The translations under genes were made by a program, and so were the position numbers. Below, piece after piece: positions 1-64,000 of a stretch of 64,000 nt of DNA. The notes under the pieces were generated by a model, which saw only the letters and a list, made by a program, of their open reading frames with translations, was not told the DNA's origin and did no database searches. The stretch's first letter is position 1. Every line of letters starts with the position of its first letter. The stretch spans positions 1-64,000 of the forward strand of contig NZ_JALKFS010000001.1 in NCBI RefSeq assembly GCF_023051145.1, in the 5' to 3' direction. The stretch is from Williamsia sp. DF01-3 (GTDB taxonomy: Bacteria > Actinomycetota > Actinomycetes > Mycobacteriales > Mycobacteriaceae).

Positions 1-66
1 TGCCCATTGCATCACCGGCGCGCAGGATCTCGATCATCCAGAAGGTCGCTGACCTACTGTCAGGTC

Positions 67-474
67 ATGACGATTCATCCGGGGGCACGCAGGCTGTCGA
101 TGGCCGCGCTAGTGGTCGTCTGCCTCGCTGGATGCGGCGCACCGTCGGAACCAGCACCTGAGACCACGGCCTGTGTGACGGGGTGCGACGCTCCGTGGGA
201 ACCGGCACCTGAGGCGGTGAAGATCGGCACTGCCTATCGCTACAACCTGTACACCCATTGCGGGGCGGGCGAAGCTAAGTTCGCCGGCCAGTACTGGGAA
301 GCGGCCCCCTCCGAAATAGTCTCGAACAGTTCACCTCCGGGATGGTCTGACCCCCATCAGACGGGCGTGATGACGCGGGTGTCGGAGACGTCCGCTGTCT
401 TCGAGGCCAAAGGACAGAAGAGACGCTTTCAGCTACGACCAGGAGCCACCGACTTCCTCCGAATCTGCATGTGA
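67..474 (+). CDS. Small secreted lipoprotein, unknown function
   Basis: The protein has 135 residues. It begins with a short basic segment, then a hydrophobic stretch and a lipobox (LAGC, Cys at about residue 23), so it should be exported and lipid-anchored to the outer face of the membrane. The region after the Cys is Pro/Glu-rich and contains a short near-repeat (ACVTGCDAPWEPAPE resembles the preceding APSEPAPE stretch). The ATG at 67 was preferred over an in-frame ATG at 7 because only the later start puts the signal peptide at the N-terminus. The mature part has no domain I recognise. It may be a surface or sensing lipoprotein, but this is a guess. Confidence 0.65.
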   Translation: MTIHPGARRLSMAALVVVCLAGCGAPSEPAPETTACVTGCDAPWEPAPEAVKIGTAYRYNLYTHCGAGEAKFAGQYWEAAPSEIVSNSSPPGWSDPHQTGVMTRVSETSAVFEAKGQKRRFQLRPGATDFLRICM

Positions 475-499
475 CCGGGCGCCAACAACACACCAAAAA

Positions 500-523
500 G
501 GCCCACCCCGGGTTGGGTGGGCC
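500..523 (-). terminator. Rho-independent terminator for the minus-strand gene at 544-753
   Basis: A perfect 9-bp stem (GGCCCACCC / GGGTGGGCC) with a 6-nt loop lies just past the stop of the minus-strand gene. On the minus strand it is followed by TTTTTGG, a normal intrinsic terminator layout. Confidence 0.75.
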
Positions 524-543
524 AGGCCCGGCGGCGGCCGGGT

Positions 544-753
544 TTAGGGGGCTACCTCGAGGCCCCAGTAGCCGATCGTGCGGGGGAACAACTCGACCGT
601 CTGAGTCTTGGTGGGGCTCAGATAGGTCTGGGCGGTCGGTATCGACCCGTCTGCCATCTCGACGTCGACGAGTCCGACCCGGTGGACCAGGCCGGCCTCG
701 GTGACGGTCAGTGGTCCGTACTGAACTCCGTCGATGGTGGCGTAGACGTTCAT
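544..753 (-). CDS. Small hypothetical protein (69 aa)
   Basis: This 69-residue protein starts MNVYATIDGVQYGPLTV and contains several short beta-type segments. It has no signal peptide or membrane segment. The minus-strand reading is supported by an upstream purine-rich site (GAAAGGG before the ATG) and by the intrinsic terminator directly downstream at 500-523. I do not recognise a family. Its compact beta-rich make-up would suit a small plasmid- or phage-type accessory protein, which is inference. Confidence 0.5.
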   Translation of the reverse strand: MNVYATIDGVQYGPLTVTEAGLVHRVGLVDVEMADGSIPTAQTYLSPTKTQTVELFPRTIGYWGLEVAP

Positions 754-843
754 GATTGGCCCTTTCGGTAGGTGGCGCTGACGCCTCGCGGTCGGGCTGG
801 GCGGGGTGGGCTGTCAACCCCGAAGAGTCCCGGCGGCCGGAAG

Positions 844-935
844 CCACTTTCACGCGAGCGTAGCGAGTGCGGGTGTGAAAGTGGTTGGAGCGCACGGGCG
901 CAGCGCAGCGGAGAACGGGCGAGAGCGCCGGGGCG
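844..935 (+). repeat. Hairpin element 1 with conserved loop (pairs with 4441-4510)
   Basis: A perfect 10-bp inverted repeat (CCACTTTCAC 844-853, GTGAAAGTGG 875-884) encloses a 21-nt loop with core AGCGAGTGCGGGT. It is followed by a GC-rich tract containing GCGCAGCGGAG. The same loop, differing at two positions, occurs at 4448-4468 in a hairpin whose stem sequence is different. The element sits in the gene-poor stretch 754-1209, where I see no convincing gene. Conserved loop plus changed but still paired stems suggests a structured RNA or a DNA cruciform, not a decayed gene. Confidence 0.55.
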
Positions 936-1209
936 TGGGTTGACAGGTCGGGGTCCCCGGCCAGCCACCATGAGAAGGCGCGCGCCCCTTTAGGTGACCA
1001 CCAGGGCGAAGCTCGGACCGCCAGGTCCGATAACGCGGACTGAGGGGGAGAGAAGCCTGGCCAACGCGACACAGGTCTGGGGAGAAACGTGTCGGGACCG
1101 GGGGGAGTGGTCCCAGGACCGGGGGGATGGTCCGGTTGGCCAGGCTCTCGGTGAGCACGCTAGCAGGACGAACTGACATTGCCCATCTGAGCGGCCATCG
1201 CGGGACGAA

Positions 1210-1237
1210 GCGGGACAGGTCGTCTCACCTGTCCCGC
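1210..1237 (+). terminator. Strong hairpin near the higA 3' end
   Basis: A perfect 11-bp stem (GCGGGACAGGT / ACCTGTCCCGC) with a 6-nt loop lies about 50 bp beyond the higA stop. On the plus strand it is followed by ATCGTTATT, a weak U-rich tail. It probably acts as a terminator, in either direction; no clear plus-strand gene feeds into it. Confidence 0.45.
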
Positions 1238-1288
1238 ATCGTTATTGCGTTGAGTTGATGTCCGCCAGGACGTTGTAGCGGGTCGGGG

Positions 1289-1582
1289 TTAGGCGTCTTC
1301 GAGGACTTTGACGGTGGACAGGTCGGTGGTTTCTTTGGCAACTTCGAGGTCGTAGTGGGTTTGCATATTGAGCCAGAACGTCTCGCTGATGCCGAACATT
1401 TTGCCCAGGCGCAGCGAGGTGTCGGGGGTGATGGCCCGCTTGCCGTGGATGATTTCGTTGATACGCCGGGGCGGGACGTTCATCAGATCGGCCAGTCGGC
1501 GCTGCGACAGGCCCATGGGCTGCATGTAGTCCTCGAACAGCACGATGCCGGGATGGATCGGGGGGTGGGCTGTGGTGGTCAT
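1289..1582 (-). CDS. higA: HigA-type antitoxin (XRE/Xis-like HTH)
   Basis: This 97-residue protein matches the HigA addiction-module antitoxin family in length and layout. Residues 10-75 form the helix-turn-helix domain, including the typical opening HPGIVLFEDYMQPMGLSQ and the segment RRINEIIHGKRAITPDTSLRL. It lies downstream of the toxin gene on the same strand (58-bp gap), the usual higB-higA order. Known members bind and neutralise HigB and repress their own promoter through the HTH. The palindrome at 1931-1949 is the likely operator. On a plasmid this pair would serve stability. Confidence 0.9.
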   Translation of the reverse strand: MTTTAHPPIHPGIVLFEDYMQPMGLSQRRLADLMNVPPRRINEIIHGKRAITPDTSLRLGKMFGISETFWLNMQTHYDLEVAKETTDLSTVKVLEDA

Positions 1583-1640
1583 GATGGGCGTTACCTCTGA
1601 TCGGTAGTCGTCGTTCTTGGTGTGTTAATGTGGTTTTGGG

Positions 1641-1922
1641 TTAGTGGTAGTCGACTATTTCAACGTCGGCGGGTCCGTGTGCAGTCCAGGTAAAACAGAG
1701 TCGCCACTGCTGGTTGATGCGAATGCTGTGCTGCCCGGCCCGGTCGCCTTTGAGCGCTTCGAGTCGGTTCCCCGGCGGGATCCGCAAATCTGACACCCGG
1801 TCGGCGGCGTGCAAGGCCAGGAGTTTGCGGTAGGCGCGCTGTTGCAGGTCAGGGTCGAACTTCTTGACCACTTCCCGCCGCCACACCTTCTCGGTTCGAG
1901 AGTCGTGGAAGGACTGGATCAC
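1641..1922 (-). CDS. higB: HigB-type toxin (RelE/ParE superfamily)
   Basis: The 93-residue protein begins at GTG 1922 (reads V/M-IQSFHDSRTEKVW). It has the HigB/RelE fold signature: an early basic helix, a mid-protein LRIPPGNRLEALKGDRAGQHSIRIN segment and a C-terminal WRLCFTW...VEIVDYH. Family members are ribosome-dependent mRNA endonucleases. It is the first gene of the higBA operon. A longer upstream reading frame exists but runs backwards through parB, so the GTG immediately after the palindromic operator is the sensible start. Confidence 0.9.
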   Translation of the reverse strand: MIQSFHDSRTEKVWRREVVKKFDPDLQQRAYRKLLALHAADRVSDLRIPPGNRLEALKGDRAGQHSIRINQQWRLCFTWTAHGPADVEIVDYH

Positions 1923-1930
1923 CCCTCTAG

Positions 1931-1949
1931 TGTAACGCGTACCGTTACA
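1931..1949 (-). promoter_or_regulatory. Palindromic operator of higBA
   Basis: A perfect palindrome TGTAACG-N5-CGTTACA ends 8 bp upstream of the higB GTG, inside a larger partial dyad (ACCCC / GGGGT). Its position over the expected promoter fits HigA autoregulation. The site is seen directly; its role is inferred from the family. Confidence 0.65.
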
Positions 1950-2007
1950 GGGGTCAAGTGGTGGATGGTCTCGGGTCGGGCGCTGGTCGACCGTCCCGAC
2001 GCAGGCG

Positions 2008-2042
2008 GGGGCGGGGCAGGTGGTGCCCACCCGCCCCGCCCC
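2008..2042 (-). terminator. GC-rich hairpin after parB
   Basis: A stem of 9 bp (GGGGCGGGG / CCCCGCCCC) plus an inner 5-bp stem, split by one mismatch, lies 8 bp past the parB stop. It has no T-run, as is common for actinobacterial terminators. Confidence 0.6.
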
Positions 2043-2050
2043 AAACCTGT

Positions 2051-3694
2051 CTAGCTGATGTTGATGTCGTCGGCGTTCATGTCGCCGGTGACCACCTTTT
2101 CGATGTCGGACAGGGCGTATCCGAACGCTTCGGTCAGGAACGTCAGGTAGCGGGTGCGTCCTTCGCCGATGCTGCGCAGGTACTCGTGGCCACCGCGCCA
2201 GGCGTCCTTGGGCAGGTTCGCCTCGTGCGCGGCGCACGTGATCGCCAAAGCGATCAGCTGGGCGCGTTCGCCGGTGGCTCCGTCGAGCGCTTCGATGGGA
2301 TCGCCGCCGAGCAGGTCGGCCGCGATGTCCTTGGCGTTGGCGTCCTGGCGGGTGACGTTGTACAGATCGGCGTTGTGCCACATCGTGGTTGCCAGGAACG
2401 CTGCGACCACAGCGGCTTTGCCCTTGGGCAGGGTTTTACGGCCGAAGGCCTCGGTCAGCTTGTCCCTGCGCACCGTCTGCGCCGCCACACCCAACTTGTT
2501 AAGCGTCTTGACCTTGCGTCGTTCGCGGGTCTCGGCGTCTTTGTGGGCCTGCTCGGCCTCGGTCAGCGGCCGGTCTTTCGGGGTGCTCTTCTTGCTTGAC
2601 CGGTTCTGCTGGTCCCACTCCCACGCGGTCAGTAATCCGGCCTCTTCGTAGCAGCGGTGAAACCACACCACCTCAGCGGTGCAGCTTTCGGTCCGGGTCA
2701 CTGTGCGCGGATCGTGGTAGCCCTCTTCGGGCTTGAGGTCGGCGTCTTCTTCACCGTCGAGGTCCCAGTCGATGTCGTCACGGTCGAGTGCGACTCCGTC
2801 GGCGCTGGTGTACTCGGTCCGCCACCGCGCCGACACGAGCGCGAGCAGGTGATCGGGGTCAAGATCGGCCACGGCGGCTTTGCTGCCTTCGGCGTCGACG
2901 AGCTGATCGAGGCGACGGTAGCCGCTAACAACGTCGCTCCGGTCGGTGGTGACGGTAAAGCCCTGGGCGGTCAGCTCATCGCGCGCGGCCCTGATCGCGG
3001 CGCGTGCCGGTGCGGTCTCCTTGAGCTCGGCGGCTTTGTGGTCGAACCGGCCCTCGGCAGCGGCGGCGACCAGCTCGGTCACGGCCTCAGGATCGTCGTC
3101 GTACTCGGCCAAGATCATGCCCTGGTCCAGGGTGAGGTTCGCGGCATCGACCGCGCTGCGGGCGGTCTGGGAGGCTGCGGTGGCCAGCGCTGCATCGACC
3201 GTCTTTTTGTTGGTGTGCAGCGATTTGGCGATCTTGGTGGCCGACAAACCGGTCAAGGACAGTTGCTCGACCGCTGCGGCCTTCTCCGATGCTTTGAGGT
3301 CGGCGCGGGCTTCGTTGGCGATGACCTGGTCGATGATGCGGCGGCGGGTCCGCTCGGTGTCGTCGCTCTCGGCCTGATCGGCCGCGACCACATAGACCGG
3401 GACCGATGTCAGACCGGCCTCACGGGCGGCGAGCATCCGGCGTTGGCCGTCTCGGACCTTCACGGTGCCATCGGCGTCACGGACGGCGTACAGCGGCAAC
3501 CGGACACCGGTAGCGACCGAGGCGATGAAGTCTTTGCCCAGCACCGGATCGGTGCGCACGTTGTCATCAAGGACCAGCTCGGCCGGGTCGATATGCAGCA
3601 GCTCCCCGGTAGCGGCGGCGATGGTCTCGACGGCGGTGGTCTCGACGGCGGTGGTCTCGGCGTTGGGGGTGATGGTGGCGGTGTTGTTTCCCAT
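2051..3694 (-). CDS. parB: ParB/KorB-like partition protein
   Basis: The protein has 547 residues. After a low-complexity start (TTAVETTAVET repeat) it shows a ParB/Srx N-terminal nuclease-fold domain at about 30-130, with KVRDGQRRMLAAREAG (GERR-like box) at about 79-94. A KorB-type helix-turn-helix follows at about 140-195 (LSLTGLSATKIAKSLHTNKK). The long C-terminal half (about 200-547) is acidic and helical and is not part of a minimal ParB. Members bind parS-like sites and act in plasmid segregation or gene control. A GGAGAAAAC ribosome site precedes the ATG. No ParA is visible in the window, so either it lies outside or this is an orphan, nuclease-like plasmid ParB. Confidence 0.85.
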   Translation of the reverse strand: MGNNTATITPNAETTAVETTAVETIAAATGELLHIDPAELVLDDNVRTDPVLGKDFIASVATGVRLPLYAVRDADGTVKVRDGQRRMLAAREAGLTSVPVYVVAADQAESDDTERTRRRIIDQVIANEARADLKASEKAAAVEQLSLTGLSATKIAKSLHTNKKTVDAALATAASQTARSAVDAANLTLDQGMILAEYDDDPEAVTELVAAAAEGRFDHKAAELKETAPARAAIRAARDELTAQGFTVTTDRSDVVSGYRRLDQLVDAEGSKAAVADLDPDHLLALVSARWRTEYTSADGVALDRDDIDWDLDGEEDADLKPEEGYHDPRTVTRTESCTAEVVWFHRCYEEAGLLTAWEWDQQNRSSKKSTPKDRPLTEAEQAHKDAETRERRKVKTLNKLGVAAQTVRRDKLTEAFGRKTLPKGKAAVVAAFLATTMWHNADLYNVTRQDANAKDIAADLLGGDPIEALDGATGERAQLIALAITCAAHEANLPKDAWRGGHEYLRSIGEGRTRYLTFLTEAFGYALSDIEKVVTGDMNADDINIS

Positions 3695-3720
3695 GGTGTT
3701 TTCTCCTATTGTGTGAGAGA

Positions 3721-3755
3721 AGCAACCGGGCCGAGCATCAATCGGCCCGGCTGCT
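3721..3755. terminator. Hairpin between the 3782-4141 gene and parB
   Basis: A 9-bp perfect stem (CCGGGCCGA / TCGGCCCGG) is extended by outer AGC/GCT pairs. On the plus strand it is followed by TTTCTTTAT, on the minus strand by TTCTCTC. It lies just upstream of the parB ribosome site, so for minus-strand transcripts it may act as an attenuator. Confidence 0.55.
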
Positions 3756-3781
3756 TTCTTTATGGGCCAGAAGCGGTTTCG

Positions 3782-4141
3782 CTATCTGGGGTTGGTGGGT
3801 GCCTGGTCGACGGGGTTGGTGTCGGTGTCGGCGAGCATGCAGGCGGCGATCACGCGGACATTCGACAGGCGGGCGGCTTCGTCCAGGTGCTTGGTGGCTT
3901 CGGTGTGCCAGGCGGCGCGCTGGTTCGGGTGGGTGGTCGACTCGCCCCGCCGGATGTACATCGCAGCCTCGGCGGTTTCCCGTTCAATGGCCTCATCCAG
4001 GGCAGTGGCCCACTCTTCAGCCTGGGCAATCATGGCCTGGTGGAAGCTGATTCCGCGTAAACCGGCCATCATGCGGACTGCTGCCAGGTTCGGGGCGGCG
4101 ACGGTCAGGGCGTCGAGTTCGGTGTAGGTGTCGATGGTCAT
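3782..4141 (-). CDS. Small helical hypothetical protein
   Basis: The protein has 119 residues and is predicted mostly helical, with charged amphipathic stretches (EEWATALDEAIERETAE) and no signal or membrane segment. A good ribosome site (AAGGAG) precedes the ATG at 4141. It follows the 60-residue gene at 4155-4337 by 13 bp and precedes parB, so the three probably form one operon. I do not recognise a family. The company of parB suggests a plasmid maintenance or replication accessory role. Confidence 0.65.
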   Translation of the reverse strand: MTIDTYTELDALTVAAPNLAAVRMMAGLRGISFHQAMIAQAEEWATALDEAIERETAEAAMYIRRGESTTHPNQRAAWHTEATKHLDEAARLSNVRVIAACMLADTDTNPVDQAPTNPR

Positions 4142-4154
4142 GGGGTGCTCCTTC

Positions 4155-4337
4155 TCAGTGGGTGAAGTGGGTGGGGTCGAGGACGGTGGCGGCGGCTACA
4201 TGGGCCTCGGGGCTGTTAACCGCGAGGTCGAACAGGACGAACTTGGTGTCATCGTCGAGATCGGTGTAGGCCGGATCACCGGGCATTTTCGTGTGGTTGT
4301 AGACGTGCTCCATCGCAATGAACGGGTCATAGAACAT
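4155..4337 (-). CDS. Small acidic hypothetical protein (60 aa)
   Basis: This 60-residue acidic protein reads MFYDPFIAMEHVYNHTKMPG and ends in THFTH. The start at 4337 is set by a strong ribosome site (AGGGAGG) 8 bp upstream; an in-frame upstream extension runs through non-coding-looking sequence and is rejected. It is the first gene of the small operon leading to parB. No family is recognised. Confidence 0.6.
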   Translation of the reverse strand: MFYDPFIAMEHVYNHTKMPGDPAYTDLDDDTKFVLFDLAVNSPEAHVAAATVLDPTHFTH

Positions 4338-4440
4338 GGCGTGCCTCCCTGGGTTGTCGTGTCCGCCAACTTTTTTGCCCTTCTGGCAAGGGAGATAAAG
4401 ACCGGCATAGGAGGACAGAGCACAAGATGTGGGCGGAAAG

Positions 4441-4510
4441 TTTTTCAGGGAGCGCAGCGAGTGCGGGTTGAAAAAGTTTTCGAGCCGGCAGGCCGGAGCG
4501 CAGCGGAGCC
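4441..4510 (+). repeat. Hairpin element 2 with conserved loop (pairs with 844-935)
   Basis: The arms TTTTTCA (4441-4447) and TGAAAAA (4469-4475) enclose a 21-nt loop with core AGCGAGTGCGGGT, identical to the loop of element 1 at 19 of 21 positions although the stems differ. GGAGCGCAGCGGAG follows, as in element 1. Both elements point the same way and bracket the higBA-parB block, 3.6 kb apart. The surrounding stretch 4338-4813 holds no convincing gene. Confidence 0.55.
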
Positions 4511-4640
4511 AGGTCTTGTGCGGCGGACGACGCCGGTCATGATCGGACGGCCAGAAGGGCAAAGGGATCTTCCGGCCGAAGGCCGGTGTCACTGTGCGCC
4601 GAAGGCGCTCCGAGTAGGTGACCGCGCAGCGGGCAACAAA

Positions 4641-4673
4641 GGCCGGCCACCACGGGGGGTGTGGTGGCCGGCC
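4641..4673 (-). terminator. Perfect 13-bp hairpin
   Basis: GGCCGGCCACCAC and its exact complement are separated by 7 nt. On the minus strand it is followed by TTTGTTG, a terminator layout, but no convincing minus-strand gene lies just upstream of it. It may insulate the parB block from the gene at 4814. Confidence 0.5.
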
Positions 4674-4813
4674 AGGGGAGGGGTCTAGTCGTGAGGACGC
4701 TGGGTGGATCTCAATGCGGGAACGCAAGCGAAGCTTGACGAAGACTCAGCATCAGAGCGATCGGGCTGGCGCGATAGAACTTTAGACCGGCTCCTGGGGT
4801 TACCGTTGGCGTC

Positions 4814-5428
4814 ATGTCGTCGATCGGGGTCGTGCGCGTGTGGCATTTCGATGATGAGTGGGGTGTCGTCGACTCTGATGACACTCCGGGTGGGGCCTAC
4901 GTGCGCGGGTATTCGCTCAGGGTGGAGGCTGTCACTGATCTGAGCCAACCCGTAGCGGCAATGGGCTTGCGACCGGGTACCGAGGTTGAGTTCGAGTGGT
5001 CAGAAGCTGCCCAGCCGGTCGAGGGTCTGCGCTACCTCGTCCAGAAGGCCTGGCCGCGGGGCACTGCCGGTGCACGGCCGGCCCGCCAGACGGGGGCATT
5101 CTCCACCAGCTTGTGGAACAGCGTCGGCGATCCTGGCCCCGATGGGTTGACAGTGATGCGAGAAACCGACCTCGACAGTCTCGAGATACCCGAGATCGAT
5201 CCGCCTGCCCTGTTCACCACCGTCGGCACGGTGCGGCTTTGGATCGACGAAGAAGGCTGGGGCGTAATCGATTCCGACGCAACCCCGGGTGGTGCATGGG
5301 TGCACTATTCTACGGTCGCTGGCACCGGCTTCCGCAAATTGGATCCTGGACAGGCCGTCGAGTTCACCTACGAGCATGCCAAACAGGATGGGTATGACTT
5401 TCGGGCAGCCTCAGTCGTAGGGCTCTGA
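4814..5428 (+). CDS. Tandem cold-shock-domain-like protein
   Basis: The protein has 204 residues and contains two cold-shock-like segments. One is at about 5-75 (GVVRVWHFDDEWGVVDSDD) and one at about 135-204 (GTVRLWIDEEGWGVIDSDA). Each keeps the G-x-V-x-x-[WF]-x-x-x-x-G-W/F-G-x-[IV] opening of CSDs but has Trp and Asp where RNP motifs normally carry Phe/Lys. A polar linker of about 60 residues separates them. Single-domain Csp proteins are about 67 residues, so this is a double-domain form. A nucleic-acid-binding role is plausible, but the acidic, RNP-poor surfaces leave it uncertain. It stands alone as a transcription unit. Confidence 0.65.
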   Translation: MSSIGVVRVWHFDDEWGVVDSDDTPGGAYVRGYSLRVEAVTDLSQPVAAMGLRPGTEVEFEWSEAAQPVEGLRYLVQKAWPRGTAGARPARQTGAFSTSLWNSVGDPGPDGLTVMRETDLDSLEIPEIDPPALFTTVGTVRLWIDEEGWGVIDSDATPGGAWVHYSTVAGTGFRKLDPGQAVEFTYEHAKQDGYDFRAASVVGL

Positions 5429-5556
5429 CCCGTGATACTGCGCGGGTGGACCCACGGCAACTCATCCGGAGGCATTCCAATGCAAGGAGGTCTCGATGCG
5501 GGACCGACATTTCTTTAGCCACTCTGTGTCAGCTTGTCCCCGGTTAGGGTGCGATC

Positions 5557-7188
5557 GTGACTGGGGTTCCTTCGTGGGATGAATTGATCGAGATGAATCG
5601 CGCGACCGCAGGTCGGACGATTCAGGCGGTGGTGCACTATGCCGGCAATGCGGCGATGGGCTGGACATCGCAACGGGTCTGGTTTGCGCCACCGAATTGG
5701 TGGCGCGTCGAAGATGGTGACGGGACGGTGCAGCGGATCAATAACGACGAGTACGCATATCGGCGCGCCGGCGCCTCGTTGCACCGCCATCGCATCACCG
5801 AGTGGACACCTGGTGGCCCCATCTATGCACGCCTGGAGCCGCCCAGCGAGCTGCTGGTGGCCCATCGGCGATGGCCCGCCCCGCAGCCCCCGGCCCAACA
5901 ACCCACGACACCGGAGCCCAGCCCTGGCAACGCCGAAGTCGGACACGCACGACTCATCCCGATGACCGGCGCATTTCAGCAAAACGCCGAGAGGCGACAC
6001 TTCGAACCCACCGGTCCTGCGCAAGCTGTGACCGTGCGCGGCCGCTCTGGGTGGACAGTTCCGTGTGTGATGCCCGCGGTCACCCAACATCCCGTACCGG
6101 TGACCCTCACCTTCGATGCCGAAACAGGTGTTGTCATCGGACGCGACGCCGGCCAGCCCTACAACACGGTCGAAGTCTCCAACGTGGTGCTCGACGAACC
6201 CATCGATCCCACTGTGTTCGAGTGGGACGGCGAGTACACCGACGCTGATGCTCTCGAAGAGCAGCGCCAAGCAGAGATTGCTGCCCACCAAACCGTTCTC
6301 GAACAGATCCCGACCTTCATCCCGACAACATGGCCGCGCCCAGACCTGCAGACGTTCCTAGAGCAGGGGGACCCGAACACGTGGGCGCTACATCTGACTC
6401 TCTTCGATTCAACGGGCTTCGACGGCGCACTGTCGCGCTGGCCGGTCGGCACTCGCCGGCCGTTCCTGGTCGCAATGCGCCACGCGCACACTCATTCCTG
6501 GTCCGATGACCACTGGACCTACGCGATCGATACCGAGCAGCCACTCCCCGACACTGAAGCACGGCAGATCCAGCGGTCGGTCCCGACGGTCATTCCCCCG
6601 GCCACAATGCAGGAAGAGGCCCGCCGCGCTGCGGCGGCCATCAACGCAGCCGCGGTCATCGACACTGAACAGATCCTCTACGCCGGTCCGGTGCATGTGC
6701 ACTACGGCTTTTTCACCCTGACCGCCTTCCCGGACTTTCCCGTGCCCAACAACAAGGCCGAACCGTTCTCCGGCCAATCCAACGGCCTGTGCGGGGCCGC
6801 CGCCGCACCCCTGCTGCACGTCCACACCGGCCTACACACCGGTACCGTCGATGTCGAAGTGATCCTCACGCCCACCCGGCCCCCCGTCGACAGCGACCAC
6901 TGGGAGGAGATTGTCGAACTCGACTACCACGTCGAAACGCCAGTCACGATGCTGGCCGGCTTCGACGGGGCTGCTGCCGAACTCGCAATCCCTTTGGGCC
7001 ACTACCGATTGCGGTTCAATGCCCGAGGGATGGACCAGGCCCACGGCGCCGACACCGGCGACCACATCGACACCTACCAACTCCTCCTCTGGCCCAACAC
7101 CCCCTCACCGCAACCACTTTCGCCTACAGACACCATTCTCAAAGCCACCTCCGCCATCGCCAGAGCCCGACACGCCAACTTGATTTGA
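5557..7188 (+). CDS. Large unrecognised soluble protein (543 aa)
   Basis: The reading frame starts at GTG 5557 and encodes 543 residues with no signal peptide or membrane helix. The N-terminal part (to about 105) is rich in Trp and Tyr and looks beta-structured, followed by a Pro-rich linker (PAPQPPAQQPTTPEPS). A second beta-rich region spans about 140-230. The C-terminal third has a His/Gly-rich segment (VHVHYGFFTLTAFPDFP) and a closing IPLGHYRLRFNARGMD stretch. The last part resembles a conserved actinobacterial domain of unknown function that I cannot name. It is monocistronic with actinobacterial codon use. No function is proposed. Confidence 0.65.
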   Translation: MTGVPSWDELIEMNRATAGRTIQAVVHYAGNAAMGWTSQRVWFAPPNWWRVEDGDGTVQRINNDEYAYRRAGASLHRHRITEWTPGGPIYARLEPPSELLVAHRRWPAPQPPAQQPTTPEPSPGNAEVGHARLIPMTGAFQQNAERRHFEPTGPAQAVTVRGRSGWTVPCVMPAVTQHPVPVTLTFDAETGVVIGRDAGQPYNTVEVSNVVLDEPIDPTVFEWDGEYTDADALEEQRQAEIAAHQTVLEQIPTFIPTTWPRPDLQTFLEQGDPNTWALHLTLFDSTGFDGALSRWPVGTRRPFLVAMRHAHTHSWSDDHWTYAIDTEQPLPDTEARQIQRSVPTVIPPATMQEEARRAAAAINAAAVIDTEQILYAGPVHVHYGFFTLTAFPDFPVPNNKAEPFSGQSNGLCGAAAAPLLHVHTGLHTGTVDVEVILTPTRPPVDSDHWEEIVELDYHVETPVTMLAGFDGAAAELAIPLGHYRLRFNARGMDQAHGADTGDHIDTYQLLLWPNTPSPQPLSPTDTILKATSAIARARHANLI

Positions 7189-7264
7189 CCCGCCACCCCC
7201 GCCTCGCGCACAGGGCGTGGTTGCATCTCACGACGTCTGAGGCCCCTGGTGTTTCCGCTCTGAC

Positions 7265-7486
7265 CTACGACGCTCGCCTGATGCCGATCGCCCGCGCTAC
7301 CGCAAATGTCATGGTCAGGACCAGGACTACGGCGACTATCACGACGACCCATGTCGAGGTGACAGTGGAAAAACCCAACGCGCAGGCACTGCCCACTCCT
7401 GTCGCCGTCGCGGCGGCCGCGCCGACCGGCAACACGATGGCGGTGGCCTGAACAGTCGCCGTCGTTGCCGGATCCCCGATTAACAT
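7265..7486 (-). CDS. Possible small membrane protein
   Basis: The 73-residue product contains two hydrophobic stretches (about 12-35 and 46-66, with STWVVVIVAVVLVLTMTF) and a basic end, which fits a two-helix membrane protein. Its ATG abuts the GTG of the divergent XRE gene, so the two would share a very short control region. Coding evidence is only composition and layout, so it may be spurious. Confidence 0.35.
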   Translation of the reverse strand: MLIGDPATTATVQATAIVLPVGAAAATATGVGSACALGFSTVTSTWVVVIVAVVLVLTMTFAVARAIGIRRAS

Positions 7487-7696
7487 GTGAATGAGCGGTT
7501 AGTTGAGCTGGGCAAGCGGGTGAAGGCCGCGCGGGGGGCTGTCGGCCTGACGCAGGCGCAGTTGGCGGCGGCGGTGGGGATCCACCGAACTCATGTGGTT
7601 CGTATCGAGGCCGGCCGGGAGAACATCACGGTCGGTACGTTGTACGGCCTTGCTGACCACCTAGGAGTGAGGGCGTCGGGCCTTATCCCGGACTAG
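7487..7696 (+). CDS. XRE-family transcriptional regulator (69 aa)
   Basis: This minimal Cro/CI-type HTH protein has 69 residues. The HTH covers about residues 8-62 (RVKAARGAVGLTQAQLAAAVGIHRTHVVRIEAGRENITVGTL; recognition helix near HRTHVVRIE). It starts at GTG 7487. Such single-domain regulators are common on mobile DNA. Its target is not obvious; the divergent small membrane-protein frame at 7265-7486 is the nearest candidate. Confidence 0.8.
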   Translation: MNERLVELGKRVKAARGAVGLTQAQLAAAVGIHRTHVVRIEAGRENITVGTLYGLADHLGVRASGLIPD

Positions 7697-7709
7697 CAAC
7701 CCGCCGGTG

Positions 7710-8201
7710 TCATAGTTTCGGGGCGAGTCGTCGAGCCCATATTTCTCGCACCGCGATAGCGATCAACACCACGCCCATGGTGAGGATCGTGTCGAACTCG
7801 ACGGTGTCCAGGACACCGGGAGTGGCCAGCAGCAGCAGTCCAAACGCCACGCACGGCGCGGCGACCGTCACAATTCCGGGTAGCACCTTGCGTGCTGAGA
7901 TCGCCTCAACGACAGCGGCGATGAGTACCGCGCCGAACGCGATCGCTGACCACAACTCAGGATCGGTCCACGGGTCGTACGACGAGCTTGCGAAGTTGGC
8001 GATGCCTACGGGTGAGTCGGTCAACCCGGTATACGCCGTCCAGCCATATTCCTTGGTGAAAGAGGTCGCACCGATGTAGTTGCCGTATCTGCTCACACCC
8101 GTCCAGGTGATGCCGCCAGCAAACATTGTCGCCACCATAAAGACCCACCACGCAGCGTGGCCGGTGATGCGGGCGAGTGAGAACACGCGGTACCGGGTCA
8201 T
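7710..8201 (-). CDS. Multi-pass membrane protein, unknown
   Basis: From the ATG at 8201 the product has 163 residues and about four membrane helices: AAWWVFMVATMFAGGITW near 15-32, then three in the C-terminal half (WSAIAFGAVLIAAVV, VTVAAPCVAFGLLLL, TILTMGVVLIAIAV). An extracytoplasmic loop between helices 1 and 2 is aromatic and polar. An in-frame start at 8294 would add a basic, non-hydrophobic stretch; neither start has a strong ribosome site. No family is recognised. It is convergent with the XRE gene. Confidence 0.55.
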   Translation of the reverse strand: MTRYRVFSLARITGHAAWWVFMVATMFAGGITWTGVSRYGNYIGATSFTKEYGWTAYTGLTDSPVGIANFASSSYDPWTDPELWSAIAFGAVLIAAVVEAISARKVLPGIVTVAAPCVAFGLLLLATPGVLDTVEFDTILTMGVVLIAIAVREIWARRLAPKL

Positions 8202-8433
8202 GGCCACAAGTGTTGCAGGGCCAGAAGTCTTGGGATGGTGGTCGGTCGAACGGCTTACTGCCCGTTCTTGATCCCGGCGGGCGAGTGGCGGCATTGGTAG
8301 CGCTACAACGCATGAGGGCGATCTCTGGGTAATGTGCAGGGTGTCAGATTGGCGTCGGACACTTTTGGGCAGTTCGTCTTGATCCTTGTGTGGGTCGAGG
8401 CGTCTGTTGGTGTCGCTATGGAAGGAAATCGTT

Positions 8434-9159
8434 ATGCCGGGGATGAGTGCGGGATGGGGCCTGAATGCGGGATCGCGTGCAGTAGGGGGTGCGTTGACGG
8501 TGGTGTCGGCGGCCGCGGTATTGACCTTGGGGGGTGTGGGGTTTGCGGGGGCTGATCAGCTGGTCCCGGCCAAGCCGGACTTGATCGCGGGGCCTTTCGA
8601 GCAGGTCCAATCGATTGACGGTACTGGGCTGCCGGGAGAGCCGAATTACGCGACGCGTAGCGGCGTTCCGAGTATCGGCCCGGCGTACGGCTACACCGTT
8701 CGGGTGACATCGGAGAAACTTCCAAAGGCCGGGCTTGACCCCAACAACCCGCCCAGGGGGTACTGGAACCAAACGGTCCGGATCAACCCGAAGGCCCCCA
8801 AGGTCGTGGGTGGATGGTCGAAGAACGTGCTGCCGGTCAACCCGGCGACGGGTAAAGCGGAAGTGGGGTTTCTTGGCACCACTCAGGGTGAGGGCGGAAC
8901 GCTGAAGGTTGGTTTTTCCCGTCAGTACCGGGTGAAAATCGAAAGTGCCACGCCGATCAACTACCTCGTTGTCAACAAGGGTGGCACCAATTACCTGGGC
9001 ATTCAGTACAAGTTTGTGTACTCAGTGCAGTACACGACTCACGGCACGGTGGCCGGAATCCCCTGGGGGGACTTAGATCCTAACCAGTGGCAGGCTGCCG
9101 ACGACACGTTCATTCGGTCGTTATTCGACCAAAATGTGCCGATCCCCAGCATCAAGTAA
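8434..9159 (+). CDS. Secreted protein with signal peptide, MspA-like features uncertain
   Basis: The 241-residue precursor begins at ATG 8434, placed by the GGAAGGAAA ribosome site. An Ala/Val-rich signal peptide ends near GFAGADQ (about residue 40). The mature protein is beta-rich with repeated Gly/Asn/Thr-rich segments and no Cys. Length, signal peptide and beta-rich make-up recall mycolata porin-type or other envelope proteins, but I cannot confirm the MspA family from sequence alone. A clear terminator follows at 9186-9212, so it is monocistronic. Confidence 0.6.
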   Translation: MPGMSAGWGLNAGSRAVGGALTVVSAAAVLTLGGVGFAGADQLVPAKPDLIAGPFEQVQSIDGTGLPGEPNYATRSGVPSIGPAYGYTVRVTSEKLPKAGLDPNNPPRGYWNQTVRINPKAPKVVGGWSKNVLPVNPATGKAEVGFLGTTQGEGGTLKVGFSRQYRVKIESATPINYLVVNKGGTNYLGIQYKFVYSVQYTTHGTVAGIPWGDLDPNQWQAADDTFIRSLFDQNVPIPSIK

Positions 9160-9185
9160 CACTGCTCACCAACCATCACCACAGC

Positions 9186-9212
9186 GGGTCCGGACGATTG
9201 CCGTCCGGGCCC
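9186..9212 (+). terminator. Intrinsic terminator after the secreted protein gene
   Basis: The stem GGGTCCGGACG / CGTCCGGGCCC (one G-T pair) with a 5-nt loop is followed by GTTTT on the plus strand, 27 bp past the stop. Confidence 0.8.
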
Positions 9213-9400
9213 GTTTTGCACCTAACGTGACGACTGTGTTGCGGTAGCTCGAGGTTCTGTCCGTTACTCACGACGGATAAGGCGGCGGAGGGTACTTCGA
9301 ACCTGGTACATGGTCGTGTCGGTCTGACCCTATTCGATCGTATGTGCGATAAAATAGTGTCGGAGTGGACGACAGGTCCCGACTTGAAAGGGCGTGCACG

Positions 9401-9871
9401 GTGGATCCTCTGACCCTGATTGCGACTGCGGTTGCGCTGGGCGCATCGGAAGGTGCTCGTGAGACAGCGCAGCGTGCTGTCTCTGACGCCTACGGGGCCT
9501 TGAAGAGCTACATCACGACCCGGTACGGTCGCGCGGCCGCCGATGTCGAGGGGGTGGAGTCCGAGCCTGACGAAGAGTTGCGGCGACAGCTTCTCGCGAA
9601 GAAACTGGGGCAGGCCGGCGCGGCGGAGGACGCGGATTTGCTTGCCCTCGCCCAGGAGCTCGTGCGGCAGGTTGCTGAGCATGCCCCTGGAGCCGCGGCG
9701 ACCGTTGGTGTCGAGCTGACGAGAGTCGACGCTGTCGGCAACATCGCGATCACTGACGTTGATACTGGAGGCGGAACCGGCGTGCGAGCAGAAGATGTCT
9801 CCGCGGGCGGGGACATCACGGTTTCCGGCGTCCGCGCGACAGCCCCTGGTGAGCCGCCCCACCCTCGCTAA
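9401..9871 (+). CDS. Helical protein with C-terminal Gly/Asn repeat motif (conflict-system-like)
   Basis: This 156-residue protein starts at GTG 9401 after GAAAGGG. Residues 1-45 (DPLTLIATAVALGASEGARE) form a hydrophobic/helical opening that resembles the N-terminus of actinobacterial proteins found near NLR-like ATPases. The middle is acidic and helical. The end (about 112-150) has spaced G-x-[IV] beta motifs (VGNIAITDVDTGG, AGGDITVSGV). It is followed 41 bp later by a gene whose N-terminus carries a similar motif (TAGRDNITQMNNY). Short matched motifs in neighbouring genes are a hallmark of bacterial amyloid-type signalling pairs; that link is my inference. Confidence 0.5.
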   Translation: MDPLTLIATAVALGASEGARETAQRAVSDAYGALKSYITTRYGRAAADVEGVESEPDEELRRQLLAKKLGQAGAAEDADLLALAQELVRQVAEHAPGAAATVGVELTRVDAVGNIAITDVDTGGGTGVRAEDVSAGGDITVSGVRATAPGEPPHPR

Positions 9872-9912
9872 GCGCATCGGCAGACGACATTGCTACCGAT
9901 GCGCGCAACTCC

Positions 9913-10557
9913 ATGACATCGTCACAATCTAATGTGACCGCTGGGCGCGACAACATCACACAGATGAACAACTACGAGAGCCCCGTCGACAGTGGGAACA
10001 AGGGGCGAGTACGAGCCGTCACCGCGTGGGTCGAGCAGACACCGATCGACGATAGGTTGTGGACTGTCAAGGTGCACAACGGCACTCGGGGCCCGATTAC
10101 CGATCTTGTCGTCGATGTCTATCTCGTCGACGCCGACGGGAACCGCACAGGTGGTGATTGTGTGCCAGCGAAGCAGCGCATTTCCCTTGGTGACCTCTTC
10201 GCGCGCCTCCTTCCGCAGTTCTTGTCGCCGGGACTTGGAGCCATCGGTGCGCAGCAGATGCAGGCGAACCCGTGGATGCAGGGATTTCCACAGGGCGGAA
10301 TGCCAGATCTGAGTGCGTACGGGGGAATGATGGCAGATCAGCTGTCTAGCCTTCCCCAACTTAGGGCGAGGCTTGCACAAGAACAGGCAGGTATGAGGGA
10401 CACGTTCCCCAAAGTGGTTTCCTCGCAACAGGAAACACAGGTTCTCTACTTCGCCGAGATTGGTGACCAGGTGTGGGTTGATATCGCATTTGACGATGAA
10501 GATGGCCAGCGGTGGTTGCGCCGTTACGGAAAGGCTCCGACGCCAGTCGTGGAGTGA
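9913..10557 (+). CDS. Unrecognised protein with N-terminal TAGRDNIT motif
   Basis: The protein has 214 residues. It opens with a polar, Asn-rich stretch (SNVTAGRDNITQMNNYESP) that echoes the C-terminal motif of the preceding gene. A beta-sandwich-like region follows at about 30-85 (VRAVTAWVEQTPIDDRLWTV). A Gly/Met/Gln-rich middle (about 100-150) leads to a C-terminal segment ending in FDDEDGQRWLRRYGKAP. It has no signal or membrane segment. The two genes are probably co-transcribed. The beta part resembles domains of unknown function seen beside conflict-system genes; no enzyme motif is seen. Confidence 0.5.
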   Translation: MTSSQSNVTAGRDNITQMNNYESPVDSGNKGRVRAVTAWVEQTPIDDRLWTVKVHNGTRGPITDLVVDVYLVDADGNRTGGDCVPAKQRISLGDLFARLLPQFLSPGLGAIGAQQMQANPWMQGFPQGGMPDLSAYGGMMADQLSSLPQLRARLAQEQAGMRDTFPKVVSSQQETQVLYFAEIGDQVWVDIAFDDEDGQRWLRRYGKAPTPVVE

Positions 10558-10679
10558 GGCGTTTCGACCAACTTAGTGCTTAGAGGGTCTACTTGCCTGG
10601 CTGACTCGGTTCGCGGGCCCGAAGGGGCCTCGCCGCAAACCAGGATGATGACGAGCGCGGGATCCCCACCAGTACGTTG

Positions 10680-10745
10680 TCAAGTTTACTTGACATAATC
10701 ATTGATATCGGCTTAATGCATTGCGCTGCAACATCTTTCGTCACG
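10680..10745 (+). repeat. Dispersed two-palindrome element, copy 1
   Basis: The first palindrome TCAAGTTTACTTGA (10680-10693) is perfect and runs into TTGACATAAT. A conserved middle (ATATCGGCTTAATGCATTGC) and a half of the second palindrome (TTTCGTCAC, 10736-10744) follow; the second arm is lost. It lies in the 384-bp gap 10558-10941 between convergent genes, where I see nothing else. Other copies are at 24571, 41485, 51401, 57588 and 60171. Confidence 0.75.
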
Positions 10746-10941
10746 GGAGCCACAACTGATTTACTGGGCCGTCAGGTGGGCTTCACCAGTGCGGTCAGAG
10801 CTTCGACTTGTGAAGTATCCAGTGGGCGGCACCCGAAACGCGTACCTTCAGCGCCGTAACGCCCGCCGTGGTGTGCACCGCCGGCGCCTCGAGTTCTGGG
10901 TCGGAGTCCAGGCGGCCACCTCCCACCGATCTCTGCCGATG

Positions 10942-11625
10942 TCAGAGGAGTGCGGCGACCTTTTGGGCGGTCTCTTTGGCGGATCCTGGATTTTGGCCGG
11001 TGACGAGATTGCCGTCCACGACGGCGTAGGAGACGAACGGTAGTTTGGCCTTCTCGTAGAGCGCGCCACGCTGTTTGGCGGCTTGCTCGGCGTTGTAGGG
11101 AACGAGCTTGTCGACTCGCGCCAGTTTCTCTTCCTGCCAGGCGAATCCGGTCATCTTCTTACCGGCGATCAGGTATGAGCCGTCGGAGAGTTGGGTGTTG
11201 AGCAGGCCGCAGTAGCCGTGGCAGACCGAGGAGACGATGCCGCCGCGTTCGTAGATCTCGCGGGTGATGCTCTGCAGGCCAGGGCTGTCGGGAAAGTCGT
11301 ACATGACCGCGTGGCCGCCGGTAAAGAAGATCGCATCGTAGTCGGAGGCGTTGATGTCCTCGGGCCGGTGCGTGTTCTCCAGCAGTGCCATTTTGGCTGG
11401 GTCGGCGCGCCAGGCTTTGGCTGTCTTATCGTAGTTGGGGAACTTCAGGGCGCGAGGCTCCAACGGTACGGCGCCACCGGCTGGGCTGACCAGGGTTTGT
11501 TCGAAGCCTCGCTCCTCGAAGACGTGCCAGGCGTGGGTGAGCTCGGAGAGCCACAGGCCAGTCAGGTGCTCGGGGTCATCGTAGTGACCGACGTTGGTGA
11601 CGACATTCAGAATGCGTCTGGGCAT
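10942..11625 (-). CDS. DJ-1/PfpI superfamily protein (class I glutamine-amidotransferase-like)
   Basis: The protein has 227 residues, the size of Hsp31-like/DJ-1 proteins. The nucleophile elbow is at about 133-138 (SSVCHGYCGLL, Cys followed by His-Gly). An early Glu (LWLSELTHAW, about 27) matches the conserved acidic residue, and FFTGGHAVMYDF (about 99-110) is the typical strand before the elbow. Relatives act as glyoxalase III, deglycase or chaperone, so a role in detoxifying reactive aldehydes fits the neighbouring aldehyde dehydrogenase. It is on the same strand as the esterase 149 bp upstream. Confidence 0.85.
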   Translation of the reverse strand: MPRRILNVVTNVGHYDDPEHLTGLWLSELTHAWHVFEERGFEQTLVSPAGGAVPLEPRALKFPNYDKTAKAWRADPAKMALLENTHRPEDINASDYDAIFFTGGHAVMYDFPDSPGLQSITREIYERGGIVSSVCHGYCGLLNTQLSDGSYLIAGKKMTGFAWQEEKLARVDKLVPYNAEQAAKQRGALYEKAKLPFVSYAVVDGNLVTGQNPGSAKETAQKVAALL

Positions 11626-11773
11626 GCCCGCCCTTCCTTCTGTTGGTGGAGTTAGCTGGCGCAGTCGCCGTGGTCTTCGTCTGAACTGCTTCGAACGAGG
11701 GGGTCATGACACCTGCCTGAACCCTAAGTCGTGGGTCGTTCCCGACTTGAGAGACGGCTGCCAGACCGTGTCT

Positions 11774-12742
11774 CTACTGCAGCGCGGTCCTCAGGGCGTC
11801 GATCGCGAGGTGCCGTGCGACGTTGGCGCCCTTGGTGTCTCGCAGACTGTCCAGCAGAAGGAAGTCATGGACCATGCCCGCTACCCGCACTGAGGTGACG
11901 TCGACTCCGGCTTCGCGCAGCTTGTTGGCGTACTGCTCGCCTTCATCGCGCAGCACGTCGGCCTCGTCGGTGATCACCAGGGCCGGTGGCAGTCCCTTGA
12001 GGTCCTCGAGTGAGGCCTGCAGGGGAGAGGCATACTTCTCGGTGCGCTGGGCCCGGTCGGTGGTGTAGGCGTCCCAGAACCATTGCATACCCTCGCGAGT
12101 GAGGTAGTAGCCTTCGGCGAACTGTAGGTACGACGGAGTGTCGAAGTCGGCGTTGGTGACGGGGTAGAGCAGCACCTGGGCTTTGAGGTCGATGCCGCCG
12201 CGGTGTTTGTTCATCAGGGCGAAGACCGCGGACATACAGCCGCCGACCGATTCGCCGGTGACTGCGATGCGGGAGGTGTCCAGGCCGTGCTCGGAACCGT
12301 GTTGGAGCACCCACTGGCCCACGGCATAGTTCTGCTCGACCTGGGTCGGGTAGCCCTTCTCTGGGGCCCGGTCATAGACCGGGAAGACTCCCGCCGCCCC
12401 CGCACCGACTACGAGTTCACGGAATAACCGGTCGTGGGTGTGTTCGTCACCGAACACCCACCCTGCGCCGTGGATGTAGAACACCACCGGCAGCGGGCCC
12501 TGGGCCCCTGCCGGTCTGATGATGCGTGTACGCACGGTGCCCCACTCGGCGGCGTCGACGTCCACCCACTGCTCGTCGACCTCGGGACGCTCGACACCTT
12601 CACCACTTTGCAAGTCCGAGAGGATCTTTCGGCCCTCGTCCGGCGCAACCTCATAGATTCGAGGGTGCGGGTCAGTCTGTTCGCACAACTGCTTCGCCTC
12701 AGGCTCGAGGACGGGGCTGATGGGGGTCGGCAGGTCAGTCAC
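11774..12742 (-). CDS. HSL-type alpha/beta hydrolase (acetyl esterase/lipase family)
   Basis: The 322-residue protein has the hormone-sensitive-lipase signature: oxyanion box HGAGW at about 91-95, nucleophile GESVGG at about 165-170, acid in DEADVLRDEG near 265-270 and His in MVHDF near 294. No signal peptide, so it is cytoplasmic. It probably hydrolyses small esters. It is transcribed toward the DJ-1 gene and away from the TetR gene's 3' side. An inverted repeat (ATGTG / CACAT, about 12792-12810) upstream may be a control site. Confidence 0.85.
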   Translation of the reverse strand: MTDLPTPISPVLEPEAKQLCEQTDPHPRIYEVAPDEGRKILSDLQSGEGVERPEVDEQWVDVDAAEWGTVRTRIIRPAGAQGPLPVVFYIHGAGWVFGDEHTHDRLFRELVVGAGAAGVFPVYDRAPEKGYPTQVEQNYAVGQWVLQHGSEHGLDTSRIAVTGESVGGCMSAVFALMNKHRGGIDLKAQVLLYPVTNADFDTPSYLQFAEGYYLTREGMQWFWDAYTTDRAQRTEKYASPLQASLEDLKGLPPALVITDEADVLRDEGEQYANKLREAGVDVTSVRVAGMVHDFLLLDSLRDTKGANVARHLAIDALRTALQ

Positions 12743-12865
12743 GAGGTTCTCCTCTGTGTGCTGGGCACTGGCGGAAGTCGGAGGCGTTCAAATGTGTGCA
12801 TCGCTCACATGAGGTTAACGCGGGCGCCGGGGAGAGTCAACGGGTTGCGGCCCGACCGGATCGGG

Positions 12866-13456
12866 TCAGGGCCGGTTAGTTCCCGCCTGGGCTGCGAGAA
12901 CGGCGATGAGCGACGAGCGCACCTGGGCGACGGTGTCGTAGATCGAGGAGCTGATGAGCTTGCGATCGAGGTAGAGGTAGGCCATGCCGTGCACCAGGCC
13001 CCAGCCGCCGAGGGCGAGGTCGATGGGGTCGGAGTTGGGAAAGACCCCGGTAATGGCCGCCGCCAGCAGTTCGTGGACCGCGGCGGCTGCCTCGAGGCGC
13101 TCCTGGCTCTCGTGATCGCATTCGTTGCCGAACATCAGCCGAAACAGTGCCGGTCGGCGCAACGCGAACTCGACGTAGGCGGCGCCGAGGTCGGCGAGTT
13201 CGTCCACGGTGCCCGGGAGGTCGCGGTCGCGGGACAGGTCATCCTTCAGATCACGCAATCCCTGGGCGGCCAGGGCGGATTCGAGCGCATCACGGTCGGG
13301 GAAGTGGCGGTACGGCGCAGTCGCAGAAACGCCGGCTTCGCGGGCAACCGCGCGAATGGAGAACGATTCACCGCGCTCGAGCATGCCCATCGCGGTGGTG
13401 AGTAGCGCGGCCCGCAAATCACCGTGGTGATAACTCTTCTTGGTACTGGCGGGCAT
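12866..13456 (-). CDS. TetR-family repressor (WHG-type C-terminal domain)
   Basis: The 196-residue protein has an N-terminal HTH (about 10-56; IRAVAREAGVSATAPYRHFPDRDAL) and a helical ligand domain with the GWGLVHGMAYLY segment typical of TetR_C_33/WHG regulators. It is divergent from the acetoacetate-decarboxylase/ALDH/SDR operon, with 183 bp between starts. Two inverted repeats sharing CATTG/CAATG half-sites lie in that gap, so it likely represses itself and the operon. An AGGAGG-like site precedes its ATG. Confidence 0.9.
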   Translation of the reverse strand: MPASTKKSYHHGDLRAALLTTAMGMLERGESFSIRAVAREAGVSATAPYRHFPDRDALESALAAQGLRDLKDDLSRDRDLPGTVDELADLGAAYVEFALRRPALFRLMFGNECDHESQERLEAAAAVHELLAAAITGVFPNSDPIDLALGGWGLVHGMAYLYLDRKLISSSIYDTVAQVRSSLIAVLAAQAGTNRP

Positions 13457-13476
13457 GTGCAGGTCCTCCTTTCTTA

Positions 13477-13501
13477 GTCATTGTGCTGGGGACTCAATGA
13501 C
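13477..13501. promoter_or_regulatory. Inverted repeat, candidate TetR operator
   Basis: GTCATTG (13477-13483) and CAATGAC (13495-13501) form a perfect 7-bp dyad with 11-nt spacing, just upstream of the TetR ATG. A second dyad with the same half-sites (CATTG-AG-CAATG, 13566-13577) overlaps the operon promoter. Confidence 0.5.
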
Positions 13502-13565
13502 CGTCGTCACGGGCCCGGCGAACAGCGCCGGAGACTTCGCTCGACCCTGGGCAGAATCGCTCGCG

Positions 13566-13606
13566 CATTGAGCAATGTTGACGGTGTCTACATTGCAGCC
13601 TACCCT
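13566..13606 (+). promoter_or_regulatory. Promoter with overlapping operator for the ADC-ALDH-SDR operon
   Basis: TTGACG (13578-13583) and TACCCT (13601-13606), 17 bp apart, fit -35/-10 elements. The dyad CATTGAGCAATG (13566-13577) abuts the -35 box, a good place for repression by the divergent TetR protein. Confidence 0.5.
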
Positions 13607-13639
13607 GATGTAAGCGCCGTACACATACAAGGAGTTGCC

Positions 13640-14566
13640 ATGACGCCGTCGAAGACCGAGCAGAACATCGAGGTAGTAGAGGTCGACCTGGGTGGCCGTA
13701 CTGTGAGCGTTCCCAAGGGTGGGCTCTATGACCGATACCGCATGGACACCGACCTAGATGAGGTCGGCAAAGACCCGCGGGTACGTAGTGTCGATTTCTT
13801 TCGGACGTTGCCCAAGACCGAGGTTCAGTCGGCGATCGGGCCGACCCGGACCCCAAACTTTTACTATGCGATGTCTCGGGCGCAGATCGTCTATCTGGCT
13901 CCGACCAAGGCGCTGCGATCCCGGCTGCCCGGTGAGCTTGATCCGTTGCAGATCGCTCCGGGCATCGGATTGTTCTCGGTGGTGTTCTTCCGCTACGACG
14001 TGTGCGACATCGATTTCTACACCGAGGCCACCGTTGGTATTGCCGTGCGACCGGCCCGCCACGGCAGCTTGGGATCTGTCGATGCCCTCTCGGCGCTGTC
14101 TAACGACTCCATGCACGCCTATGTGTTGTCGCTGCCGGTCAATACCCACATCGCGCAGGTCCGTGGTCACGATGGATACGGATTCCCCAAGTGGCTCACC
14201 GATATTGACGTCGAGATCAACAACCGTGAAGTCGATGCGAGGGTGGCCAATGATGATGGTGGTACCGACATCGCGTTGACGGTGGCCACGCCCACACAGA
14301 AGAGGGTTCCCAGCGGCACGAGCGTGTCCACGCTGATCTCGTATACACAGCTTGGTGGTGCGTGGAACGCGACGCTGAGCCAGACCAACACGCTCTCTGC
14401 AGGCAGTCGGATATTGCCGCGGGATGTGAACCTCGAGCTGGGTTCGGGCCGCCTGGCCGATGATGTGCGCTCCTTGTCGCCGATGAGACCGCTGCGGCTC
14501 GATGTGGCCACCGAATGCCAGAACGCTTTGCACATCCCCGTCCCGGTCTCGCTCCCGGAGAAATGA
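13640..14566 (+). CDS. Acetoacetate decarboxylase-like protein
   Basis: The 308-residue protein starts at ATG 13640 after AAGGAG. It shows the acetoacetate decarboxylase (ADC) family pattern: FSVVFFRYDVCDIDFYTEATVG, VLSLPVNTHIAQVRG and GYGFPKWLTDIDVEI. The Lys in FPKW sits where the Schiff-base Lys of classical ADC is found; the second Lys that tunes its pKa is replaced by Trp, so the chemistry may differ from acetoacetate decarboxylation. Its stop overlaps the ALDH start (ATGA), indicating translational coupling and a shared pathway. Confidence 0.75.
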   Translation: MTPSKTEQNIEVVEVDLGGRTVSVPKGGLYDRYRMDTDLDEVGKDPRVRSVDFFRTLPKTEVQSAIGPTRTPNFYYAMSRAQIVYLAPTKALRSRLPGELDPLQIAPGIGLFSVVFFRYDVCDIDFYTEATVGIAVRPARHGSLGSVDALSALSNDSMHAYVLSLPVNTHIAQVRGHDGYGFPKWLTDIDVEINNREVDARVANDDGGTDIALTVATPTQKRVPSGTSVSTLISYTQLGGAWNATLSQTNTLSAGSRILPRDVNLELGSGRLADDVRSLSPMRPLRLDVATECQNALHIPVPVSLPEK

Positions 14567-16140
14567 GAAGCCCAGTGAACAGTGCCGCGATCTCTCCTCA
14601 CGTCAACGCCAGCCGACTGAAATCCCTCACCCGCCGCGTGCAGGCAGCCGATCCCGACGACGTCCTCGAGGTCACCAACGCCATGACCGGCGACGTGCTC
14701 GGCACGATCCCGCACTGCACGCCGGCCGACGTCGCCGCCGCCGCGCAGCGTGCCCGCGGTGTACAAAAGGCATGGGCTGCGCAGCCGGTCGACGAACGGG
14801 CCGCAGTGCTGATGCGCTTTCACGACCTGGTGCTCGCTCGCCAGGACGAAGTCCTCGACCTCATCCAACTCGAGAACGGCAAAGCCCGCCGCCACGCGTT
14901 CGAGGAAATCCTCGACGTATGCCTGGCCTCGCGCTATTACGCCAGAACTGCGGCACACTACCTGCGACCCAAGCGCCGCAAGGGCGTGCAGCTGGCGTTG
15001 ACCAAAGTGTGGGAACTTCATCACCCCAAGGGCCTGGTAGGGGTCATTTCTCCATGGAACTACCCGCTCACCCTCGGCATCAGCGACGCCCTACCTGCGC
15101 TCGTCGCCGGCAACGCGGTGCTCACCAAACCCGATGTGCAGACCCCGTTTGCCGCATTGTGGGCTGTCGAGCTGCTCGAAGAGGCCGGCATGCCGCCCGG
15201 CCTGGTGCAAGTGGTCACCGGCAGGGGATCAGAGCTGGGCACCCCGATCATCGAGAACTCCGACTTCCTCATGTTCACCGGCTCCACCGCTGTCGGCCGC
15301 ACGGTCGCCGCCCAAGCCGGCGAACATCTCATCGATTGCTCGATGGAGCTCGGCGGCAAGAACGCGCTACTGGTTCTTGATGACGCCGACATCGACAAGG
15401 CCGTCGCCGGGGCCGTGCGGGCCTGCTTTTCCAACACCGGTCAACTGTGCATCTCCACCGAACGCATCTACGTCCCGGACGTGCTCTGGAACGAGTTCAC
15501 CGCCAAGTTCGCCGCGGCCACCCTTGCGATGACACTCTCGGCCGGTATCGACTACTCCGGCGACATGGGTTCGCTCGTGTCACAAAAACAGCTCGACACC
15601 GTGGCAAGCCATGTCGAGGACGCCGTCGCCAAAGGTGCGCGCGTACTCGCCGGCGGCCGAGCCCGACCCGACCTCGGGCCGTTCTTCTACGAACCGACCA
15701 TCCTCACCGACGTTGAGGACACCATGACCGTCTACGACCACGAAACCTTCGGGCCGCTGGTGTCGCTGTACCGCGTCACCGACGAGGACCAAGCAATCGC
15801 CCAGGCCAACGACAGCGAGTACGGACTTAACTTCAGCGTCTGGACCTCCGACGAGCAGCGTGGCTACCGCGTGGCCGCGCGACTGCAGACCGGCACCGTC
15901 AACGTCAACGACGCCTACGCCGCCGCCTGGGGATCAATGGATGCCCCGATGGGCGGAATGAAGGCCTCCGGCATGGGCCGCCGCCACGGTGAACACGGCA
16001 TCGTGAAATACACCGAGTCCCAGACCATAGCCATCGAGCGACTGCTGCCCGTCGGCGTTCCTGATGGCATGAACGCCCGGCGCTACGCACAGGTGGCCTC
16101 GCGGGCGCTGCGCCTACTCAAGTGGGTGCCCGGCGTGTAG
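14563..16140 (+). CDS. Aldehyde dehydrogenase, GabD2/succinic-semialdehyde-dehydrogenase-like
   Basis: From ATG 14563 (ATGA overlap with the previous gene) the protein has 525 residues, close to mycobacterial GabD2. Motifs are VISPWNYPL (substrate/cofactor channel), FTGSTAVGR (NAD(P) binding), MELGGKN (catalytic Glu) and NTGQLCIS (catalytic Cys). It oxidises an aldehyde to the acid; the exact substrate is unknown, but the ADC-like and SDR partners suggest a carbonyl-compound breakdown route. A GTG start at 14575 is an alternative. Confidence 0.9.
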   Translation: MRSPVNSAAISPHVNASRLKSLTRRVQAADPDDVLEVTNAMTGDVLGTIPHCTPADVAAAAQRARGVQKAWAAQPVDERAAVLMRFHDLVLARQDEVLDLIQLENGKARRHAFEEILDVCLASRYYARTAAHYLRPKRRKGVQLALTKVWELHHPKGLVGVISPWNYPLTLGISDALPALVAGNAVLTKPDVQTPFAALWAVELLEEAGMPPGLVQVVTGRGSELGTPIIENSDFLMFTGSTAVGRTVAAQAGEHLIDCSMELGGKNALLVLDDADIDKAVAGAVRACFSNTGQLCISTERIYVPDVLWNEFTAKFAAATLAMTLSAGIDYSGDMGSLVSQKQLDTVASHVEDAVAKGARVLAGGRARPDLGPFFYEPTILTDVEDTMTVYDHETFGPLVSLYRVTDEDQAIAQANDSEYGLNFSVWTSDEQRGYRVAARLQTGTVNVNDAYAAAWGSMDAPMGGMKASGMGRRHGEHGIVKYTESQTIAIERLLPVGVPDGMNARRYAQVASRALRLLKWVPGV

Positions 16141-16188
16141 ACACACACCGCCACCACCCCTTCGCAATTCATCGAATGTGAGGAACGA

Positions 16189-17124
16189 ATGCACACTGTC
16201 CTTGGAGCCAATGGCCAAATCGCCGAAGAGCTCACCCACTACCTGCACGACACCATCACCCAAGACCTGCGGCTGGTCAGCAGAAACCCACGCAAAGTCC
16301 ACGACACCGACCAACTCGTCTCCGCAAACCTGTTAGATGCCGACGCCACCGCCGAGGCGGTCAAGGGCAGCGAGGTCGCCTATCTGACCGTCGGGCTGCC
16401 CATCGACTCAACGCTGTGGGAACAGCAGTTCCCGACGATGATGGCCAACACGATCGCCGCGTGCCAACAACACAACACCAAACTGGTCTTCTTCGACAAC
16501 ACCTACATGTATCCGCGCACCTCGACCCCACAGGTCGAGGACACCGAGTTCGAACCCATCGGTCGCAAGGCCACGGTGCGCGCATACATCGCGGAGATGC
16601 TGCTCGAGCAGATGCGCCGCGAAACGATCGAGGCCGTTATCTGTCGCGCACCCGAGTTCTACGGACCCGGTAAAACCCAGAGCCTCACCAACTCTGCGGT
16701 CTTCAACCGCATCCGAGAGGGCAAACGACCCCTGGTACCGGTCAGCGCGCACACCAAACGCACACTCATCTGGACGCCAGATGCCAGCCGCGCAATGGGA
16801 CTGATCGGCAACACCGCCGACGCCTACGGCCACACCTGGCATCTGCCGGTAGACCCGCAGCGGCTCACCTACAAAGACATGAGCGAGGTGGCCGGCCAGG
16901 TCACCGGTAAGAACACCGGGTACCTCACCATCCCCGAGAAAGTCTTCAAACTCGGCGGCCTGGTCAACCAACCAGTGAAAGAAGCCACCGAACTACTGCC
17001 ACGCTACCGCGACGACAACATCTTCGACTCCACCAAGTTCGCGACGCGGTTCCCCGACTTCGCGGTCACCACCTACCGCCAAGGCATCACCGAACTCCTC
17101 ACCGAGAAACGCCCCGGGCACTGA
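16189..17124 (+). CDS. NAD-dependent epimerase/dehydratase-family (extended SDR) protein
   Basis: The protein has 311 residues. The N-terminal Rossmann motif is slightly unusual (TVLGANGQIAEEL, starting only three residues in). DNTYMYP and the following helix match the substrate region of atypical extended SDRs; a canonical YxxxK is not obvious (RAYIAEML is near the expected place). It follows the ALDH by 48 bp with a GAGGAA ribosome site and is the last gene of the TetR-controlled operon. It may reduce or isomerise a carbonyl intermediate. Confidence 0.75.
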   Translation: MHTVLGANGQIAEELTHYLHDTITQDLRLVSRNPRKVHDTDQLVSANLLDADATAEAVKGSEVAYLTVGLPIDSTLWEQQFPTMMANTIAACQQHNTKLVFFDNTYMYPRTSTPQVEDTEFEPIGRKATVRAYIAEMLLEQMRRETIEAVICRAPEFYGPGKTQSLTNSAVFNRIREGKRPLVPVSAHTKRTLIWTPDASRAMGLIGNTADAYGHTWHLPVDPQRLTYKDMSEVAGQVTGKNTGYLTIPEKVFKLGGLVNQPVKEATELLPRYRDDNIFDSTKFATRFPDFAVTTYRQGITELLTEKRPGH

Positions 17125-17136
17125 ACCGCTCCATTG

Positions 17137-17154
17137 ACCGTTCGCATGAACGGT
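17137..17154. promoter_or_regulatory. Palindrome ACCGTTC-N4-GAACGGT
   Basis: A perfect 7-bp dyad lies 66 bp upstream of the mini-gene at 17220. A near copy (CCGTTC-N4-GAACGG) is at 18373-18388 upstream of the OmpR-type gene. Two matched sites flanking the GAF-ANTAR gene suggest a shared regulator. Confidence 0.45.
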
Positions 17155-17219
17155 GAAATGATCGCGCCCAGGGGGTTCCGAGGACCGTCTGAATTGCCTG
17201 GGTAGCAACGAGCGAGGGT

Positions 17220-17357
17220 ATGGACTACAGCGACGCAAACCACCACGGGAAGCAGGCACCCGAACCTGCCGGTGCTTTGGAAAAACGGCTACTGCTCGTG
17301 GGCGTGGCCGGGTTGTCGGTGATCGCGCTGATCGTCGTGTGGGTTGCAGTAAGTTGA
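17220..17357 (+). CDS. Mini single-span membrane protein (45 aa)
   Basis: The ATG at 17220 opens a 45-codon frame: a polar N-terminus (MDYSDANHHGKQAPEPAG) followed by one membrane helix (LLLVGVAGLSVIALIVVWVAV). GAGCGAGG upstream can serve as the ribosome site. It overlaps the GAF-ANTAR frame's start by 19 bp and would be co-transcribed with it. No family is recognised; it could be a small membrane partner of the sensor. Confidence 0.55.
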   Translation: MDYSDANHHGKQAPEPAGALEKRLLLVGVAGLSVIALIVVWVAVS

Positions 17358-18139
17358 CTGATCCACAGTCGTGCACGACGCATCGAGTACCAGACGCATC
17401 TCTCACTGGCCCCGGCGCGACGTTTCCGCAGCGCGTCGCAGAGCTTGCCCTGCGGTGGCATGGGTCGCGAGCGGCGGTCGCTAGTGGCCAAGTGCTCCAG
17501 CAGGTGCGCGGAGCGGCTCTCGAACTCCTGCCGGCCGCCGACTACGCCAGCATCACCACAGTCACCAAGCGCCGCCGCGGCCGTCCCACCAAATTGGGTT
17601 CGCTGAGCGCGGACGATCCAGTCTGCGAACAGATCGATGCGCTGCACCACCAATATCAGCAAGGACCGTGTTTTGATGCGGTCGCACAGTCCGAACCGGT
17701 TGTGGTGAATGACGTGAGCATGGAGACCAGATGGCCGGCGGTGATGGCGGCGATCGTCGAGCACACCCAGGTCCGGTCGATGATGTCGATTCAGCTGACC
17801 GCGGCCGGCCAAACATTCGGCGCTCTGAACGTATTCGCTGCCCACTCTGACGCTTTCGACACCCAGACCCGCGACAACGCAGTCGTCCTCGCCACCCACG
17901 CCGCGGTAGCGGTATCGGCGGCCACTCGGCTCGAGAGCCTGAACCGAGCGCTGGAGTCGCGTGACCTCATCGGCCAGGTCAAAGGAATGTTGATGGAGCG
18001 CTGGTCCATTGATGACTCCCAAGCCTTCGCCATCTTGAGCGAACTATCTCAGGAATCCAATGTGGCTCTGGTGCAGGTCTGTACCCAGCTCATCAACGCA
18101 GCACGCCATACCGCCCCACCTGCCCCTCTCGACGAATGA
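17339..18139 (+). CDS. GAF-ANTAR transcription antitermination regulator
   Basis: The 266-residue protein (GTG 17339; the true start could be somewhat later) has a GAF domain at about 30-190 and an ANTAR RNA-binding domain at the C-terminus. The GAF includes CEQIDALHHQYQQGPCFDAV and SMMSIQLTAAGQTFGALNVFA. The ANTAR part is ALESRDLIGQVKGMLMERWSID followed by the three-helix bundle. ANTAR proteins bind tandem hexaloop hairpins and prevent termination. The target RNA is not identified here. The family is expanded in mycobacteria and relatives. Confidence 0.85.
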   Translation: MGCSKLTDPQSCTTHRVPDASLTGPGATFPQRVAELALRWHGSRAAVASGQVLQQVRGAALELLPAADYASITTVTKRRRGRPTKLGSLSADDPVCEQIDALHHQYQQGPCFDAVAQSEPVVVNDVSMETRWPAVMAAIVEHTQVRSMMSIQLTAAGQTFGALNVFAAHSDAFDTQTRDNAVVLATHAAVAVSAATRLESLNRALESRDLIGQVKGMLMERWSIDDSQAFAILSELSQESNVALVQVCTQLINAARHTAPPAPLDE

Positions 18140-18372
18140 CGACCTCGCCACAGTCCCTACGTGGTTCACGTCAACACGTCCACGATTCGTGCACTGGTGT
18201 GTCAGATAGCGCGTTGCCCCCGCCGTGCCCGAATACGTCGCCCCGGCACCTGCCAGCGCGCTAGTGGTGACAGGTGGACCCCTCGTCGCACCCGCACACC
18301 GGCACGCCGGCAGGTGTCACACGGTGAGCCTCAGCGCCGCCCGTGCTCAACTGGCGCGACTTAGCGTATTCG

Positions 18373-18388
18373 CCGTTCATTCGAACGG
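18373..18388. promoter_or_regulatory. Palindrome CCGTTC-N4-GAACGG upstream of the OmpR-type gene
   Basis: This perfect 6-bp dyad ends 13 bp before the ATG at 18402 and matches the dyad at 17137-17154. It sits where a repressor or autoregulator would block transcription. Confidence 0.45.
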
Positions 18389-18401
18389 TCAATGTCTTAC
18401 T

Positions 18402-18839
18402 ATGGTCTTGATGAACTCGGACGAGACGGCCCGCACGCTCGCCGACCGCCGTCGTACGGTTCTGCGATCATCAACAATGGCGGCGGACGCAGGCCCTGCG
18501 CTGGTGGCTTCTGGGAGCGATGGGCTCCGGCTAGAAGGCGCGCGCCGGGCCATCTATCGCGGTGGCCATGTCGCGTACCTCACGCGCACCGAGTTCTTGT
18601 TGCTTACGGTTCTCGCCGCCCACGCACCCACACTGGTCACCCGCGACGAGCTGCACCGTCGAGTGTGGGGGTGCGATTTCCCTCTCGCCAAGACCGCCAA
18701 CCGCCTCGAGGTATACATCGGCTACCTACGCCGAAAAACAGAGACGGGCGGGCAATCTCGCCTCATCCACACGGTCTACGGCCGGGGATACCGACTTGAC
18801 GACCTCGACGCACCCTCACTGACCCTCCACTCGTCCTGA
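18402..18839 (+). CDS. OmpR/PhoB-type winged-helix DNA-binding protein without receiver domain
   Basis: The ATG at 18402 gives 145 residues. The C-terminal 95 residues are a Trans_reg_C winged helix: VAYLTRTEFLLLTVLAAHAP, LVTRDELHRRVWG, NRLEVYIGYLRRK and HTVYGRGYRL. There is no phospho-acceptor receiver domain, so it is not a classical response regulator; activity may be set by its level or a partner. The start was chosen because upstream sequence holds the palindromic site 18373-18388. It may bind that site itself. Confidence 0.75.
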   Translation: MVLMNSDETARTLADRRRTVLRSSTMAADAGPALVASGSDGLRLEGARRAIYRGGHVAYLTRTEFLLLTVLAAHAPTLVTRDELHRRVWGCDFPLAKTANRLEVYIGYLRRKTETGGQSRLIHTVYGRGYRLDDLDAPSLTLHSS

Positions 18840-18870
18840 CACGTCTACTCGGCAGCTCGCACCGCCCGAC

Positions 18871-19554
18871 ATGGCCGATATTCGTTACGCTGGCGCCGGG
18901 GAATCGAGAAGGGTTCAGCAGGTCGTGAGTGGGCACACGCGCGCCGCTCGGCGCGATGCAACGCGACGGGCCATCGTCGACGCGGCGTATCAATGTCTGG
19001 TCACCGCTGGATATCAATCAGTTCGGACGCGGGCAGTGGCCGAGATGGCCGGCGTGGCGCAAGGCACAGTGACCTATCACTTTCCCACCCGAGCGCACCT
19101 ACTCGAGGCCGCTTCTGTCAGCGTCCTCGACCGCGCGGACGTCACCAATCGCCTCGGTGCCATCGGTCAACCCGATGCGCCGATCGATCTCGGGCATCTC
19201 ACCGGACTGTGGGACCTGTTCACCACGAAAGAAGCACTGGCCGGGTTGCAGTTGTGGCTTGACTCCTGGCGCGAACCGTCGTTGATCCCGACCGTCAAGC
19301 TGCTCGACCGGCTCGTGTACACCGCCGTGGCCGACGCCTTCGGCATCGATCTGCGCACTGCCACCCCCGAGGCCGTCGCTTTCCTCGAGTGCCTTCTGTC
19401 CTCGGCCCGCGGAATGCTGGTATCAATACCGGTCCACGGGTTATCGACGATGGACCGCCGCTGGCGTGCCGTTGCCGGTACTTTGTTGCTACCCATGGCA
19501 CAGAACGCGGGTCTGCGCGCCCTCAGCCGCGCCCCCGCGCTCTCCAATTCCTGA
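18871..19554 (+). CDS. TetR-family transcriptional regulator
   Basis: The 227-residue protein has an N-terminal HTH (about 28-75; RAIVDAAYQCLVTAGYQSVRTRAVAEMAGVAQGTVTYHFPTRAHLL) and a helical C-terminal domain. It follows the OmpR-type gene by 31 bp and is likely in the same transcript, ending at the hairpin 19554-19578. The first 20 residues are poorly conserved in such proteins, so the start could be later (VSGHTRAARRDATRR). Its target is unknown. Confidence 0.85.
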   Translation: MADIRYAGAGESRRVQQVVSGHTRAARRDATRRAIVDAAYQCLVTAGYQSVRTRAVAEMAGVAQGTVTYHFPTRAHLLEAASVSVLDRADVTNRLGAIGQPDAPIDLGHLTGLWDLFTTKEALAGLQLWLDSWREPSLIPTVKLLDRLVYTAVADAFGIDLRTATPEAVAFLECLLSSARGMLVSIPVHGLSTMDRRWRAVAGTLLLPMAQNAGLRALSRAPALSNS

Positions 19555-19578
19555 CCGCCCGAACATAAACCGGGCGGT
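19554..19578 (+). terminator. Hairpin after the TetR gene
   Basis: ACCGCCCG and CGGGCGGT pair perfectly over 8 bp with a 9-nt A-rich loop, starting at the TetR stop codon. No T-run follows. Confidence 0.6.
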
Positions 19579-19832
19579 GTCCAAGCCCTCGGCGCCTGCT
19601 AGCAGTGTCTAGTGCAACGACCTTCGTTGGCAGCCAGTCGACTGGTCACCGTTGCCAGAGGCGATCTCAGATAGGCAGGACTCCGTGCGCGCCCAGGGCC
19701 GACGAGCACGCGAACGGTCTCGTACCCCGCTTGACCAACGTCGACCCCGCTCCAGGCGTGATCGGCACACTCACAGCAACCGGCCAGATTGCTCGCAGGG
19801 ATTGTGCAGCGGGTGCACATACGTTGTGCAGC

Positions 19833-21080
19833 ATGATGTTCCAAACCTCCGCCTGCACTCGCTCCGTCCACCGCGGTCGCCTCGCCATCGCGTCCGCCCT
19901 GCTGAGCGGCGGGCTGCTGCTAGGTGGTTGCACCACCGATGCCACCACCATCCCGTCCACGGCGTCGTCGACATCGGCGGCCTCGGCCTCGACCTCGATC
20001 ACCACCAACGATGCGACAAGTACTGCCGACACGATTTCAACGTCCACTGAGGCTGCCGACGCGTTCTTGGCCACACTGTCCGCGGAGCAGCGCGAGCAGG
20101 TCACCTACGACTACGACGACGACACGAAGACGACGTCGTGGTCGAACTTTCCGATCACCTTCGTCGACCGCGCCGGGGTCAATCTCGCTGATCTGACCGA
20201 CGAGCAGCAGGCGGCCGCGATGGAGGTCCTTCGCGCCCTGTTGAGCGAAGAGGGGTACGAGACGGTCACCGGCATCATGGGCGGCGACGAGTACCTTCAC
20301 GAGAACAGTAGTTCCACCGAAGAATCCCTGGGCCAGTACTACATTGCCTTCTTCGGTGACCCGTCCGACACCAGCGCGTGGGAAATCCAGTTCGGTGGAC
20401 ACCATTTGGGTATCAACGCCACCCTCGACGGGTCGACCGATAAGATCACGTTCGCACCGACACATTTGGGCATTCAACCCGCGGTGTACACCGACGCTGA
20501 GGGCAACCAAGTGCGACCGTTCGACGGGATCTACACCACCGCGTTCGCGTTTTACAACAGTCTGACCACCGAGCAACAGGCCACTCTCTATCAGGGCTCC
20601 ACGGTGGCGAACATGGTGTGTGCTCCTGGCAGTACCTGCGCCTACCCCACGGGCACAGGTATATCCGGTGCGGATCTGACCGACGAGCAACGGCAATTGC
20701 TTCTCGAGGTGATCGCGAACTGGGTCGGATTGGCCGATGAGCAAACCACCTCTGACGCACTCGCGACGATCGAGGCCACCCTGGATGAGACGTACATCAA
20801 CTGGTCCGGTGCCACCACCTACGACATGACCCAAGGCGACGGTATCTACTTCCAGATCTCCGGCCCCGACGTCTACATCGAGTTCGCCGCTCAACAAGGA
20901 TCGGCCGGTGCCGACGTCGCCGGCGTCACCACCTCCGGATGGGGACACGTCCACACCATCTATCGCGATCCCACCAACGACTACGCCGGCAGCGTCACCC
21001 AACAAGCAGCCAGCGGTATGGGCGGCGGCGGACCTGCCGGCGGGCAGGCACCCACCGGCACCGCGCCCGATAGCGGCTAG
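19833..21080 (+). CDS. DUF3500-family lipoprotein
   Basis: From ATG 19833 the protein has 415 residues. It has a signal peptide with lipobox (LLLGGC, Cys near 31), then a Ser/Thr-rich linker. The main domain (about 75-395) fits DUF3500: WSNFPITFVDRAGVNLADLTDEQ, WEIQFGGHHLGIN, LTDEQRQLLLEVIANW and YFQISGPDVYIEFA. The HH in FGGHHLGIN and a late GWGHVHTIYRDP are candidate metal ligands. It should be anchored outside the membrane. DUF3500 proteins have no established function. The Gly/Pro-rich tail is flexible. Confidence 0.75.
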   Translation: MMFQTSACTRSVHRGRLAIASALLSGGLLLGGCTTDATTIPSTASSTSAASASTSITTNDATSTADTISTSTEAADAFLATLSAEQREQVTYDYDDDTKTTSWSNFPITFVDRAGVNLADLTDEQQAAAMEVLRALLSEEGYETVTGIMGGDEYLHENSSSTEESLGQYYIAFFGDPSDTSAWEIQFGGHHLGINATLDGSTDKITFAPTHLGIQPAVYTDAEGNQVRPFDGIYTTAFAFYNSLTTEQQATLYQGSTVANMVCAPGSTCAYPTGTGISGADLTDEQRQLLLEVIANWVGLADEQTTSDALATIEATLDETYINWSGATTYDMTQGDGIYFQISGPDVYIEFAAQQGSAGADVAGVTTSGWGHVHTIYRDPTNDYAGSVTQQAASGMGGGGPAGGQAPTGTAPDSG

Positions 21081-21162
21081 TTGACTGCGCTGCCGGTAGC
21101 GACCACAGTCGCGCTGTCTGCGGCGCTCATCTCTGTCTGTGCTGCTGGCCCGGGTGCTTACA

Positions 21163-22266
21163 TCAGGGAGAGTCACCCAACACTGCGTAGAGGCGGTTCC
21201 CGCCACGGTTCTTGGCCGAATACATGGCCTGGTCTGCAGCGGTCATCGCGCGAAGCATCGAGTTGTCCGAGCGGACATCCTCACACCACACGGCCCCGAC
21301 ACTCATCGTGGTCGCCGGCCCGTGAATTCCTGGCGTGACGGTTGGCAATGAGTGCACCAGGTGATCGAGGTGGCCTCGATTGCCGGTCGCGATCACGGTG
21401 TATTCCTCGCCTCCGCAGCGCGCCACCGCCGCCGTCCGACCGAAGTGGTGGGCAAGGTGTTGGGCCGCCTCGATAATGACCGCGTCACCGACCGCATGCC
21501 CGAATCGGTCGTTGACTGATTTGAAGTTGTCCAAGTCGACCGCCACGGCCACCATCGCCACGCCATCGGATTCGGCGTACTGCGCCAATTGCCGGTACGC
21601 CCGGACCAGACCAGCTCGGTTGAGCACGCCGGTTAAGGGGTCGAAGGATGCCAGCTCGGCAGCCTGGCTCAGACCAAGCCAGATGCGCCGGACCACGATC
21701 GGTAGCCCGATCACGATCCACAACAGCATCGCGGTGGCGGCGCCTATCAGATAATTCGATCGTGTAGTCGAGTGCGCGACCATCACCGCTGCACCGATCA
21801 CGTATGCGCTGACGAACACTACGTGGAGCACTAGTCCGGCCCGGGCTAGCAGCAGACCCGTCAGGACAGTCAGCATGATGAATAGCCCGCAACTCACGAA
21901 CATCACCGAGGCATCGTTCAAGCACACCAATGCAGCCGCCAAGGACAGGTCGGCGAGAGCGGCGTAGGTCGCCGCCGACCGTCGCGCGAACAGTACGGTG
22001 GTGGCCGCCCACACCGCTGCGCAGATCACCGCTACCGCGACCATCGCCCACAGCACCATCGTTGCGGCCCCTGGCCTGGCCAGACCGCAGGTCGCCGCGA
22101 CCGCGCCCACACCGCCCAGGCTGACGCTGCCGCACACCACCGCCATCCGTACCGTGCGATCCATCCGGGCGTCGCGGCCCACCTCATAGAGGGGGTATTC
22201 GTGCAGCGATGCGCCGTCGGCCAGCCTGAAACAGCGGTCATAGAGCCGCCAGCCTTCCCCTGCCAC
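21163..22266 (-). CDS. Membrane-bound diguanylate cyclase (GGDEF)
   Basis: The 367-residue protein has about six membrane helices between residues 40 and 185, then a GGDEF domain at about 195-365. The cyclase motifs are FDPLTGVLNRAGL, DLDNFKSVNDRFGHAVGD and the signature RCGGEEY (GGEEY variant of GG[DE]EF), so it is probably active in making cyclic di-GMP. No RxxD inhibitory site precedes the signature. It is convergent with the DUF3500 gene. A GAF-EAL protein at 46483-47760 could degrade the product. Confidence 0.88.
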   Translation of the reverse strand: MAGEGWRLYDRCFRLADGASLHEYPLYEVGRDARMDRTVRMAVVCGSVSLGGVGAVAATCGLARPGAATMVLWAMVAVAVICAAVWAATTVLFARRSAATYAALADLSLAAALVCLNDASVMFVSCGLFIMLTVLTGLLLARAGLVLHVVFVSAYVIGAAVMVAHSTTRSNYLIGAATAMLLWIVIGLPIVVRRIWLGLSQAAELASFDPLTGVLNRAGLVRAYRQLAQYAESDGVAMVAVAVDLDNFKSVNDRFGHAVGDAVIIEAAQHLAHHFGRTAAVARCGGEEYTVIATGNRGHLDHLVHSLPTVTPGIHGPATTMSVGAVWCEDVRSDNSMLRAMTAADQAMYSAKNRGGNRLYAVLGDSP

Positions 22267-22640
22267 GTGAACGATTGGAGTATCGCCCCCCGACGGGCTA
22301 CACGACGATCACACTAGCCGCTGCCACGGGCCGATCACACCCCGATGACGATCAGAGTGGCTGCTGCTACAGCTTCGGCCCGCTCGACTGATCACTTACG
22401 CACTGGCATAACAACATTGATCAATCACTCCGAGGCCTGCGCGAGAAACAGTGAGCGGGCACCTGGCAGTTCGAGCGAACTGTCATCTTATGCGGAAGGG
22501 TGAGGTCTATTGACGGACACCGTTTTTGACCGTCGCGATCATAATTGAGGGCCCAGAAGTAGTTCACCCCAACGATTACCGCGGTCAACGGCGGCCAGAC
22601 CACGTCGCATGTTGACGTTGCTCACATACGTGGGTAGCGT
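22267..22640. other. Gene-free, AT-richer intergenic stretch
   Basis: No convincing gene is present. A dyad CAGTTC-N4-GAACTG near 22468-22483 resembles in layout the GTTC-N4-GAAC sites at 17137 and 18373. An AT-rich tract follows. It may hold the divergent promoters of the GGDEF gene and the Ddn-like gene. Confidence 0.4.
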
Positions 22641-22700
22641 GCGAGTGTGCTCGGCCGCCGCGCGAACTGCGCGGCAGCTCCACTGGCAGGTGAGGGGTAT

Positions 22701-23144
22701 ATGAACGGCAGGCACTGGCTAGCCGACCGGGCGGCCAGGTCGATGAACCTGGCCCATCGGGTGATTCTGACAGTGACCGGCAACCGGTTGTTGGATCGAC
22801 CCTTCGGGATGCCAGTGGTCGAATTGCACACCATCGGACGGCGGTCGGGATTATCTCGTTCCTGCTACCTGACGTCCCCGGTGCACGATGAGCGCCAGAT
22901 GGTGTTGGTGGCCTCGAAAGGAGGCGACGACAGACATCCCGATTGGTATCGCAATCTGCAGGCGCATCCCGATGCGGAGGTGGTCGCCGACGGGCGCCGA
23001 CGAAAAGTGTACGCCCGCACCGCCACTGCGAACGAGAAAGCCCAGCTGTGGCCGCAGATCGTGGCAGCCTACAAGGGCTATGACAGCTATCAGCAGCGAA
23101 CCACCCGCGACATTCCGATCGTAGTGTGCGAGTTCGTCAGTTGA
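22701..23144 (+). CDS. Ddn-type F420-dependent nitroreductase/quinone reductase family protein
   Basis: From ATG 22701 (GGTGAGGGG ribosome site) the protein has 147 residues. It fits the Ddn/FDOR-A family: hydrophobic N-terminal helix, PVVELHTIGRRSGLSRSCYLT, VASKGGDDRHPDWYRNLQAHPDAEV and a Tyr-rich end. Members use reduced F420 to reduce quinones or nitro compounds and occur in F420-producing actinobacteria. Its stop overlaps a TTG start of the following hydrolase frame, suggesting coupling. Confidence 0.85.
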   Translation: MNGRHWLADRAARSMNLAHRVILTVTGNRLLDRPFGMPVVELHTIGRRSGLSRSCYLTSPVHDERQMVLVASKGGDDRHPDWYRNLQAHPDAEVVADGRRRKVYARTATANEKAQLWPQIVAAYKGYDSYQQRTTRDIPIVVCEFVS

Positions 23145-23943
23145 GTGCGTCCAGCACGCCGGTTGTTCTCGTCGCACCCGCCATGGCAATCGGCTCACGC
23201 TACTATCGGCCGCTGATCACCGAGTTCGAACAGCACGGGTGGATCGCTCACGCGTTACCGCGCCGAGGCTTTGAGGACAACGGGGGGTGGCCGGACGGGA
23301 CCAGGACTGGTCCTATCGCGACGAGATCGAGGACCTCGATGCCGCTGTCGCGCGGGCTCGCACACAGCATCCTGGCCGGCCGATTGTGTTGCTGGGTCAT
23401 AGCCTGGGCGGTCAGCTCGTCGCGGGTCACCAAACAACCCACGCTGGCGTCGATGGCGTTATCACCGTCGCTGCCGCCCTCCCACACCACCGCACCTACC
23501 CCCTGCGGCAATGGCCACAACTCTTACTGATGGCAGCGGTGGTCGTCCCCCTACTGACCGGGGTGTTCGGCTACCTACCTCGACCAGCATTCGGCGCCCC
23601 GGGTGCACGAACCCTAATGCGTGAATGGGCCCGCATCGTGGTCACCGGACGCCCCCCATACCCCTCGACACAGCCGATTCACACGCCCACACTCAGCATC
23701 AGTTTCGATGGTGACAACATGGCTCCGTCCAGTTCGGTGGACGAGTTTGCCCGGCGGCTATTCGCACCCACGGCGGTGACTCGGTGGCACTACCGCCACG
23801 GTGACGTCACAGCGGCAAGCAGTAACGACCACATCGGTTGGGTCCGAGGTAGTGCCGACGTGGTCGCACACATCGTCCGGTGGTGGAGCGGTGTCGGCGG
23901 CGAACAAGAAGCTTCGTCAGGTATCGCTGCCGACAACAGGTAA
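23141..23943 (+). pseudogene. Alpha/beta hydrolase, frameshifted
   Basis: The N-terminal part (TTG 23141; STPVVLVAPAMAIGSRYYRPL, then LPRRGFEDNGG) is in one frame. The rest (DQDWSYRDEIEDLDAAV, nucleophile elbow GHSLGG, late His in SSNDHIGW) is in another. The switch falls at the G6 run 23282-23287. Correcting one base restores a normal hydrolase of about 265 residues similar to actinobacterial serine-aminopeptidase-type hydrolases. Either the gene is broken or the run was misread. The 3' frame ends at 23943. Confidence 0.7.
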
Positions 23944-24004
23944 TAGGCGGCCTATTTGCCAATTGTCGGTGTCTGGGGGAGCCGCCACCGGTTGGGGTGG
24001 CGTT

Positions 24005-24292
24005 CTACTTCGACTCTGTTGGTGCGGCCGAATCAAGTGCGGTGAGGTCTGCGTCGTCAGCGAAAACCAGGGTGCCGTCGTCAGCCTTAATGCCCCACCG
24101 GCGCAACCGCACCCGATGATTGTCACCGACCTTCACGCTGACCTCTGTCCCATCAGCAGGAAACAGGTCAGCGAAGTCCTCGAAGATCACCCCGGTGAGC
24201 TGAGCGCCATCGGGCAGCTGCACGCGCACCCGGCTGTGCACGCTCAACTGCGCAGGACCAGGCACGCTGCTCGGCTGGTGTGACTTGAACAT
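24005..24292 (-). CDS. Small hypothetical protein (95 aa)
   Basis: From ATG 24292 (AAAAGGA ribosome site) the protein has 95 residues, with a compact beta-type core (LSVHSRVRVQLPDGAQLTGVIFEDFAD, VSVKVGDNHRVRLRRWGI) like a small barrel, and an acidic Ala-rich end. No signal or membrane segment. The N-terminal MFKSHQPSSVPGPAQ is disordered. No family is recognised. Confidence 0.6.
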   Translation of the reverse strand: MFKSHQPSSVPGPAQLSVHSRVRVQLPDGAQLTGVIFEDFADLFPADGTEVSVKVGDNHRVRLRRWGIKADDGTLVFADDADLTALDSAAPTESK

Positions 24293-24420
24293 GACGCATC
24301 CTTTTCGATGGGAAGTAACCTCAGACACCACTCGCAGAGGCCTCGGAATCAATGAAGACCGAACGCGTCTTAGGGCATAGCCCCCGTCCGCGCATGTGCG
24401 TGCCGCTTACATTAATGGTT

Positions 24421-24503
24421 TGTGCGCCGGCGGACAAGGACGAGCAGGCCCTCGACCGCATCGTCAACGCTGATCTCGGCCTCATCGGGGTGTAGCCGCC
24501 AGT
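24421..24503 (-). pseudogene. Fragment of the AAA-ATPase gene family (copy of 32106-32188)
   Basis: About 80 bp match the minus-strand ATPase gene at 31847-32960 almost perfectly (region encoding LHPDEAEISVDDAVEG). Nothing else of the gene is present. It is a leftover from duplication or rearrangement and adjoins repeat copy 6. Confidence 0.7.
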
Positions 24504-24570
24504 CAGCCGTTCTGTTCGCGGCGCCGCTCGACAGCCGAGTGCCGACGCCGGCGAAGGCAAGTCAGAAGTG

Positions 24571-24632
24571 TTTCGGCTCTGGTGACAACGTATTGCGACA
24601 CAATCAGTTACGCCAATAAGAATGAATACGTC
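24571..24632 (-). repeat. Dispersed two-palindrome element, copy 6 (inverted, truncated)
   Basis: Read on the minus strand it follows the other copies: ACGTATTC..TTGGCGTAACTGATTGTG..CAATACG then the degraded second palindrome (GTCACCAGAGCCGAAA). The first palindrome is missing. Its edge is the exact point where the helix-hairpin-helix gene homology begins, so the element marks a truncation junction. Confidence 0.65.
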
Positions 24633-24764
24633 GAGGCGCTCCAAGGTGTCAGCCCCGGAGATGCCCAACACCTCAAAGACGCGTTCAACGTCAAGACCGT
24701 GCGCGATCTGGGCACCAACAAGTACTTCCTCTGGGCCCAAGCCGTCGCCAAACTCGCCGACTAG
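24633..24764 (+). pseudogene. N-terminally truncated helix-hairpin-helix protein
   Basis: Codons from 24636 on encode VEALQGVSPGDAQHLKDAFN and the rest of the 68-residue HhH protein found intact at 45877-46083 and 59556-59762. The first 23 residues are replaced by sequence from repeat copy 6. The frame stays open upstream (from 24582), so a hybrid peptide of about 60 residues could be made. A strong terminator follows. Confidence 0.65.
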
Positions 24765-24775
24765 CAGCCTGATGA

Positions 24776-24813
24776 CGAAATCCGCGACCCTAGCACTAGG
24801 GTCGCGGATTTCG
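24776..24813 (+). terminator. 18-bp perfect hairpin
   Basis: CGAAATCCGCGACCCTAG pairs perfectly with its downstream complement across a 2-nt loop, 11 bp after the HhH stop. The A/T-rich foot of the stem gives a U-rich end on both strands, so it can work in both directions. Confidence 0.8.
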
Positions 24814-25071
24814 TGTGGCAGTGAGAGCCCGAGCAGTCGACCAGGCAGCCCAGAGCATCGTCCACCAGCCACGCCGATAGCCCCAACCAGCCGCACCCAT
24901 CCTCACCGAGTGCTCGGCTGCCCGCCGGCAGCAGTGGTGCTCGAGGGCAGTTGGCGTATCTCCGTCACACTGTGACGGTGCACCTCAATGCCCTCGTGCG
25001 CGGGAGGCTGACACCGGTTGGCAGAATGTTCGGCGGTCGTGGCGGACTAGGTATGTGGCTGAGCGCCGGGT

Positions 25072-25227
25072 TCACCCCAGGAGTTCGACGAGGACCAAAG
25101 CGCCGATGATCAGTCCCACCACACTGGCCATTGTCAGCACGATCGCAAGATCGCCGCCCCTGATCATCCGGCGCCGTGGTGCTGGCCATCTACGGTTCCC
25201 TGGCCTCAGAGGACCCCGGCCCCTCAT
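25072..25227 (-). CDS. Mini membrane protein coupled to PLDc_N gene (51 aa)
   Basis: The ATG (25227-25225) overlaps the TGA of the preceding PLDc_N gene (ATGA). The 51-residue product ends in one membrane helix (LAIVLTMASVVGLIIGALVL) and VELLG. The same helix pattern occurs in the small proteins at 58413-58617 and 63307-63513, which are also coupled by ATGA overlaps. This makes it a member of a small family with conserved ending [VI]LVELL[GT]. Function unknown. Confidence 0.6.
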   Translation of the reverse strand: MRGRGPLRPGNRRWPAPRRRMIRGGDLAIVLTMASVVGLIIGALVLVELLG

Positions 25228-25586
25228 TCGTTCTGCTCGCGGCGTCGCTCGAGTTCGGCGTGGCGGCGCTGCGTCTCAGCGCGTGCGCGGACCTGCCGCA
25301 AAAACTCCGCATCAGCAGCGGGGTCTGCGGGTTCGAACCGGCCCGGCTCGTCGTATCCGGGAAACCCCAACGCACTCGCCCGGCCCGACCCCGACCGCTG
25401 CTGCCGGTAGCCGGCCGATACTGGTCTGCCGGCGATGAACCACACGATCGACCCCGCCAACGGCAGCACCAGCACCAAGAGCAAGCATCCCCACCGCGGT
25501 AACCCCCGAACGCCGGCCTCACTGCCCACAATGTCGAGCAGCGCCGCAATCATCACCATCAGCACAATCGCACCCAGATACGGCAT
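25224..25586 (-). CDS. PLDc_N-domain membrane protein
   Basis: The 120-residue protein has two N-terminal membrane helices (about 1-20 and 32-54) with WGCLLLVLVLPLAGSIVWFIAGRP between and after, the mark of the phospholipase-D-nuclease N-terminal domain. A cytoplasmic charged tail (about 60-120) ends in RRHAELERRREQNE. Such stand-alone proteins are common in actinobacteria and of unknown role. The downstream 51-residue membrane protein is translationally coupled. Confidence 0.8.
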   Translation of the reverse strand: MPYLGAIVLMVMIAALLDIVGSEAGVRGLPRWGCLLLVLVLPLAGSIVWFIAGRPVSAGYRQQRSGSGRASALGFPGYDEPGRFEPADPAADAEFLRQVRARAETQRRHAELERRREQNE

Positions 25587-25849
25587 CGGTACCCCCCAGC
25601 GATAGTTTCCAGATCCACTGTCTCACACGGACATCGAACGCACAGAACTCGTACACTCCTGCACTTTCAACTGTTCGTAGGACGCGAAAGAGCCCCCGTC
25701 GGTGTAGTGGTCCTGGCCGCGAACCTCCCTGCGTCATAGCTGCCTAGCTGTCGCCGCACCTCACGATGGGTTTCTCGGGCCTGCGCCGAGCAGGTCTGCT
25801 CCTTCACCCGCCGCGGCAGCAGAGTTCCCACTCGCAGGCGGTGTTTTAA

Positions 25850-27247
25850 AGTTCGGCGGGACTGTCCGGAAAACGGTGGGTGAGGGTCCGGTCCGACCCG
25901 AAAGGAAATGACCGTGACTGACACGACAGAAGTGCTGGGCGAGGCGATCATTGATCCCGTGACCGGGGAGATCATTGATCAGAAGGAGCTCGCGGAGCGT
26001 TTGCTCGCGCAGGCGAAGGAACAGGGCGTGAGCCTGGTCGGGCCGGGAGGCCTGCTGAGCCAGCTCACGAAGAGCGTGCTCGAGACCGCTCTGGAAGCAG
26101 AACTGACCGAGCACCTCGGTCACGAACACGGCGGAACACCGATCGCGGAGAACATGCGCAACGGCACCCGCACCAAGACCGTACTGACCGAGATCGGGCC
26201 GGTCGAGATCGAAGTCCCTCGGGACCGGGACGGCTCGTTCGAACCGGTCATCGTCCCGAAACGCAAACGCCGGCTCGACGGGATCGATCAGATCGTGCTC
26301 TCGTTGACCGCCCGTGGGTTGACCACCGGTGAGATCGCCGCGCACTTCGACGAGGTCTACGGGGCGAAGGTCTCCAGGGACACCATCAGCCGGATCACCG
26401 AGAAGGTGACCGCCGAACTCGCCGAGTGGTCCTCCCGGCCACTGGATCCGATCTACCCGGTCATCTTCGTCGACGCGATCGTGGTGAAGGTCCGTGACGG
26501 ACAGGTGCGCAACACCCCGTTCTACGTCGTGATGGGCGTGACCGTCAGCGGTGAACGCGACATCCTCGGCATCTGGGCCGGCGACGGTGCTGAAGGCGCC
26601 CGGTTCTGGTTGCAGGTGTTCAGCGAGTTGAAGAACCGCGGCGTCGAGGACGTATTCATCGCCGTGTGTGACGGGCTGAGAGGACTTCCCGAGGCGATCA
26701 ACACCACCTGGGAGCACACGGTCGTCCAGCAATGCATCGTTCACTTGATCCGCAACAGCTTCCGGTACGCCGGACGGCAGCATCGCGATGCAATCGTCAA
26801 GTCCCTCAAGCCGGTCTATACGGCTCCGAGTGAGCAGGCCGCGAAGGATCGATTCGTCGAGTTCGCCGCCGAGTGGGGCGATCGGTATCCGGCGATCGTG
26901 CAGTTGTGGGAGAACGCTTGGGCGGAGTTCGTTCCATTCCTCGAGTACGACGTCGAGATCCGGCGGGTGATCTGCACGACGAACGCGATCGAGTCGATCA
27001 ATGCCCGCTATCGGCGGGCAGTCCGCGCCCGAGGGCACTTTCCCAACGAGGCATCGGCGCTCAAGTGCCTGTACTTGGTGACGCGGTCCCTTGACCCCAC
27101 GGGCGGGGGCCGCGCACGCTGGGTGATCAGGTGGAAGCCTGCGTTGAACGCGTTCGCGATCACCTTCGCCGGACGGCTCGAAAGAACCATCCGCTAATGA
27201 GAACCGCCGGGCCTCACCCACCGTTTAACGGACAGACCCAGTTCGGC
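25850..27247 (+). mobile_element. Complete IS256-family insertion sequence with 8-bp target duplication
   Basis: The element spans 25858-27239 (1382 bp). Its 28-bp ends (25858-25885 and 27212-27239) match inverted at 25 of 28 positions. The 8-bp AGTTCGGC is duplicated on both sides (25850-25857 and 27240-27247), so the insertion is intact and its target is known. It landed in the last codons of the minus-strand gene at 27194-27793, replacing that gene's stop. One transposase gene fills the element. Confidence 0.95.
25908..27197 (+). CDS. IS256-family (mutator-type) transposase
   Basis: The 429-residue length is normal for the family. DDE residues are seen in YPVIFVDAIVVKV (Asp about 187), FIAVCDGLRGLPEAI (Asp about 252) and TTNAIESINARYRR (Glu about 364). 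The N-terminal region carries the family HTH-type segment (GGLLSQLTKSVLETALEAEL). It starts at ATG 25908 with AAAGGAA upstream. It looks intact and, with matching ends and target duplication, the element may be active. Confidence 0.95.
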   Translation: MTVTDTTEVLGEAIIDPVTGEIIDQKELAERLLAQAKEQGVSLVGPGGLLSQLTKSVLETALEAELTEHLGHEHGGTPIAENMRNGTRTKTVLTEIGPVEIEVPRDRDGSFEPVIVPKRKRRLDGIDQIVLSLTARGLTTGEIAAHFDEVYGAKVSRDTISRITEKVTAELAEWSSRPLDPIYPVIFVDAIVVKVRDGQVRNTPFYVVMGVTVSGERDILGIWAGDGAEGARFWLQVFSELKNRGVEDVFIAVCDGLRGLPEAINTTWEHTVVQQCIVHLIRNSFRYAGRQHRDAIVKSLKPVYTAPSEQAAKDRFVEFAAEWGDRYPAIVQLWENAWAEFVPFLEYDVEIRRVICTTNAIESINARYRRAVRARGHFPNEASALKCLYLVTRSLDPTGGGRARWVIRWKPALNAFAITFAGRLERTIR

Positions 27248-27793
27248 GTGTAGTGCTGTGATGTCGGTGGCCAGGGCGTGGGAGAGGTGGTCGGGGTTGC
27301 CGCCGTCCAGAGGGGTAATGCCGTGGGCGAGGCGGGTGCGGGCTCGGTCGAGTTCGCGCAGGGCCCGGTGCAGGGCGGCTTCGGGGACCGCGATAGCTGA
27401 GTCGAAGGGTTCGGCGTCGGTGGTTGCGGTGCGTTCGATGAGCAGTGCCCAGGCGACGATGAGTGCTTGTGGTTCGCGGACTGCGTCGAGGGCGGCTCGG
27501 CGGTCGGGCGTGCTGGCTGAGGCGGCCAGTTCGGCTGCGATCGCCAGTGCCGCGACGGTGCGGGCGGCTAAGGCTAGCGGCACGGTATGGGTGATAGCGA
27601 GGTCGAGCAGATCGTGGCCGGGTTGTTCTTTGGCGAACGGGGCGGCGGTCTCCCGCGCGAGCGCGCGCACGTCTTCCACTGTGAGTTGGGCACGAGCAGC
27701 ATCCTCCCTGGCGGCGTCGGCAGGGCCGCTGATTTCGCAGGCGATCGAAGTAAGCAAGACCGCTGATCGACGACCATCGACCTCACCAGGCAT
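27194..27793 (-). CDS. Helical hypothetical protein with IS-altered C-terminus
   Basis: The 199-residue product is Ala/Leu/Glu-rich and helical with no signal peptide. Codons 186-199 (GLSVKRWVRPGGSH) come from the IS256 right end. Joining the two flanks across the IS shows that the original protein ended HAEL followed by TAA, so the gene was 185 residues and the insertion only added a tail. The family is not recognised. Confidence 0.6.
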   Translation of the reverse strand: MPGEVDGRRSAVLLTSIACEISGPADAAREDAARAQLTVEDVRALARETAAPFAKEQPGHDLLDLAITHTVPLALAARTVAALAIAAELAASASTPDRRAALDAVREPQALIVAWALLIERTATTDAEPFDSAIAVPEAALHRALRELDRARTRLAHGITPLDGGNPDHLSHALATDITALHAELGLSVKRWVRPGGSH

Positions 27794-27828
27794 AGTGCAC
27801 CCGGTCCCAAAACCGGCACGTGAGGTTT

Positions 27829-27935
27829 AGACGGCAAGTTTGTCCACTACTGCCTGGGCCGGCCCAGAGGAAGAACTGGTCGTGCCCGTACGAGTGTGAT
27901 GTTGAGGTGCTCAGCATCGCCTGAACTCAGTTCCC
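27829..27935 (-). pseudogene. Degraded fragment of the HhH gene
   Basis: This stretch aligns with the 3' half of the HhH gene at 45877-46083 (shared CTGCCTGGGCC..CCCAGAGGAAG and GAGGTGCT.AGCATCGCC) with several substitutions and small indels that destroy the frame. It is the fourth and oldest-looking copy in the window. The rest of 27794-28115 shows no gene. Confidence 0.55.
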
Positions 27936-28115
27936 TGCACCGTCCTACGGGGCAAACGCGAGTATGTCCCCGATACCTAAAGTTTAGGTGCCGCCGCTAC
28001 TTACCGGGTACGAACGCGTTAGATCTGAGACAGGGAAGTCAGCAGACCAAGGATGTTGACATGAGCTGGTCGTCGATAGCCGGGCCTCGGGTGGGTCATA
28101 TTCGTTATCACTTGT

Positions 28116-28361
28116 TCAGTGGCGACGGCGATCAAGGTAGATGCGGCCGGCCCACACTCCGGTCGGATGGTGTTGAGTACGGCGCAGGGCATCGCACGGT
28201 TGTCGACAAGGGCAGTCGTGGCATAGACGGGTGGCAACGCTGAGCCTGGCTGCACGGTCTGCTGCGGTTTCGCCGCGGAGGTGGTCATCGAACAGCGGGG
28301 ACTGTCCAGAGCAGGGGGCGTTCGCGAAGTCCGGGCTCGTCGGGTTCTCCTTATAAATCAC
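28116..28361 (-). CDS. WhiB-family iron-sulfur regulator
   Basis: The 81-residue protein has the four-Cys set C17-X29-C47-X2-C50-X5-C56 that holds a 4Fe-4S cluster, followed by the GVWAGR turn (GVWGG box) near 68. WhiB-like proteins bind the principal sigma factor and control development, redox or antibiotic responses in actinobacteria only. The GTG start at 28361 is required to keep the N-terminus; an AAGGAG lies inside the first codons, so the exact start is uncertain. The subgroup is unclear, and mobile elements often carry such genes. Confidence 0.85.
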   Translation of the reverse strand: MIYKENPTSPDFANAPCSGQSPLFDDHLRGETAADRAARLSVATRLCHDCPCRQPCDALRRTQHHPTGVWAGRIYLDRRRH

Positions 28362-28444
28362 TGTTTCCCTCTCCGGGGGTAAGGCGAGCTGCCCGGCAGA
28401 AGAAAGGCTCGAGCGAGCGCCCGCCCGCGATGAGGCCGTCGGGC

Positions 28445-28648
28445 TTAGAGCGCCCGTACGTTCACCGCCTGGGGGGCCTTTGCGCCTTGTCCGATCTCGA
28501 ACTCGACTCGCTGGTCTTCGTTGAGTGTTCGGTAGCCATTGCCCTGAATTTCCGAGTAGTGCACAAACACATCATCGGCCTCCCCGTCCGGGGCGATGAA
28601 TCCAAACCCTTTCTCGCCATTGAACCATTTCACTGTTCCCTGAGCCAT
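28445..28648 (-). CDS. cspA: Cold shock protein, CspA family
   Basis: This 67-residue protein is a complete cold-shock domain: [15 protein letters not shown] (RNP-1), DVFVHYSEI (RNP-2) and a C-terminal VNVRAL. It binds single-stranded RNA/DNA and acts as an RNA chaperone. AGAGGAG precedes the ATG. The gap 28649-29053 upstream has no gene, leaving room for a long leader, a common site of cold control in this family; no specific structure was resolved. Confidence 0.95.
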
Positions 28649-29053
28649 CAGCTGATCTCCTCTTGCTTTCTAGATTGCGCATCTCGGCCGACACCAGCCA
28701 CGGCACTGAGTCTGTATTCGGGGTCCGAGATATGCCACAGACCCCCGCCAGCCCACTTACGCCTCATCTCGCGAGTAACCCCAAGTATCCCACGGGGAAC
28801 GAGCGGGCCTGCCATCCTGTGCCTGATGCTACGAGATCGATTTGCACTCGATGCCCAGGCTCGTACAACTGTATTCATGCCAGCGCGGTGGGTTCACCTA
28901 TTGACCCCACAGTTTCGAGCGAAGAAGGTGGCAGAGCGCGAATGTAGTCAGCCGAACGGGCAGTTGGTGTAGCGATAGTGGGCGTGTTTGGCCTAAGGGT
29001 TCAGCCCGGTGTTGTCATGTCGACACGGGACGGAATCACCCGACACGACGGGT

Positions 29054-30730
29054 TCATGTTCGGCCGCGCCGGGAAAACTCTCCGTGCGTCTGTCCGTCCC
29101 ATTTTTCGTATACTTGTTTAACTTTGGGATTGTCTTGCTTGCGGATCCAGTCGCACAAGTCGGCATCGGCGTTCGGGTTTGTCACGATGATGGTGTGTAG
29201 GTCTTCGTGTTTGTTGGCCAGTACGCGCAATTTGTCCGAGCTGGTCGATGGGTCGGCTGCCTCGAGCGCATCGCGTGGGTCGATAAAAGGCCCACGGGGC
29301 GCATCAAAACCTCCGCCGCCGATCTCGTCTTCGGTGTCGGCGTCCTTACGCATTGCCGCCGAGTTGAACATCAGGTTCAAGATGATAGCGGTCAACGCAC
29401 CAGCCGATATTCCAGAATGGAATATGGTTTGGAACCAGTCGGGAAACTGGTCGTAAAGATCGAGTGCAACATCAACTGGCTGAGTTCCTCCCAGGTTACG
29501 GTCGGTGTAGTAAAGCTTGGACTCGGTCAGCATGGCCACTCCCACCGAGATAGCAACAACCAGGATGTTGCGGTTGTTGAACGACACCTTGGACAGGGTG
29601 CGCACCCCGCTTGCAGCCACCATCCCGAACAGCGCGACGCCGGCGCCGCCGAGTACCGCCATGGGGATTCCTTCGATGATGGCGGCCATCTTCGGCAATA
29701 GTCCTAGAATCACCAGAATGATTCCGGCGCACGTGGCGACGTGGCGGGTTTTGACGCCGGTGATCGCGACCAGTCCAACGTTTTGTGCGAACGCCGTATA
29801 GGGGAACGTGTTGAACACACCGCCCAGGATTGTTCCCAGGCCGTCGGCGCGCAGACCGTCCGCGAGCTTTTGTGGCGTAATCTTCTTTCCAACAATTTCG
29901 CCGACAGCGACGGTGTCGCCGGTGGTTTCGGTCATGATGACAATCGCGACGATGATCAGAGCAATAATCGAACTGACCTGGAAGGTGGGGGCACCGAACT
30001 GGAACGGTGTCACGATCCCTACCCAGTCGTATTTACTGACGTTGTCCCAGGTAGGCATCCCGAAGGGTATCGAGACAAGTGTTCCGATAAGCAATCCCAA
30101 AAGGACCGATACCCGACGAAGCGCATCCGGAGCGAAGCGCTCGATCAACAGGATGACCAGGAGTGTGAAGAAGCCCATTCCGATCGCACTGGGTGTACCA
30201 AAGTCGGGACCGGTCGCGGTGCCGCCACCAAACCATCCTGCGGCTACCCGCATCAGCGACACCCCGATAATTAAAATGATCGTGCCGGTGACCAGGGGCG
30301 GGAAGAACCGAATCAATCGTCCGAACACTGGTGCCATGAGGATCATGAACAGGCCCGAGGCGATCACCGCGCCGTAAATGGCGGTGATCCCGTGCTCGGT
30401 GCCGATTGTGATCATCGGTGACACGGCCGCGAAGGTGACACCTTGCATCAAGGGCAGGCGGACACCGAAGCGCCAGAAGCCAACCGCCTGCAAAATCGTG
30501 GCGATACCAGCCACGAACAGGTCAGCCATAATCAGGTGGACAATGTCTGATGAATCAAGTTCACCAACACCAACCATGGCGCCACCAACGATCAACGGGA
30601 CGGCCACTGCACCGGCGTACATCGCGAGCACATGTTGCAGACCCAGTGGCACCAGCCGGGTCAGCGGAGGTACTTCGTCTACCGGATGGTCGGCAGTTTT
30701 TCCCTTCGTCAAGATACTCAGTGAGGCCAC
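29054..30730 (-). CDS. NCS2/NAT-family nucleobase permease with C-terminal repeat domain
   Basis: The GTG at 30730 is chosen for its AAGGA site; 558 residues follow. About 12-14 membrane helices span 25-455, with the NAT signature region TETTGDTVAVGEIVGKKIT and a QNVGL segment (GVFNTFPYTAFAQNVGLVAITG). Members take up xanthine, urate or uracil by proton symport. The last 80 residues are soluble: TSSDKLRVLANKHEDLHTI and NADADLCDWI, like variant leucine-rich repeats seen in actinobacteria. Typical family members end near 450-500, so this is a fused extra domain. Confidence 0.88.
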   Translation of the reverse strand: MASLSILTKGKTADHPVDEVPPLTRLVPLGLQHVLAMYAGAVAVPLIVGGAMVGVGELDSSDIVHLIMADLFVAGIATILQAVGFWRFGVRLPLMQGVTFAAVSPMITIGTEHGITAIYGAVIASGLFMILMAPVFGRLIRFFPPLVTGTIILIIGVSLMRVAAGWFGGGTATGPDFGTPSAIGMGFFTLLVILLIERFAPDALRRVSVLLGLLIGTLVSIPFGMPTWDNVSKYDWVGIVTPFQFGAPTFQVSSIIALIIVAIVIMTETTGDTVAVGEIVGKKITPQKLADGLRADGLGTILGGVFNTFPYTAFAQNVGLVAITGVKTRHVATCAGIILVILGLLPKMAAIIEGIPMAVLGGAGVALFGMVAASGVRTLSKVSFNNRNILVVAISVGVAMLTESKLYYTDRNLGGTQPVDVALDLYDQFPDWFQTIFHSGISAGALTAIILNLMFNSAAMRKDADTEDEIGGGGFDAPRGPFIDPRDALEAADPSTSSDKLRVLANKHEDLHTIIVTNPNADADLCDWIRKQDNPKVKQVYEKWDGQTHGEFSRRGRT

Positions 30731-30763
30731 GGGAGTCCTTACGACGCGGTGACATGACATCAA

Positions 30764-31265
30764 CCATCGTTAGATCTCTAAGTTTCGGGCAGGCGCTTAA
30801 GACATTGCCGCAGTGTTTCAGTCGCGAACCACTACTGGGTTGCGGCCTAGCTGAGCGGCTCGTTTGAGGCCTCGGCGGTAGATGGCGGGGGGCATGCACT
30901 CCGAAATGATGCTCAGCGTCTGAGCCGCGCACCGTCCCGCCGGAACAGCCTCATCCAGCGTGCACTCACCAAACATGAAGTGCGATTGGAAAGCGGCCGC
31001 TAGTAATCTATGCGGTTGCCGTCAGGCATGCGCGCCTGAACTGCATGCGTTTAGGTATCGCTGGGCTCAGAATCGGGATGGTAGTGGTCGGCGGTAAGTG
31101 TGGCGAGGCTCCACTGCATGAGTCTATGTAGCCGCTGCGGAAGTAGTCAGCGCACCCTGCAGGGCACCACCACTTCAGACCGAAATCGGATGACAGTCGA
31201 CAGCACGGGCGCGGTCTCGGTCGACGATCAGCGGCGGTAAAGAGCAGCGCAGTCGTTCGGCCGCG
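30764..31265. other. Intergenic region without recognisable genes
   Basis: The stretch has mixed composition and several short open frames without ribosome sites. It contains the upstream region of the permease, where a purine regulator might bind, but no clear dyad was found. I see no RNA gene or mobile-element end. Confidence 0.4.
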
Positions 31266-31703
31266 CTAGCTCAATGTAGACGCGTCGCCAGCCATTTCAG
31301 CGAGGTATCGGCGGGTCATTGGACCCACGACACCCTCGTCATCGTCGGGAATACCCATCTCCGCCTGCAGATTCCACACTGCAACCCTCAACAGCTCACC
31401 AAACATGCCATCAAAATCACCCTCGTAGTAGCCTAGACTTTTGAGCTCCCGTTGAAGTGCGAGCACCACTGGTCCATGGTCACCGAATTTGATCACGCGC
31501 CTCACCTCTTCCGCGTTACTGTAGCCCGCCCAGGTGACACTGGCAGTGTGGCCGGAGGGCGAAAGTTGAGGCGCTAACAAAGGTAGATCGGACATGAAAC
31601 GCAAGCGCGCGGAAGAATTGAACTCCGCCGGCCCCAGCACGGCACGGACGTATGACTTAACATTGGAGTTCACGTTCAGCCAGCAGGCCTCGGAGTCGCG
31701 CAC
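31266..31703 (-). CDS. Peptidoglycan-binding-domain protein
   Basis: The GTG start at 31703 gives 145 residues. The C-terminal part (about 70-138; VIKFGDHGPVVLALQRELKSLGYYEGDFDGMFGELLRVAV) fits the three-helix PG_binding_1 repeat. The N-terminal 65 residues have no signal peptide and no known fold. Without a signal peptide it may be cytoplasmic or a fragment of a larger protein. An internal ATG at 31595 is an alternative start. Confidence 0.6.
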   Translation of the reverse strand: MRDSEACWLNVNSNVKSYVRAVLGPAEFNSSARLRFMSDLPLLAPQLSPSGHTASVTWAGYSNAEEVRRVIKFGDHGPVVLALQRELKSLGYYEGDFDGMFGELLRVAVWNLQAEMGIPDDDEGVVGPMTRRYLAEMAGDASTLS

Positions 31704-31846
31704 GGGTTAAGCACCACAACCCATGACAGCACCCTCGGCAGCGGCCCTACCAGCGCCGTGTCATTTTTTGCTTAACAATGATTCATTATATCGCCATTTC
31801 TCCTGTGCCGCGTCGCCATTGGCGATACAGCCAGCCTGAGCCGGAT

Positions 31847-32960
31847 CTATGCGCCTGAGGCGGCGTGGTCGCGGAGGTACTCCCGCAGGTAGGGGAGGGA
31901 GAAGTCGACGTACCCGCGCCGAGTGGAGTGGATGAGTTCGGCGGCGATGAGTCGTAGGCGGTATTGGCTCGCGTAGTTGACGTCAACGTCGAGGCGGGCG
32001 CGGATGTCGGCCATGGCCGAGGGCCCATCGTCTTGGGCCATCGCCAGCAGAAACGACTTGTCAATGTCGGAGGCGGAGCTCAGGGCGGGTTCATGGATCA
32101 GCCGGCCCATGCGCCGGCGGGCGCGAGTGGTGCCCTCGACCGCATCGTCAACGCTGATCTCGGCCTCATCGGGGTGTAACCGCCAGGTTTGGGCGCCGAT
32201 GAGTTGCAGCAGAAACGGGTAGCCGCCGGTCGCGTCGACCATGACCCCCAATGCCTCGTCACCGATGGTGCGGCCGGCGGCTCTGATGGGTTCGCCGAAT
32301 CCGCGTTCGACATCGCGGCGCGGGACCGATCCGAGGGTGTGGCGATCAGCGCGGCGCAGGAAGGTCAGGACGTCGTCGTTGACCACGTCGCTGACGCTGG
32401 CGGCGAGCCCGGCACCGACGAAGGCCAGGTCTCGGCCTTCCCGGAAGGCGTGTTGCACCGTGCTGGCCAGCTCGCGCAGCTCGGCGAGCTGGTTCTGGTG
32501 GATCTCGTCGAGCGTAATCAGAATCCCGGTGCTGTGGTCGGCGAGCAGATCGGTGAGCAGTTCGAGCTGATTGCGTAGCCCGGCCTGCATGACGTGGGTC
32601 TCGACCGTGTCCCAGTCCAGTCGCCCCGCGCTCATCGGCGCGGTGACACCTTGGTCCGGCGTCGCACGGCGGCGGGATCGAACTCACGCAGCATCCGGGG
32701 CAGATGCTGTTGGGTGATTCGCTCGACGAACCCGGGTGTGGCCGTCTCGCTGATTACGAGCCAGCCTCGTTGACGTGCGAGGTCCTCGACCGCGTTGAGC
32801 ATGACCGTCTTCCCGCGCCGCGCGCACCGGTGAAAAGAGTCGCCCGTCCCGCCGAGCCCGGCCCGTCCTCGAGGGCCTCGTCGAACTCCTCGAGCATTGC
32901 CTCCCGGCCCACCAACAGCGGGGGACTGACACCGAAACTGGCGTGGAACGGGTTGGGCAC
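31847..32960 (-). pseudogene. AAA ATPase (STAND-like), disrupted by two frameshifts
   Basis: Read in three frames the protein is coherent. It begins MPNPFHASFGVSPPLLVGRE. A P-loop GARGAGK-T is split by a missing base near 32810. Next come TVMLNAVEDLARQRGWLVI and a Walker-B-type LITLDEIHQ. A C-terminal winged-helix region ends at YLREYLRDHAASGA. The second shift is near 32640, where an ATGA overlap could mimic two genes. Corrected length is about 370 residues, typical of actinobacterial AAA_16 ATP-binding proteins. A fragment of the same family is at 24421-24503. Confidence 0.7.
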
Positions 32961-33211
32961 GGCAAGACGCTACCACGGCGTTAGATAGTTTTAGATTAAC
33001 TAGACCTGTTTACTCTGACGATTCAACGCGGCCTACGCAGCGAAACACCGCTAGCCAAAGCCGTGCCGAGCGGCATTTCAACCGCTCCTCTCGTTCTCTG
33101 CGGTTCATCCTAGCCCGAACAGACGGCCGCCTTGCGCAGTCGGACCGATGTGTCGGACCCGATAGATACGCTGTGGACGTTCGAACGAAAACGTAGGGCA
33201 GGAGGCCCACG

Positions 33212-33445
33212 ATGACCAACAAGAGAGTGGTCCAGCAGCGAGACGACGGCGCCTGGGAGGTTCGCAAACCCGGCGCCGATCGCGCGAGTGCGATGACGCC
33301 GACCCAGGCCGAAGGCTTTGACCGCGCACGCGACATCCTCGCCAACGACGGCGGCGGCGAGATGCAGGTTCGGGGCCGCAACGGCCAGATCCGAGCACAA
33401 GACACGATCGCCCCCGGCAACGACCCGCAGTCCTCGAAGGGGTAG
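33212..33445 (+). CDS. DUF2188-domain protein
   Basis: The 77-residue protein reads VVQQRDDGAWEVRKPGADRAS and later ILANDGGGEMQVRGRNGQIR, the DUF2188 pattern of a small beta-alpha protein with a final R-x-x-x-G-x-I-R. An AGGAGG site precedes the ATG. Function is unknown; such genes are often found near stress or mobile genes. It lies 215 bp upstream of the TIR gene on the same strand. Confidence 0.85.
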   Translation: MTNKRVVQQRDDGAWEVRKPGADRASAMTPTQAEGFDRARDILANDGGGEMQVRGRNGQIRAQDTIAPGNDPQSSKG

Positions 33446-33660
33446 TGACTGCCACGTCCGGCTGCACAGCACCCCGAGAGGGGCACCGTACGGCAAGTGG
33501 TGCCGCTAACTGTCCGGTATGCAGATACCGATCGCGGTCACGTCCCACCTACGTGCCACCGCGACCGGCGCACGGGGGCGTTTCGCGGGTGCCGTCATCC
33601 GGATCCGGGACAGGCGAAGTCTCCGGCGGCGGCGTGCGCCGCACCCGTGCCGGGCGGTCC

Positions 33661-34165
33661 GTGAGCTACTCATCCAGCGAGTGGCGGACTTTCGAGCTCG
33701 TTACGCAGGCGGCCGAGCAGCAGGCAGTTCGACACCCCCCAGCGCCGCGACCTGTTCCTGTGCCACGCATGGGACGACAGACTCGACTGCGCCACCGAGC
33801 TCTACAACCTGTTGCTCACTCACGGTGCGACTGTGTGGTGCAGCGAAAAGGACGTTGGCCTGGGGAAGTCGCTACTGCGCGAGATCGACCGGGGCCTGGC
33901 CTGCTCCCGCGTCGGAATCGTTCTAGTCACCCCGGCCCTGCTCATCAGCCTGGCCGCCGAGGGAATCGCCGACAAAGAACTCTCGGCGCTCCTGGCCACC
34001 GACCGCGTCATTCCGGTCGCCCACGGAACGACGTTCGATGCGCTACGTGACGTGAGCCCATTGCTCGCCTCGCGGTCCGGGCTCAACAGCGCCGACTCGT
34101 CACTCGCCGACGTGGCTGCAAAGATCGCCGCTGCCTCAGCAGCACTCACCGCCCCGCCACTGTGA
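33661..34165 (+). pseudogene. TIR-domain protein with frameshift
   Basis: The N-terminal part starts at GTG 33661 (SYSSSEWRTFELVTQAAEQQ). After one extra C in the run 33735-33740, the frame moves to RRDLFLCHAWDDRLDCATEL. A full TIR domain follows: VWCSEKDVGLGKSLLREIDRGL, RVGIVLVTPALL and GIADKELSALL. The Glu in DKEL sits where the NADase Glu of enzymatic TIR domains is found. Corrected length is about 167 residues, one short TIR protein. It may be a broken or misread defence effector. Confidence 0.7.
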
Positions 34166-34401
34166 CGGCAGCACAGTACGTTTCGGCTAGACCGATGTGC
34201 ACAAAGCCCCGGAAGAAACAGGGGACAACGGTATATTGTCTGCGCAACACTCTGCAGCACAGTCTATTTCGCCTCCAGTGACGAGCAGGGCCGCAGCTGC
34301 GGCGTACACCGCACCGCCACACCACCTATTCCCGCACGGCGGCGGGTGAGTGCGGCAGCGTTCGGAGTTTCGACCCAAGCCTTGGCCGGCTGGATGCGAG
34401 G

Positions 34402-35205
34402 ATGACGATCATGCGGCTCACCGGCTTCGTTGTAGCGCTCATCGCGACATTGCTCATCGCTTCGTGTTCGTCGGACGACGAGTCGACGTCCAGTTCGCCA
34501 ACGTCCACCTCGCCTACCTCAACGACCGCCGGGCGTGGCGCGACCGTCGGCCAGATCGGAAAGCCTGCCCAACGTGTAGACGGCGCATACAAGATCACAC
34601 TCATAAGCGTCGTCGATCCTGGCGTGTGCGACACCGAAAACACAGCCAGGCCGCCCAGTGACACCGGCGACCGACTTCTCGTCGCAACGTTCGTCTTCGA
34701 GACATCGAATATTCCACTCGATGGCGCGTACTTGGCGACCACAAACTTTTATAGCGTTACCGATCAGACCGTCCGGGCGACGCAGAATGTCGAGGACCAG
34801 TATCAGTGCGGGGTCAATTCTGAAGGCCAGACGGCAACGAACAACCCCCTGCCGAACGCCCAGATTCTTCGCACCGGAATCTTCCGTGTGCCGGTCCAAG
34901 CCCAACTGCTTGGATACCGCGATCCCGACACACGGCAGGCGTTCGAGTGGGATATCACGGGGATTCCCACGGCCCCGTCCCAGGAGCCTGCGGTTGCCCC
35001 ACCGCCCGAGACAGCCCAACCGACCACCGCTACGCCACCTCCAGAAGAGCCGGACCCAGCGCCAGAACCGGTGGTGATTCCTCCAGCCACGACCGTCGCA
35101 CCGGACCTTGACAGTTGCGTCGAGGGGACAACCCGCTACCACGAAAACAGTGGAATTACCTACACCTGCAGGGACGGATCATGGCACGAAGGCCCGTACA
35201 ACTAG
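34402..35205 (+). CDS. Lipoprotein with Pro-rich linker and C-terminal Cys-containing motif
   Basis: The 267-residue precursor has a signal peptide and lipobox (LLIASC, Cys near 22), then a Ser/Thr/Pro linker. A beta-rich domain at about 50-190 (YKITLISVVDPGVCDTENTAR and LLVATFVFETSNI) resembles DUF4352-type immunoglobulin folds. A Pro/Glu-rich spacer (195-230) is followed by a small C-terminal unit with two Cys (LDSCVEGTTRYHENSGITYTC). It is surface-anchored; ligand unknown. ATG at 34402 or 34411 are both possible. Confidence 0.65.
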   Translation: MTIMRLTGFVVALIATLLIASCSSDDESTSSSPTSTSPTSTTAGRGATVGQIGKPAQRVDGAYKITLISVVDPGVCDTENTARPPSDTGDRLLVATFVFETSNIPLDGAYLATTNFYSVTDQTVRATQNVEDQYQCGVNSEGQTATNNPLPNAQILRTGIFRVPVQAQLLGYRDPDTRQAFEWDITGIPTAPSQEPAVAPPPETAQPTTATPPPEEPDPAPEPVVIPPATTVAPDLDSCVEGTTRYHENSGITYTCRDGSWHEGPYN

Positions 35206-35774
35206 CTACAACACTCGCGGGGAGGCCGGCGATAGCTACCAGGCGATGACGCGGCCCGCTTAAGCTCCCTGGCGATGCACGCACTCTGTGGCCGACCACT
35301 GGGCCAGATCGGGTCCGCCTCGCCGTGTCGTCGCACATCCGACAAGGCGTTTATGCATAATCGTCATTATTCATGAACTCTCGGGTGCGCTCGATATTCC
35401 AGCACTCGTATCGTGACATCTACTCGCGGCGTGGCTCGATGGCCGGGGTTGCGGAGGGGCGCGCTAGTCGCCGTCGCCGCATCCGGGCCTGGGTCGGCCC
35501 CTTCGTGTCTCGGGCCGTTCAATTGATCTCACCGCCGTAGGATCAGTCGTGTTTTCGGTTGGCAACTAGGCCCGTCGGTTTCAGATCCTCTGCGGCCCAC
35601 CCAACCACGGCGTTCGAAGGCAGCAACCAGGGGTCGGTAGTAGCGCGAACTGATCGCCATCGCGGGTGCAATGAACATCACCGGAGTGTTGTGCGTGCTC
35701 GCTGGCGTCGTACGGATGGCATTGATTTTAGTGCCGTTGGCTGTCCCTGGCTTGTCTTCGTGAGTTCATGAGTG
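35206..35774. other. Intergenic region with an AT-rich palindrome
   Basis: No convincing gene. An imperfect dyad ATGCATAAT-N4-ATTATTCAT (about 35353-35374) is the AT-richest spot nearby and could be a promoter or operator. Nothing else is seen. Confidence 0.4.
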
Positions 35775-36425
35775 TCAATTCGATGGGTGCCGCTCGGGGC
35801 GGGACTCAACGCCTCGTGCGATGAGGTCGGCGACTGGTGCCAGCAGATCGTCAGGGTCGATCCGAGTTCGGTCCGTGCGCCAGGTCAGGGCGAGGACGCC
35901 GTTGAGCATCGCCCACAGGAGCTTCGCGGTCTGGTCCGGGTTGAGGTCGGGACGGACCGACCCGTCGGCGATGCCGGCGCGTAACGCTGCGGCGAGTTTG
36001 CCGTTTTGCTCGTCGGTGAGATCGGCGATGGCCTCGGTCGGCCCGGGCAGCTCGGGTGGGTCGAGAAGCAGCCGGAACTCGTGGGGTCGTTCGGTCGCGA
36101 AGCGTATATAGGCATTGCCGGCGGCCAGGATGCGTTCGCGGGGCGTGCCGCCGGTGTTGTAGGCCTCGTCCATGTAGATGCGGTTGGCGGCAAAGGCGCG
36201 TTCGGCTACCGCCAGCAGAACGGCGTCTCGCGAGCCGACACGGTTGTAGATGGTCTGTAGTGCCACATCGGCTCGTTCGGCGATCGTCGGCAGAGTGACT
36301 GCTGAGGGGCCGCCGCTGCGGAGCAGTTCTTCGGCGGCGTCGATGATCGCCTCGCGGGTAGCTGCGTTCTTGCGGCCTCGGCGGTCTGGAAGGGCCGTAG
36401 TCGGGGGTGAGGGCATTGTGCTCAC
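35775..36425 (-). CDS. TetR-family regulator of the catabolic operon
   Basis: The 216-residue protein has an HTH at about 18-65 (REAIIDAAEELLRSGGPSAVTLPTIAERADVALQTIYNRVGSRDAVL) and a helical C-terminal domain. It follows the SDR gene by 8 bp on the same strand, so it is the last gene of the operon 40474-35775 and may control it from the quasi-palindrome upstream of 40474. GTG 36425 or ATG 36416 can start it. Confidence 0.88.
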   Translation of the reverse strand: MSTMPSPPTTALPDRRGRKNAATREAIIDAAEELLRSGGPSAVTLPTIAERADVALQTIYNRVGSRDAVLLAVAERAFAANRIYMDEAYNTGGTPRERILAAGNAYIRFATERPHEFRLLLDPPELPGPTEAIADLTDEQNGKLAAALRAGIADGSVRPDLNPDQTAKLLWAMLNGVLALTWRTDRTRIDPDDLLAPVADLIARGVESRPERHPSN

Positions 36426-36433
36426 ACTTTCAT

Positions 36434-37306
36434 CTAGCCGCGAGTCGGCTTGTCATCTCGGTCGCTGATCCAGCCGTCACCACCGACGGCAGCGATGGCG
36501 TCTGGGATGGTGCGGCCGGGAAACCCGACCCGCTCCACGAGGGGGCGGATAATTCCAGGCACGCGGGCGAACAGAGAGTTGGTGCGCGGCGCGACGATGA
36601 GAGGGGCACGTCGGGAGATTCCGTCGAGGGCAGCGGACACGACCTCGTCGAGGGTAATCATCTTCCATAGTCCCCTCTTGTTGCCTCCCCATACGATGCT
36701 GCCGGCGGCGTCGTCTTGCACCTCGTCCATCATGGCCGTCTTGAAGAAGGTCGGGTGCGCGCTGCCGACGGCGACGCCGTAGTGGCGGACTTCGAGCCGG
36801 GTGGCGTCGCAGAGCGCCCACACCCCGGCCTTACTGGCCACGTAAGGACCGCTCAGCGGTGAGTGTACAAATGCAGCCATCGACGAGATCGCGAGCAGAT
36901 AACCGCCCGTCCGCTTGACGTGGGGCATCGCGGCCCGGAAGGTGCGCCAGGTGCCGTTGAGGTTGATGTCGATGACTCTCTCGTAGACCTCCGGCGCGAG
37001 TGTCTCCAGCGGCGCCATGGACCCAACTCCGGCGTTGGCGATGACAATATCGATGCGACCGAAGTGTTCGGCGGCGGCGTCGATCGCATCCTGGACGCTA
37101 GCCAGGTCGCGGACGTCCGCGTGCCATCCGCGGGCGACAGAGAGGCTGCCGAGATGTGCAGCCTGTTCTGTGGTGCGGTTCTCGTCGAGGTCGAGGAGGG
37201 CGAGGTTGGCGCCGCGGTCGCGGAGCGCCTGGGCAAGCGCGGAGCCCAGTCCGCCGGTGGAGCCGGTGATGACGACCGTGCGCCCGGCAAGTTCGTAGCG
37301 GTTCAT
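36434..37306 (-). CDS. Short-chain dehydrogenase/reductase
   Basis: From ATG 37306 (GTAGGAG site) the protein has 290 residues. It has the cofactor motif TGSTGGLG (about 12-19), NAG (IANAGVG), the catalytic Ser in AISSMAAF and Tyr/Lys in YVASKAG, so a classical SDR. The long C-terminal tail after 230 suggests a bulky substrate. It is co-transcribed with a hydrolase and another SDR. Confidence 0.9.
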   Translation of the reverse strand: MNRYELAGRTVVITGSTGGLGSALAQALRDRGANLALLDLDENRTTEQAAHLGSLSVARGWHADVRDLASVQDAIDAAAEHFGRIDIVIANAGVGSMAPLETLAPEVYERVIDINLNGTWRTFRAAMPHVKRTGGYLLAISSMAAFVHSPLSGPYVASKAGVWALCDATRLEVRHYGVAVGSAHPTFFKTAMMDEVQDDAAGSIVWGGNKRGLWKMITLDEVVSAALDGISRRAPLIVAPRTNSLFARVPGIIRPLVERVGFPGRTIPDAIAAVGGDGWISDRDDKPTRG

Positions 37307-37334
37307 GGTGGGGTCTCCTACTTTCGGTGTGGTC

Positions 37335-38243
37335 TTACTGCACCGGCACGTGACGGCGCAGGAAGGCAATCTGATCGGTGACGTTGCGTTCAAACCAGTC
37401 ACCGACGTAGATGTCGAAGTGGCCGGCGTCGTAGAGTTTCACTTCTCCGAAGGTGGCGTCCCTGGTGTACTTCTGCGTCGCTTTTGCTGGCGCGACGGTG
37501 TCGCGTTCGCTGATTGCAAAGTGGATCGGGCAGGTGAGGTCTTTGACGCGGCGACCCGGGAAGTGGGTCGAAATCTGCAGCGCGATCCGTGCTGCTACGT
37601 CTTTGGGATAGGTCGCGCCTACGGGGATGAGTGCCTCGACACCTGCTGCCGAGTCCGGGGAGGTCATGAGTGCGGTCGATCCGGGCGCACCATAAGTGGG
37701 CACCATCACCGGCGCACGGCCCAGGTGTGAGCCGATAACATCTCGTACCGCGCGGGCGGTGACCTTCACCGAGGTGATGGGCGGAATCACCAGACTCGAA
37801 GCCAGGCCGCTGGTGAACGGGCACTGTGCGATCACGGCAGCAACGCGGCGATCATCGGCGCCGGTGATGATGACGTGGCCACCACCGAACGAGGTTCCCC
37901 ACAACACCACTCGATCAGGATCGATCCCGGGGAGGGTCCGGGCAAACCCCACTGCCGCTTTCCAGTCGGCGAGTTGGGCTTTGACGTCGAGTAGTTGGCG
38001 CGGCTGTCCGCCACTGGCTCCGAAGTAGCGGTAGTCAAAGACCAGGCACGCGTAGCCCTGGGCGGTGAATCGTTCCGCGAAGGCATCGAGTCGCTCCTCT
38101 TTGACTCCGCCCAGTCCATGCGCCATCACGATGATCGGTGCCGGGCCGTCGGTCGCGGATCGATCAGGTGTGTACAGCCATCCGGCGCACTCATCAGCGC
38201 CGGATGAGAAGACGATGTCGGTGCGGGTTGTCTTGCTGGGCAT
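37335..38243 (-). CDS. Alpha/beta hydrolase (dienelactone/DUF1100-like)
   Basis: The 302-residue protein has AHGLGG (oxyanion loop, about 42), GTSFGG nucleophile elbow (about 116-121), Asp in ISERDTVAP (about 248) and His in YDAGHFDIY (about 274), a complete triad. No signal peptide. It fits actinobacterial hydrolases such as the UilS-type and related xylosidase/acyl hydrolases. Its place between two SDR genes suggests ester or lactone opening within the same pathway. Confidence 0.88.
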   Translation of the reverse strand: MPSKTTRTDIVFSSGADECAGWLYTPDRSATDGPAPIIVMAHGLGGVKEERLDAFAERFTAQGYACLVFDYRYFGASGGQPRQLLDVKAQLADWKAAVGFARTLPGIDPDRVVLWGTSFGGGHVIITGADDRRVAAVIAQCPFTSGLASSLVIPPITSVKVTARAVRDVIGSHLGRAPVMVPTYGAPGSTALMTSPDSAAGVEALIPVGATYPKDVAARIALQISTHFPGRRVKDLTCPIHFAISERDTVAPAKATQKYTRDATFGEVKLYDAGHFDIYVGDWFERNVTDQIAFLRRHVPVQ

Positions 38244-38295
38244 GCAGTTGCTCCTAGAGTGAGGGTGGCTCGGTCGGGTCTGCGAGGGCTGACCG

Positions 38296-39357
38296 CTACT
38301 TCTTCTGGTTCATCTGGTGAAACATCTCGATAACAGATTGAGAGGCGGGCCGGAACTCGATGCCCAGTTCGGTGCGGGTACGGGAGTTGTCGAACGCCAG
38401 GGGCCAACCGAGATTGCGGTCGATGACCTTGCGGGACATGCCGGTCGCAGGTGCAGCGAGCTTGACCACGTACTTGGGCAGTTCGCGGCGCGGGAACGAG
38501 CGTCGATCGCCGAACTCCTGCCGGAGTATCGTGCCGATTTCCAGTAGCGAGAGTGTATCGGCGGTCGCAATGTAGCGGCCGGAGGCCAAGGATGTGAATG
38601 CCGCAGCGATATGGGCTCGCGCTACATCACGAACGTCGACTACACCGAAGATCAGCGCGGGCGCACCGAGTGTCAACGACCCGTCGGTGAAGTGCCGCAT
38701 CGTCGTCATACTCCCGGAGATGCTGACGTCGGTCAGGGAGGGGCCAAGTACGACCGCTGGGTGAATGCTGACCAGATCCCAGCGATCCTGGGCGTCGTGA
38801 ATCGTGCGCGCTTGGCGTTCGGCAACGGTTTTGGAGTAATTGTATGGCTGGTGATCGGGCGTGCTGGTCGTATTCCAATCCGTTTCGCCGAACTCGGACT
38901 TGCCCTGCATGTCCGCGTTGTCTCCGTAGAGCGCCGCGACGCTGCTGGTGAGCACAACTCGCTTGACTGTCGGCATTTGTTCGACACTGGTCAGGACGTT
39001 CGTTGTGCCTCCGAGAGCGGGACGGATGAGTTGCTCCTGGGGATCGCGGATCTTGCCGACGAGAAACGGTGAGGCGGTGTGCATGACCACCTCGCAGCCG
39101 GCCATCGCCTCGGCAAAGCTGCCCTGGTCGAGAAGGTCAGCTCGATGCAGTGTCAAGTGGCCGGGGTGCTGCGTAGAGAGGCGGTGCAGGTGTTCGAGGC
39201 CCTGCGCCTTGTCGGGGTTGCGAACCGTCGCGCGCACGGTGTACCCGCCCTCGAGTAAATAGCGCACGATCCAACTGGCGATGTAACCGCTTGCGCCGGT
39301 AACCAGTACAGGTGCGGTCGGGTCGATGTTGACCGTGTTGGTAGCTGGAGTGGCCAC
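38296..39357 (-). CDS. Extended SDR, dihydroflavonol-4-reductase-like
   Basis: GTG 39357, preceded by GAGGAGCG, gives 353 residues. The Rossmann motif VTGASGYIASWIV (about 18-30), MHTASPF, LTSSVAAL (Ser) and YNYSKT (Tyr-x-x-x-Lys) are all present. It is an NADPH-dependent reductase of the DFR/aldehyde-reductase group. It starts 1 bp after the stop of the upstream saccharopine-dehydrogenase-like gene, so the two are tightly coupled. Confidence 0.9.
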   Translation of the reverse strand: MATPATNTVNIDPTAPVLVTGASGYIASWIVRYLLEGGYTVRATVRNPDKAQGLEHLHRLSTQHPGHLTLHRADLLDQGSFAEAMAGCEVVMHTASPFLVGKIRDPQEQLIRPALGGTTNVLTSVEQMPTVKRVVLTSSVAALYGDNADMQGKSEFGETDWNTTSTPDHQPYNYSKTVAERQARTIHDAQDRWDLVSIHPAVVLGPSLTDVSISGSMTTMRHFTDGSLTLGAPALIFGVVDVRDVARAHIAAAFTSLASGRYIATADTLSLLEIGTILRQEFGDRRSFPRRELPKYVVKLAAPATGMSRKVIDRNLGWPLAFDNSRTRTELGIEFRPASQSVIEMFHQMNQKK

Positions 39358-39358
39358 G

Positions 39359-40474
39359 TCAGATCGCTCCTCGCGAAGTAGAGAGTTGGATGCCCGCCTC
39401 GGCGACACCGGTGGTGAGCGGGTCGAGGCCGAACGCGCTGATGGGGTCCAACACACCCGCCTGCGTGATAGCACCGTCTGCGGCCTGAATCGCTCCCCAG
39501 GCAAGAAGATCGCCGGTGAAGTCGTAGGCGTTCACCCCCGACAGCGTCGCGCGATGTAGAAGTTGGCCGTCGCCGGCGAACGCCTCCGCAACGATCAGCG
39601 AGCCACTACGCTGGCGAGACTCGGCGTCCGGCCCACCGGTCGACCCGGAGACACGCTCCCGAATGAGGTTGATCAAGCCGCGACGTAAGGGCTCCACCGC
39701 GCCGATACCTGCCAGCGCGAGTGTCACTGCAGGCATCGCGCGGGTCGTCGCCGGGCCTGCGCCTGCAAGCATGACGTTAACCTCGCGCAGCGACGGGTAA
39801 TGCTTGGGCAACCCGAAGTGTTCGGTACCGCCTACGCTGAACGCCCAACGCCGCTGTCGGCCATCGAGAGTGAAGGATCGAATACGGCCACCAGTACGTT
39901 CGCTGCGCAGCTGCCCGTTGCGAAACCCGAACGACGGTTCAAGCGCAGCTCGCGCCGAACTTGCTTTTGTCCCTCCGCTGATACCGCTATCAAGACTCAG
40001 ATAGCCGATGTCCACACGAACCGCGTCCGGACCGGCCTCACGCAACGCGAGGCCAGCCGCCACGTGGCCCGGCACCCAGTCGAAACCGAACGCAGTCAGC
40101 AACACGCTGTCCGCGCGACGCGCCTCCGGCCCGTAGCGGTCATAGACCTGCCTGATGAACGCCGGCTCACCAGTCGAATCCAGGTAATGCGCACCTGCGG
40201 CGGCGGCCGCCTCGACAGCAGCGGCACCCCACTCGACAAAAGGCCCCACAGTCGCCACTAGAACGTCTCCCCGCTCGACCAGCGCACGCACCGACCCCGG
40301 GCGAGAAACATCGGCTAACGCCGTGGGCAAACCCCCAAGGTCGGCCGCCAAACGTTCGACCTTCTCGGCTGAACGCGCAGCGAGAACTGGACGGACACCG
40401 CGCGACACCAACGATCGGGCAACCAGCTGACCAGTGAAACCTGTCGCTCCGAAAACCACGATGCGCGACGCCAT
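39359..40474 (-). CDS. Saccharopine-dehydrogenase-like / trans-acting enoyl reductase family
   Basis: From ATG 40474 (GGAGGGGAG site) the protein has 371 residues. The N-terminus is a Rossmann fold (IVVFGATGFTGQLVARSL); LATVGPFVEWGAAAVEAAAAAG and HYLDSTGE are the hallmark of mycobacterial Rv2449c/Rv2953-like proteins. These act as enoyl reductases or unknown oxidoreductases on lipids. It is the first gene of the operon. A quasi-palindrome GAAAGCATTC near 40556-40565 upstream may bind the TetR protein. Confidence 0.85.
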   Translation of the reverse strand: MASRIVVFGATGFTGQLVARSLVSRGVRPVLAARSAEKVERLAADLGGLPTALADVSRPGSVRALVERGDVLVATVGPFVEWGAAAVEAAAAAGAHYLDSTGEPAFIRQVYDRYGPEARRADSVLLTAFGFDWVPGHVAAGLALREAGPDAVRVDIGYLSLDSGISGGTKASSARAALEPSFGFRNGQLRSERTGGRIRSFTLDGRQRRWAFSVGGTEHFGLPKHYPSLREVNVMLAGAGPATTRAMPAVTLALAGIGAVEPLRRGLINLIRERVSGSTGGPDAESRQRSGSLIVAEAFAGDGQLLHRATLSGVNAYDFTGDLLAWGAIQAADGAITQAGVLDPISAFGLDPLTTGVAEAGIQLSTSRGAI

Positions 40475-40734
40475 ACTCGACTCCCCTCCAAACCGCGAGA
40501 CTGGACGCAACACACGCCCAGCTAGAACAGGATATAGGAGAGCATACAACTTTAGAAAGCATTCCAATTTTAGATGCCATTCAGGTCGCACTGGCGCCGG
40601 TCGCAGCCGCGCTGCGTAGCTATTGGGTGTAGGTGCACCTGCGGTCGTCGGGCAGCAGCGCGGATGTCGCGCCGCTGATCACCCGCAGTCGTTCCCGAAC
40701 AACGGCTATTCGTCGTTTGTCGCCCGCTAGACGG

Positions 40735-41293
40735 CATGGCCAGTGACGTGAGTGCCCCAACGAGGACGCGAGCGATCTGCTGTCTGCCGATGACACCTAC
40801 GTCTGGGATCATCGACCCTCGCTGCTCGCCCTGGAACAGATGCAGTGATTGTTGGTCGGCGTCGTGCATGTCGAACCAGCCCGGTCGGGCGATTGTGAAC
40901 GGGTTGCCGCTTGCTCGGATCAGACGCTCCCGCGGCGTTTCCAGTCTGGAAGTGGGGAGGCGGCCCCGACGTTGGCGATTCCGATGGCCGACATGAGCAC
41001 GATGTGCGCATGGCGGTTGTCGAGGGCAAGCAAGATTCGAAGCACGCCCTCGTAGTCGACCCGTCGGGCATCACCGTCGACGGTCGCGGTGATCGCATCG
41101 ATGCCGTCAACCGCTTCGTCCATCCCGGCTCCGGTCGTGAGGTCCCCGTCGACCAGTGTTACGCCTGCCGGTAACACACTGGTAGCGCGGTTCGGGTCGC
41201 GGACGAGCGCAGCAACGTCGTGGCCCAGTTCAGTCGCTTCGCGCACAACCAACCGCCCGACGCTGCCTGTCCCGCCAATGCAAGTACTCGCAC
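40735..41293 (-). pseudogene. NmrA/SDR-family gene with several frameshifts
   Basis: Parts of an atypical SDR lie in different frames. The start RVLALAG (GTG 41293) shifts within the Rossmann loop to RLVVREATELGHDVAALVRD. A continuous piece then runs to ASPLPDWKRR, and a third frame carries LIRASGNPFTIARPGWFDMHDADQQ to VLVGALTSLAM. At least two indels break it. Reassembled it would be a NAD(P)-binding protein of about 200 residues, close to YwnB/NmrA types. No other gene is seen in 40475-41484. Confidence 0.65.
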
Positions 41294-41484
41294 TGCGCTC
41301 CCGCCATCGTCAATCAGTCCAGATCAACCATCCAGGGGGAGTGCGTTCCCGACAATGGGAAGAAGTTTTCCTATGCTTTGACCGGCCGGTCCAGCGCGAA
41401 GCCCGGTAGGAGAGACACGACATCTGAGTAACCGGCCCAGACACGTTCCGCGCCGGCGGATGTAATTGCTGGCCGCGTGGCAGT

Positions 41485-41601
41485 TCCGTTGATCGGCGCC
41501 GGCGTCTGGTGGCTCTAACCCGCACCGCGTCAAGTTTACTTGACATATCTATATAATCGGCGTAACTAGTTGCTGCGCAATATATTTCGTCAACGGTGAT
41601 G
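41485..41601 (+). repeat. Dispersed two-palindrome element, copy 2
   Basis: An upstream conserved arm (CCGTTGATCGG, then GTCTGGTGGCTC) leads to TCAAGTTTACTTGA (41530-41543), then CATATCTATATAATCGGCG, TAACTAGTTG and a decayed second palindrome (TTTCGTCAACGGTGATG). It lies next to the NmrA pseudogene. Confidence 0.75.
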
Positions 41602-41681
41602 GTGGTTAGCGCCCTGGGCTTGGGGTCCAGGTATAGACCCTCGTGAGGCATGTCGCGGAGCGCGCTACCGCGTCGTGTAGC

Positions 41682-41864
41682 TCAGGCGCTAGTTGTGCGT
41701 CGAGCTGCCCAGCGAATGAGTCGCCGGCGTTGCTCCGCCGTGCGCTCAGGGTGCCGTTCCGCCTCTCGTTCAGCAGCAATCGCTTCCTGCCATGCCCGTC
41801 TCATGTCGGGGTCATCGAACAGTGCCGGTTCGAGATTCTCCATGGGGCTCACACCACCTTTCAT
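41682..41864 (-). CDS. Small charged hypothetical protein (60 aa)
   Basis: The ATG at 41864 (GGAAG site) gives 60 residues, helical and rich in Glu/Arg (AWQEAIAAEREAERHPERTAEQRRRL). It lies 37 bp downstream of the GAF gene on the same strand, so it may be the last gene of the restriction-modification-like operon. No family is recognised. Confidence 0.5.
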   Translation of the reverse strand: MKGGVSPMENLEPALFDDPDMRRAWQEAIAAEREAERHPERTAEQRRRLIRWAARRTTSA

Positions 41865-41901
41865 GTCTACTTCCGCGAACACTAGCGATACCCACTGACA
41901 G

Positions 41902-42762
41902 TCACCGCGAGTCCATCTGATTGCGAATCTTGTTGATCTTGCCCGTCGACAGAACGGTCGCCTCGGCCGTGGCCAGGAGGTGTGCAAGTACTTTCATCAT
42001 GCCGATATCAGAGTCGGTGAACCCGTCAGTCTCCATGGTGTTTGCTGTCAGCATCCCGAAGGCTAGGCCGTCAGCGCGTACCGCAACCGAGACAAATGAC
42101 CGGTACTGCCTATTGGCGTTGGTGTCCCATGTATCGGGGACGCTCGACTTTGTGTCGTTGCTCGTGAAAACGTCACCAGAGTCGATTAGCTGCCATACTG
42201 CGAGGTCGGGCTGACCGGGTCCTTCGGCAAATTCTGTCGTGAAGGAGTCTTCTCGGTTGCGTGAGTGGGTGTAGGTCCCGGTGCGCATGACCCTGCGGGT
42301 TGCTGTCAGGTCTTCCACTCGAAAGTAGCCTGCCCGGGGTGCATAACTTTGAACCAGGTCGCACACCTTGCAGACGATCGAGGTACGAAGTCCGCTGATC
42401 AGCTCGTCCTTTGTGGGTTGGTCGGCCACCGCCAGTTCGCGTAGTTGCTCAGCGGTTCCTAGCATGGCGCCATTGACTAGGAGCATTGTGCGGCGGGCCT
42501 CCGCTTGGAGCGCCTCGGTCAGGGAGGTCTTTTCTTGCTCCTGCTGATGCTTGAAGGCGCGCTCGTTGCGGAACTTGAGAAAGCCGACGAATGCGGTCAG
42601 GACGCCGAGAACAAGGGCGGCTACGCGCGCAACGTTCTGAACTGTGCCAGCCGTGACGCTGATACTGAATGTAGTCAGCGCGGTGAGGACTGCGAGCACA
42701 CTGACTGCGGCCGTGTAGAGCACCGCATGGTCTTTAATTTGCTTGCTCTCCGTGTCCGTCAT
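41902..42762 (-). CDS. Membrane-anchored GAF-domain protein
   Basis: The 286-residue protein has two membrane helices (about 15-38 and 42-64), a charged coiled-coil stretch (about 66-95; RAFKHQQEQEKTSLTEALQAEARR) and a GAF domain at about 115-270 (FVSVAVRADGLAFGMLTANTME). It is 3 bp downstream of the putative nuclease gene and co-transcribed. It has no output domain, so it could be a sensor that signals through the helices or a defence accessory. Its link to the restriction genes is only positional. Confidence 0.7.
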   Translation of the reverse strand: MTDTESKQIKDHAVLYTAAVSVLAVLTALTTFSISVTAGTVQNVARVAALVLGVLTAFVGFLKFRNERAFKHQQEQEKTSLTEALQAEARRTMLLVNGAMLGTAEQLRELAVADQPTKDELISGLRTSIVCKVCDLVQSYAPRAGYFRVEDLTATRRVMRTGTYTHSRNREDSFTTEFAEGPGQPDLAVWQLIDSGDVFTSNDTKSSVPDTWDTNANRQYRSFVSVAVRADGLAFGMLTANTMETDGFTDSDIGMMKVLAHLLATAEATVLSTGKINKIRNQMDSR

Positions 42763-42765
42763 GAG

Positions 42766-43656
42766 TCAGTCGCTGTCAGGACTGTCGGGTAGGGGTAGAT
42801 CGCGGCGCTCTCGGCGTTCCCTGACCCGTACGTGGTACGAGACGGGTGTGACGGACAGCAGATGGTCGATCATTTCGGTGAAAAAGCCCGGTGGGCTGAT
42901 GTCGGCGGGTACCAATTCTGGATGGGCGGTAACGGCAGGGTCGGCGATTGTCCCATCCCAGTCGACCAAAAGTAGAGCGGTTGCGGTGTAGCCGTTGACA
43001 TCTCCTCGATGTCGAAGCTTTCGAACCATGTCGATCGTGCGCTCGAACGCGTCGGGTTCATCGCGGATGATGGTCGCGCGCTGGACGAAGAAGTAGCCGA
43101 CAGAGGCTAGAGGGTACCGTCCGCGGAGATTGCTAGCGTCGCCGTAAGATTCTTCGAATCGGTTGGGCAGGTTCTTACCGAAGCTCGAGAGTTGGGCCTT
43201 GGTCGAGACGAGAAGCTCTGGTCCTCGGTCCCACCGAGCGATCACAACATCGACCTGTTTGGGGTAGGCCTGACCGAGCACACGAGCGTCGACGGGCGCA
43301 ACGGCAGCGATCGACGGTAGGCGTGCAGCGACCTGTTCCCTAAGTGGTGCTGGCAGTTTCTCGAGCAACACGCTGATGTCCCGAGGGAGCACACGAGGTC
43401 TAGAAGCTCTGGGCCACACTTCATCTCGCTCGAATCCTGCTCGCCGAAACTCTTGAGCGATCCACGCATCGATGCCGTTCGCGAACTTGCCGCTCTCCGA
43501 CGCCGCGCCTTCTGCCACGGGTATACCCAGTAACCGCTCGAGCAGTCGGTAGTCAGGAGTGTAGGTCGGTGACTCACCACGGCGGTGCGCCCACGGATCA
43601 GTTGGTTCGTCACCGAAGAGGTGATCGAACTGACTAAACGAGTCGGTGCGCGCCAT
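42766..43656 (-). CDS. Putative restriction endonuclease partner of the methyltransferase
   Basis: The 296-residue protein overlaps the methyltransferase stop by 1 bp (TGATG). A plausible PD-(D/E)xK core is at about 135-155 (KQVDVVIARWDRGPELLVSTK: Asp, then E-x-x-x-x-K pattern), followed by a conserved RYPLASVGYFFVQR strand-helix region. No signal peptide. Position beside an adenine methyltransferase and an RHH regulator argues for a type II nuclease of unknown specificity. The fold call is inference. Confidence 0.55.
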   Translation of the reverse strand: MARTDSFSQFDHLFGDEPTDPWAHRRGESPTYTPDYRLLERLLGIPVAEGAASESGKFANGIDAWIAQEFRRAGFERDEVWPRASRPRVLPRDISVLLEKLPAPLREQVAARLPSIAAVAPVDARVLGQAYPKQVDVVIARWDRGPELLVSTKAQLSSFGKNLPNRFEESYGDASNLRGRYPLASVGYFFVQRATIIRDEPDAFERTIDMVRKLRHRGDVNGYTATALLLVDWDGTIADPAVTAHPELVPADISPPGFFTEMIDHLLSVTPVSYHVRVRERRERRDLPLPDSPDSD

Positions 43657-45362
43657 CAGCTGTGGTGGCGAGGCTTGGCGGCACGAGCGAAGCGACGCGC
43701 GGACATGAGGGCGTGCGCGGCAACAAGTTCAGCATGTTGGTCGTCTGACACGCCCAATCCTTGACGAAGGACAACGTGGTCGACGAGGCGCACGGCGCCT
43801 AGTAGATCGCCGCGGCGGAGAGCGTCGCGGACCGGTTTCCGCAGATGCCGTAGGTCCGACTCCAACTGCTCGACTAGCTGAGGGGAGGGGATAGGCAATA
43901 GGTCTGCCTCTCGCGGCTCGATCTTGAGCATGCCGCCGCCGTAGGCGCGTCCGACGAGCTCAGCTCCAAGAAGAGTCACAGTGTTGAGCGACGCGATGGG
44001 CAGTAGCGATGCTCCTGACGATCGGTAGTCGGGTCTCAGATAGATCCCATGGACGCTGTTGAGGTGCACCGCTCTACTGGAGTTGGTGGTCATGCGGGGC
44101 GTGTCGGCGTTCATATAGGTGAGCAGCAGATCGGCAGGTTCGCTGATCGGCACCTGCCACCAGGGTGAGCGGACACGACATTTGTAGGCTTCGTGGACTC
44201 CGGATTGTTCACCCTCGTCCAGGTAGCGCCGGGCCCCGGGTGACATGGCGGAGCGCTTCACCCCGGGACGAAAGAGCAGAGTCTGCGCGCCTCCGTCGCC
44301 GAGCCGGTTCAACGCTTCTGTGGACAGCGACAAGCCACGTAGGTGGCGACTACCTGGAGGTGACAGCCGCACTGTCTCTGAGTCACGAAGTCGCAATCGC
44401 CTTGCTTGGGCAGGAGACAGGGCGAAATATTGGTTGCGGCCAGTGACCGCACCTAAAGTCGTGTCGCCCCACTCGTGCAGCACCTCGAACCCCGCGCTGT
44501 CGGTGAGAGCCGAATACGCCTCGAACGCAGTCGCGGGCAGCAGGGCCGGCGTCCATTTAGCCCGCGCATGCGCTGGCCGCCAACGGTGTTGAGCCGCACC
44601 AGATGACAGTTCGTCGTCGAGGTCGTCAATCGAGCGGACTTGGTGTAGTTCGCAATGATCCGTGCCCCCATCTGCTAGGGCGTCCTCGGCCAGGAGCAGC
44701 ACGACCTCTTCCTGGACCCCCGGGAACACCCGTTCTGTAAACATGATGAGGCGCACCCGGCCGAACCGTTCCATCAGGTAGCGGCGCACCTCTGCGGCAT
44801 AGTTCACCGATAGAAGCTCCGCAGGAACAACGAGGCCGAGCCGTCCGCCTGGGCGCAGAAACTCGGCTGCGTGCACTGTTGCTGCCGCCCACATTGAGGC
44901 GAGGCCGGTCAGACCAACGCCGCCACGAAGCGCAGCGCGCCTGCTGGCGAGGCGGGCGGCACCTGAATGATCCTGGTACCGGACGTAGGGCGGGTTGCCG
45001 ATGACGACATCGAATCGGCGCTTGCTGGGGACCTCAAAGAAGTCGTCGACACGAATGCTCGCTGCGCGACCTGTCGCTTTCACCAACCTGGCCGCAGCCT
45101 GAGCGCTCGGCTCGTGAATCTCGATCCCCTCAAGCTGGGGGCGCGTGCGTGGAGAGTGCAATTCGTCCAGCCGAGTCGCCGCTGAGGTCAGGAAAGCAGC
45201 TTCGCCGCACGAAGGTTCTAAGACAGTGTCGACAGGAGTGCGGATTGCCCAGCGAGAGACGAAGTCGGCTAACGCCGCCGGCGTGAAAAACGCCCCGCGA
45301 GCCTTCCGTAGAGCGAGCGAGTCCTCTAGCTCGGTCGCCGCAGTCTGCAGTATCCGAGTCAC
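43656..45362 (-). CDS. N6-adenine DNA methyltransferase (type II restriction-modification)
   Basis: The 568-residue protein has SAM-binding motif I (VLEPSCGEAAFLTSA, about 47-61) and the catalytic motif IV NPPYV (about 122-126), the N6-adenine class. LRPGGRLGLVVPAELL follows as motif VI-VII. The C-terminal half (300-550) is a TaqI-like target recognition region. It is coupled on both sides: 4-bp overlap with the RHH gene, 1-bp overlap with the putative nuclease. Confidence 0.9.
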   Translation of the reverse strand: MTRILQTAATELEDSLALRKARGAFFTPAALADFVSRWAIRTPVDTVLEPSCGEAAFLTSAATRLDELHSPRTRPQLEGIEIHEPSAQAAARLVKATGRAASIRVDDFFEVPSKRRFDVVIGNPPYVRYQDHSGAARLASRRAALRGGVGLTGLASMWAAATVHAAEFLRPGGRLGLVVPAELLSVNYAAEVRRYLMERFGRVRLIMFTERVFPGVQEEVVLLLAEDALADGGTDHCELHQVRSIDDLDDELSSGAAQHRWRPAHARAKWTPALLPATAFEAYSALTDSAGFEVLHEWGDTTLGAVTGRNQYFALSPAQARRLRLRDSETVRLSPPGSRHLRGLSLSTEALNRLGDGGAQTLLFRPGVKRSAMSPGARRYLDEGEQSGVHEAYKCRVRSPWWQVPISEPADLLLTYMNADTPRMTTNSSRAVHLNSVHGIYLRPDYRSSGASLLPIASLNTVTLLGAELVGRAYGGGMLKIEPREADLLPIPSPQLVEQLESDLRHLRKPVRDALRRGDLLGAVRLVDHVVLRQGLGVSDDQHAELVAAHALMSARRFARAAKPRHHS

Positions 45363-45550
45363 GCTACTGACCCTTCATGCAGGGCGTCGGCTAAGATCGC
45401 AGCCGCACATTCGCTGACGGATGTGCCTCGACTCGAAGCTTCCTCTGCGAGCTGGTCGGCGAGCCCGACCGGCACCCGAACTAACACAGCTTTGCGCTCG
45501 CCGCGCCAGTGGCGCCGGCGCGACGTTGTCACCTCATGTTCTGATTGCAC
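45359..45550 (-). CDS. Ribbon-helix-helix regulator (63 aa)
   Basis: The small protein has the CopG/Arc-type pattern KAVLVRVPVGLADQLAEEAS then GTSVSECAAAILADAL, a beta strand followed by two helices. It overlaps the methyltransferase start by 4 bp and is the first gene of the operon, so it is probably the controller of methyltransferase/nuclease expression. Such RHH controllers replace C-proteins in some restriction systems. Confidence 0.7.
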   Translation of the reverse strand: MQSEHEVTTSRRRHWRGERKAVLVRVPVGLADQLAEEASSRGTSVSECAAAILADALHEGSVA

Positions 45551-45689
45551 CCGAAAGTTGTATCAACTTTCACTGACACCTCTCGTGAGGCGCGCTCGGA
45601 ACCAGCAATCTATTCGGTGATCGGTAAGTTCGTTAGCGCGGCAACAGGTTGAAGACCCCGTAAGCCCGCCCGTGCCGCGCCTTTGTCCC

Positions 45690-45764
45690 AGCCCACCAGC
45701 ACCGTGTACGGCCCAGCCGGTGCCCGTTCGGGCAGCTACGAGGTGGATTGCGGTCGGTGTACAT
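45690..45764 (-). pseudogene. Broken Zn-finger gene (copy A)
   Basis: It opens like the intact gene at 59257-59445 (MYTDRNPP, SCPNGHRLG) but a missing G after HRLG shifts the frame, and the Cys-rich second half is absent. It is a remnant. Confidence 0.6.
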
Positions 45765-45830
45765 GTGGCTCCTTCATCGAGCCTTCTCCCTCCGCACTCG
45801 CGAGCCTACGGACTACCCCGGACAGACGGA

Positions 45831-45860
45831 AAGCCGCGACCTGGTGAAGGGTCGCGGCTT
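45831..45860 (-). terminator. Terminator of HhH gene, copy A
   Basis: AAGCCGCGACC and GGTCGCGGCTT form an 11-bp perfect stem 17 bp beyond the HhH stop, followed by TTCC on the minus strand. Confidence 0.7.
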
Positions 45861-45876
45861 TCGACGTCGTGGACTG

Positions 45877-46083
45877 CTAGTCGGCGAGTTTGGCGACTGC
45901 CTGGGCCCAGAGGAAGTACTTGTTGGTGCCCAGATCGCGCACGGTCTTGATGTTGAACGCCTCTTTGAGGTGCTGGGCATCGCCCGGGCTCACCCCTTGG
46001 AGCGCCTCGACGGGGGCGTCAGCGAGCTCACTGATCGGCTTTTCCTCGTATGCCTTGTCGAACTTGTCGGCAATTCCACCCAT
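45877..46083 (-). CDS. Small helix-hairpin-helix protein (copy A)
   Basis: The 68-residue protein has an acidic helical start (MGGIADKFDKAYEEKPISEL) and an HhH-type core (VEALQGVSPGDAQHLKEAFNIKTV) with a final WAQAVAKLAD. HhH motifs bind DNA or act as protein contacts in repair enzymes. AGGAGGTCATC gives an excellent ribosome site. It differs from copy B by one residue (KEAF versus KDAF). Two further damaged copies exist at 24633 and 27829. The gene is divergent from a ligase-like remnant. Confidence 0.8.
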   Translation of the reverse strand: MGGIADKFDKAYEEKPISELADAPVEALQGVSPGDAQHLKEAFNIKTVRDLGTNKYFLWAQAVAKLAD

Positions 46084-46350
46084 GAAGATGACCTCCTGTG
46101 CTCGGTTCGGTGTACCGGGTTCGGCACACCGCCACCATCGTAGGAGCGTTCGACGACCCGATCGCCGTCATCGACAACGGATTCGCACCCCTATGGCGTC
46201 GTGCCCAGCACGGATTCGAGGGCAAGGCACCCGGCGTGTTTGCGGGTGTCGCGCCAGCACCTGTACGTGTCGTTGCACCTCCCCGCCTGGCGACATCGTG
46301 GCCGGACCGCAGCACGTGTGCCGTCCCTGCCGGCGGGGCATCCTGAACGG

Positions 46351-46461
46351 GTGCCGCCTGTTCCCGATCCGATGCTCGCCACCCTGGGCGAAGCCCCATC
46401 TGGCGAGGGATTAGAATCTGATCGTGCACGGCACCCTGACATGGGCCGGCGCGGGAGCTGA
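46351..46461 (+). pseudogene. ATP-dependent DNA ligase N-terminal fragment (copy A)
   Basis: GTG 46351 opens VPPVPDPMLATLGEAPSGEG, the start of LigC/LigD-type ATP-dependent ligases. Homology stops at 46409, just before the adenylation Lys would appear, and the frame then reads unrelated sequence to 46461. Confidence 0.55.
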
Positions 46462-46482
46462 CATCCTGGCCGACCTCGGGGT

Positions 46483-47760
46483 TCAGGGGTCGAGCATGGG
46501 AAAAGTGTTGGCCGGGCGTGCTGGTGACCAGAGGTATCCCTGGCCCAGACGGGCGCCGATCATGCGGGCTTGGTGGGCGTGTTCGGGGGTTTCGATGCCT
46601 TCGATGACCAGGAACTGGCCCAGTTCGGTGGTCAGCGCGGTCAGAGCGCGGGCGATGGCCCGGCCGGTGGGAGTGTGCAGCGCTGAGCCGACGGTGCGGT
46701 CGGCTTTGAGTCCATTGACGCCGATCGAGAGCAGGTGCTCGGCGGGCAGCCAGCTACCACCGATGTCGTCGAACACGATCAGGTAGCCACGGGCCCGTAA
46801 GTCGTCGATGACGTGCGCGTCCATGAGTGCTGTGGTAGACACCGCAACTGTTTCGGTGATCTCGAGTATCACCGAACTGGGGTGCACTCCCGCCGCGGAC
46901 GTGACCGCATCGATCTTCTCAGCGCAGTCAGAACGGTAGAAGTGATGGGCCGAAAAGTTCACGGCGACAGCCACGTTGTCGGCGTCACCGCGGGCGCCAC
47001 GCCACTGCTGCAGGTCCGCCAGCGCACGCGTCAACATCATGAGATCAAAGTCGATGATCAGCTCGGACTGCTCGACCAGGGGGATGAACGCATCAGCGGC
47101 CAGAACCCCCCGGACCGGGTGTAACCACCGGGCCAAGGCCTCGACCGCGACCACAGCGCCGGTGTGCAGATCGACGATCGGCATGTACCACGGCACGATC
47201 TCACCGCGATCGAGCGCAGCCGCAACCTCAGCCACCTCCACCGCCGCACGATGTGAAGCAGCGGTAGGGGTGTCTCGGTCGCGGCGGGTAGACCACGCCG
47301 CCGCCAACGCCTCTGCAGCCAGCACCGCACACTGCTGAAAGCCCGCGTCATCAAAGTCGCGTGCGCGGCGGGCGTGGATGTCGAGGACACATAACGTGGC
47401 CAGCGGCGAGCCGTCCTGGCCCCCCACTGGAATTCCCGCATACGCTCTAAAACCGCTCTCGCGCACCGGATCAACGACATCGCGATGCTTGTCCACATCA
47501 CCGCTGACGTCGGAGATGACGATCGGGGCGCCGCGGGCGATCACACCAGCACATGCTGATTGTGCGACCGGGACACTGCCACCGGCTTCGTAACCGTGGG
47601 CGGCAACGGTGTACTGCCGGCCTACGTCGATCACATTGATCATCGCCACCGGGCACCCGGTCACCCGCGCGGTCACCGCGACCACAGCACGCAGCGCTGG
47701 CGTGGAGGGCACTAACAGGTCCGGCACCCCCGTCGGGGTGGAGTCAGTGGTGTGGTCCAT
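46483..47760 (-). CDS. GAF-EAL protein, likely cyclic-di-GMP phosphodiesterase
   Basis: The 425-residue protein has a GAF domain at about 20-155 and an EAL domain at about 175-420. EAL residues are largely kept: VEALARW, VNFSAHHF (Asn), LEITE (Glu), FDDIGG (Asp-Asp), GLKADRT (Lys), IEGIET and GQGYLW. It is likely active in breaking down cyclic di-GMP and could balance the GGDEF protein at 21163-22266. It is soluble. Confidence 0.85.
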   Translation of the reverse strand: MDHTTDSTPTGVPDLLVPSTPALRAVVAVTARVTGCPVAMINVIDVGRQYTVAAHGYEAGGSVPVAQSACAGVIARGAPIVISDVSGDVDKHRDVVDPVRESGFRAYAGIPVGGQDGSPLATLCVLDIHARRARDFDDAGFQQCAVLAAEALAAAWSTRRDRDTPTAASHRAAVEVAEVAAALDRGEIVPWYMPIVDLHTGAVVAVEALARWLHPVRGVLAADAFIPLVEQSELIIDFDLMMLTRALADLQQWRGARGDADNVAVAVNFSAHHFYRSDCAEKIDAVTSAAGVHPSSVILEITETVAVSTTALMDAHVIDDLRARGYLIVFDDIGGSWLPAEHLLSIGVNGLKADRTVGSALHTPTGRAIARALTALTTELGQFLVIEGIETPEHAHQARMIGARLGQGYLWSPARPANTFPMLDP

Positions 47761-48348
47761 AGTGAGCGCGCTCCTCGGCCAACCATCACGTACTCCGACG
47801 TCGCGACGGATGCAGCCAGTGTCGCAGATTCGCCGGTGCCCACGGCAACGTTGCTCTCATCACGCCGCCGACTATCACTTTAGTGGTCACCGCGTCTGCC
47901 CATAACGGCGAGCTCACCTGCCGCTGCGGCCGTAAAGGCAGCGTGGCGAAAACCGTTCACCGATCAGACACTGACGCCCTATAGCGTGCATTCTTTACCC
48001 GTCGATGGAGCAGCGACATGTCCACGAACCCGACCTTCGCCGGATCAGGTTTTGGCCCCGGACCCGTCGTTATCTATCCGGCGTGTGCGGGCCGCGCTAG
48101 GGCCATTGTCCTAACCGTTGCGGCTTTGTCCGCGATCATTCGGGCCCCCAGGACAGGGTGCGCCTGACACTTCTGGGCCATGACCGCGTGTCTTACCGTG
48201 CGCCGGTTGCACCCCTCCACCGGGTCTTTCGTAGAGATAAAACAAGTAATTTGTTGTGCAAACCAATCCGTTCATGGGCACGTGTCGAATGACTTCCGAC
48301 AGTGACGGTGATCGGTAACACACTGGTGCGCGCGACCGATGCTCGGTT
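47761..48348. other. Intergenic region between the EAL and sigma-factor genes
   Basis: No gene or clear RNA is seen. An AT-rich patch with dyad-like ACAAGTAATTTGTTGT (about 48240-48256) lies 95 bp before the sigma gene and may be part of its promoter. Confidence 0.4.
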
Positions 48349-48948
48349 ATGACCACCGTGCTTATTGCGCAGGATCCCAGGGTGGATTCAGCAGAGCTTG
48401 CTGATGTGCTCGTCGGTGTGGCAAGGGGAGAACCGGCAGCCTTTGATTGTCTCTACATGTCCACTCGGGCACGGTTGTTCGCGCTGATTCACGCCACGGT
48501 TCGCGACGTCGGGTTCGCCGAAGATGTCCTGCACGAGGTGTATCTCGAGGTGTGGCAGAAGATCCACCACTACGAATCGGGGATGGGCAGCCCGCTGTCC
48601 TGGTTGATGATGGTTTCGCGCCGCCGCGCCATCGACCGCGTCCGTTCAGAGGAGGGGCAGCGCCGCAGAATTGCCCGGGCGGCTGTGCTGTTCGCTGACA
48701 TCAATCACGGCCCCTCAGATGAGCAGATGCTGCTCGGGGAGGAATACTGCGAGCTGCGGGGGCATCTGGCCACACTCACCGAACGTCAACGTCAAAGCAT
48801 CGAGCTCGTCTACTTCGCGGACATGACCCCGCAGCAGTGCGCTGCGCACCTCAACGTGCCGCTGGCCACCTTCAAGACTCGGCTACGCGACGCGCTCGTA
48901 CATCTGCGCACCATCTACGCGAACGGCAGCGCTTCCTCGGTAGCTTGA
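48349..48948 (+). CDS. ECF sigma factor, SigK-like
   Basis: The 199-residue protein has sigma region 2 (RARLFALIHATVRDVGFAEDVLHEVYLEVWQKIHHY, with SWLMMVSRRRAIDRVR) and region 4 (LTERQRQSIELVYFADMTPQQCAAHLNVPLATFKTRLRDALVHLR). The linker and length fit SigK of mycobacteria. No membrane anti-sigma gene (RskA type) follows, which is unusual for SigK and suggests another control or a paralogue. The ATG start has no strong ribosome site. Confidence 0.85.
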   Translation: MTTVLIAQDPRVDSAELADVLVGVARGEPAAFDCLYMSTRARLFALIHATVRDVGFAEDVLHEVYLEVWQKIHHYESGMGSPLSWLMMVSRRRAIDRVRSEEGQRRRIARAAVLFADINHGPSDEQMLLGEEYCELRGHLATLTERQRQSIELVYFADMTPQQCAAHLNVPLATFKTRLRDALVHLRTIYANGSASSVA

Positions 48949-49378
48949 GTCTTACTGACCGGGGTCTGCTGGGTTTGCCAAGCGACATTCGCGGTTCAGC
49001 CTGTAACGGCACTGTACGCACCGTGGCCGTGCGAACGGGCCGATGGACTACGTCACAGCCTTGACCTATCTCGGGTGGTGCACAGCGCGCATCGACGCCC
49101 ATTCCACGATCCACCAGTCGGAGTCGGTGAAGTGGGCAGTGTTCTCGAAAATCGAGATCACGTTGCAGTGATTGCCATGGTGCGCTCCTAGGGGTTGCGA
49201 GGCTCAACGGTGTTCTGCCACTTGCGTTTCGATCTGTTGGACGGTTGCCCTAGAACCGCAGAGCCTGAAATAAGTCTAGAAGGCGTCGCGATATCGTCCA
49301 CGCTGGAACAGCACCGCGTCCGCTGAGAGGCCGACGGCACAAAAGCCAGCATCTTCGCCCTTGCTGGCGTAGGGCGTG
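48949..49378. other. Intergenic region after the sigma factor
   Basis: No gene with a credible start is present. Composition is mixed; short frames lack ribosome sites. I looked for an anti-sigma gene here on both strands and did not find one. Confidence 0.4.
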
Positions 49379-49408
49379 GCCGCGCGGCGGGTAGTCCCGC
49401 CGCGCGGC
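49379..49408 (-). terminator. 13-bp perfect hairpin after the DUF3618 operon
   Basis: GCCGCGCGGCGGG and its complement are separated by TAGT, 8 bp past the operon's last stop. There is no T-run. Confidence 0.65.
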
Positions 49409-49416
49409 ACCCCACG

Positions 49417-50049
49417 TCACTTCTGTTGGTCGGCAACCTTGTTTGTCGCGTCCTTCGCGTGCTCCTGCACGCCTTGGGCCGCAGAGGTGCCTTCCTGCTT
49501 GACGGTGTCAGCAGCGTCGGTGGCTGTCTCGGTGACCGCAGCGGCCGCGTCTTGCGCCGGGCCCTGCAGATTCTGCGCAGCCTGCTTGGCCACCTCGGTG
49601 ACCTCGTCTGTGAGGGGCTGCGCCTTCTCTTGGAGGGCCACTGCCGCCTGCTGCTCCTTCTCGCTGGCGGGAATGAGCGCAGACACCAGCAGGCCGGCGC
49701 CGAAGGCGATCAGGCCGGCGGCCAACGGATTGCCCTGGGTCTGGGCCTTTGCCGCACCGGGTGCCGACTGCACGGCATCCTGAACGGTGCCGGACGCGGA
49801 CTGAACCGCACCCGTGACCGAGGATGCTGCCGAACTGGTTGTGGCCGAGGCATTCTGGGCGGTGTCCTGAGCCGTACCCATCACGCGCTCACGGACGCCA
49901 CTGAGCCGACCGGTCACGCGACCGACCTTTCGCTTGGCCATGGTGGCCGGATTGGCCTCGTACGCAAGGGTATCCACGTCTGAGCTGAGCGCCGCGCGGG
50001 TGCGCTCGATCTCGGCACGAATCTGATCGGGGTCTGAGCTGCTGGTCAT
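49417..50049 (-). CDS. DUF3618-domain envelope/stress protein
   Basis: From ATG 50049 the protein has 210 residues. DUF3618 is at about 5-55 (DPDQIRAEIERTRAALSSDVDTLAYEANP), then a Ser/Ala/Gln-rich stretch, a membrane segment (AAGLIAFGAGLLVSALIP, about 118-135) and a long helical tail. It overlaps the holin-family gene by 4 bp. The three-gene operon is a common actinobacterial set linked to envelope stress; exact function unknown. Confidence 0.85.
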   Translation of the reverse strand: MTSSSDPDQIRAEIERTRAALSSDVDTLAYEANPATMAKRKVGRVTGRLSGVRERVMGTAQDTAQNASATTSSAASSVTGAVQSASGTVQDAVQSAPGAAKAQTQGNPLAAGLIAFGAGLLVSALIPASEKEQQAAVALQEKAQPLTDEVTEVAKQAAQNLQGPAQDAAAAVTETATDAADTVKQEGTSAAQGVQEHAKDATNKVADQQK

Positions 50050-50474
50050 GATCTCTCCTGGGGATGGGGCGTCAGTGCGCCGGGAATGTTCTTGACTGTG
50101 TCGGTGGTTTGCGGGAGTCCTTTGGCCTTGCGCAGTGCTGTCCGACCGAGGACGGCCAGAACGCCGGCGATGATGGCCCAGATCAACATGACGACAAGAG
50201 CCGACCATGCGTGCCCGATCGCGTTGCCGAGCCCCCACCACAGGGCGATGGACAGGAACAGGAGTACGAAGTAGCCGGCCACCGCAGCGCCTGCCAGCAT
50301 TCCTGAGCCCTTGCCCACCCTGCTGGCGGTCTGAGTGGCTTCGGCTTTCGCGAGTGCGAGTTCTTGTCGGACGAGAATGGACAAGTCTTCGCTCACATTC
50401 GAGAGCAGCTCGCCTATCGACGGCGGGTTGGTCTCGGCTCCCTCTCCCGGGTGTGCGCCGTACGGGGCGCTCAT
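50046..50474 (-). CDS. Phage_holin_3_6-family membrane protein
   Basis: The 142-residue protein has the family pattern: SIGELLSNVSEDLSILVRQE amphipathic start, then two membrane hairpin helices (AGAAVAGYFVLLFLSIALWW and ALVVMLIWAIIAGVLAVLG) and a short tail. Despite the name, these are chromosomal actinobacterial proteins (formerly DUF1469), not lysis holins. It is coupled on both sides by ATGA overlaps. Confidence 0.88.
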   Translation of the reverse strand: MSAPYGAHPGEGAETNPPSIGELLSNVSEDLSILVRQELALAKAEATQTASRVGKGSGMLAGAAVAGYFVLLFLSIALWWGLGNAIGHAWSALVVMLIWAIIAGVLAVLGRTALRKAKGLPQTTDTVKNIPGALTPHPQERS

Positions 50475-51238
50475 GGGTTCACGCCCGGCGCCGGCGGCTG
50501 CTGGTAGCCGGGCTGCTGCTGGTAACCGGGGGCGACCGTGTAGGGCGGCGGCTCGGGGGTATATCCGGGCTGGGCCGGTGGCGCCGCATGCTGCCCGGTT
50601 CCGTACCCGGGATCAACCGGCGGTACCGCGTTGATCGGCGCAATGGGTTGGGTCTGGGTGTTGTCGGCGAGAGGGGTTGGGCTCGGCGCCGGGTTCGAGC
50701 CGGAGTCGTTGCTGCTGTTGGCTGCGGTCAGTCCGCGGCCGAGCCTTCCGGCCACGAGGCCGGCACCGGCGGCGAGCGCCAGGAATGTTCCGGGCTTGCG
50801 CCGGGCAAAGCTGGTTACCTCGTCGAGGATCTGTCCGGGTTCGCGGTCGTCGAGCCACGATGCCACCGTCTGCGCGTGCTGGGCGGCCTGACGCGTGAGA
50901 TCGGTTGCCACACCCTGATTCTCGGACTTGTCGGCCATCGATCCGAACTCGTCGGACAGTGCCCGCAACCCACCGGCAACACGCTTCTGCTGCTCGAAGG
51001 CCTGCGTTGTCAGTTCGCCCTTGGTCTGGTGCAGCAGATCTTTCGCCTGGGTCGTGGCCTCGCCGGCCACCTGCGAGGCCTGATCGCCCGCAACCGAAGC
51101 AACGTGCTTACCGGCATCTGTAGCGCCACTTACAACATCGCCTGCTTGCGCCTTGGCGACGTCTACGGTTGGTGTCTCGCCAGAAGTCGGCGAGCTCGTC
51201 GTTGGATCGTGAATCGGGTTGCCACTGGAAGTTGTCAT
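50471..51238 (-). CDS. Ala/Gln-rich membrane-associated protein of the DUF3618 operon
   Basis: From ATG 51238 the protein has 255 residues. A long helical, repeat-like N-terminal half (KHVASVAGDQASQVAGEATTQ) leads to RKPGTFLALAAGAGLVAGRLG (weak membrane segment near 150-170), then a disordered Pro/Tyr/Gln tail (GYQQQPGYQQPP). It resembles the first gene of other DUF3618/holin operons. It is coupled to the holin gene. Confidence 0.75.
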   Translation of the reverse strand: MTTSSGNPIHDPTTSSPTSGETPTVDVAKAQAGDVVSGATDAGKHVASVAGDQASQVAGEATTQAKDLLHQTKGELTTQAFEQQKRVAGGLRALSDEFGSMADKSENQGVATDLTRQAAQHAQTVASWLDDREPGQILDEVTSFARRKPGTFLALAAGAGLVAGRLGRGLTAANSSNDSGSNPAPSPTPLADNTQTQPIAPINAVPPVDPGYGTGQHAAPPAQPGYTPEPPPYTVAPGYQQQPGYQQPPAPGVNP

Positions 51239-51400
51239 TGTGATTGTTAACCTCACTGTCGATGGCACATGGAGTCGATCGGACACCGGGTACCCACACC
51301 CACCGAACTCACACCTGCGGCGAACACAACGGTGGCCGCTTGCGTGTCAGAAGAGCATCAGTGTGCGGACTTTGGCGGTTCTCATCCTAAATCTGGATGG

Positions 51401-51521
51401 GGTTGCCCGCTTGGACCGGCGTCTGGTGGCTCCACCTGTGCCGCGTCAAGCTTACTTGACATAACGATGATTATCGGCGTAACTAATTGTGCCACAATCT
51501 GTTTCGTCACCAGTGACGAAA
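51401..51521 (+). repeat. Dispersed two-palindrome element, copy 3 (best preserved)
   Basis: The leading arm (GGCGTCTGGTGGCTCC) is followed by TCAAGCTTACTTGA (51446-51459), then CATAACGATGATTATCGGCG and TAACTAATTG, and a perfect second palindrome TTTCGTCACCAGTGACGAAA (51502-51521). It occupies the gap 51239-51595 between two minus-strand genes. Nothing else is seen in the gap. Confidence 0.85.
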
Positions 51522-51595
51522 TACAGCAGGTATCCATCTAGCTGCGTGCGCGTATTTTCAGCGTTGCGGGGTACAGACACGGAGTAACGCCCGCC

Positions 51596-54363
51596 CTAGG
51601 GTGCGCGGGTAGTGATCTTGGCGAGGGCGGAGCTCAGTTGGGCGCGTGAGCGGATACCGAGTTTGCGGTAGATGCGGGTGAGGTTGACTTCGACGGTTTT
51701 TGGGCTGATGAACAGTGCGGCTGCTACGGCGCGTGTGGTCATGCCGGTCGCGACGAGGTCTGCGACGCGTTGTTCGGAGGGAGTCAGGGCGGCGATGTCC
51801 CTGGGTCCAATACTGACGCGGTCGAGTTCGGTGCGGGCCCGGGCGGCCCACAGAGGGGTGCCCAGCTTGTCGAAGGTCTGCAGTGCCTCGGACAGTGTTG
51901 CAGCTGCTGCTTCTTTTCGGCGTTGTCGACGTTGTAGTTGCCCTAGGAGCAGTTGGGTGCGGGCCTGCTCGAACGGCATGGGCAGCCGTTCGTGCTCGAC
52001 CATGGCGCGTGCGGCGTGTGTTTCGGCGGCATGAATGTTGTTGGCGGCGGCCAGAAGCATGCTGCGACCGCGGGCACCGAGGGCGAGCATCCAGGGTCGG
52101 TCCAGCGTAGATCCGTTGCGTTCGAGGGCGTAGACGAGCGGTTCTGCCTCCTCGGGGCGCCCGAGTGCGACGAGTGCTTCGACAGCGTCGGGAATGTATC
52201 CCGAGCTGAGGATTTCGGTCCCCGGGTGGATATGAAAGTTGTCGAGCAGCGGTCGTAGCGTGCTGATGGCTTCTGTGTAGTGGCCTAGGGACACCTCGAT
52301 GAAACCCAGGGTCATTGTGGGCCATTCGGAGAGGTAGCGTGAACCGCAGCGGCGGGCGTCGTCGATCACCTCCCGGGCCTGGGCACGGCTGTTGCGGTCG
52401 CCGGTGTAGGCGGTGACCATCACCCGCAGCAGCCGGGCGATGACAAGCATGTTCTTGCCGTCCAGTTGCTGCGCGCGTTCCATCGCGTCGTCGGCGACTT
52501 CGGCTGCCTCGGTGTAACGCCCTCGCCATATGTTGATCAAGATGGTGTGCCCGGCGACCCACATCATGTCGCTGTCAGCACCACGTTCGATGCACCGATG
52601 ACGCACGGCAGCCATCTGGGTGTGGGCCTGATCGAGTTGCCCTGTCCAGGCCAGCATCAACGCGTGCACCGCGCTGGGCCGGTATGGGACTGGCGCGTCG
52701 CCGCCCGGTCCTTCGAGCTCGAGCGCGCGGTGCATCGCGGCGGCATCGTAGCCGTGCCCGTAGGCGCATTTGAGTGTCACCCACATGGCCAGAGCGCTGC
52801 TGAGGACCGAGTGGTCGCCGCTGCCGTCGGCCACTGACACTGCTCGCGAAGCGTGATGCAACGCGCTCTCGAATTGGCCGTTCATGCCTTCGGCCATCGA
52901 CAGCGACAAGAGTGTGCGCGCGAGTATCGCCTGGTTGTCGGCGGCGTCGCCAAGTACCGATGTCAGCAGGTCAGCTGCCTCGACGAAGCTGTCGTCGTAC
53001 ATCCGTACCGCAGCAAGTAGATTCGCAGCGATGGCTCGCAGCAACCCTGCCGGCGATTGAGCCAGTGCCGGTTCGATGGCTTGTTGTGCTTTGAGCATGT
53101 CGGCGGCGCGGAAGTGGTGGCTGGCCGCACGGATGCGCCGCAGTGGGGTGTCGCCGCCGAGTGCGATTGCCAGGTCGGTCAATTCGCCGGCGGCCATCGG
53201 CGCTCCCTGCGCGCTGAGCGCTTCGGCGGCGCAGTCCAGCGCGTCCAGTGTTGTGGGGTTTGCAGTGGCCGCGGATAAGGCTAGGTGCCTGGCCCGCAAC
53301 TCGGGTTGGTCGATGATTGAGGCAAGGTTTCGGTGCACGGCTCGGCGCTGGGCGGGGGTGGCTTGGCTGTAGAGACCAGCGGTCAACAGCGGGTGGGTGA
53401 ACTCGACGCGGTTGCCGGCGATTGTCGCTATGTTCTGGGCCTCAGCGCCCTCGAGGATCTCAACGATACGGTCCACGGTTGCACCGCGAGCTTGGGCGAT
53501 CAGCTCGATTGTGGGTGCTGCCGCAGTTGCTGCTGTCAGCAGTACTTCTCGTGTGTGCTCGTCAAGTCGGTTCAGCCGCGCCTGCACGATCGCAGTGAGT
53601 GTGCCGGGTAAATGAACGTGATGGGTCGCTGCGAGACCGTTTGTGCTGCGGGCAAGTTCGAGGGCATAAAACGGGTTGCCCCCGAGATTTCGGCGATCCG
53701 CACGATCGCCGGCCGCGGTAGTGAGCGGCCCAAGCGGTGTGCGATGAGTGTATGAAGGCCGCCGAGAGTGAACGGCTTGAGGCGCAAGCGTTCGACTCCA
53801 TCGGGTCTGCTGAGCTGCAGCCAGGCGGCGGGATCGGCGGCACCCACCTCTGAGCGCACCGCGCCCAGGACACCGATTCGCCCCCGCGCCCGTCGTAGCG
53901 CAAACATCATCACTGCACGACTGGACGCATCGAGCCACTGCACATCGTCGACGGCAACTACTACCGGTGAGTGCTCGCCGAGGCGGTGCAGGATTGACAG
54001 AAACGCTGCGCCGACCACGTGTTCGTCAGAGGCAGGTCCTGACGCCGCCCGTGAGAGCACCCGGTCGACCGCGTCCTGCTGGGCCTGCGGCAAATGCTCG
54101 ACCACCGCCGGCTCGATGTCGCCCAGCACGTCGGCCAGGACCGCATAGGTGAGCACCACTTCAGCTGCGCCCGGTCGCGCTGCCAGGACCCTGAATCCTT
54201 GTTCCCGGGCCCGCTCGATCGCTGCCTGCCAGACGGTCGTCTTGCCAATACCGGCCTCGCCCTCGAACAACAACCCCGAGGGCTGCTCGTTAGCTGAGCT
54301 CAGGAAGCGCTGCAGCGCACCGAGTTCCGGGCGTCGGATCAACGGTGCTGACACACCACGCAT
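51596..54363 (-). pseudogene. LAL-type LuxR regulator, one frameshift
   Basis: Two frames together give a protein of about 920 residues. An N-terminal ATPase has P-loop GEAGIGKTT (about 36-44) and VVVAVDDVQWLD (Walker B, about 134-145). A helical TPR-like middle follows. The C-terminal LuxR HTH reads LTPSEQRVADLVATGMTTRAVAAALFISPKTVEVNLTRIYRKLG. The switch is at the C5 run 53680-53684: adding one base restores SGGNPFYALELARS. It is divergent from the peptide/M50 operon, which it may control. Confidence 0.8.
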
Positions 54364-54483
54364 GATTGCAGTTCCGGCATCAACAGGTTGCAGATCTCAA
54401 AAAGCGGAGGTTGCGCCTGCTCCGACCACTGTGCGGAGCTCCTGCAGGAACGCCGCGCTGCACGTGCGTGATTTCCTAAGTGT

Positions 54484-54495
54484 AGGGAAAACCCT
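54484..54495. promoter_or_regulatory. Dyad AGGG-AAAA-CCCT between the LuxR gene and the peptide operon
   Basis: This short palindrome (in TAGGGAAAACCCTG) is centred in the 190-bp divergent gap. It is a plausible LuxR/LAL-type binding site; only the symmetry is seen. Confidence 0.4.
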
Positions 54496-54554
54496 GATTC
54501 ATCCCATGTCCTCGCGGCCATAGCGTGCACAGTGTGTTGACCACACCGCCGAAT

Positions 54555-54974
54555 ATGAGCTGCTACCTCGTGGAGTGGTATCAGCCTGACCCAAGCGCAG
54601 CGCACCTCGACGACACCGTCGCAGACTTGCAAGCCCACGAGACCGCACACACTGCACGCCACACCGATGTTCGCTTGCTTCTGGCCGTGTCCGCGCCCCA
54701 CGACGAAGTGCTGTACTGCGTCTTCGCAGGCCACTCGTCTGACGCCGTCACCCGCGCCTGCGCCCACGCTGGCCACCCCGCCGAACGCATCACCCCCGAC
54801 GTCCACCTCCAGGTCACCGCGAATGAACTCGAATCCACTGCCACACGTGCGGCCCGCGCAGACCGCACGACCGCATCGTCGTCGATCACCCCCTCCACCC
54901 CGCGCGTTGGACCACCACCACACGATGCGCGCCCAACCACCCACTCACACAGGAAAAGAGGTGACACACCATGA
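54555..54974 (+). CDS. DUF4242-like small protein
   Basis: From ATG 54555 the protein has 139 residues (a GTG at 54534 is possible). The core (SCYLVEWYQPDPSAAHLDDTV, LLLAVSAPHDEVLYCVFAGHS, RACAHAGHPAERIT) resembles ferredoxin-like DUF4242/SCO4226-type nickel-binding proteins, which often sit beside LAL regulators. The His/Arg/Thr-rich tail after 90 is disordered. Its TGA overlaps the ATG of peptide gene 1, so peptide translation is coupled to it. Confidence 0.6.
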   Translation: MSCYLVEWYQPDPSAAHLDDTVADLQAHETAHTARHTDVRLLLAVSAPHDEVLYCVFAGHSSDAVTRACAHAGHPAERITPDVHLQVTANELESTATRAARADRTTASSSITPSTPRVGPPPHDARPTTHSHRKRGDTP

Positions 54975-55021
54975 TCCGCAAACTCACCCGCCTAGCCCGC
55001 GCCATACGCGGCCGCATCTGA
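54971..55021 (+). CDS. Mini-ORF 1: cationic 16-residue peptide
   Basis: ATG 54971 encodes MIRKLTRLARAIRGRI, then TGA. GAAAAGAGG is a well-placed ribosome site, and the start overlaps the preceding stop (ATGA). The peptide has a net charge of about +6 and is amphipathic as a helix. A nearly identical second copy follows 46 bp later. Two conserved copies with independent ribosome sites argue that it is translated. It could be a bacteriocin-like or signal peptide or a short precursor. Confidence 0.55.
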   Translation: MIRKLTRLARAIRGRI

Positions 55022-55067
55022 CCGCCAGTCAAGTCAACCCTCATCACACCGGAAAGGAGACAACACC

Positions 55068-55115
55068 ATGATCCGCAAACTCACCCGCCTGGCCCGTGCC
55101 ATGCGCGGACGGTGA
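55068..55115 (+). CDS. Mini-ORF 2: cationic 15-residue peptide
   Basis: ATG 55068 encodes MIRKLTRLARAMRGR, then TGA, after GGAAAGGAGA, a near-perfect ribosome site. It matches mini-ORF 1 at 14 of 15 positions, and several codon changes are silent (CTA/CTG, CGC/CGT, GGC/GGA). The stop overlaps a GTG that opens the next frame (GTGA). Confidence 0.55.
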   Translation: MIRKLTRLARAMRGR

Positions 55116-55426
55116 CTACCCACCTTCGACTGAGATCGACAACTGCGAACGGTCCGCGAGGCAGTCGCAGTGCCGCGTGGGCAATGGGCGTGGTCCTTGC
55201 CCGCGCGGCTCCAGTCGAAATTCGCTTCCTTCCAGTCCACAACGTGTCACGACGACAAGAGGGGACGGTCACTTCATGGTTGCGTTGGCCCCCCACACCC
55301 ACTACCGGGTCTCCAAACGCGGACTGGTGCTGGCGTGCCCGAACGGCGACACTGTTCTGTTCGAGCACCCACGAGCTGCGGACCTGCCGGTGCTACTCGC
55401 GACCAACCCCGACCCCAGCCATCTGA
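55112..55426 (+). pseudogene. Possible truncated lasso-B2-like (transglutaminase) remnant
   Basis: GTG 55112 overlaps the stop of mini-ORF 2. The first 45 residues (SRSAAWAMGVVLARAAPVEIRF) recall the N-terminus of actinobacterial lasso-peptide B2 proteins, which continue with a Cys protease core not present here; beyond 55276 the frame overlaps the M50 gene and loses sense. The resemblance is from memory and short, so this is tentative. Confidence 0.3.
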
Positions 55427-56502
55427 CGACCGCACTGGGACCACCACTGGACCCCACCGTGGTCGACGACCTCGTCGAACTCGGAGTGCTTACCAACGGC
55501 GACGACGATCCCGGCACCAACCACAGCTCGTCCCCCGCTCGTGAACGACGGTTCACAGTCTCCCGCAGCGGCCTGATGATCAAAGGAATCGCCACACCCT
55601 CGGCATGGCTGAACCGCCGACTCGTACCCCTCCTGACACATCCGTTGGGCCTCATTGTCATTGCCGCAGTCCTCGCCGCCGGCGGTATCGCACTCCTCTG
55701 TGGTCGCCCCGACGGCCTACCCAGGGTGAGCGACAGTCCGGCCACCGAAGCACTGCTGATGATCGCGCTCGGCATGACCGCAACCATCGCGCACGAGTTC
55801 GCCCACGCCGTCGCACTAAGTCACTACGGGCGAGCCCCGCGCCGCGCCGGTTTCGGCTTCTACTGGGGTGCGTTGTCGTTCTTCGTCGACTCCACACCAG
55901 CACTGACCCTGCCGCGCCACCAACGCGTCGTCCAGGCACTCATCGGTTTGGTCGTCGACGTTGTCACCACAGCCCTATTCGCCATCGCAGCACACCTCGT
56001 CCAAGACCCGCTCTTAGCAATCGTGTTCTGGCGCCTCGCTATCCTCGGCCTGGTAGACATCGGCATCAACGCGCTCCCCGTCCTGCAAGTCGATGGTCAC
56101 TGGGCCCTGGCCGACTTGCTTGACGAACCCGACCTCGGGCCCCGCGCCCGTCGCGCACTCGCCCACACAATCCGACGCCAACTGCCTGCCGGCCAACGCG
56201 CCCTGGCCGCCTACGGCGCGATCAGCCTCGCTGTCGGACTCACCATGATTGCCACCCTGGCCTACGCATTCTGGGCCACCACCGGCGACCTCGTCATAGC
56301 CCTGTTCAACGGTAACCCCGCCCAAATCGCCATCGGCCTCTACTACGTCGGCCCACTCGCCCTCGGCCTCATCTTCAGCACCCTCGGACTACTCCTCGAA
56401 AGCACAACGTCTAACACCCACACAACCCCCAATAGAACGGAGACGACACCTCCCTGCACTCCCACTGACCGCACACACCAACCACAGAAGGACTCATCAT
56501 GA
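55276..56502 (+). CDS. M50-type membrane metallopeptidase with N-terminal binding domain
   Basis: From ATG 55276 (GAGGGGA site) the protein has 408 residues. Residues 8-75 (YRVSKRGLVLACPNGDTVLF) form a small domain like the PqqD/recognition-type modules of peptide maturation proteins. Several membrane helices follow, with the zinc motif HEFAH at about 173-177 and the second M50 site LPVLQVDGHWALADL near 270-284 (Asp-Gly). It should cut peptides in or at the membrane. Right after two mini-peptide genes, it is a candidate processing, export or immunity protein. A longer GTG start at 55096 is less likely. Confidence 0.8.
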   Translation: MVALAPHTHYRVSKRGLVLACPNGDTVLFEHPRAADLPVLLATNPDPSHLTTALGPPLDPTVVDDLVELGVLTNGDDDPGTNHSSSPARERRFTVSRSGLMIKGIATPSAWLNRRLVPLLTHPLGLIVIAAVLAAGGIALLCGRPDGLPRVSDSPATEALLMIALGMTATIAHEFAHAVALSHYGRAPRRAGFGFYWGALSFFVDSTPALTLPRHQRVVQALIGLVVDVVTTALFAIAAHLVQDPLLAIVFWRLAILGLVDIGINALPVLQVDGHWALADLLDEPDLGPRARRALAHTIRRQLPAGQRALAAYGAISLAVGLTMIATLAYAFWATTGDLVIALFNGNPAQIAIGLYYVGPLALGLIFSTLGLLLESTTSNTHTTPNRTETTPPCTPTDRTHQPQKDSS

Positions 56503-56947
56503 AAACAAAAGCTCTTGCCACACTTGCCCTGACAGTCGCAGCGCTGACAACCGGGGTGTCCCCGGCGGCCGCAGCGCCGGCCACCTCGCCCGACAATTCG
56601 AACGCTCGGTTGATCCAATTCCCTGCCCGCGCCTTCCCGGCCGTCTACTCGAACGTGTCGCCTGAAAGCACCGACGCACCGATATACACCGGTACCATCC
56701 TCACCACAGCGCAGACTCGGGCCGTCCGCGACTCCGGAGCACTCGGAATCGCGAAAACCGTAGCGCCGTATAACTACAACGAGATCGCCGGGAACATCGA
56801 ATCGAAGGCCAACAGCGCTCTCGCCCTCAACCCCCGGGCTGCGTGCGCCTCTATTACACCCCCAGAGGCAAAGACCCACGGTTCCCCGGTTTCTACGCCG
56901 CCACCATCGACGCAAAGTTCTGCAACCCGCCCTACCTCATCCCGTAA
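56499..56947 (+). pseudogene. Secreted small protein, frameshifted near the end
   Basis: It begins with an ATGA overlap with the M50 stop. A clear signal peptide (MKTKALATLALTVAALTTGV, cut near AAAAPA) leads a mature part of about 120 residues. At the C5 run 56831-56835 the sensible frame changes to CVRLYYTPRGKDPRFPGFY, ending NPPYLIP at 56947. Adding one C gives a protein of about 148 residues. Uncorrected, the frame ends at 56954 in a Ser/Thr-rich tail. It belongs to the peptide/M50 operon. Confidence 0.65.
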
Positions 56948-56996
56948 TCGCTAGCCAGACCATCTGGCCTGAACAACCACAGCGGAAGTGTTCTAT

Positions 56997-57464
56997 ATGC
57001 GTAAGTTCATAACCGGTGGCGTCGCAGCGTCCACATCACTCGCGCTGGGACTCCTGGGCGCAGCGTCGGCCTCAGCGGCCGAAGACAGCGTAAAGGTCAC
57101 CGCCCAGGGCGGAGTGGAAAGCGTCGACGTGCTCATCGACAACCGCACGGGGGGCGCCATCGAATGCCTGGTGGGAGGAACCGATGGGGTTGAAGACGGC
57201 AAGTTCTTCGCTGTTCCCGGCGAGGTTCTCTATCCGATCGGGTCCACACCAATCCACTTTGACGACGTATCCCCTGGCACCTACCAGCCCATTATCTCAT
57301 GTACGTCCAACACTCTTGGTGAGGCTTGGTTGACCAAAGCTGCGTTTATAAACGGGCCCCCCGAAAACCCCGAACCCGGACTCTGGGTGCTACCAAGCGT
57401 CCCGTTGACGGTGAGAGCGGCACCCGTTGATCCGGGGAACTGCTTCGGCTCAATCTGCTTCTAA
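56997..57464 (+). CDS. Secreted protein with conserved GNCFGSICF end (paralogue 1)
   Basis: The ATG at 56997 opens 155 residues. The signal peptide (MRKFITGGVAASTSLALGLL, cut near SASAAE) is followed by a beta-rich domain (VKVTAQGGVESVDVLIDNRT, PGTYQPIISCTSNTLGEAWL). The C-terminus is DPGNCFGSICF, with two close Cys. The gene at 62340-62810 encodes a close paralogue with the same ending. Function unknown; the exact conservation of the last nine residues suggests they matter for sorting or binding. Confidence 0.75.
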   Translation: MRKFITGGVAASTSLALGLLGAASASAAEDSVKVTAQGGVESVDVLIDNRTGGAIECLVGGTDGVEDGKFFAVPGEVLYPIGSTPIHFDDVSPGTYQPIISCTSNTLGEAWLTKAAFINGPPENPEPGLWVLPSVPLTVRAAPVDPGNCFGSICF

Positions 57465-57587
57465 GTCCAACCCTTCAGCGATCTACTTCCCGGCAGACGT
57501 CGCACTCCACTAGGAGTGCCTGGTGAGAGCGACTGCAAATACTGAAGATCGGGGCTACGTAGCAATCCGGACAACCGCTACCCCACC

Positions 57588-57660
57588 GATCAACCTGACG
57601 TAATCATTGTTACCGGCGTGATCAATTGCGGCACAATATGTTTCGTCACCAGTGACGAAA
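57588..57660 (+). repeat. Dispersed two-palindrome element, copy 4
   Basis: The first palindrome is damaged (GATCAACCTGACG); the middle (TAATCATTGTTACCGGCGTG) and the perfect second palindrome TTTCGTCACCAGTGACGAAA (57641-57660) are kept. Read on the minus strand it supplies the last 24 or so codons and the stop of the lipoprotein gene 57590-58108. Confidence 0.8.
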
Positions 57661-58108
57661 CGCAGCGGGAATCGCCTAGTCGGGCAGCATGTTTTGGCGA
57701 GTCCTTGCTGTCATCTGGGCATGAGCGGAACCAACATAGGTTCCGCCATTTTCCATGGGTCACCGAAACGACCTCGGTGGGTGCATCTTCGAAGTCGACC
57801 AGACATGTTCCCGACAGATCGGTGCACCTTGTGTCGACGATTCCGGTGTAGCCGAAGACCGTCTCCAATGTGGCCTGCAGCTGCGCCTCAAGGCGCTCCG
57901 TGGGCGGCAAATAGGGGGCGTCTGGTGCGGCCTCCACCAGACGTGCAGACGACATGGCTGTTGCCTTGTCGCGGGAGTCGGGAGTGTCAGCTGAGCAACC
58001 GCAAAGAAGAACGCCACTGAGCACGGCGACGATCGAAAGAATAAGCAAGCGGGGGCCAGTGCCGACTAGTGCTGTGTCGTCACGACTAGACATTTCAATC
58101 GTAGTCAC
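57590..58108 (-). CDS. Small lipoprotein with repeat-derived C-terminus
   Basis: The GTG at 58108 overlaps the upstream stop (GTGA). The 172-residue precursor has a signal peptide and lipobox (LLCGC, Cys about 38). The mature part has Cys pairs (TRCTDLSGTCLVDF, LCWFRSC). The final stretch (SSLVTKHIVPQLITPVTM) is encoded by repeat copy 4, so the original ending was lost or shifted by the element. Function unknown. Confidence 0.6.
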   Translation of the reverse strand: MTTIEMSSRDDTALVGTGPRLLILSIVAVLSGVLLCGCSADTPDSRDKATAMSSARLVEAAPDAPYLPPTERLEAQLQATLETVFGYTGIVDTRCTDLSGTCLVDFEDAPTEVVSVTHGKWRNLCWFRSCPDDSKDSPKHAARLGDSRCVSSLVTKHIVPQLITPVTMITSG

Positions 58109-58359
58109 GGCGGGGAGCTGTCCAGCTGACCGTCGGCATCGGGCACATGCTCGAACCGGACCTCCGCGAAACTGTCAGGATCATCGGCCCGGCCGACGGC
58201 AATCCATAGCCCTGTGCCATCAGGCTCTGCAGTCACAGTGCTAACGTGCCACCCCTCAAGCTCACGTGGTCGCCGGCCCGGCAACGACAAGGCCCCATCG
58301 AGTACGTCAGCAATGAACCTGTTGAGCTCAGGAGCGTTGACATCGCGCAGATCAGTCAT
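58105..58359 (-). CDS. Small module protein, MTDxRxxNAP type (84 aa)
   Basis: AAGGAGGAGGT, an ideal ribosome site, precedes the ATG at 58359. The protein opens MTDLRDVNAPELNRFIADVL and later reads LEGWHVSTVTAEPDGTGLWIAVG, an alpha/beta make-up. A decayed copy of its start is at 63555-63611. It is the fourth gene of a small-protein module repeated at 62.8-63.6 kb. Function unknown. Confidence 0.7.
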   Translation of the reverse strand: MTDLRDVNAPELNRFIADVLDGALSLPGRRPRELEGWHVSTVTAEPDGTGLWIAVGRADDPDSFAEVRFEHVPDADGQLDSSPP

Positions 58360-58412
58360 GAATACCTCCTCCTCCTTCTCGTATCCACGAGAACCCGAAA
58401 CGACCGTTCCCC

Positions 58413-58617
58413 TCAGGTCAACAGCTCGACCAGGACGACAACGCCGAGCAACAAGACCGACCACCGATGCCATGATCAGGACCATGACCAAGTTGGCCCC
58501 GATCAACGAGGTCGGGCGCGGCGTTTGCCTGCCACCGGGTGCAGTCGACCGTGTGAGCGGTACCGGATCGGTGAGATCGCCGGCCGGGGTATCTTCCGGC
58601 CGGTTAGTGGTACTCAT
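58413..58617 (-). pseudogene. Mini membrane protein of the module, frameshifted
   Basis: It starts with an ATGA overlap with the 132-residue gene. MSTTNRPEDTP, a Pro-rich part and LIGANLVMVLIMASVVGL match the intact 68-residue copy at 63307-63513; one extra base then shifts the frame, which would otherwise end LLGVVVLVELLT. Unshifted, the frame reads on into the next gene. Confidence 0.65.
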
Positions 58618-59012
58618 CGACTACCTGGCGTTGTGATTTCGTAGCGTCCTGGGTGTTGGCAAGCGGGGATGGGATGACGGTAGGCAAAGCAGGCAGCGTC
58701 AGCGAGGATGGGCCTCAGTTCGGTGGCTGATGCTTGCCAATTGACCCACCGGGTCGGGTCAGATGGTCGTGCCGTGCCGGCGATGCGTGTGTTCGCCAGG
58801 TGACAGGCGGCATCGTTGACGACCGCGACTAGGAGCGCCACATCTGACGCCGGCAATGTCAGAGACACGAACTGGCCGGCCTCAGCGATGGCATCGACGC
58901 TGGCTGGATCGGTGGCATAGATGTCGGCTGCTTTCCATGCCAGCGCAAGGGACGTGTTACGCAGCTCGGCGTCAATGTATGAGACCTGATAGATCATGTG
59001 GGCGTTAGGCAT
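58614..59012 (-). CDS. Module protein, 132 aa, unknown
   Basis: The protein is helical, with SYIDAELRNTSLALAWKAAD and a C-terminal ATELRPILADAACFAYRH that recurs in the remnant at 63183-63309. No signal peptide. Its stop overlaps the start of the mini membrane protein in both copies of the module, so the two are translated together. It overlaps the upstream remnant frame by 8 bp. Confidence 0.65.
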   Translation of the reverse strand: MPNAHMIYQVSYIDAELRNTSLALAWKAADIYATDPASVDAIAEAGQFVSLTLPASDVALLVAVVNDAACHLANTRIAGTARPSDPTRWVNWQASATELRPILADAACFAYRHPIPACQHPGRYEITTPGSR

Positions 59013-59250
59013 TGACGGTTCGTTCGACTGCGTCTGGCTCGAAGGTCGTGATTGCCAAGCAGCGGATCATCCGATGGCCAGTCGGCCGTGACGCCATAAC
59101 TTCTGGGTGTGCGTCGCTGGCTTCGCTGGTGTGATCTGTCGTCGTCGAAATGGATGTCGCATATTCGCCCCCGAACACGTTTGTGATGTCGCAGGTCATT
59201 GTATGCGGACGACCCTGGCGTGCCGGCCTGCTCCCGGCAGGGTGGTGCAC
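59005..59250 (-). pseudogene. Chimeric remnant of the module's first gene
   Basis: The last 35 residues (HPEVMASRPTGHRMIRCLAI to AVERTVNA) match the 3' part of the gene remnant at 62852-63166. The first 45 residues do not and look like unrelated sequence, so a deletion probably fused the Zn-finger gene region to the end of the module gene. It may still be translated. Confidence 0.5.
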
Positions 59251-59256
59251 TGTCGG

Positions 59257-59445
59257 TCACAATCCGCGGGGATGGATTGCTGGCGGCTGGACCGGTTCGG
59301 CGGCGTAGACGACCGCCCAGCAGGTGCGGCAGGTCCAGGACCGGCAGGGGGGCCGTCGGAGGTTGTCCCAGCCCACCAGCACCTTGTACGGGCCCAGCCG
59401 GTGCCCGTTCGGGCAGCTGCTCGGTGGGTTGCGGTCGGTGTACAT
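59257..59445 (-). CDS. Small Zn-finger-like protein (62 aa)
   Basis: The 62-residue protein has SCPNGHRLGPYKVLVGWDN then SWTCRTCWAVVYA: Cys-x3-His plus Cys-x2-Cys spacing that suits a zinc ribbon. A GGAGCC site precedes the ATG. It lies partly in copy B of the 0.73-kb repeat; copy A holds a broken version. Its neighbour HhH gene and a ligase remnant suggest an old DNA-repair-type cluster. Confidence 0.6.
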   Translation of the reverse strand: MYTDRNPPSSCPNGHRLGPYKVLVGWDNLRRPPCRSWTCRTCWAVVYAAEPVQPPAIHPRGL

Positions 59446-59509
59446 GTGGCTCCTTCATCGAGCCTTCTCCCTCCGCACTCGCGAGCGTACGGACCACCCC
59501 AGACATAGA

Positions 59510-59539
59510 AAGCCGCGACCTGTTGAAGGGTCGCGGCTT
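59510..59539 (-). terminator. Terminator of HhH gene, copy B
   Basis: It has the same 11-bp stem as copy A (AAGCCGCGACC / GGTCGCGGCTT), 17 bp after the HhH stop. Confidence 0.7.
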
Positions 59540-59555
59540 TCGACGTCGTGGACTG

Positions 59556-59762
59556 CTAGTCGGCGAGTTTGGCGACTGCCTGGGCCCAGAGGAAGTACTT
59601 GTTGGTGCCCAGATCGCGCACGGTCTTGATGTTGAACGCGTCCTTGAGGTGCTGGGCATCGCCCGGGCTCACCCCTTGGAGCGCCTCGACGGGGGCGTCA
59701 GCGAGCTCACTGATCGGCTTTTCCTCGTATGCCTTGTCGAACTTGTCGGCAATTCCACCCAT
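59556..59762 (-). CDS. Small helix-hairpin-helix protein (copy B)
   Basis: This is a second intact copy of the 68-residue HhH protein (MGGIADKFDKAYEEKPISEL; core LQGVSPGDAQHLKDAFNIKTV), with the same AGGAGGTCATC ribosome site as copy A. Near-identity of both copies indicates recent duplication or gene conversion. The truncated copy at 24633 keeps the C-terminal half almost unchanged. Confidence 0.8.
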   Translation of the reverse strand: MGGIADKFDKAYEEKPISELADAPVEALQGVSPGDAQHLKDAFNIKTVRDLGTNKYFLWAQAVAKLAD

Positions 59763-60030
59763 GAAGATGACCTCCTGTGCTCGGTTCGGTGTACCGGGTT
59801 CGGCACACCGCCACCATCGTAGGAGCGTTCGACGACCCGATCGCCGTCATCGACAACGGATTCGCACCCCTATGGCGTCGTGCCCAGCACGGATTCGAGG
59901 GCAAGGCACCCGGCCTGTTTGCCGGTGTCGCGCCAGCACCTGCAGTTGGTCGTTGCCCTTCCCCTCCGGGCGACATCGTGGCCGGACCGCAGCACGTGTG
60001 CCGTCCCTGCCGGCGGGGCATCCTGAACGG

Positions 60031-60150
60031 GTGCCGCCTGTTCCCGAACCCGATGCTCGCCACCCTGGGTGAAGCCCCATCTGGAGAGGGTTGGGCGTTC
60101 GAGTTCAAATGGGACGGGGCTTGGCGCAGAGTCGCCGGCGCCGAGCCGGT
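60031..60150 (+). pseudogene. ATP-dependent DNA ligase N-terminal fragment (copy B)
   Basis: MLATLGEAPSGEGWAFEFKW then DGA is the adenylation motif region of LigC/LigD-type ligases; the Lys in FKWDG would carry AMP. The GTG at 60031 is out of frame by one base (an extra C relative to copy A). The fragment ends where the leader of repeat copy 5 begins, so the rest of the gene is lost. Confidence 0.6.
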
Positions 60151-60170
60151 AGTTGCGGTTGCTGGTCATC

Positions 60171-60300
60171 TGAATGGTCCCGTTGATCGGGGTGGCCGGA
60201 TGGTGGCTCTACCTGCGTCATGTCAAATTAACTCAAAATATGGTACATTATCGGAGCGCAATCCATTGTGCCGCACTATTTTTCGTCGATAGTGACGAAA
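60171..60300 (+). repeat. Dispersed two-palindrome element, copy 5
   Basis: The leading arm (CCCGTTGATCGG, then GGATGGTGGCTCTACC) is kept. The first palindrome is weakened (GTCAAATTAACTCAA). The middle ends ATTGTGCCGCACTAT and the second palindrome is TTTCGTCGATAGTGACGAAA (60281-60300). It begins at the end of ligase homology. Confidence 0.8.
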
Positions 60301-60560
60301 TATGACCTTATCGGCAGGCGGCTGAGCAGTCTGATAAGTGGCCGCATGAGAACCGGCGATGGAACGTCGTGGGCGCCGCGGATCTGCCACACGAACCGTA
60401 GATCCAATTTCCGTTTCGTCATCCACGGACACCGCGGCCATGGTTACACTGACTGGGCTGAAAAGTGCAGCAGTCGCGCTCTATCGATCTCCGGTCGGTT
60501 TCTTCTGGAACGGCCGCACGGAGGTTCCTCCGCCACTGTCAAGAACGAATTGGGGATGAG

Positions 60561-61346
60561 ATGTCCAGTGATCAGCGCCGCACGATGACGCGGGAATTGA
60601 CGCGGATACGCAGAGGTAGTGCTGCGGCACTGGGCGCCATCGTGGTCGCAGCGTCGGCTTCGTTCTTGGCGGCCCCACCCGCCTACGCCGACACCGTGAT
60701 CGGTACCTGCACCATTGTTACCGATCCCGTGCCGGGGGTACGTGTGACGTCCTGCCCCGGTGCGCTCCTTAACGACCAGAACCTGGCGGGGGTAGATCTC
60801 ACGGGCGCTAACCTGGCCGGTGCAGATCTGACCCGCACAGTCTTGAACGGCGCGCACCTGGCAGGCGCCAACCTCATCAACGCCGTGTTTACGCGTACCA
60901 GGCTTACCAACGCTGACTTGCGTTTTGCGAATCTAACTGGCGCGCGGCTGACAGGTGCGTACATGAGTTACTCGCACCTGAACTACGCCAATCTGGTCAA
61001 CGCGTCCTTGGCTCTCGCCGATCTAACGGGGGCCGATATGAGCTACGCGAATATGACCGGTACTCGCATGAACGGAGCAACAGTCGATGGGGCGAATTTC
61101 ACCGGCGCCATTGAAGTCGACTTAGCGGAGACAAGAGGCACCCCACTTCCAGACCAACAGACCCAGGGACCGGCAGGTCCGCAGGGACCCCAAGGCAATC
61201 CAGGACCTACCGGCCCACAAGGCCCCCAAGGCAATCCAGGACCTACCGGCCCACAAGGCCCCCAAGGCAATCCAGGACCTACCGGCCCACAAGGACCCCA
61301 AGGCCATCCAGGACCTACCGGTCCACCGCTGTTCGGCAGCAGTTAG
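60561..61346 (+). CDS. Secreted pentapeptide-repeat protein with collagen-like tail
   Basis: From ATG 60561 (GGGATGAG site) the protein has 261 residues. A signal peptide ends near PPAYADT (about 43). Residues about 70-190 are pentapeptide repeats (A[DN]LxG pattern: [21 protein letters not shown]), which fold as a square beta helix. Residues about 200-255 are collagen-like Gly-x-y repeats ([19 protein letters not shown]). Two Cys follow the signal peptide. A secreted fusion of a beta helix and a collagen rod is unusual; adhesion or surface display is a guess. Confidence 0.8.
61194..61325 (+). repeat. 36-bp tandem repeat coding the collagen-like tail
   Basis: Units start at 61194, 61230 and 61266 with a partial fourth at 61302. 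Each codes [12 protein letters not shown], and the DNA copies are almost identical, so copy number could vary between strains. Confidence 0.85.
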
Positions 61347-61779
61347 AACTCCGCGACATTGCTGCGCTGCGGGCGGGTAATCGTCTATAGGCGACAGCGG
61401 GTGGGCCCCTGCACCCCCTCGCCCTACTGCGCATCACCATTCACGAGAAGGCTGTGATCGTCTGGGCAATTTCCTCAGGCGAGGCTTTTGGCGGACACCG
61501 ATTTGTTATAGCTCTAGTAAGGGCTGACTGCGCGTCAAATACTCGTTGATGCGGCGTTTTGTGGTCCGGAGGTGCTATCGGCGGGTGGCCAGGCCTGAAT
61601 AGTCGATCACGAAGGCGTTGTCATCAACGCTGAGATGTGCCCTGAAGTCGCGACTATAGCTGGCGGAGCGAACGCGTTTGCTGTGTTGTCGGGTTGGGCC
61701 GAGGCGTAGACCCGGTCTCTGCGTAGCGCCCGCGCGGTGAGGGAATCTCCCCCAGGCCATCAACAGGTTGGGTGTCTTG

Positions 61780-62227
61780 GGACTGCCCCCACTCTGGTTG
61801 ACGAGTGGGCGGGCGGTGCAGGCCGCGGTTGCGGGCTGGTTGATTGTCTCAAACTCCCTCGGAGTGAGTTCCCGAGTCTGCGTTTGCGATGGTAGGTCGT
61901 TCGATCCAGATCACGATGGCCATACGCAGTTGCTCGCGGATGGACCACCGTTGCTGATCGAGGACGTTCTTCTGCAAGAGCCGAAGAACAACTCCACCGC
62001 GGCATTGTCTCCACATGCACCAATTCTTCCCATTGATCCATATAATCCACTGTGTGACAGCCGCTTTACGAACTTTTTCGGTCTAAACGGGCTGCCGCGA
62101 TCTGGGTGGACGATGGTGCGATCACATCGGCGCGGAACTCCGTCGGATAGGGCTCCGCATGTCGAACATCCTTTTACCGTGAGAGAAACCCTCACAGGTC
62201 AGATGTCAACCAAAGTGGGGGCAGTCC
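61780..62227 (-). mobile_element. IS3-type deletion derivative with 23-bp terminal inverted repeats
   Basis: Ends at 61780-61802 and 62205-62227 (both begin GGACTGCCCCCACT inward) match inverted at 22 of 23 positions. The 448-bp interior holds only the 3' part of a transposase gene. No target duplication is evident. It is a non-autonomous remnant. The flanking stretches 61347-61779 and 62228-62339 show no gene. Confidence 0.75.
61783..62195 (-). pseudogene. IS3-family transposase C-terminal remnant
   Basis: The minus-strand frame reads TIVHPDRGSPFRPKKFVKRL and GSMGRIGACGDNAAVELFF, the DDE core of IS3-type OrfB around the second Asp and the Glu. A shifted frame then covers the C-terminal region, ending LTPREFETINQPATAA. 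At least one indel and the missing 5' part make it inactive. Confidence 0.8.
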
Positions 62228-62299
62228 GGACGGTAGGCGTGCGAGCCGTTGAGGGGCTAGGTTCGGCGTGTCAGTAACGAACCCGCCTGATAGGTAGCC

Positions 62300-62311
62300 T
62301 GAGATATCTCA
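62300..62311. promoter_or_regulatory. Perfect palindrome TGAGATATCTCA
   Basis: This 12-bp palindrome lies 28 bp upstream of the ATG of secreted paralogue 2, where an operator would overlap the promoter. Confidence 0.4.
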
Positions 62312-62339
62312 ATTACATCAACTAGAGCAGGTGCTTCGC

Positions 62340-62810
62340 ATGCGTAAGTACATAACCGGTGGCATAGCAGCATGTGCAACCCTTTCACTCGGGCTCCTGG
62401 GTGCAGCGCCGGCCTCGGCGGCCGAAGACAGCGTTACAGTCACCGCCCACGGCGGCGCGGAAAGTGTCGACGTCGTCATCGACAACAGCACGGGCGGGCC
62501 CATCAAATGCCTTGTTGGAGGGGTCGACGAGGCTGATGGCGTTGGAACCTCCTTCGCCATTCCAGGCGAGGTCTTTTATCCGACCGGGTCCACACCAATC
62601 CACTTCGACGATGTACCCCCCGGCACCTACCAGCTCATCATTTTGTGCACGTCCAGCACTCTTGGTGAAGCTTGGTTGACCGAGGCCGCTTTCGTAGATG
62701 GCCCCCCTGAGAATCCTCAACCCGGGCTTTGGGTGCTACCTAGCTCCCCGCTGACGGTGACTGCGACATCTATTGATCCGGGGAACTGCTTTGGCTCGAT
62801 ATGCTTTTAA
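62340..62810 (+). CDS. Secreted protein with conserved GNCFGSICF end (paralogue 2)
   Basis: The ATG at 62340 opens 156 residues: signal peptide (MRKYITGGIAACATLSLGLL, cut near ASAAE), then a beta-rich domain (VTVTAHGGAESVDVVIDNST) closely similar to the protein at 56997-57464, and the identical ending DPGNCFGSICF. The copies are about three-quarters identical, so they are recent paralogues. This copy lies just outside the IS3 remnant, away from the M50 operon. Confidence 0.75.
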   Translation: MRKYITGGIAACATLSLGLLGAAPASAAEDSVTVTAHGGAESVDVVIDNSTGGPIKCLVGGVDEADGVGTSFAIPGEVFYPTGSTPIHFDDVPPGTYQLIILCTSSTLGEAWLTEAAFVDGPPENPQPGLWVLPSSPLTVTATSIDPGNCFGSICF

Positions 62811-62851
62811 GCCCAGCCCCGTCCAGCCCATCACGATCTGTTGCGTCGGCA

Positions 62852-63166
62852 CATAAAGCACGCCACGTGTCCCGACTTACATCAGTAGACGCCTCGACTT
62901 GGCGCAACTGTTCGGGCCGACCGTCGACACTGCCTGCAAAGCGGTCGAACCCGAAGTTGACCTCTGGGAGATTGGCCGGCTGTGTGCCCGCGATGGGATC
63001 AGACGGTGGCACTAGCCAAACTGCTCGATGTTCCGGTGCGAGCTCTGGTCCACCCCGATGCGTGCCCAGAGGTTATGGCGGCGAGGCCTACTGACCACCG
63101 GATGATCCGCTTCCTGGCAACCACGACCTTTCGAACCAGACGCCGTCGAACAAACCGTCCATGCCT
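62852..63166 (+). pseudogene. Decayed first gene of the small-protein module
   Basis: A coherent protein can be read across frames: VPTYISRRLDLAQLFGPTV, VDLWEIGRLCAR, then shifted WDQTVALAKLLDVPVRALVH and EVMAARPTDHRMIRFLATTTF, then shifted EPDAVEQTVHA. The middle looks like a helix-turn-helix tail (ALAKLLDVPVRALV). Its end matches the remnant at 59005-59250. At least two indels break it. Confidence 0.55.
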
Positions 63167-63182
63167 AACGCCGACATGGGTT

Positions 63183-63309
63183 AGCGACCAGCATCAGCCA
63201 CCGAACTGTGGCCCCTCCTCGCCGACGCCGCCTACCTCGCGTACCAGCACCGCATCCCCGCCGGTCAACACCCAGGACACTACGAAACCACAACGCCAGG
63301 TGGTCAATG
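63183..63309 (+). pseudogene. 3' fragment of the 132-aa module gene
   Basis: ASATELWPLLADAAYLAYQH to YETTTPGGQ matches the C-terminus of the gene at 58614-59012; the first 90 residues are gone. Its TGA overlaps the start of the next gene (ATGA), as in the other copy. Confidence 0.65.
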
Positions 63310-63513
63310 AGCACTACGAACCCGCCAGAAGACACCTCCGCCGACAACCCCGACGACCCGGTACCGCTTCCCCCGCCAGTCACACTCAGCGATCGCCGCA
63401 CCCCGCGATCGACCAGCTCCCTGATCGGAGCCAATCTCGTCATGGTCCTGATCATGGCATCGGTGGTCGGTTTGTTGCTCGGCGTCATCGTCCTGGTCGA
63501 ACTACTCACCTAA
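63307..63513 (+). CDS. Mini membrane protein of the module (68 aa, intact)
   Basis: It starts at an ATGA overlap. A polar, Pro/Asp-rich N-terminal part (MSTTNPPEDTSADN) is followed by one membrane helix (LIGANLVMVLIMASVVGLLL) and ends VLVELLT. It is the intact version of the frameshifted copy at 58413-58617, and its helix also matches the 51-residue protein at 25072-25227. Conservation of the helix and the final VELL suggests a membrane contact role. Function unknown. Confidence 0.7.
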   Translation: MSTTNPPEDTSADNPDDPVPLPPPVTLSDRRTPRSTSSLIGANLVMVLIMASVVGLLLGVIVLVELLT

Positions 63514-63554
63514 CGGAACGCCTCGTTCGGGAGGTGCCATGAGAAGGACATGCA

Positions 63555-63611
63555 GTGACTGATCCCCGTGAACTCAATGCCCCGGGGCGGCGAGTCCTCC
63601 ATGCTGTTTAG
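63555..63611 (+). pseudogene. Start of the MTDxRxxNAP module gene, truncated
   Basis: GTG 63555 opens V/M-TDPRELNAPG, like MTDLRDVNAPE at 58359, then meets a stop after 18 codons. It completes the same four-gene order seen at 59.2-58.1 kb. Confidence 0.5.
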
Positions 63612-64000
63612 TGCGCCTGCTGCGTTCGTAACCGTCGGTGAGGTTGGGTGTGTAGATGTTGGGGTGTATGAAATTAGACGGTGCTGTTACAGAGCGGGCA
63701 CGGCTGCTCGGGTTCGCGATCAGCTGGCTTCCGTACGGGGCAATGTGATGCTCGGGTAGTGATCAGAACCCGTTTCGCGTTCGGCCAGCAGGTCGGTCTG
63801 CTGCACATCCATCAAGAGCGGAACGTACCGTTTGCGCACATAACGCCTCTCGTTTCGGCTCTCTCGGCAACCGACCGTGTTTGCCTCCCAGCTCGGGCTC
63901 GGCAGCGTGCCGCCCCTCACAGTGGCGCGGCGGTGGGCGTCGTTCCGTGGGAAACCGCGATCATGCCTACTTCGCCAGAATCTGTCGCCCACGTAAGGAG
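63612..64000. other. End of window, no gene recognised
   Basis: Short frames on both strands lack ribosome sites and family features. A gene could begin beyond the window edge. Confidence 0.4.

What the first reader, a model, noticed from the sequence alone, without database searches (positions are those of the whole stretch)
54484..56947. Peptide/M50 peptidase operon: best candidate for an undescribed system
Seen: two mini-ORFs (MIRKLTRLARAIRGRI and MIRKLTRLARAMRGR), each with its own good ribosome site, 46 bp apart, coupled by ATGA to a DUF4242-like gene and followed by a membrane HExxH peptidase with an N-terminal PqqD/recognition-like module, then a secreted protein coupled by ATGA. A LAL-type LuxR gene is divergent with a dyad between. 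Known: M50 peptidases process or act as receptors for small peptides, and peptide-maturation proteins often carry such N-terminal modules. Inference: a short cationic peptide (bacteriocin, toxin or signal) made in two copies with its own membrane protease.
Basis: partly seen in the sequence, partly recalled or inferred. Interest (0 to 1): 0.82.

Follow-up and report, generated by a model that had tools for sequence, protein, structure and literature searches.

The report
Tiny-peptide genes with their own protease
Two 15-16-codon genes for arginine-rich peptides sit beside a membrane protease that seems to carry a peptide-recognition domain, and this pairing recurs in actinobacteria of several families, so it looks like a very small, so far undescribed peptide-making system whose function is still unknown.

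Summary
Two mini-ORFs (54971-55021, 55068-55115), each with its own ribosome site, precede a 408-aa M50/site-2-type protease (55276-56502). In a 67-protein tree, one clade of 17 holds the window protease: 10 of 17 have a strict head-motif mini-ORF within 1.5 kb, against 0 of 50 outside; five more have looser relatives (15 of 17 in my reading). A strict DNA pattern hit 15 times in 17 whole genomes, always beside the protease, with no control hits. Peptides show a conserved 10-residue head (M-I/L-R-x-L-x-R-L-A-R) under purifying selection and a tail of mostly 4-7 residues that changes freely between tandem copies, like leader and core in miniature. The protease's first ~75 residues are predicted to fold as an RRE, the domain that grips precursor peptides; the best NCBIfam match is the daptide protease (MpaP) model. 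No modifying enzyme or transporter is shared between loci in the flanks examined. Most likely the RRE holds the head, the protease cuts, and a tiny tail or trimmed peptide is released as signal or antibiotic. The pairing is strongly supported; binding, cleavage, product and role are inferred. New variant of a known kind.

The parts
51596..54363 (-). LAL-type LuxR regulator (ATPase N-part 53572-54363, TPR/HTH C-part 51596-53938), split into two frames in this assembly
   Evidence: AAA_16 and GerE hits; both parts align to one gene in L003, L004 and L012
54484..54496 (.). palindrome AGGGAAAACCCTG, likely regulator site
   Evidence: of six mycobacterial-family loci scanned, the four with the LAL gene carry such a palindrome, L005 and L074 do not. 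The search pattern was taken from this site; no second site in the window within 3 mismatches, 0.21 expected
54521..54526 (+). TAGCGT, -10-like box 37 nt after the palindrome's first base
   Evidence: TAGCGT/TAGCCT at 36-37 nt in L003 (two sites) and L012, counted by eye; not at that spacing in L004
54555..54974 (+). SCO4226-like (PF14026) protein, probable start ATG 54555; accessory
   Evidence: Pfam E 1.2e-7; found in 1 of 16 other loci, L004
54957..54964 (+). ribosome-site-like AGAGGTGA of mini-ORF 1
   Evidence: sequence
54971..55021 (+). mini-ORF 1, MIRKLTRLAR-AIRGRI (head-tail)
55053..55060 (+). ribosome-site-like AAAGGAGA of mini-ORF 2
   Evidence: sequence
55068..55115 (+). mini-ORF 2, MIRKLTRLAR-AMRGR (head-tail)
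55172..55209 (+). strong hairpin between peptide genes and protease gene
   Evidence: fold of 55116-55260, z -2.65
55276..55500 (+). RRE-like N-terminal domain of the protease (residues 1-75)
   Evidence: model mean pLDDT 85; structure matches rich in RRE domains
55276..56502 (+). RRE-M50 (site-2-type) membrane metalloprotease, 408 aa
   Evidence: NF041824 daptide_HExxH E 1.1e-33, 116.9 bits, cut-off 300; SpoIVFB Z 6.0 (148 aligned, rmsd 5.7) and mjS2P Z 5.8 (119 aligned, rmsd 3.6)
56499..56954 (+). signal-peptide-like ORF coupled to M50; frame broken around 56830-56850 (by eye); not conserved
   Evidence: no match in 16 loci

Best explanation
A self-contained peptide cassette made of one or more 14-17-codon precursor genes, usually a hairpin, and an RRE-fused intramembrane (site-2 type) metalloprotease. 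Shown by sequence: the mini-ORFs are conserved genes tied to one protease clade, with a conserved 10-residue head and a variable tail, mostly 4-7 residues. Predicted: the protease's N-terminus is an RRE fold with net negative charge. Inferred: the RRE recruits the Arg/Leu head, the M50 domain cuts near the head-tail junction (around LAR/x-x-R), and the tail, or the trimmed peptide, leaves the cell as a signal or antibacterial peptide. The hairpin may let peptide transcripts outnumber protease transcripts. In four mycobacterial-family loci a LAL-LuxR activator probably drives the promoter through an AGGGAAAACCCT site.
For: Same rule inside and outside the clade, 1.5 kb flanks, protease strand: strict head motif 10 of 17 against 0 of 50; relaxed cationic short ORF 14 of 17 against 4 of 50. 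The copies in L004, L005, L006, L008, L009, L010, L012, L014 and L017 were first listed with only a start, length and ribosome-site filter, no motif. Genome-wide strict pattern: 15 hits in 9 of 17 genomes, all at the protease, 0 control hits. Head 50 synonymous to 9 nonsynonymous differing codons, tail 18 to 45; non-overlapping pairs 21:3 against 7:19, Fisher p 1.7e-5. In L007, L015 and L016 the mini-ORF follows the protease gene with 3-5 bases between, so it is not merely an upstream leader. RRE-like fold; RRE net charge -2 to -7 in 13 of 13 against +5 to +10 for 29 peptides. Related proteases MpaP, EpeP and TmcP process peptides. Hairpin z of -2.65 or lower in 9 of 14 loci.
Against: No translation, binding, cleavage or product has been shown. 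A 14-17-residue soluble-looking peptide is an unusual substrate for an intramembrane protease. No transporter or modifying enzyme is shared between loci. L003 has no head-motif mini-ORF within about 19 kb and no pattern hit in its genome; its one relaxed hit lies opposite the LuxR gene and is probably chance. Five clade members rest on looser matches (L002, L006, L007, L011, L016), L016 the weakest. Four outside loci also pass the relaxed rule, two of them with a similar Lys/Arg-rich ORF (L084, L086). Foldseek E-values for the RRE are weak (0.03 at best) and VIA Z of 6-8 is a range the tool calls common; its top row, BmdC, is an oxidase. Tail position 13 is Arg in 18 of 21, so the tail is not wholly free. 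Amphipathicity beats shuffles below 0.05 in only 9 of 29 peptides, neither window copy among them.
Confidence: 0.5

Rival explanations
1. The peptides are not substrates but micro-regulators or ligands of the protease: the RRE or the membrane face binds the 15-residue helix to switch the protease on or off against another target.
For: Peptides are short, leaderless and cationic; RRE charge is complementary; L003 keeps the protease without a recognisable peptide, so it may have another target or function.
Against: Tandem copies with diverging tails (45 of 63 differing tail codons nonsynonymous) and arrays in L104 and L103 look like varied products; known relatives are maturation proteases.
Confidence: 0.2
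2. Unmodified membrane-active peptide (bacteriocin or small toxin) with the protease as self-protection, degrading the peptide inside the producer.
For: Charge +5 to +10, partly amphipathic; patchy distribution, e.g. 2 of 112 and 4 of 18 genomes; L003 could be protease-only immunity.
Against: An RRE suggests ordered recognition more than degradation; a free helix-forming toxin would constrain the whole peptide, yet the tail varies.
Confidence: 0.2
3. The mini-ORFs are upstream leader ORFs controlling translation or transcription of the protease (arginine-rich attenuators).
For: Most copies lie 5' of the protease and a hairpin often follows them.
Against: In L007, L015, L016 and L011 they lie downstream; synonymous Arg/Leu codons swap freely while residues stay; further arrays lie kilobases from the protease on the opposite strand.
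Confidence: 0.04
4. A diverged daptide cluster.
For: Protease matches NF041824 in 15 of 15 members; RRE-site-2 fusion and multiple short ORFs as in daptides.
Against: Window protease scores well under the cut-off (116.9 against 300); no ELExMEAP motif and no C-terminal Thr rule; no oxidoreductase/aminotransferase/methyltransferase set shared between loci.
Confidence: 0.02

Closest known systems
Daptide protease MpaP and daptide clusters (PMC10036551; passages and section 6 read)
   Same: N-terminal RRE fused to a site-2 protease, several similar short ORFs per locus, many in Actinomycetota
   Different: Daptide precursors have an ELExMEAP leader motif and a C-terminal Thr, with alcohol dehydrogenase, aminotransferase, methyltransferase, RRE protein and transporters; here 14-17-aa precursors and none of these shared between loci
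Epipeptide protease EpeP (YydH/LiaK family) (PMC10885120; passages read)
   Same: M50 membrane protease maturing, and thought to export, a small peptide; NF058609 hits 15 of 15 members
   Different: Epipeptides are radical-SAM modified (recalled); window hit far below cut-off (29.1 against 225 bits); no such enzyme seen in the neighbours scanned
TMcin protease TmcP, PF11667 (PMC13252029; abstract and passages read)
   Same: HExxH site-2-clan protease processing a peptide in the membrane; the window protease weakly hits PF11667 (E 0.021)
   Different: TmcA has a 45-residue leader and a transmembrane helix, with disulfide enzyme, ABC transporter and escort protein
Microcin C7 MccA/MccB (structures listed; biology recalled)
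   Same: Very short leaderless peptide held by an RRE-like clamp
   Different: MccB adenylylates the peptide; no protease fusion
Biarylitides (abstracts in search listing)
   Same: Minimal precursor gene that evades annotation
   Different: Five-residue precursor, P450 cross-linking
SHP/Rgg pheromones and the M50 protease Eep (search listing; details recalled)
   Same: Tiny ORF peptide linked to an M50 protease and a regulator
   Different: SHPs are hydrophobic, Eep is unlinked and has no RRE, regulator is Rgg

Membership tests
M50 / site-2 protease | HExxH plus distal NxxP...DG metal-ligand motif in membrane helices | tested here: met
   H173 E174 H177, N265, P268, D273 and G274 invariant in 15; model aligns to SpoIVFB Z 6.0 and mjS2P Z 5.8
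RRE-containing RiPP protein | three-stranded sheet plus three-helix winged fold like PqqD/RRE | tested here: met
   strand/helix order of the model; leader-bound lasso B1, TbiB1 and PbtF RRE domains among the best matches, PqqD itself at Z 4.8; moderate strength, that McbB, TruD, ThcOx and MccB hold RREs is recalled
RRE-containing RiPP protein | binds its precursor peptide | not testable with these tools
   needs binding assay
Daptide cluster | MpaP equivalog score (NF041824 cut-off 300) | tested here: not met
   window protease 116.9 bits
Daptide cluster | precursor with ELExMEAP leader motif and invariant C-terminal Thr | tested here: not met
   29 mini-ORFs listed: none has the motif and only L009_4 ends in Thr
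Daptide cluster | co-encoded oxidoreductase, aminotransferase, methyltransferase and RRE partner | tested here: not met
   no such family shared among loci in flanks of mostly 5 kb; not among the window proteins nor as a set among 20 chosen neighbours
Epipeptide (YydF/EpeX) | LiaK/YydH equivalog score (NF058609 cut-off 225) | tested here: not met
   window protease 29.1 bits
Epipeptide (YydF/EpeX) | radical SAM epimerase beside M50 | tested here: inconclusive
   none among the 8 other window proteins and 20 neighbours scanned; not every neighbour was scanned
RiPP in the general sense | leader/core precursor that is cleaved | tested here: inconclusive
   head/tail selection contrast fits; cleavage not shown
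RiPP in the general sense | post-translational modification enzyme in the cluster | tested here: not met
   none shared between loci in the flanks examined

The most novel reading that the evidence does not exclude
A new class of minimal peptide system: micro-precursors with a 10-residue leader and a hypervariable core of mostly 4-7 residues, recognised and cut by a single RRE-intramembrane protease that may also export the product, giving each strain a small repertoire of secreted tetra- to heptapeptides (e.g. NWRG, TWRI, AIRGRI) for signalling or competition.
Probability: 0.4. Interest if true: 0.87.

Novelty: new variant of a known kind. Interest (0 to 1): 0.74.

Why it matters
If right, this would be among the smallest RRE-guided peptide systems: one protease and genes of mostly 45-54 bases, short enough to be missed by annotation. 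It offers a compact test of how an intramembrane protease picks a short soluble-looking peptide, and its copy-to-copy tail variation suggests signalling or competition in mycobacteria, Actinomycetospora, Geodermatophilaceae and Micromonosporaceae. It also gives a search pattern for finding more.

Tried and rejected
Leader-ORF attenuation rejected (downstream copies). Daptide and epipeptide membership rejected. Phage origin: protease has no match in phages or PHROGs, and 50 viral-contig candidates gave no confirmed relative. Plasmids: no match for 54500-57480. Known defence system: no PADLOC hit for 5 proteins. Known RNA family: none in 54300-57600. Solved relatives by sequence: none. The full-length Foldseek search had no match at E 0.001 or below, though lasso B1 and TbiB1 RRE domains appeared in the list. 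My first DNA pattern was mis-spaced and found nothing even in the window's own genome; the corrected one is. Literature: no paper holds any of six peptide strings; RRE + site-2 protease + precursor peptide gives the daptide paper and one unrelated review; other searches.

Results against the reading: the pattern missed 8 of 17 genomes; six of these (G002 and those of L006, L007, L011, L016, L017) carry copies the pattern cannot match, L013 only a distant array, L003 none. L006 passes neither rule (its peptide MLRILKRLARLVRYP was judged by eye), and L002, L007, L011 and L016 pass the relaxed rule alone. In L011 the nearest copies lie about 1.1 kb beyond the protease match; the extra arrays of L104 and L103 are on the strand opposite the protease, and the L103 copies score only 5-10 on the head profile, near background, so their tie to the protease is weaker. 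Weak arginine/lysine-rich ORFs without the head motif appeared outside the clade (4 of 50). Canonical-head statistics use 21 of 29 listed peptides; L002, L004_3, L007, the three L011, L015_2 and L016 copies were left out. The selection test uses 5 loci with several copies (W, L012, L004 without its degenerate third copy, L008, L009), leaving out the two L015 and three L011 copies. Hairpin intervals were chosen by eye, and 5 of 14 are weak or absent; the L002 repeat was seen but not folded. In most outside loci the flank held is about 1.5 kb or less.
Full report
What is there. The window holds two mini-ORFs, 54971-55021 and 55068-55115, a GC-rich hairpin at 55172-55209 and a 408-residue M50-type protease at 55276-56502. 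Upstream are a SCO4226-like gene, a promoter-like stretch with the palindrome AGGGAAAACCCTG, and a divergent LAL-LuxR gene. Downstream is a coupled signal-peptide-like ORF whose frame is broken. In the window, 81 ORFs of 12-24 codons have a ribosome-site-like motif; scored with a head profile built only from other genomes, the two mini-ORFs get 28.6 and the next gets 1.8.

Relatives. A scan of genome contigs gave 15 loci, 14 of them 45-63% identical at the protein level and one 33%; one more lies in the window's own genus. In my reading mini-ORFs of the same kind occur upstream of the protease at L002, L004, L005, L006, L008, L009, L010, L012, L014 and L017, and downstream at L007, L011, L015 and L016. 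Those near the protease are on its strand, 1 to 4 copies. Of 14 start-to-start spacings, 13 are 86-97 bases and one (L011) is 144 (worked out from the starts). In L007, L015 and L016 only 3-5 bases separate the protease gene from the mini-ORF. Actinomycetospora L011 has a further array on the opposite strand (seven starts, nine with two more seen), and L013 has six starts about 17.6 kb from its protease, also opposite (L103). L003 has none within about 19 kb.

Specificity. One fixed rule was applied to 17 clade loci and 50 outside loci, 1.5 kb or less each side, protease strand. The strict head motif is found in 10 of 17 (window, L004, L005, L008, L009, L010, L012, L014, L015, L017) and 0 of 50. 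A relaxed rule (short, at least 35% Arg/Lys, no acid) is met in 14 of 17, one of them (L003) probably by chance, and in 4 of 50. L006 passes neither rule but its peptide, MLRILKRLARLVRYP, plainly carries the head. The DNA pattern ATG-MTN-MGN-MRN-YTN-NNN-MGN-YTN-DSN-MGN in 17 whole genomes gave 15 hits in 9 genomes, all at the protease loci, and none for the reversed control. In the tree of 67 rows the 15 rows I call carriers fall in one group of 17 with L003 and L013 (support 93/90 with the long-branched L016, 100/100 without it).

Distribution. Sparse: 2 of 112 genomes in the Blastococcus family, 4 of 18 in Actinomycetospora, 1 of 186 in the Humibacillus family, 2 of 150 in the Actinoplanes family, 4 close matches among 401 of the window's family and 2 of 9 in its genus, own genome included. 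These count proteases; L003 and L013 are among them. A draw of 394 of the class gave 27 matches at E 1e-20, only 2 close; 396 of the phylum gave 24 at E 1e-35, only the window's own close. Patchiness suits horizontal spread or frequent loss.

Selection. Across tandem copies in five loci, head codons (2-10) differ in 59 of 153 comparisons, 50 of them synonymous. Tail codons differ in 63 of 83, 45 of them nonsynonymous. With seven non-overlapping pairs the counts are 21:3 and 7:19 (Fisher p 1.7e-5). In codons 2-11 of eight pairs, 28 changes are synonymous and 8 not, against a neutral synonymous share of 0.344 (p 1.3e-7). Among 21 canonical peptides R3, R7, L8 and R10 are invariant, while positions 11, 12 and 14 carry 2.6-3.1 bits of variety; these 21 were kept because they show the head, so their between-locus head conservation is partly by choice. 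Copies in one locus share history, so the p-values are guides. The contrast is that of a fixed recognition part and a variable product part.

The protease. All 15 aligned members match NCBIfam NF041824 (daptide_HExxH) and NF058609 (LiaK/YydH); the window member scores far below both cut-offs. The N-terminal 79 residues were modelled at mean pLDDT 85. The best Foldseek matches are lasso B1, TbiB1, McbB and PbtF, probability 0.97-0.99 in the first five but E 0.03-0.07. The VIA second look gives BmdC (an oxidase) Z 8.2, TbiB1 7.1 (rmsd 3.6, 76 aligned), TigE 7.0, ThcOx 6.8, PbtF RRE 6.7, McbB 6.2 and MccB 6.2, a range the tool calls common. The full model (pLDDT 80) aligns to SpoIVFB at Z 6.0 and the M. 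jannaschii site-2 protease at Z 5.8. The RRE region is net negative in 13 of 13 members, opposite in charge to the peptides.

Surroundings. In flanks of up to 5 kb, no gene family other than the protease is shared by more than four loci (ORFs of 90 aa or more). Twenty chosen neighbours include a LysE exporter, sigma factor, P450-reductase, stress protein, acetate kinase, MFS transporter, two protein kinases, SnoaL, carboxyltransferase, reductase and, at L006, a LuxR-type regulator; eight gave no hit at E 1e-5. The LAL regulator is shared by the window, L003, L004 and L012. Of six mycobacterial-family loci scanned, these four carry the AGGG-N4-CCCTG-type palindrome and L005 and L074 do not; TAGCGT/TAGCCT follows 36-37 nt on in the window, L003 (before M50 and before LuxR) and L012. 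A hairpin follows the last mini-ORF with z of -2.65 or lower in 9 of 14 loci.

Mechanism. Shown: linkage, conservation, head/tail contrast. Predicted: RRE fold and site-2 fold. Inferred: RRE binds head; protease cuts near the head-tail border; the tail or trimmed peptide is released. EpeP is thought to cleave and export its peptide (PMC10885120, passages read), MpaP removes the daptide leader (PMC10036551, passages and section 6) and TmcP cuts TmcA (PMC13252029, abstract and passages), so the protease type fits. The main alternatives are a ligand/regulator peptide and a toxin with protease immunity.

Novelty. RRE-protease fusions are known from daptides, and tiny precursors from biarylitides and (recalled) microcin C, but I found no description of this pairing in the literature searched (open-licence PMC only).

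Noticed in passing
window 53572-53938 and about 56830-56850: The LAL-LuxR gene and the secreted ORF are each frame-broken near short C/G runs; the LAL gene aligns as one gene in three relatives. Could be assembly error or real decay.
   Followed up: partly
L012 5001-6120: The protease gene of Mycobacterium sp. MYCO198283 is also split into two frames while its four mini-ORFs are intact.
   Followed up: no
L104 17329-18025 and L103 12066-13023: Arrays of mini-ORFs mostly of the form MLTRxxRRTRGR/MLTRxRRLTRGR in two Actinomycetospora genomes; in L104 the array lies beyond a kinase with beta-propeller domains.
   Followed up: partly
L003 4910 and 6991: Mycolicibacterium xanthum keeps protease, LAL gene and two copies of the palindrome but no head-motif mini-ORF: possible protease-only (receiver or immunity) locus.
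   Followed up: partly
L084 and L086 (outside the clade): Two related loci each have a short Lys/Arg-rich ORF (MTKRLRKAKRARK...) near their protease; possibly distant relatives, possibly chance.
   Followed up: no
L070 (G776 second site): A second, partial protease match (profile 220-380) in the Actinomycetospora endophytica genome.
   Followed up: no
window 60465-61346: ORF with pentapeptide-like repeats followed by a collagen-like [12 protein letters not shown] tail.
   Followed up: no
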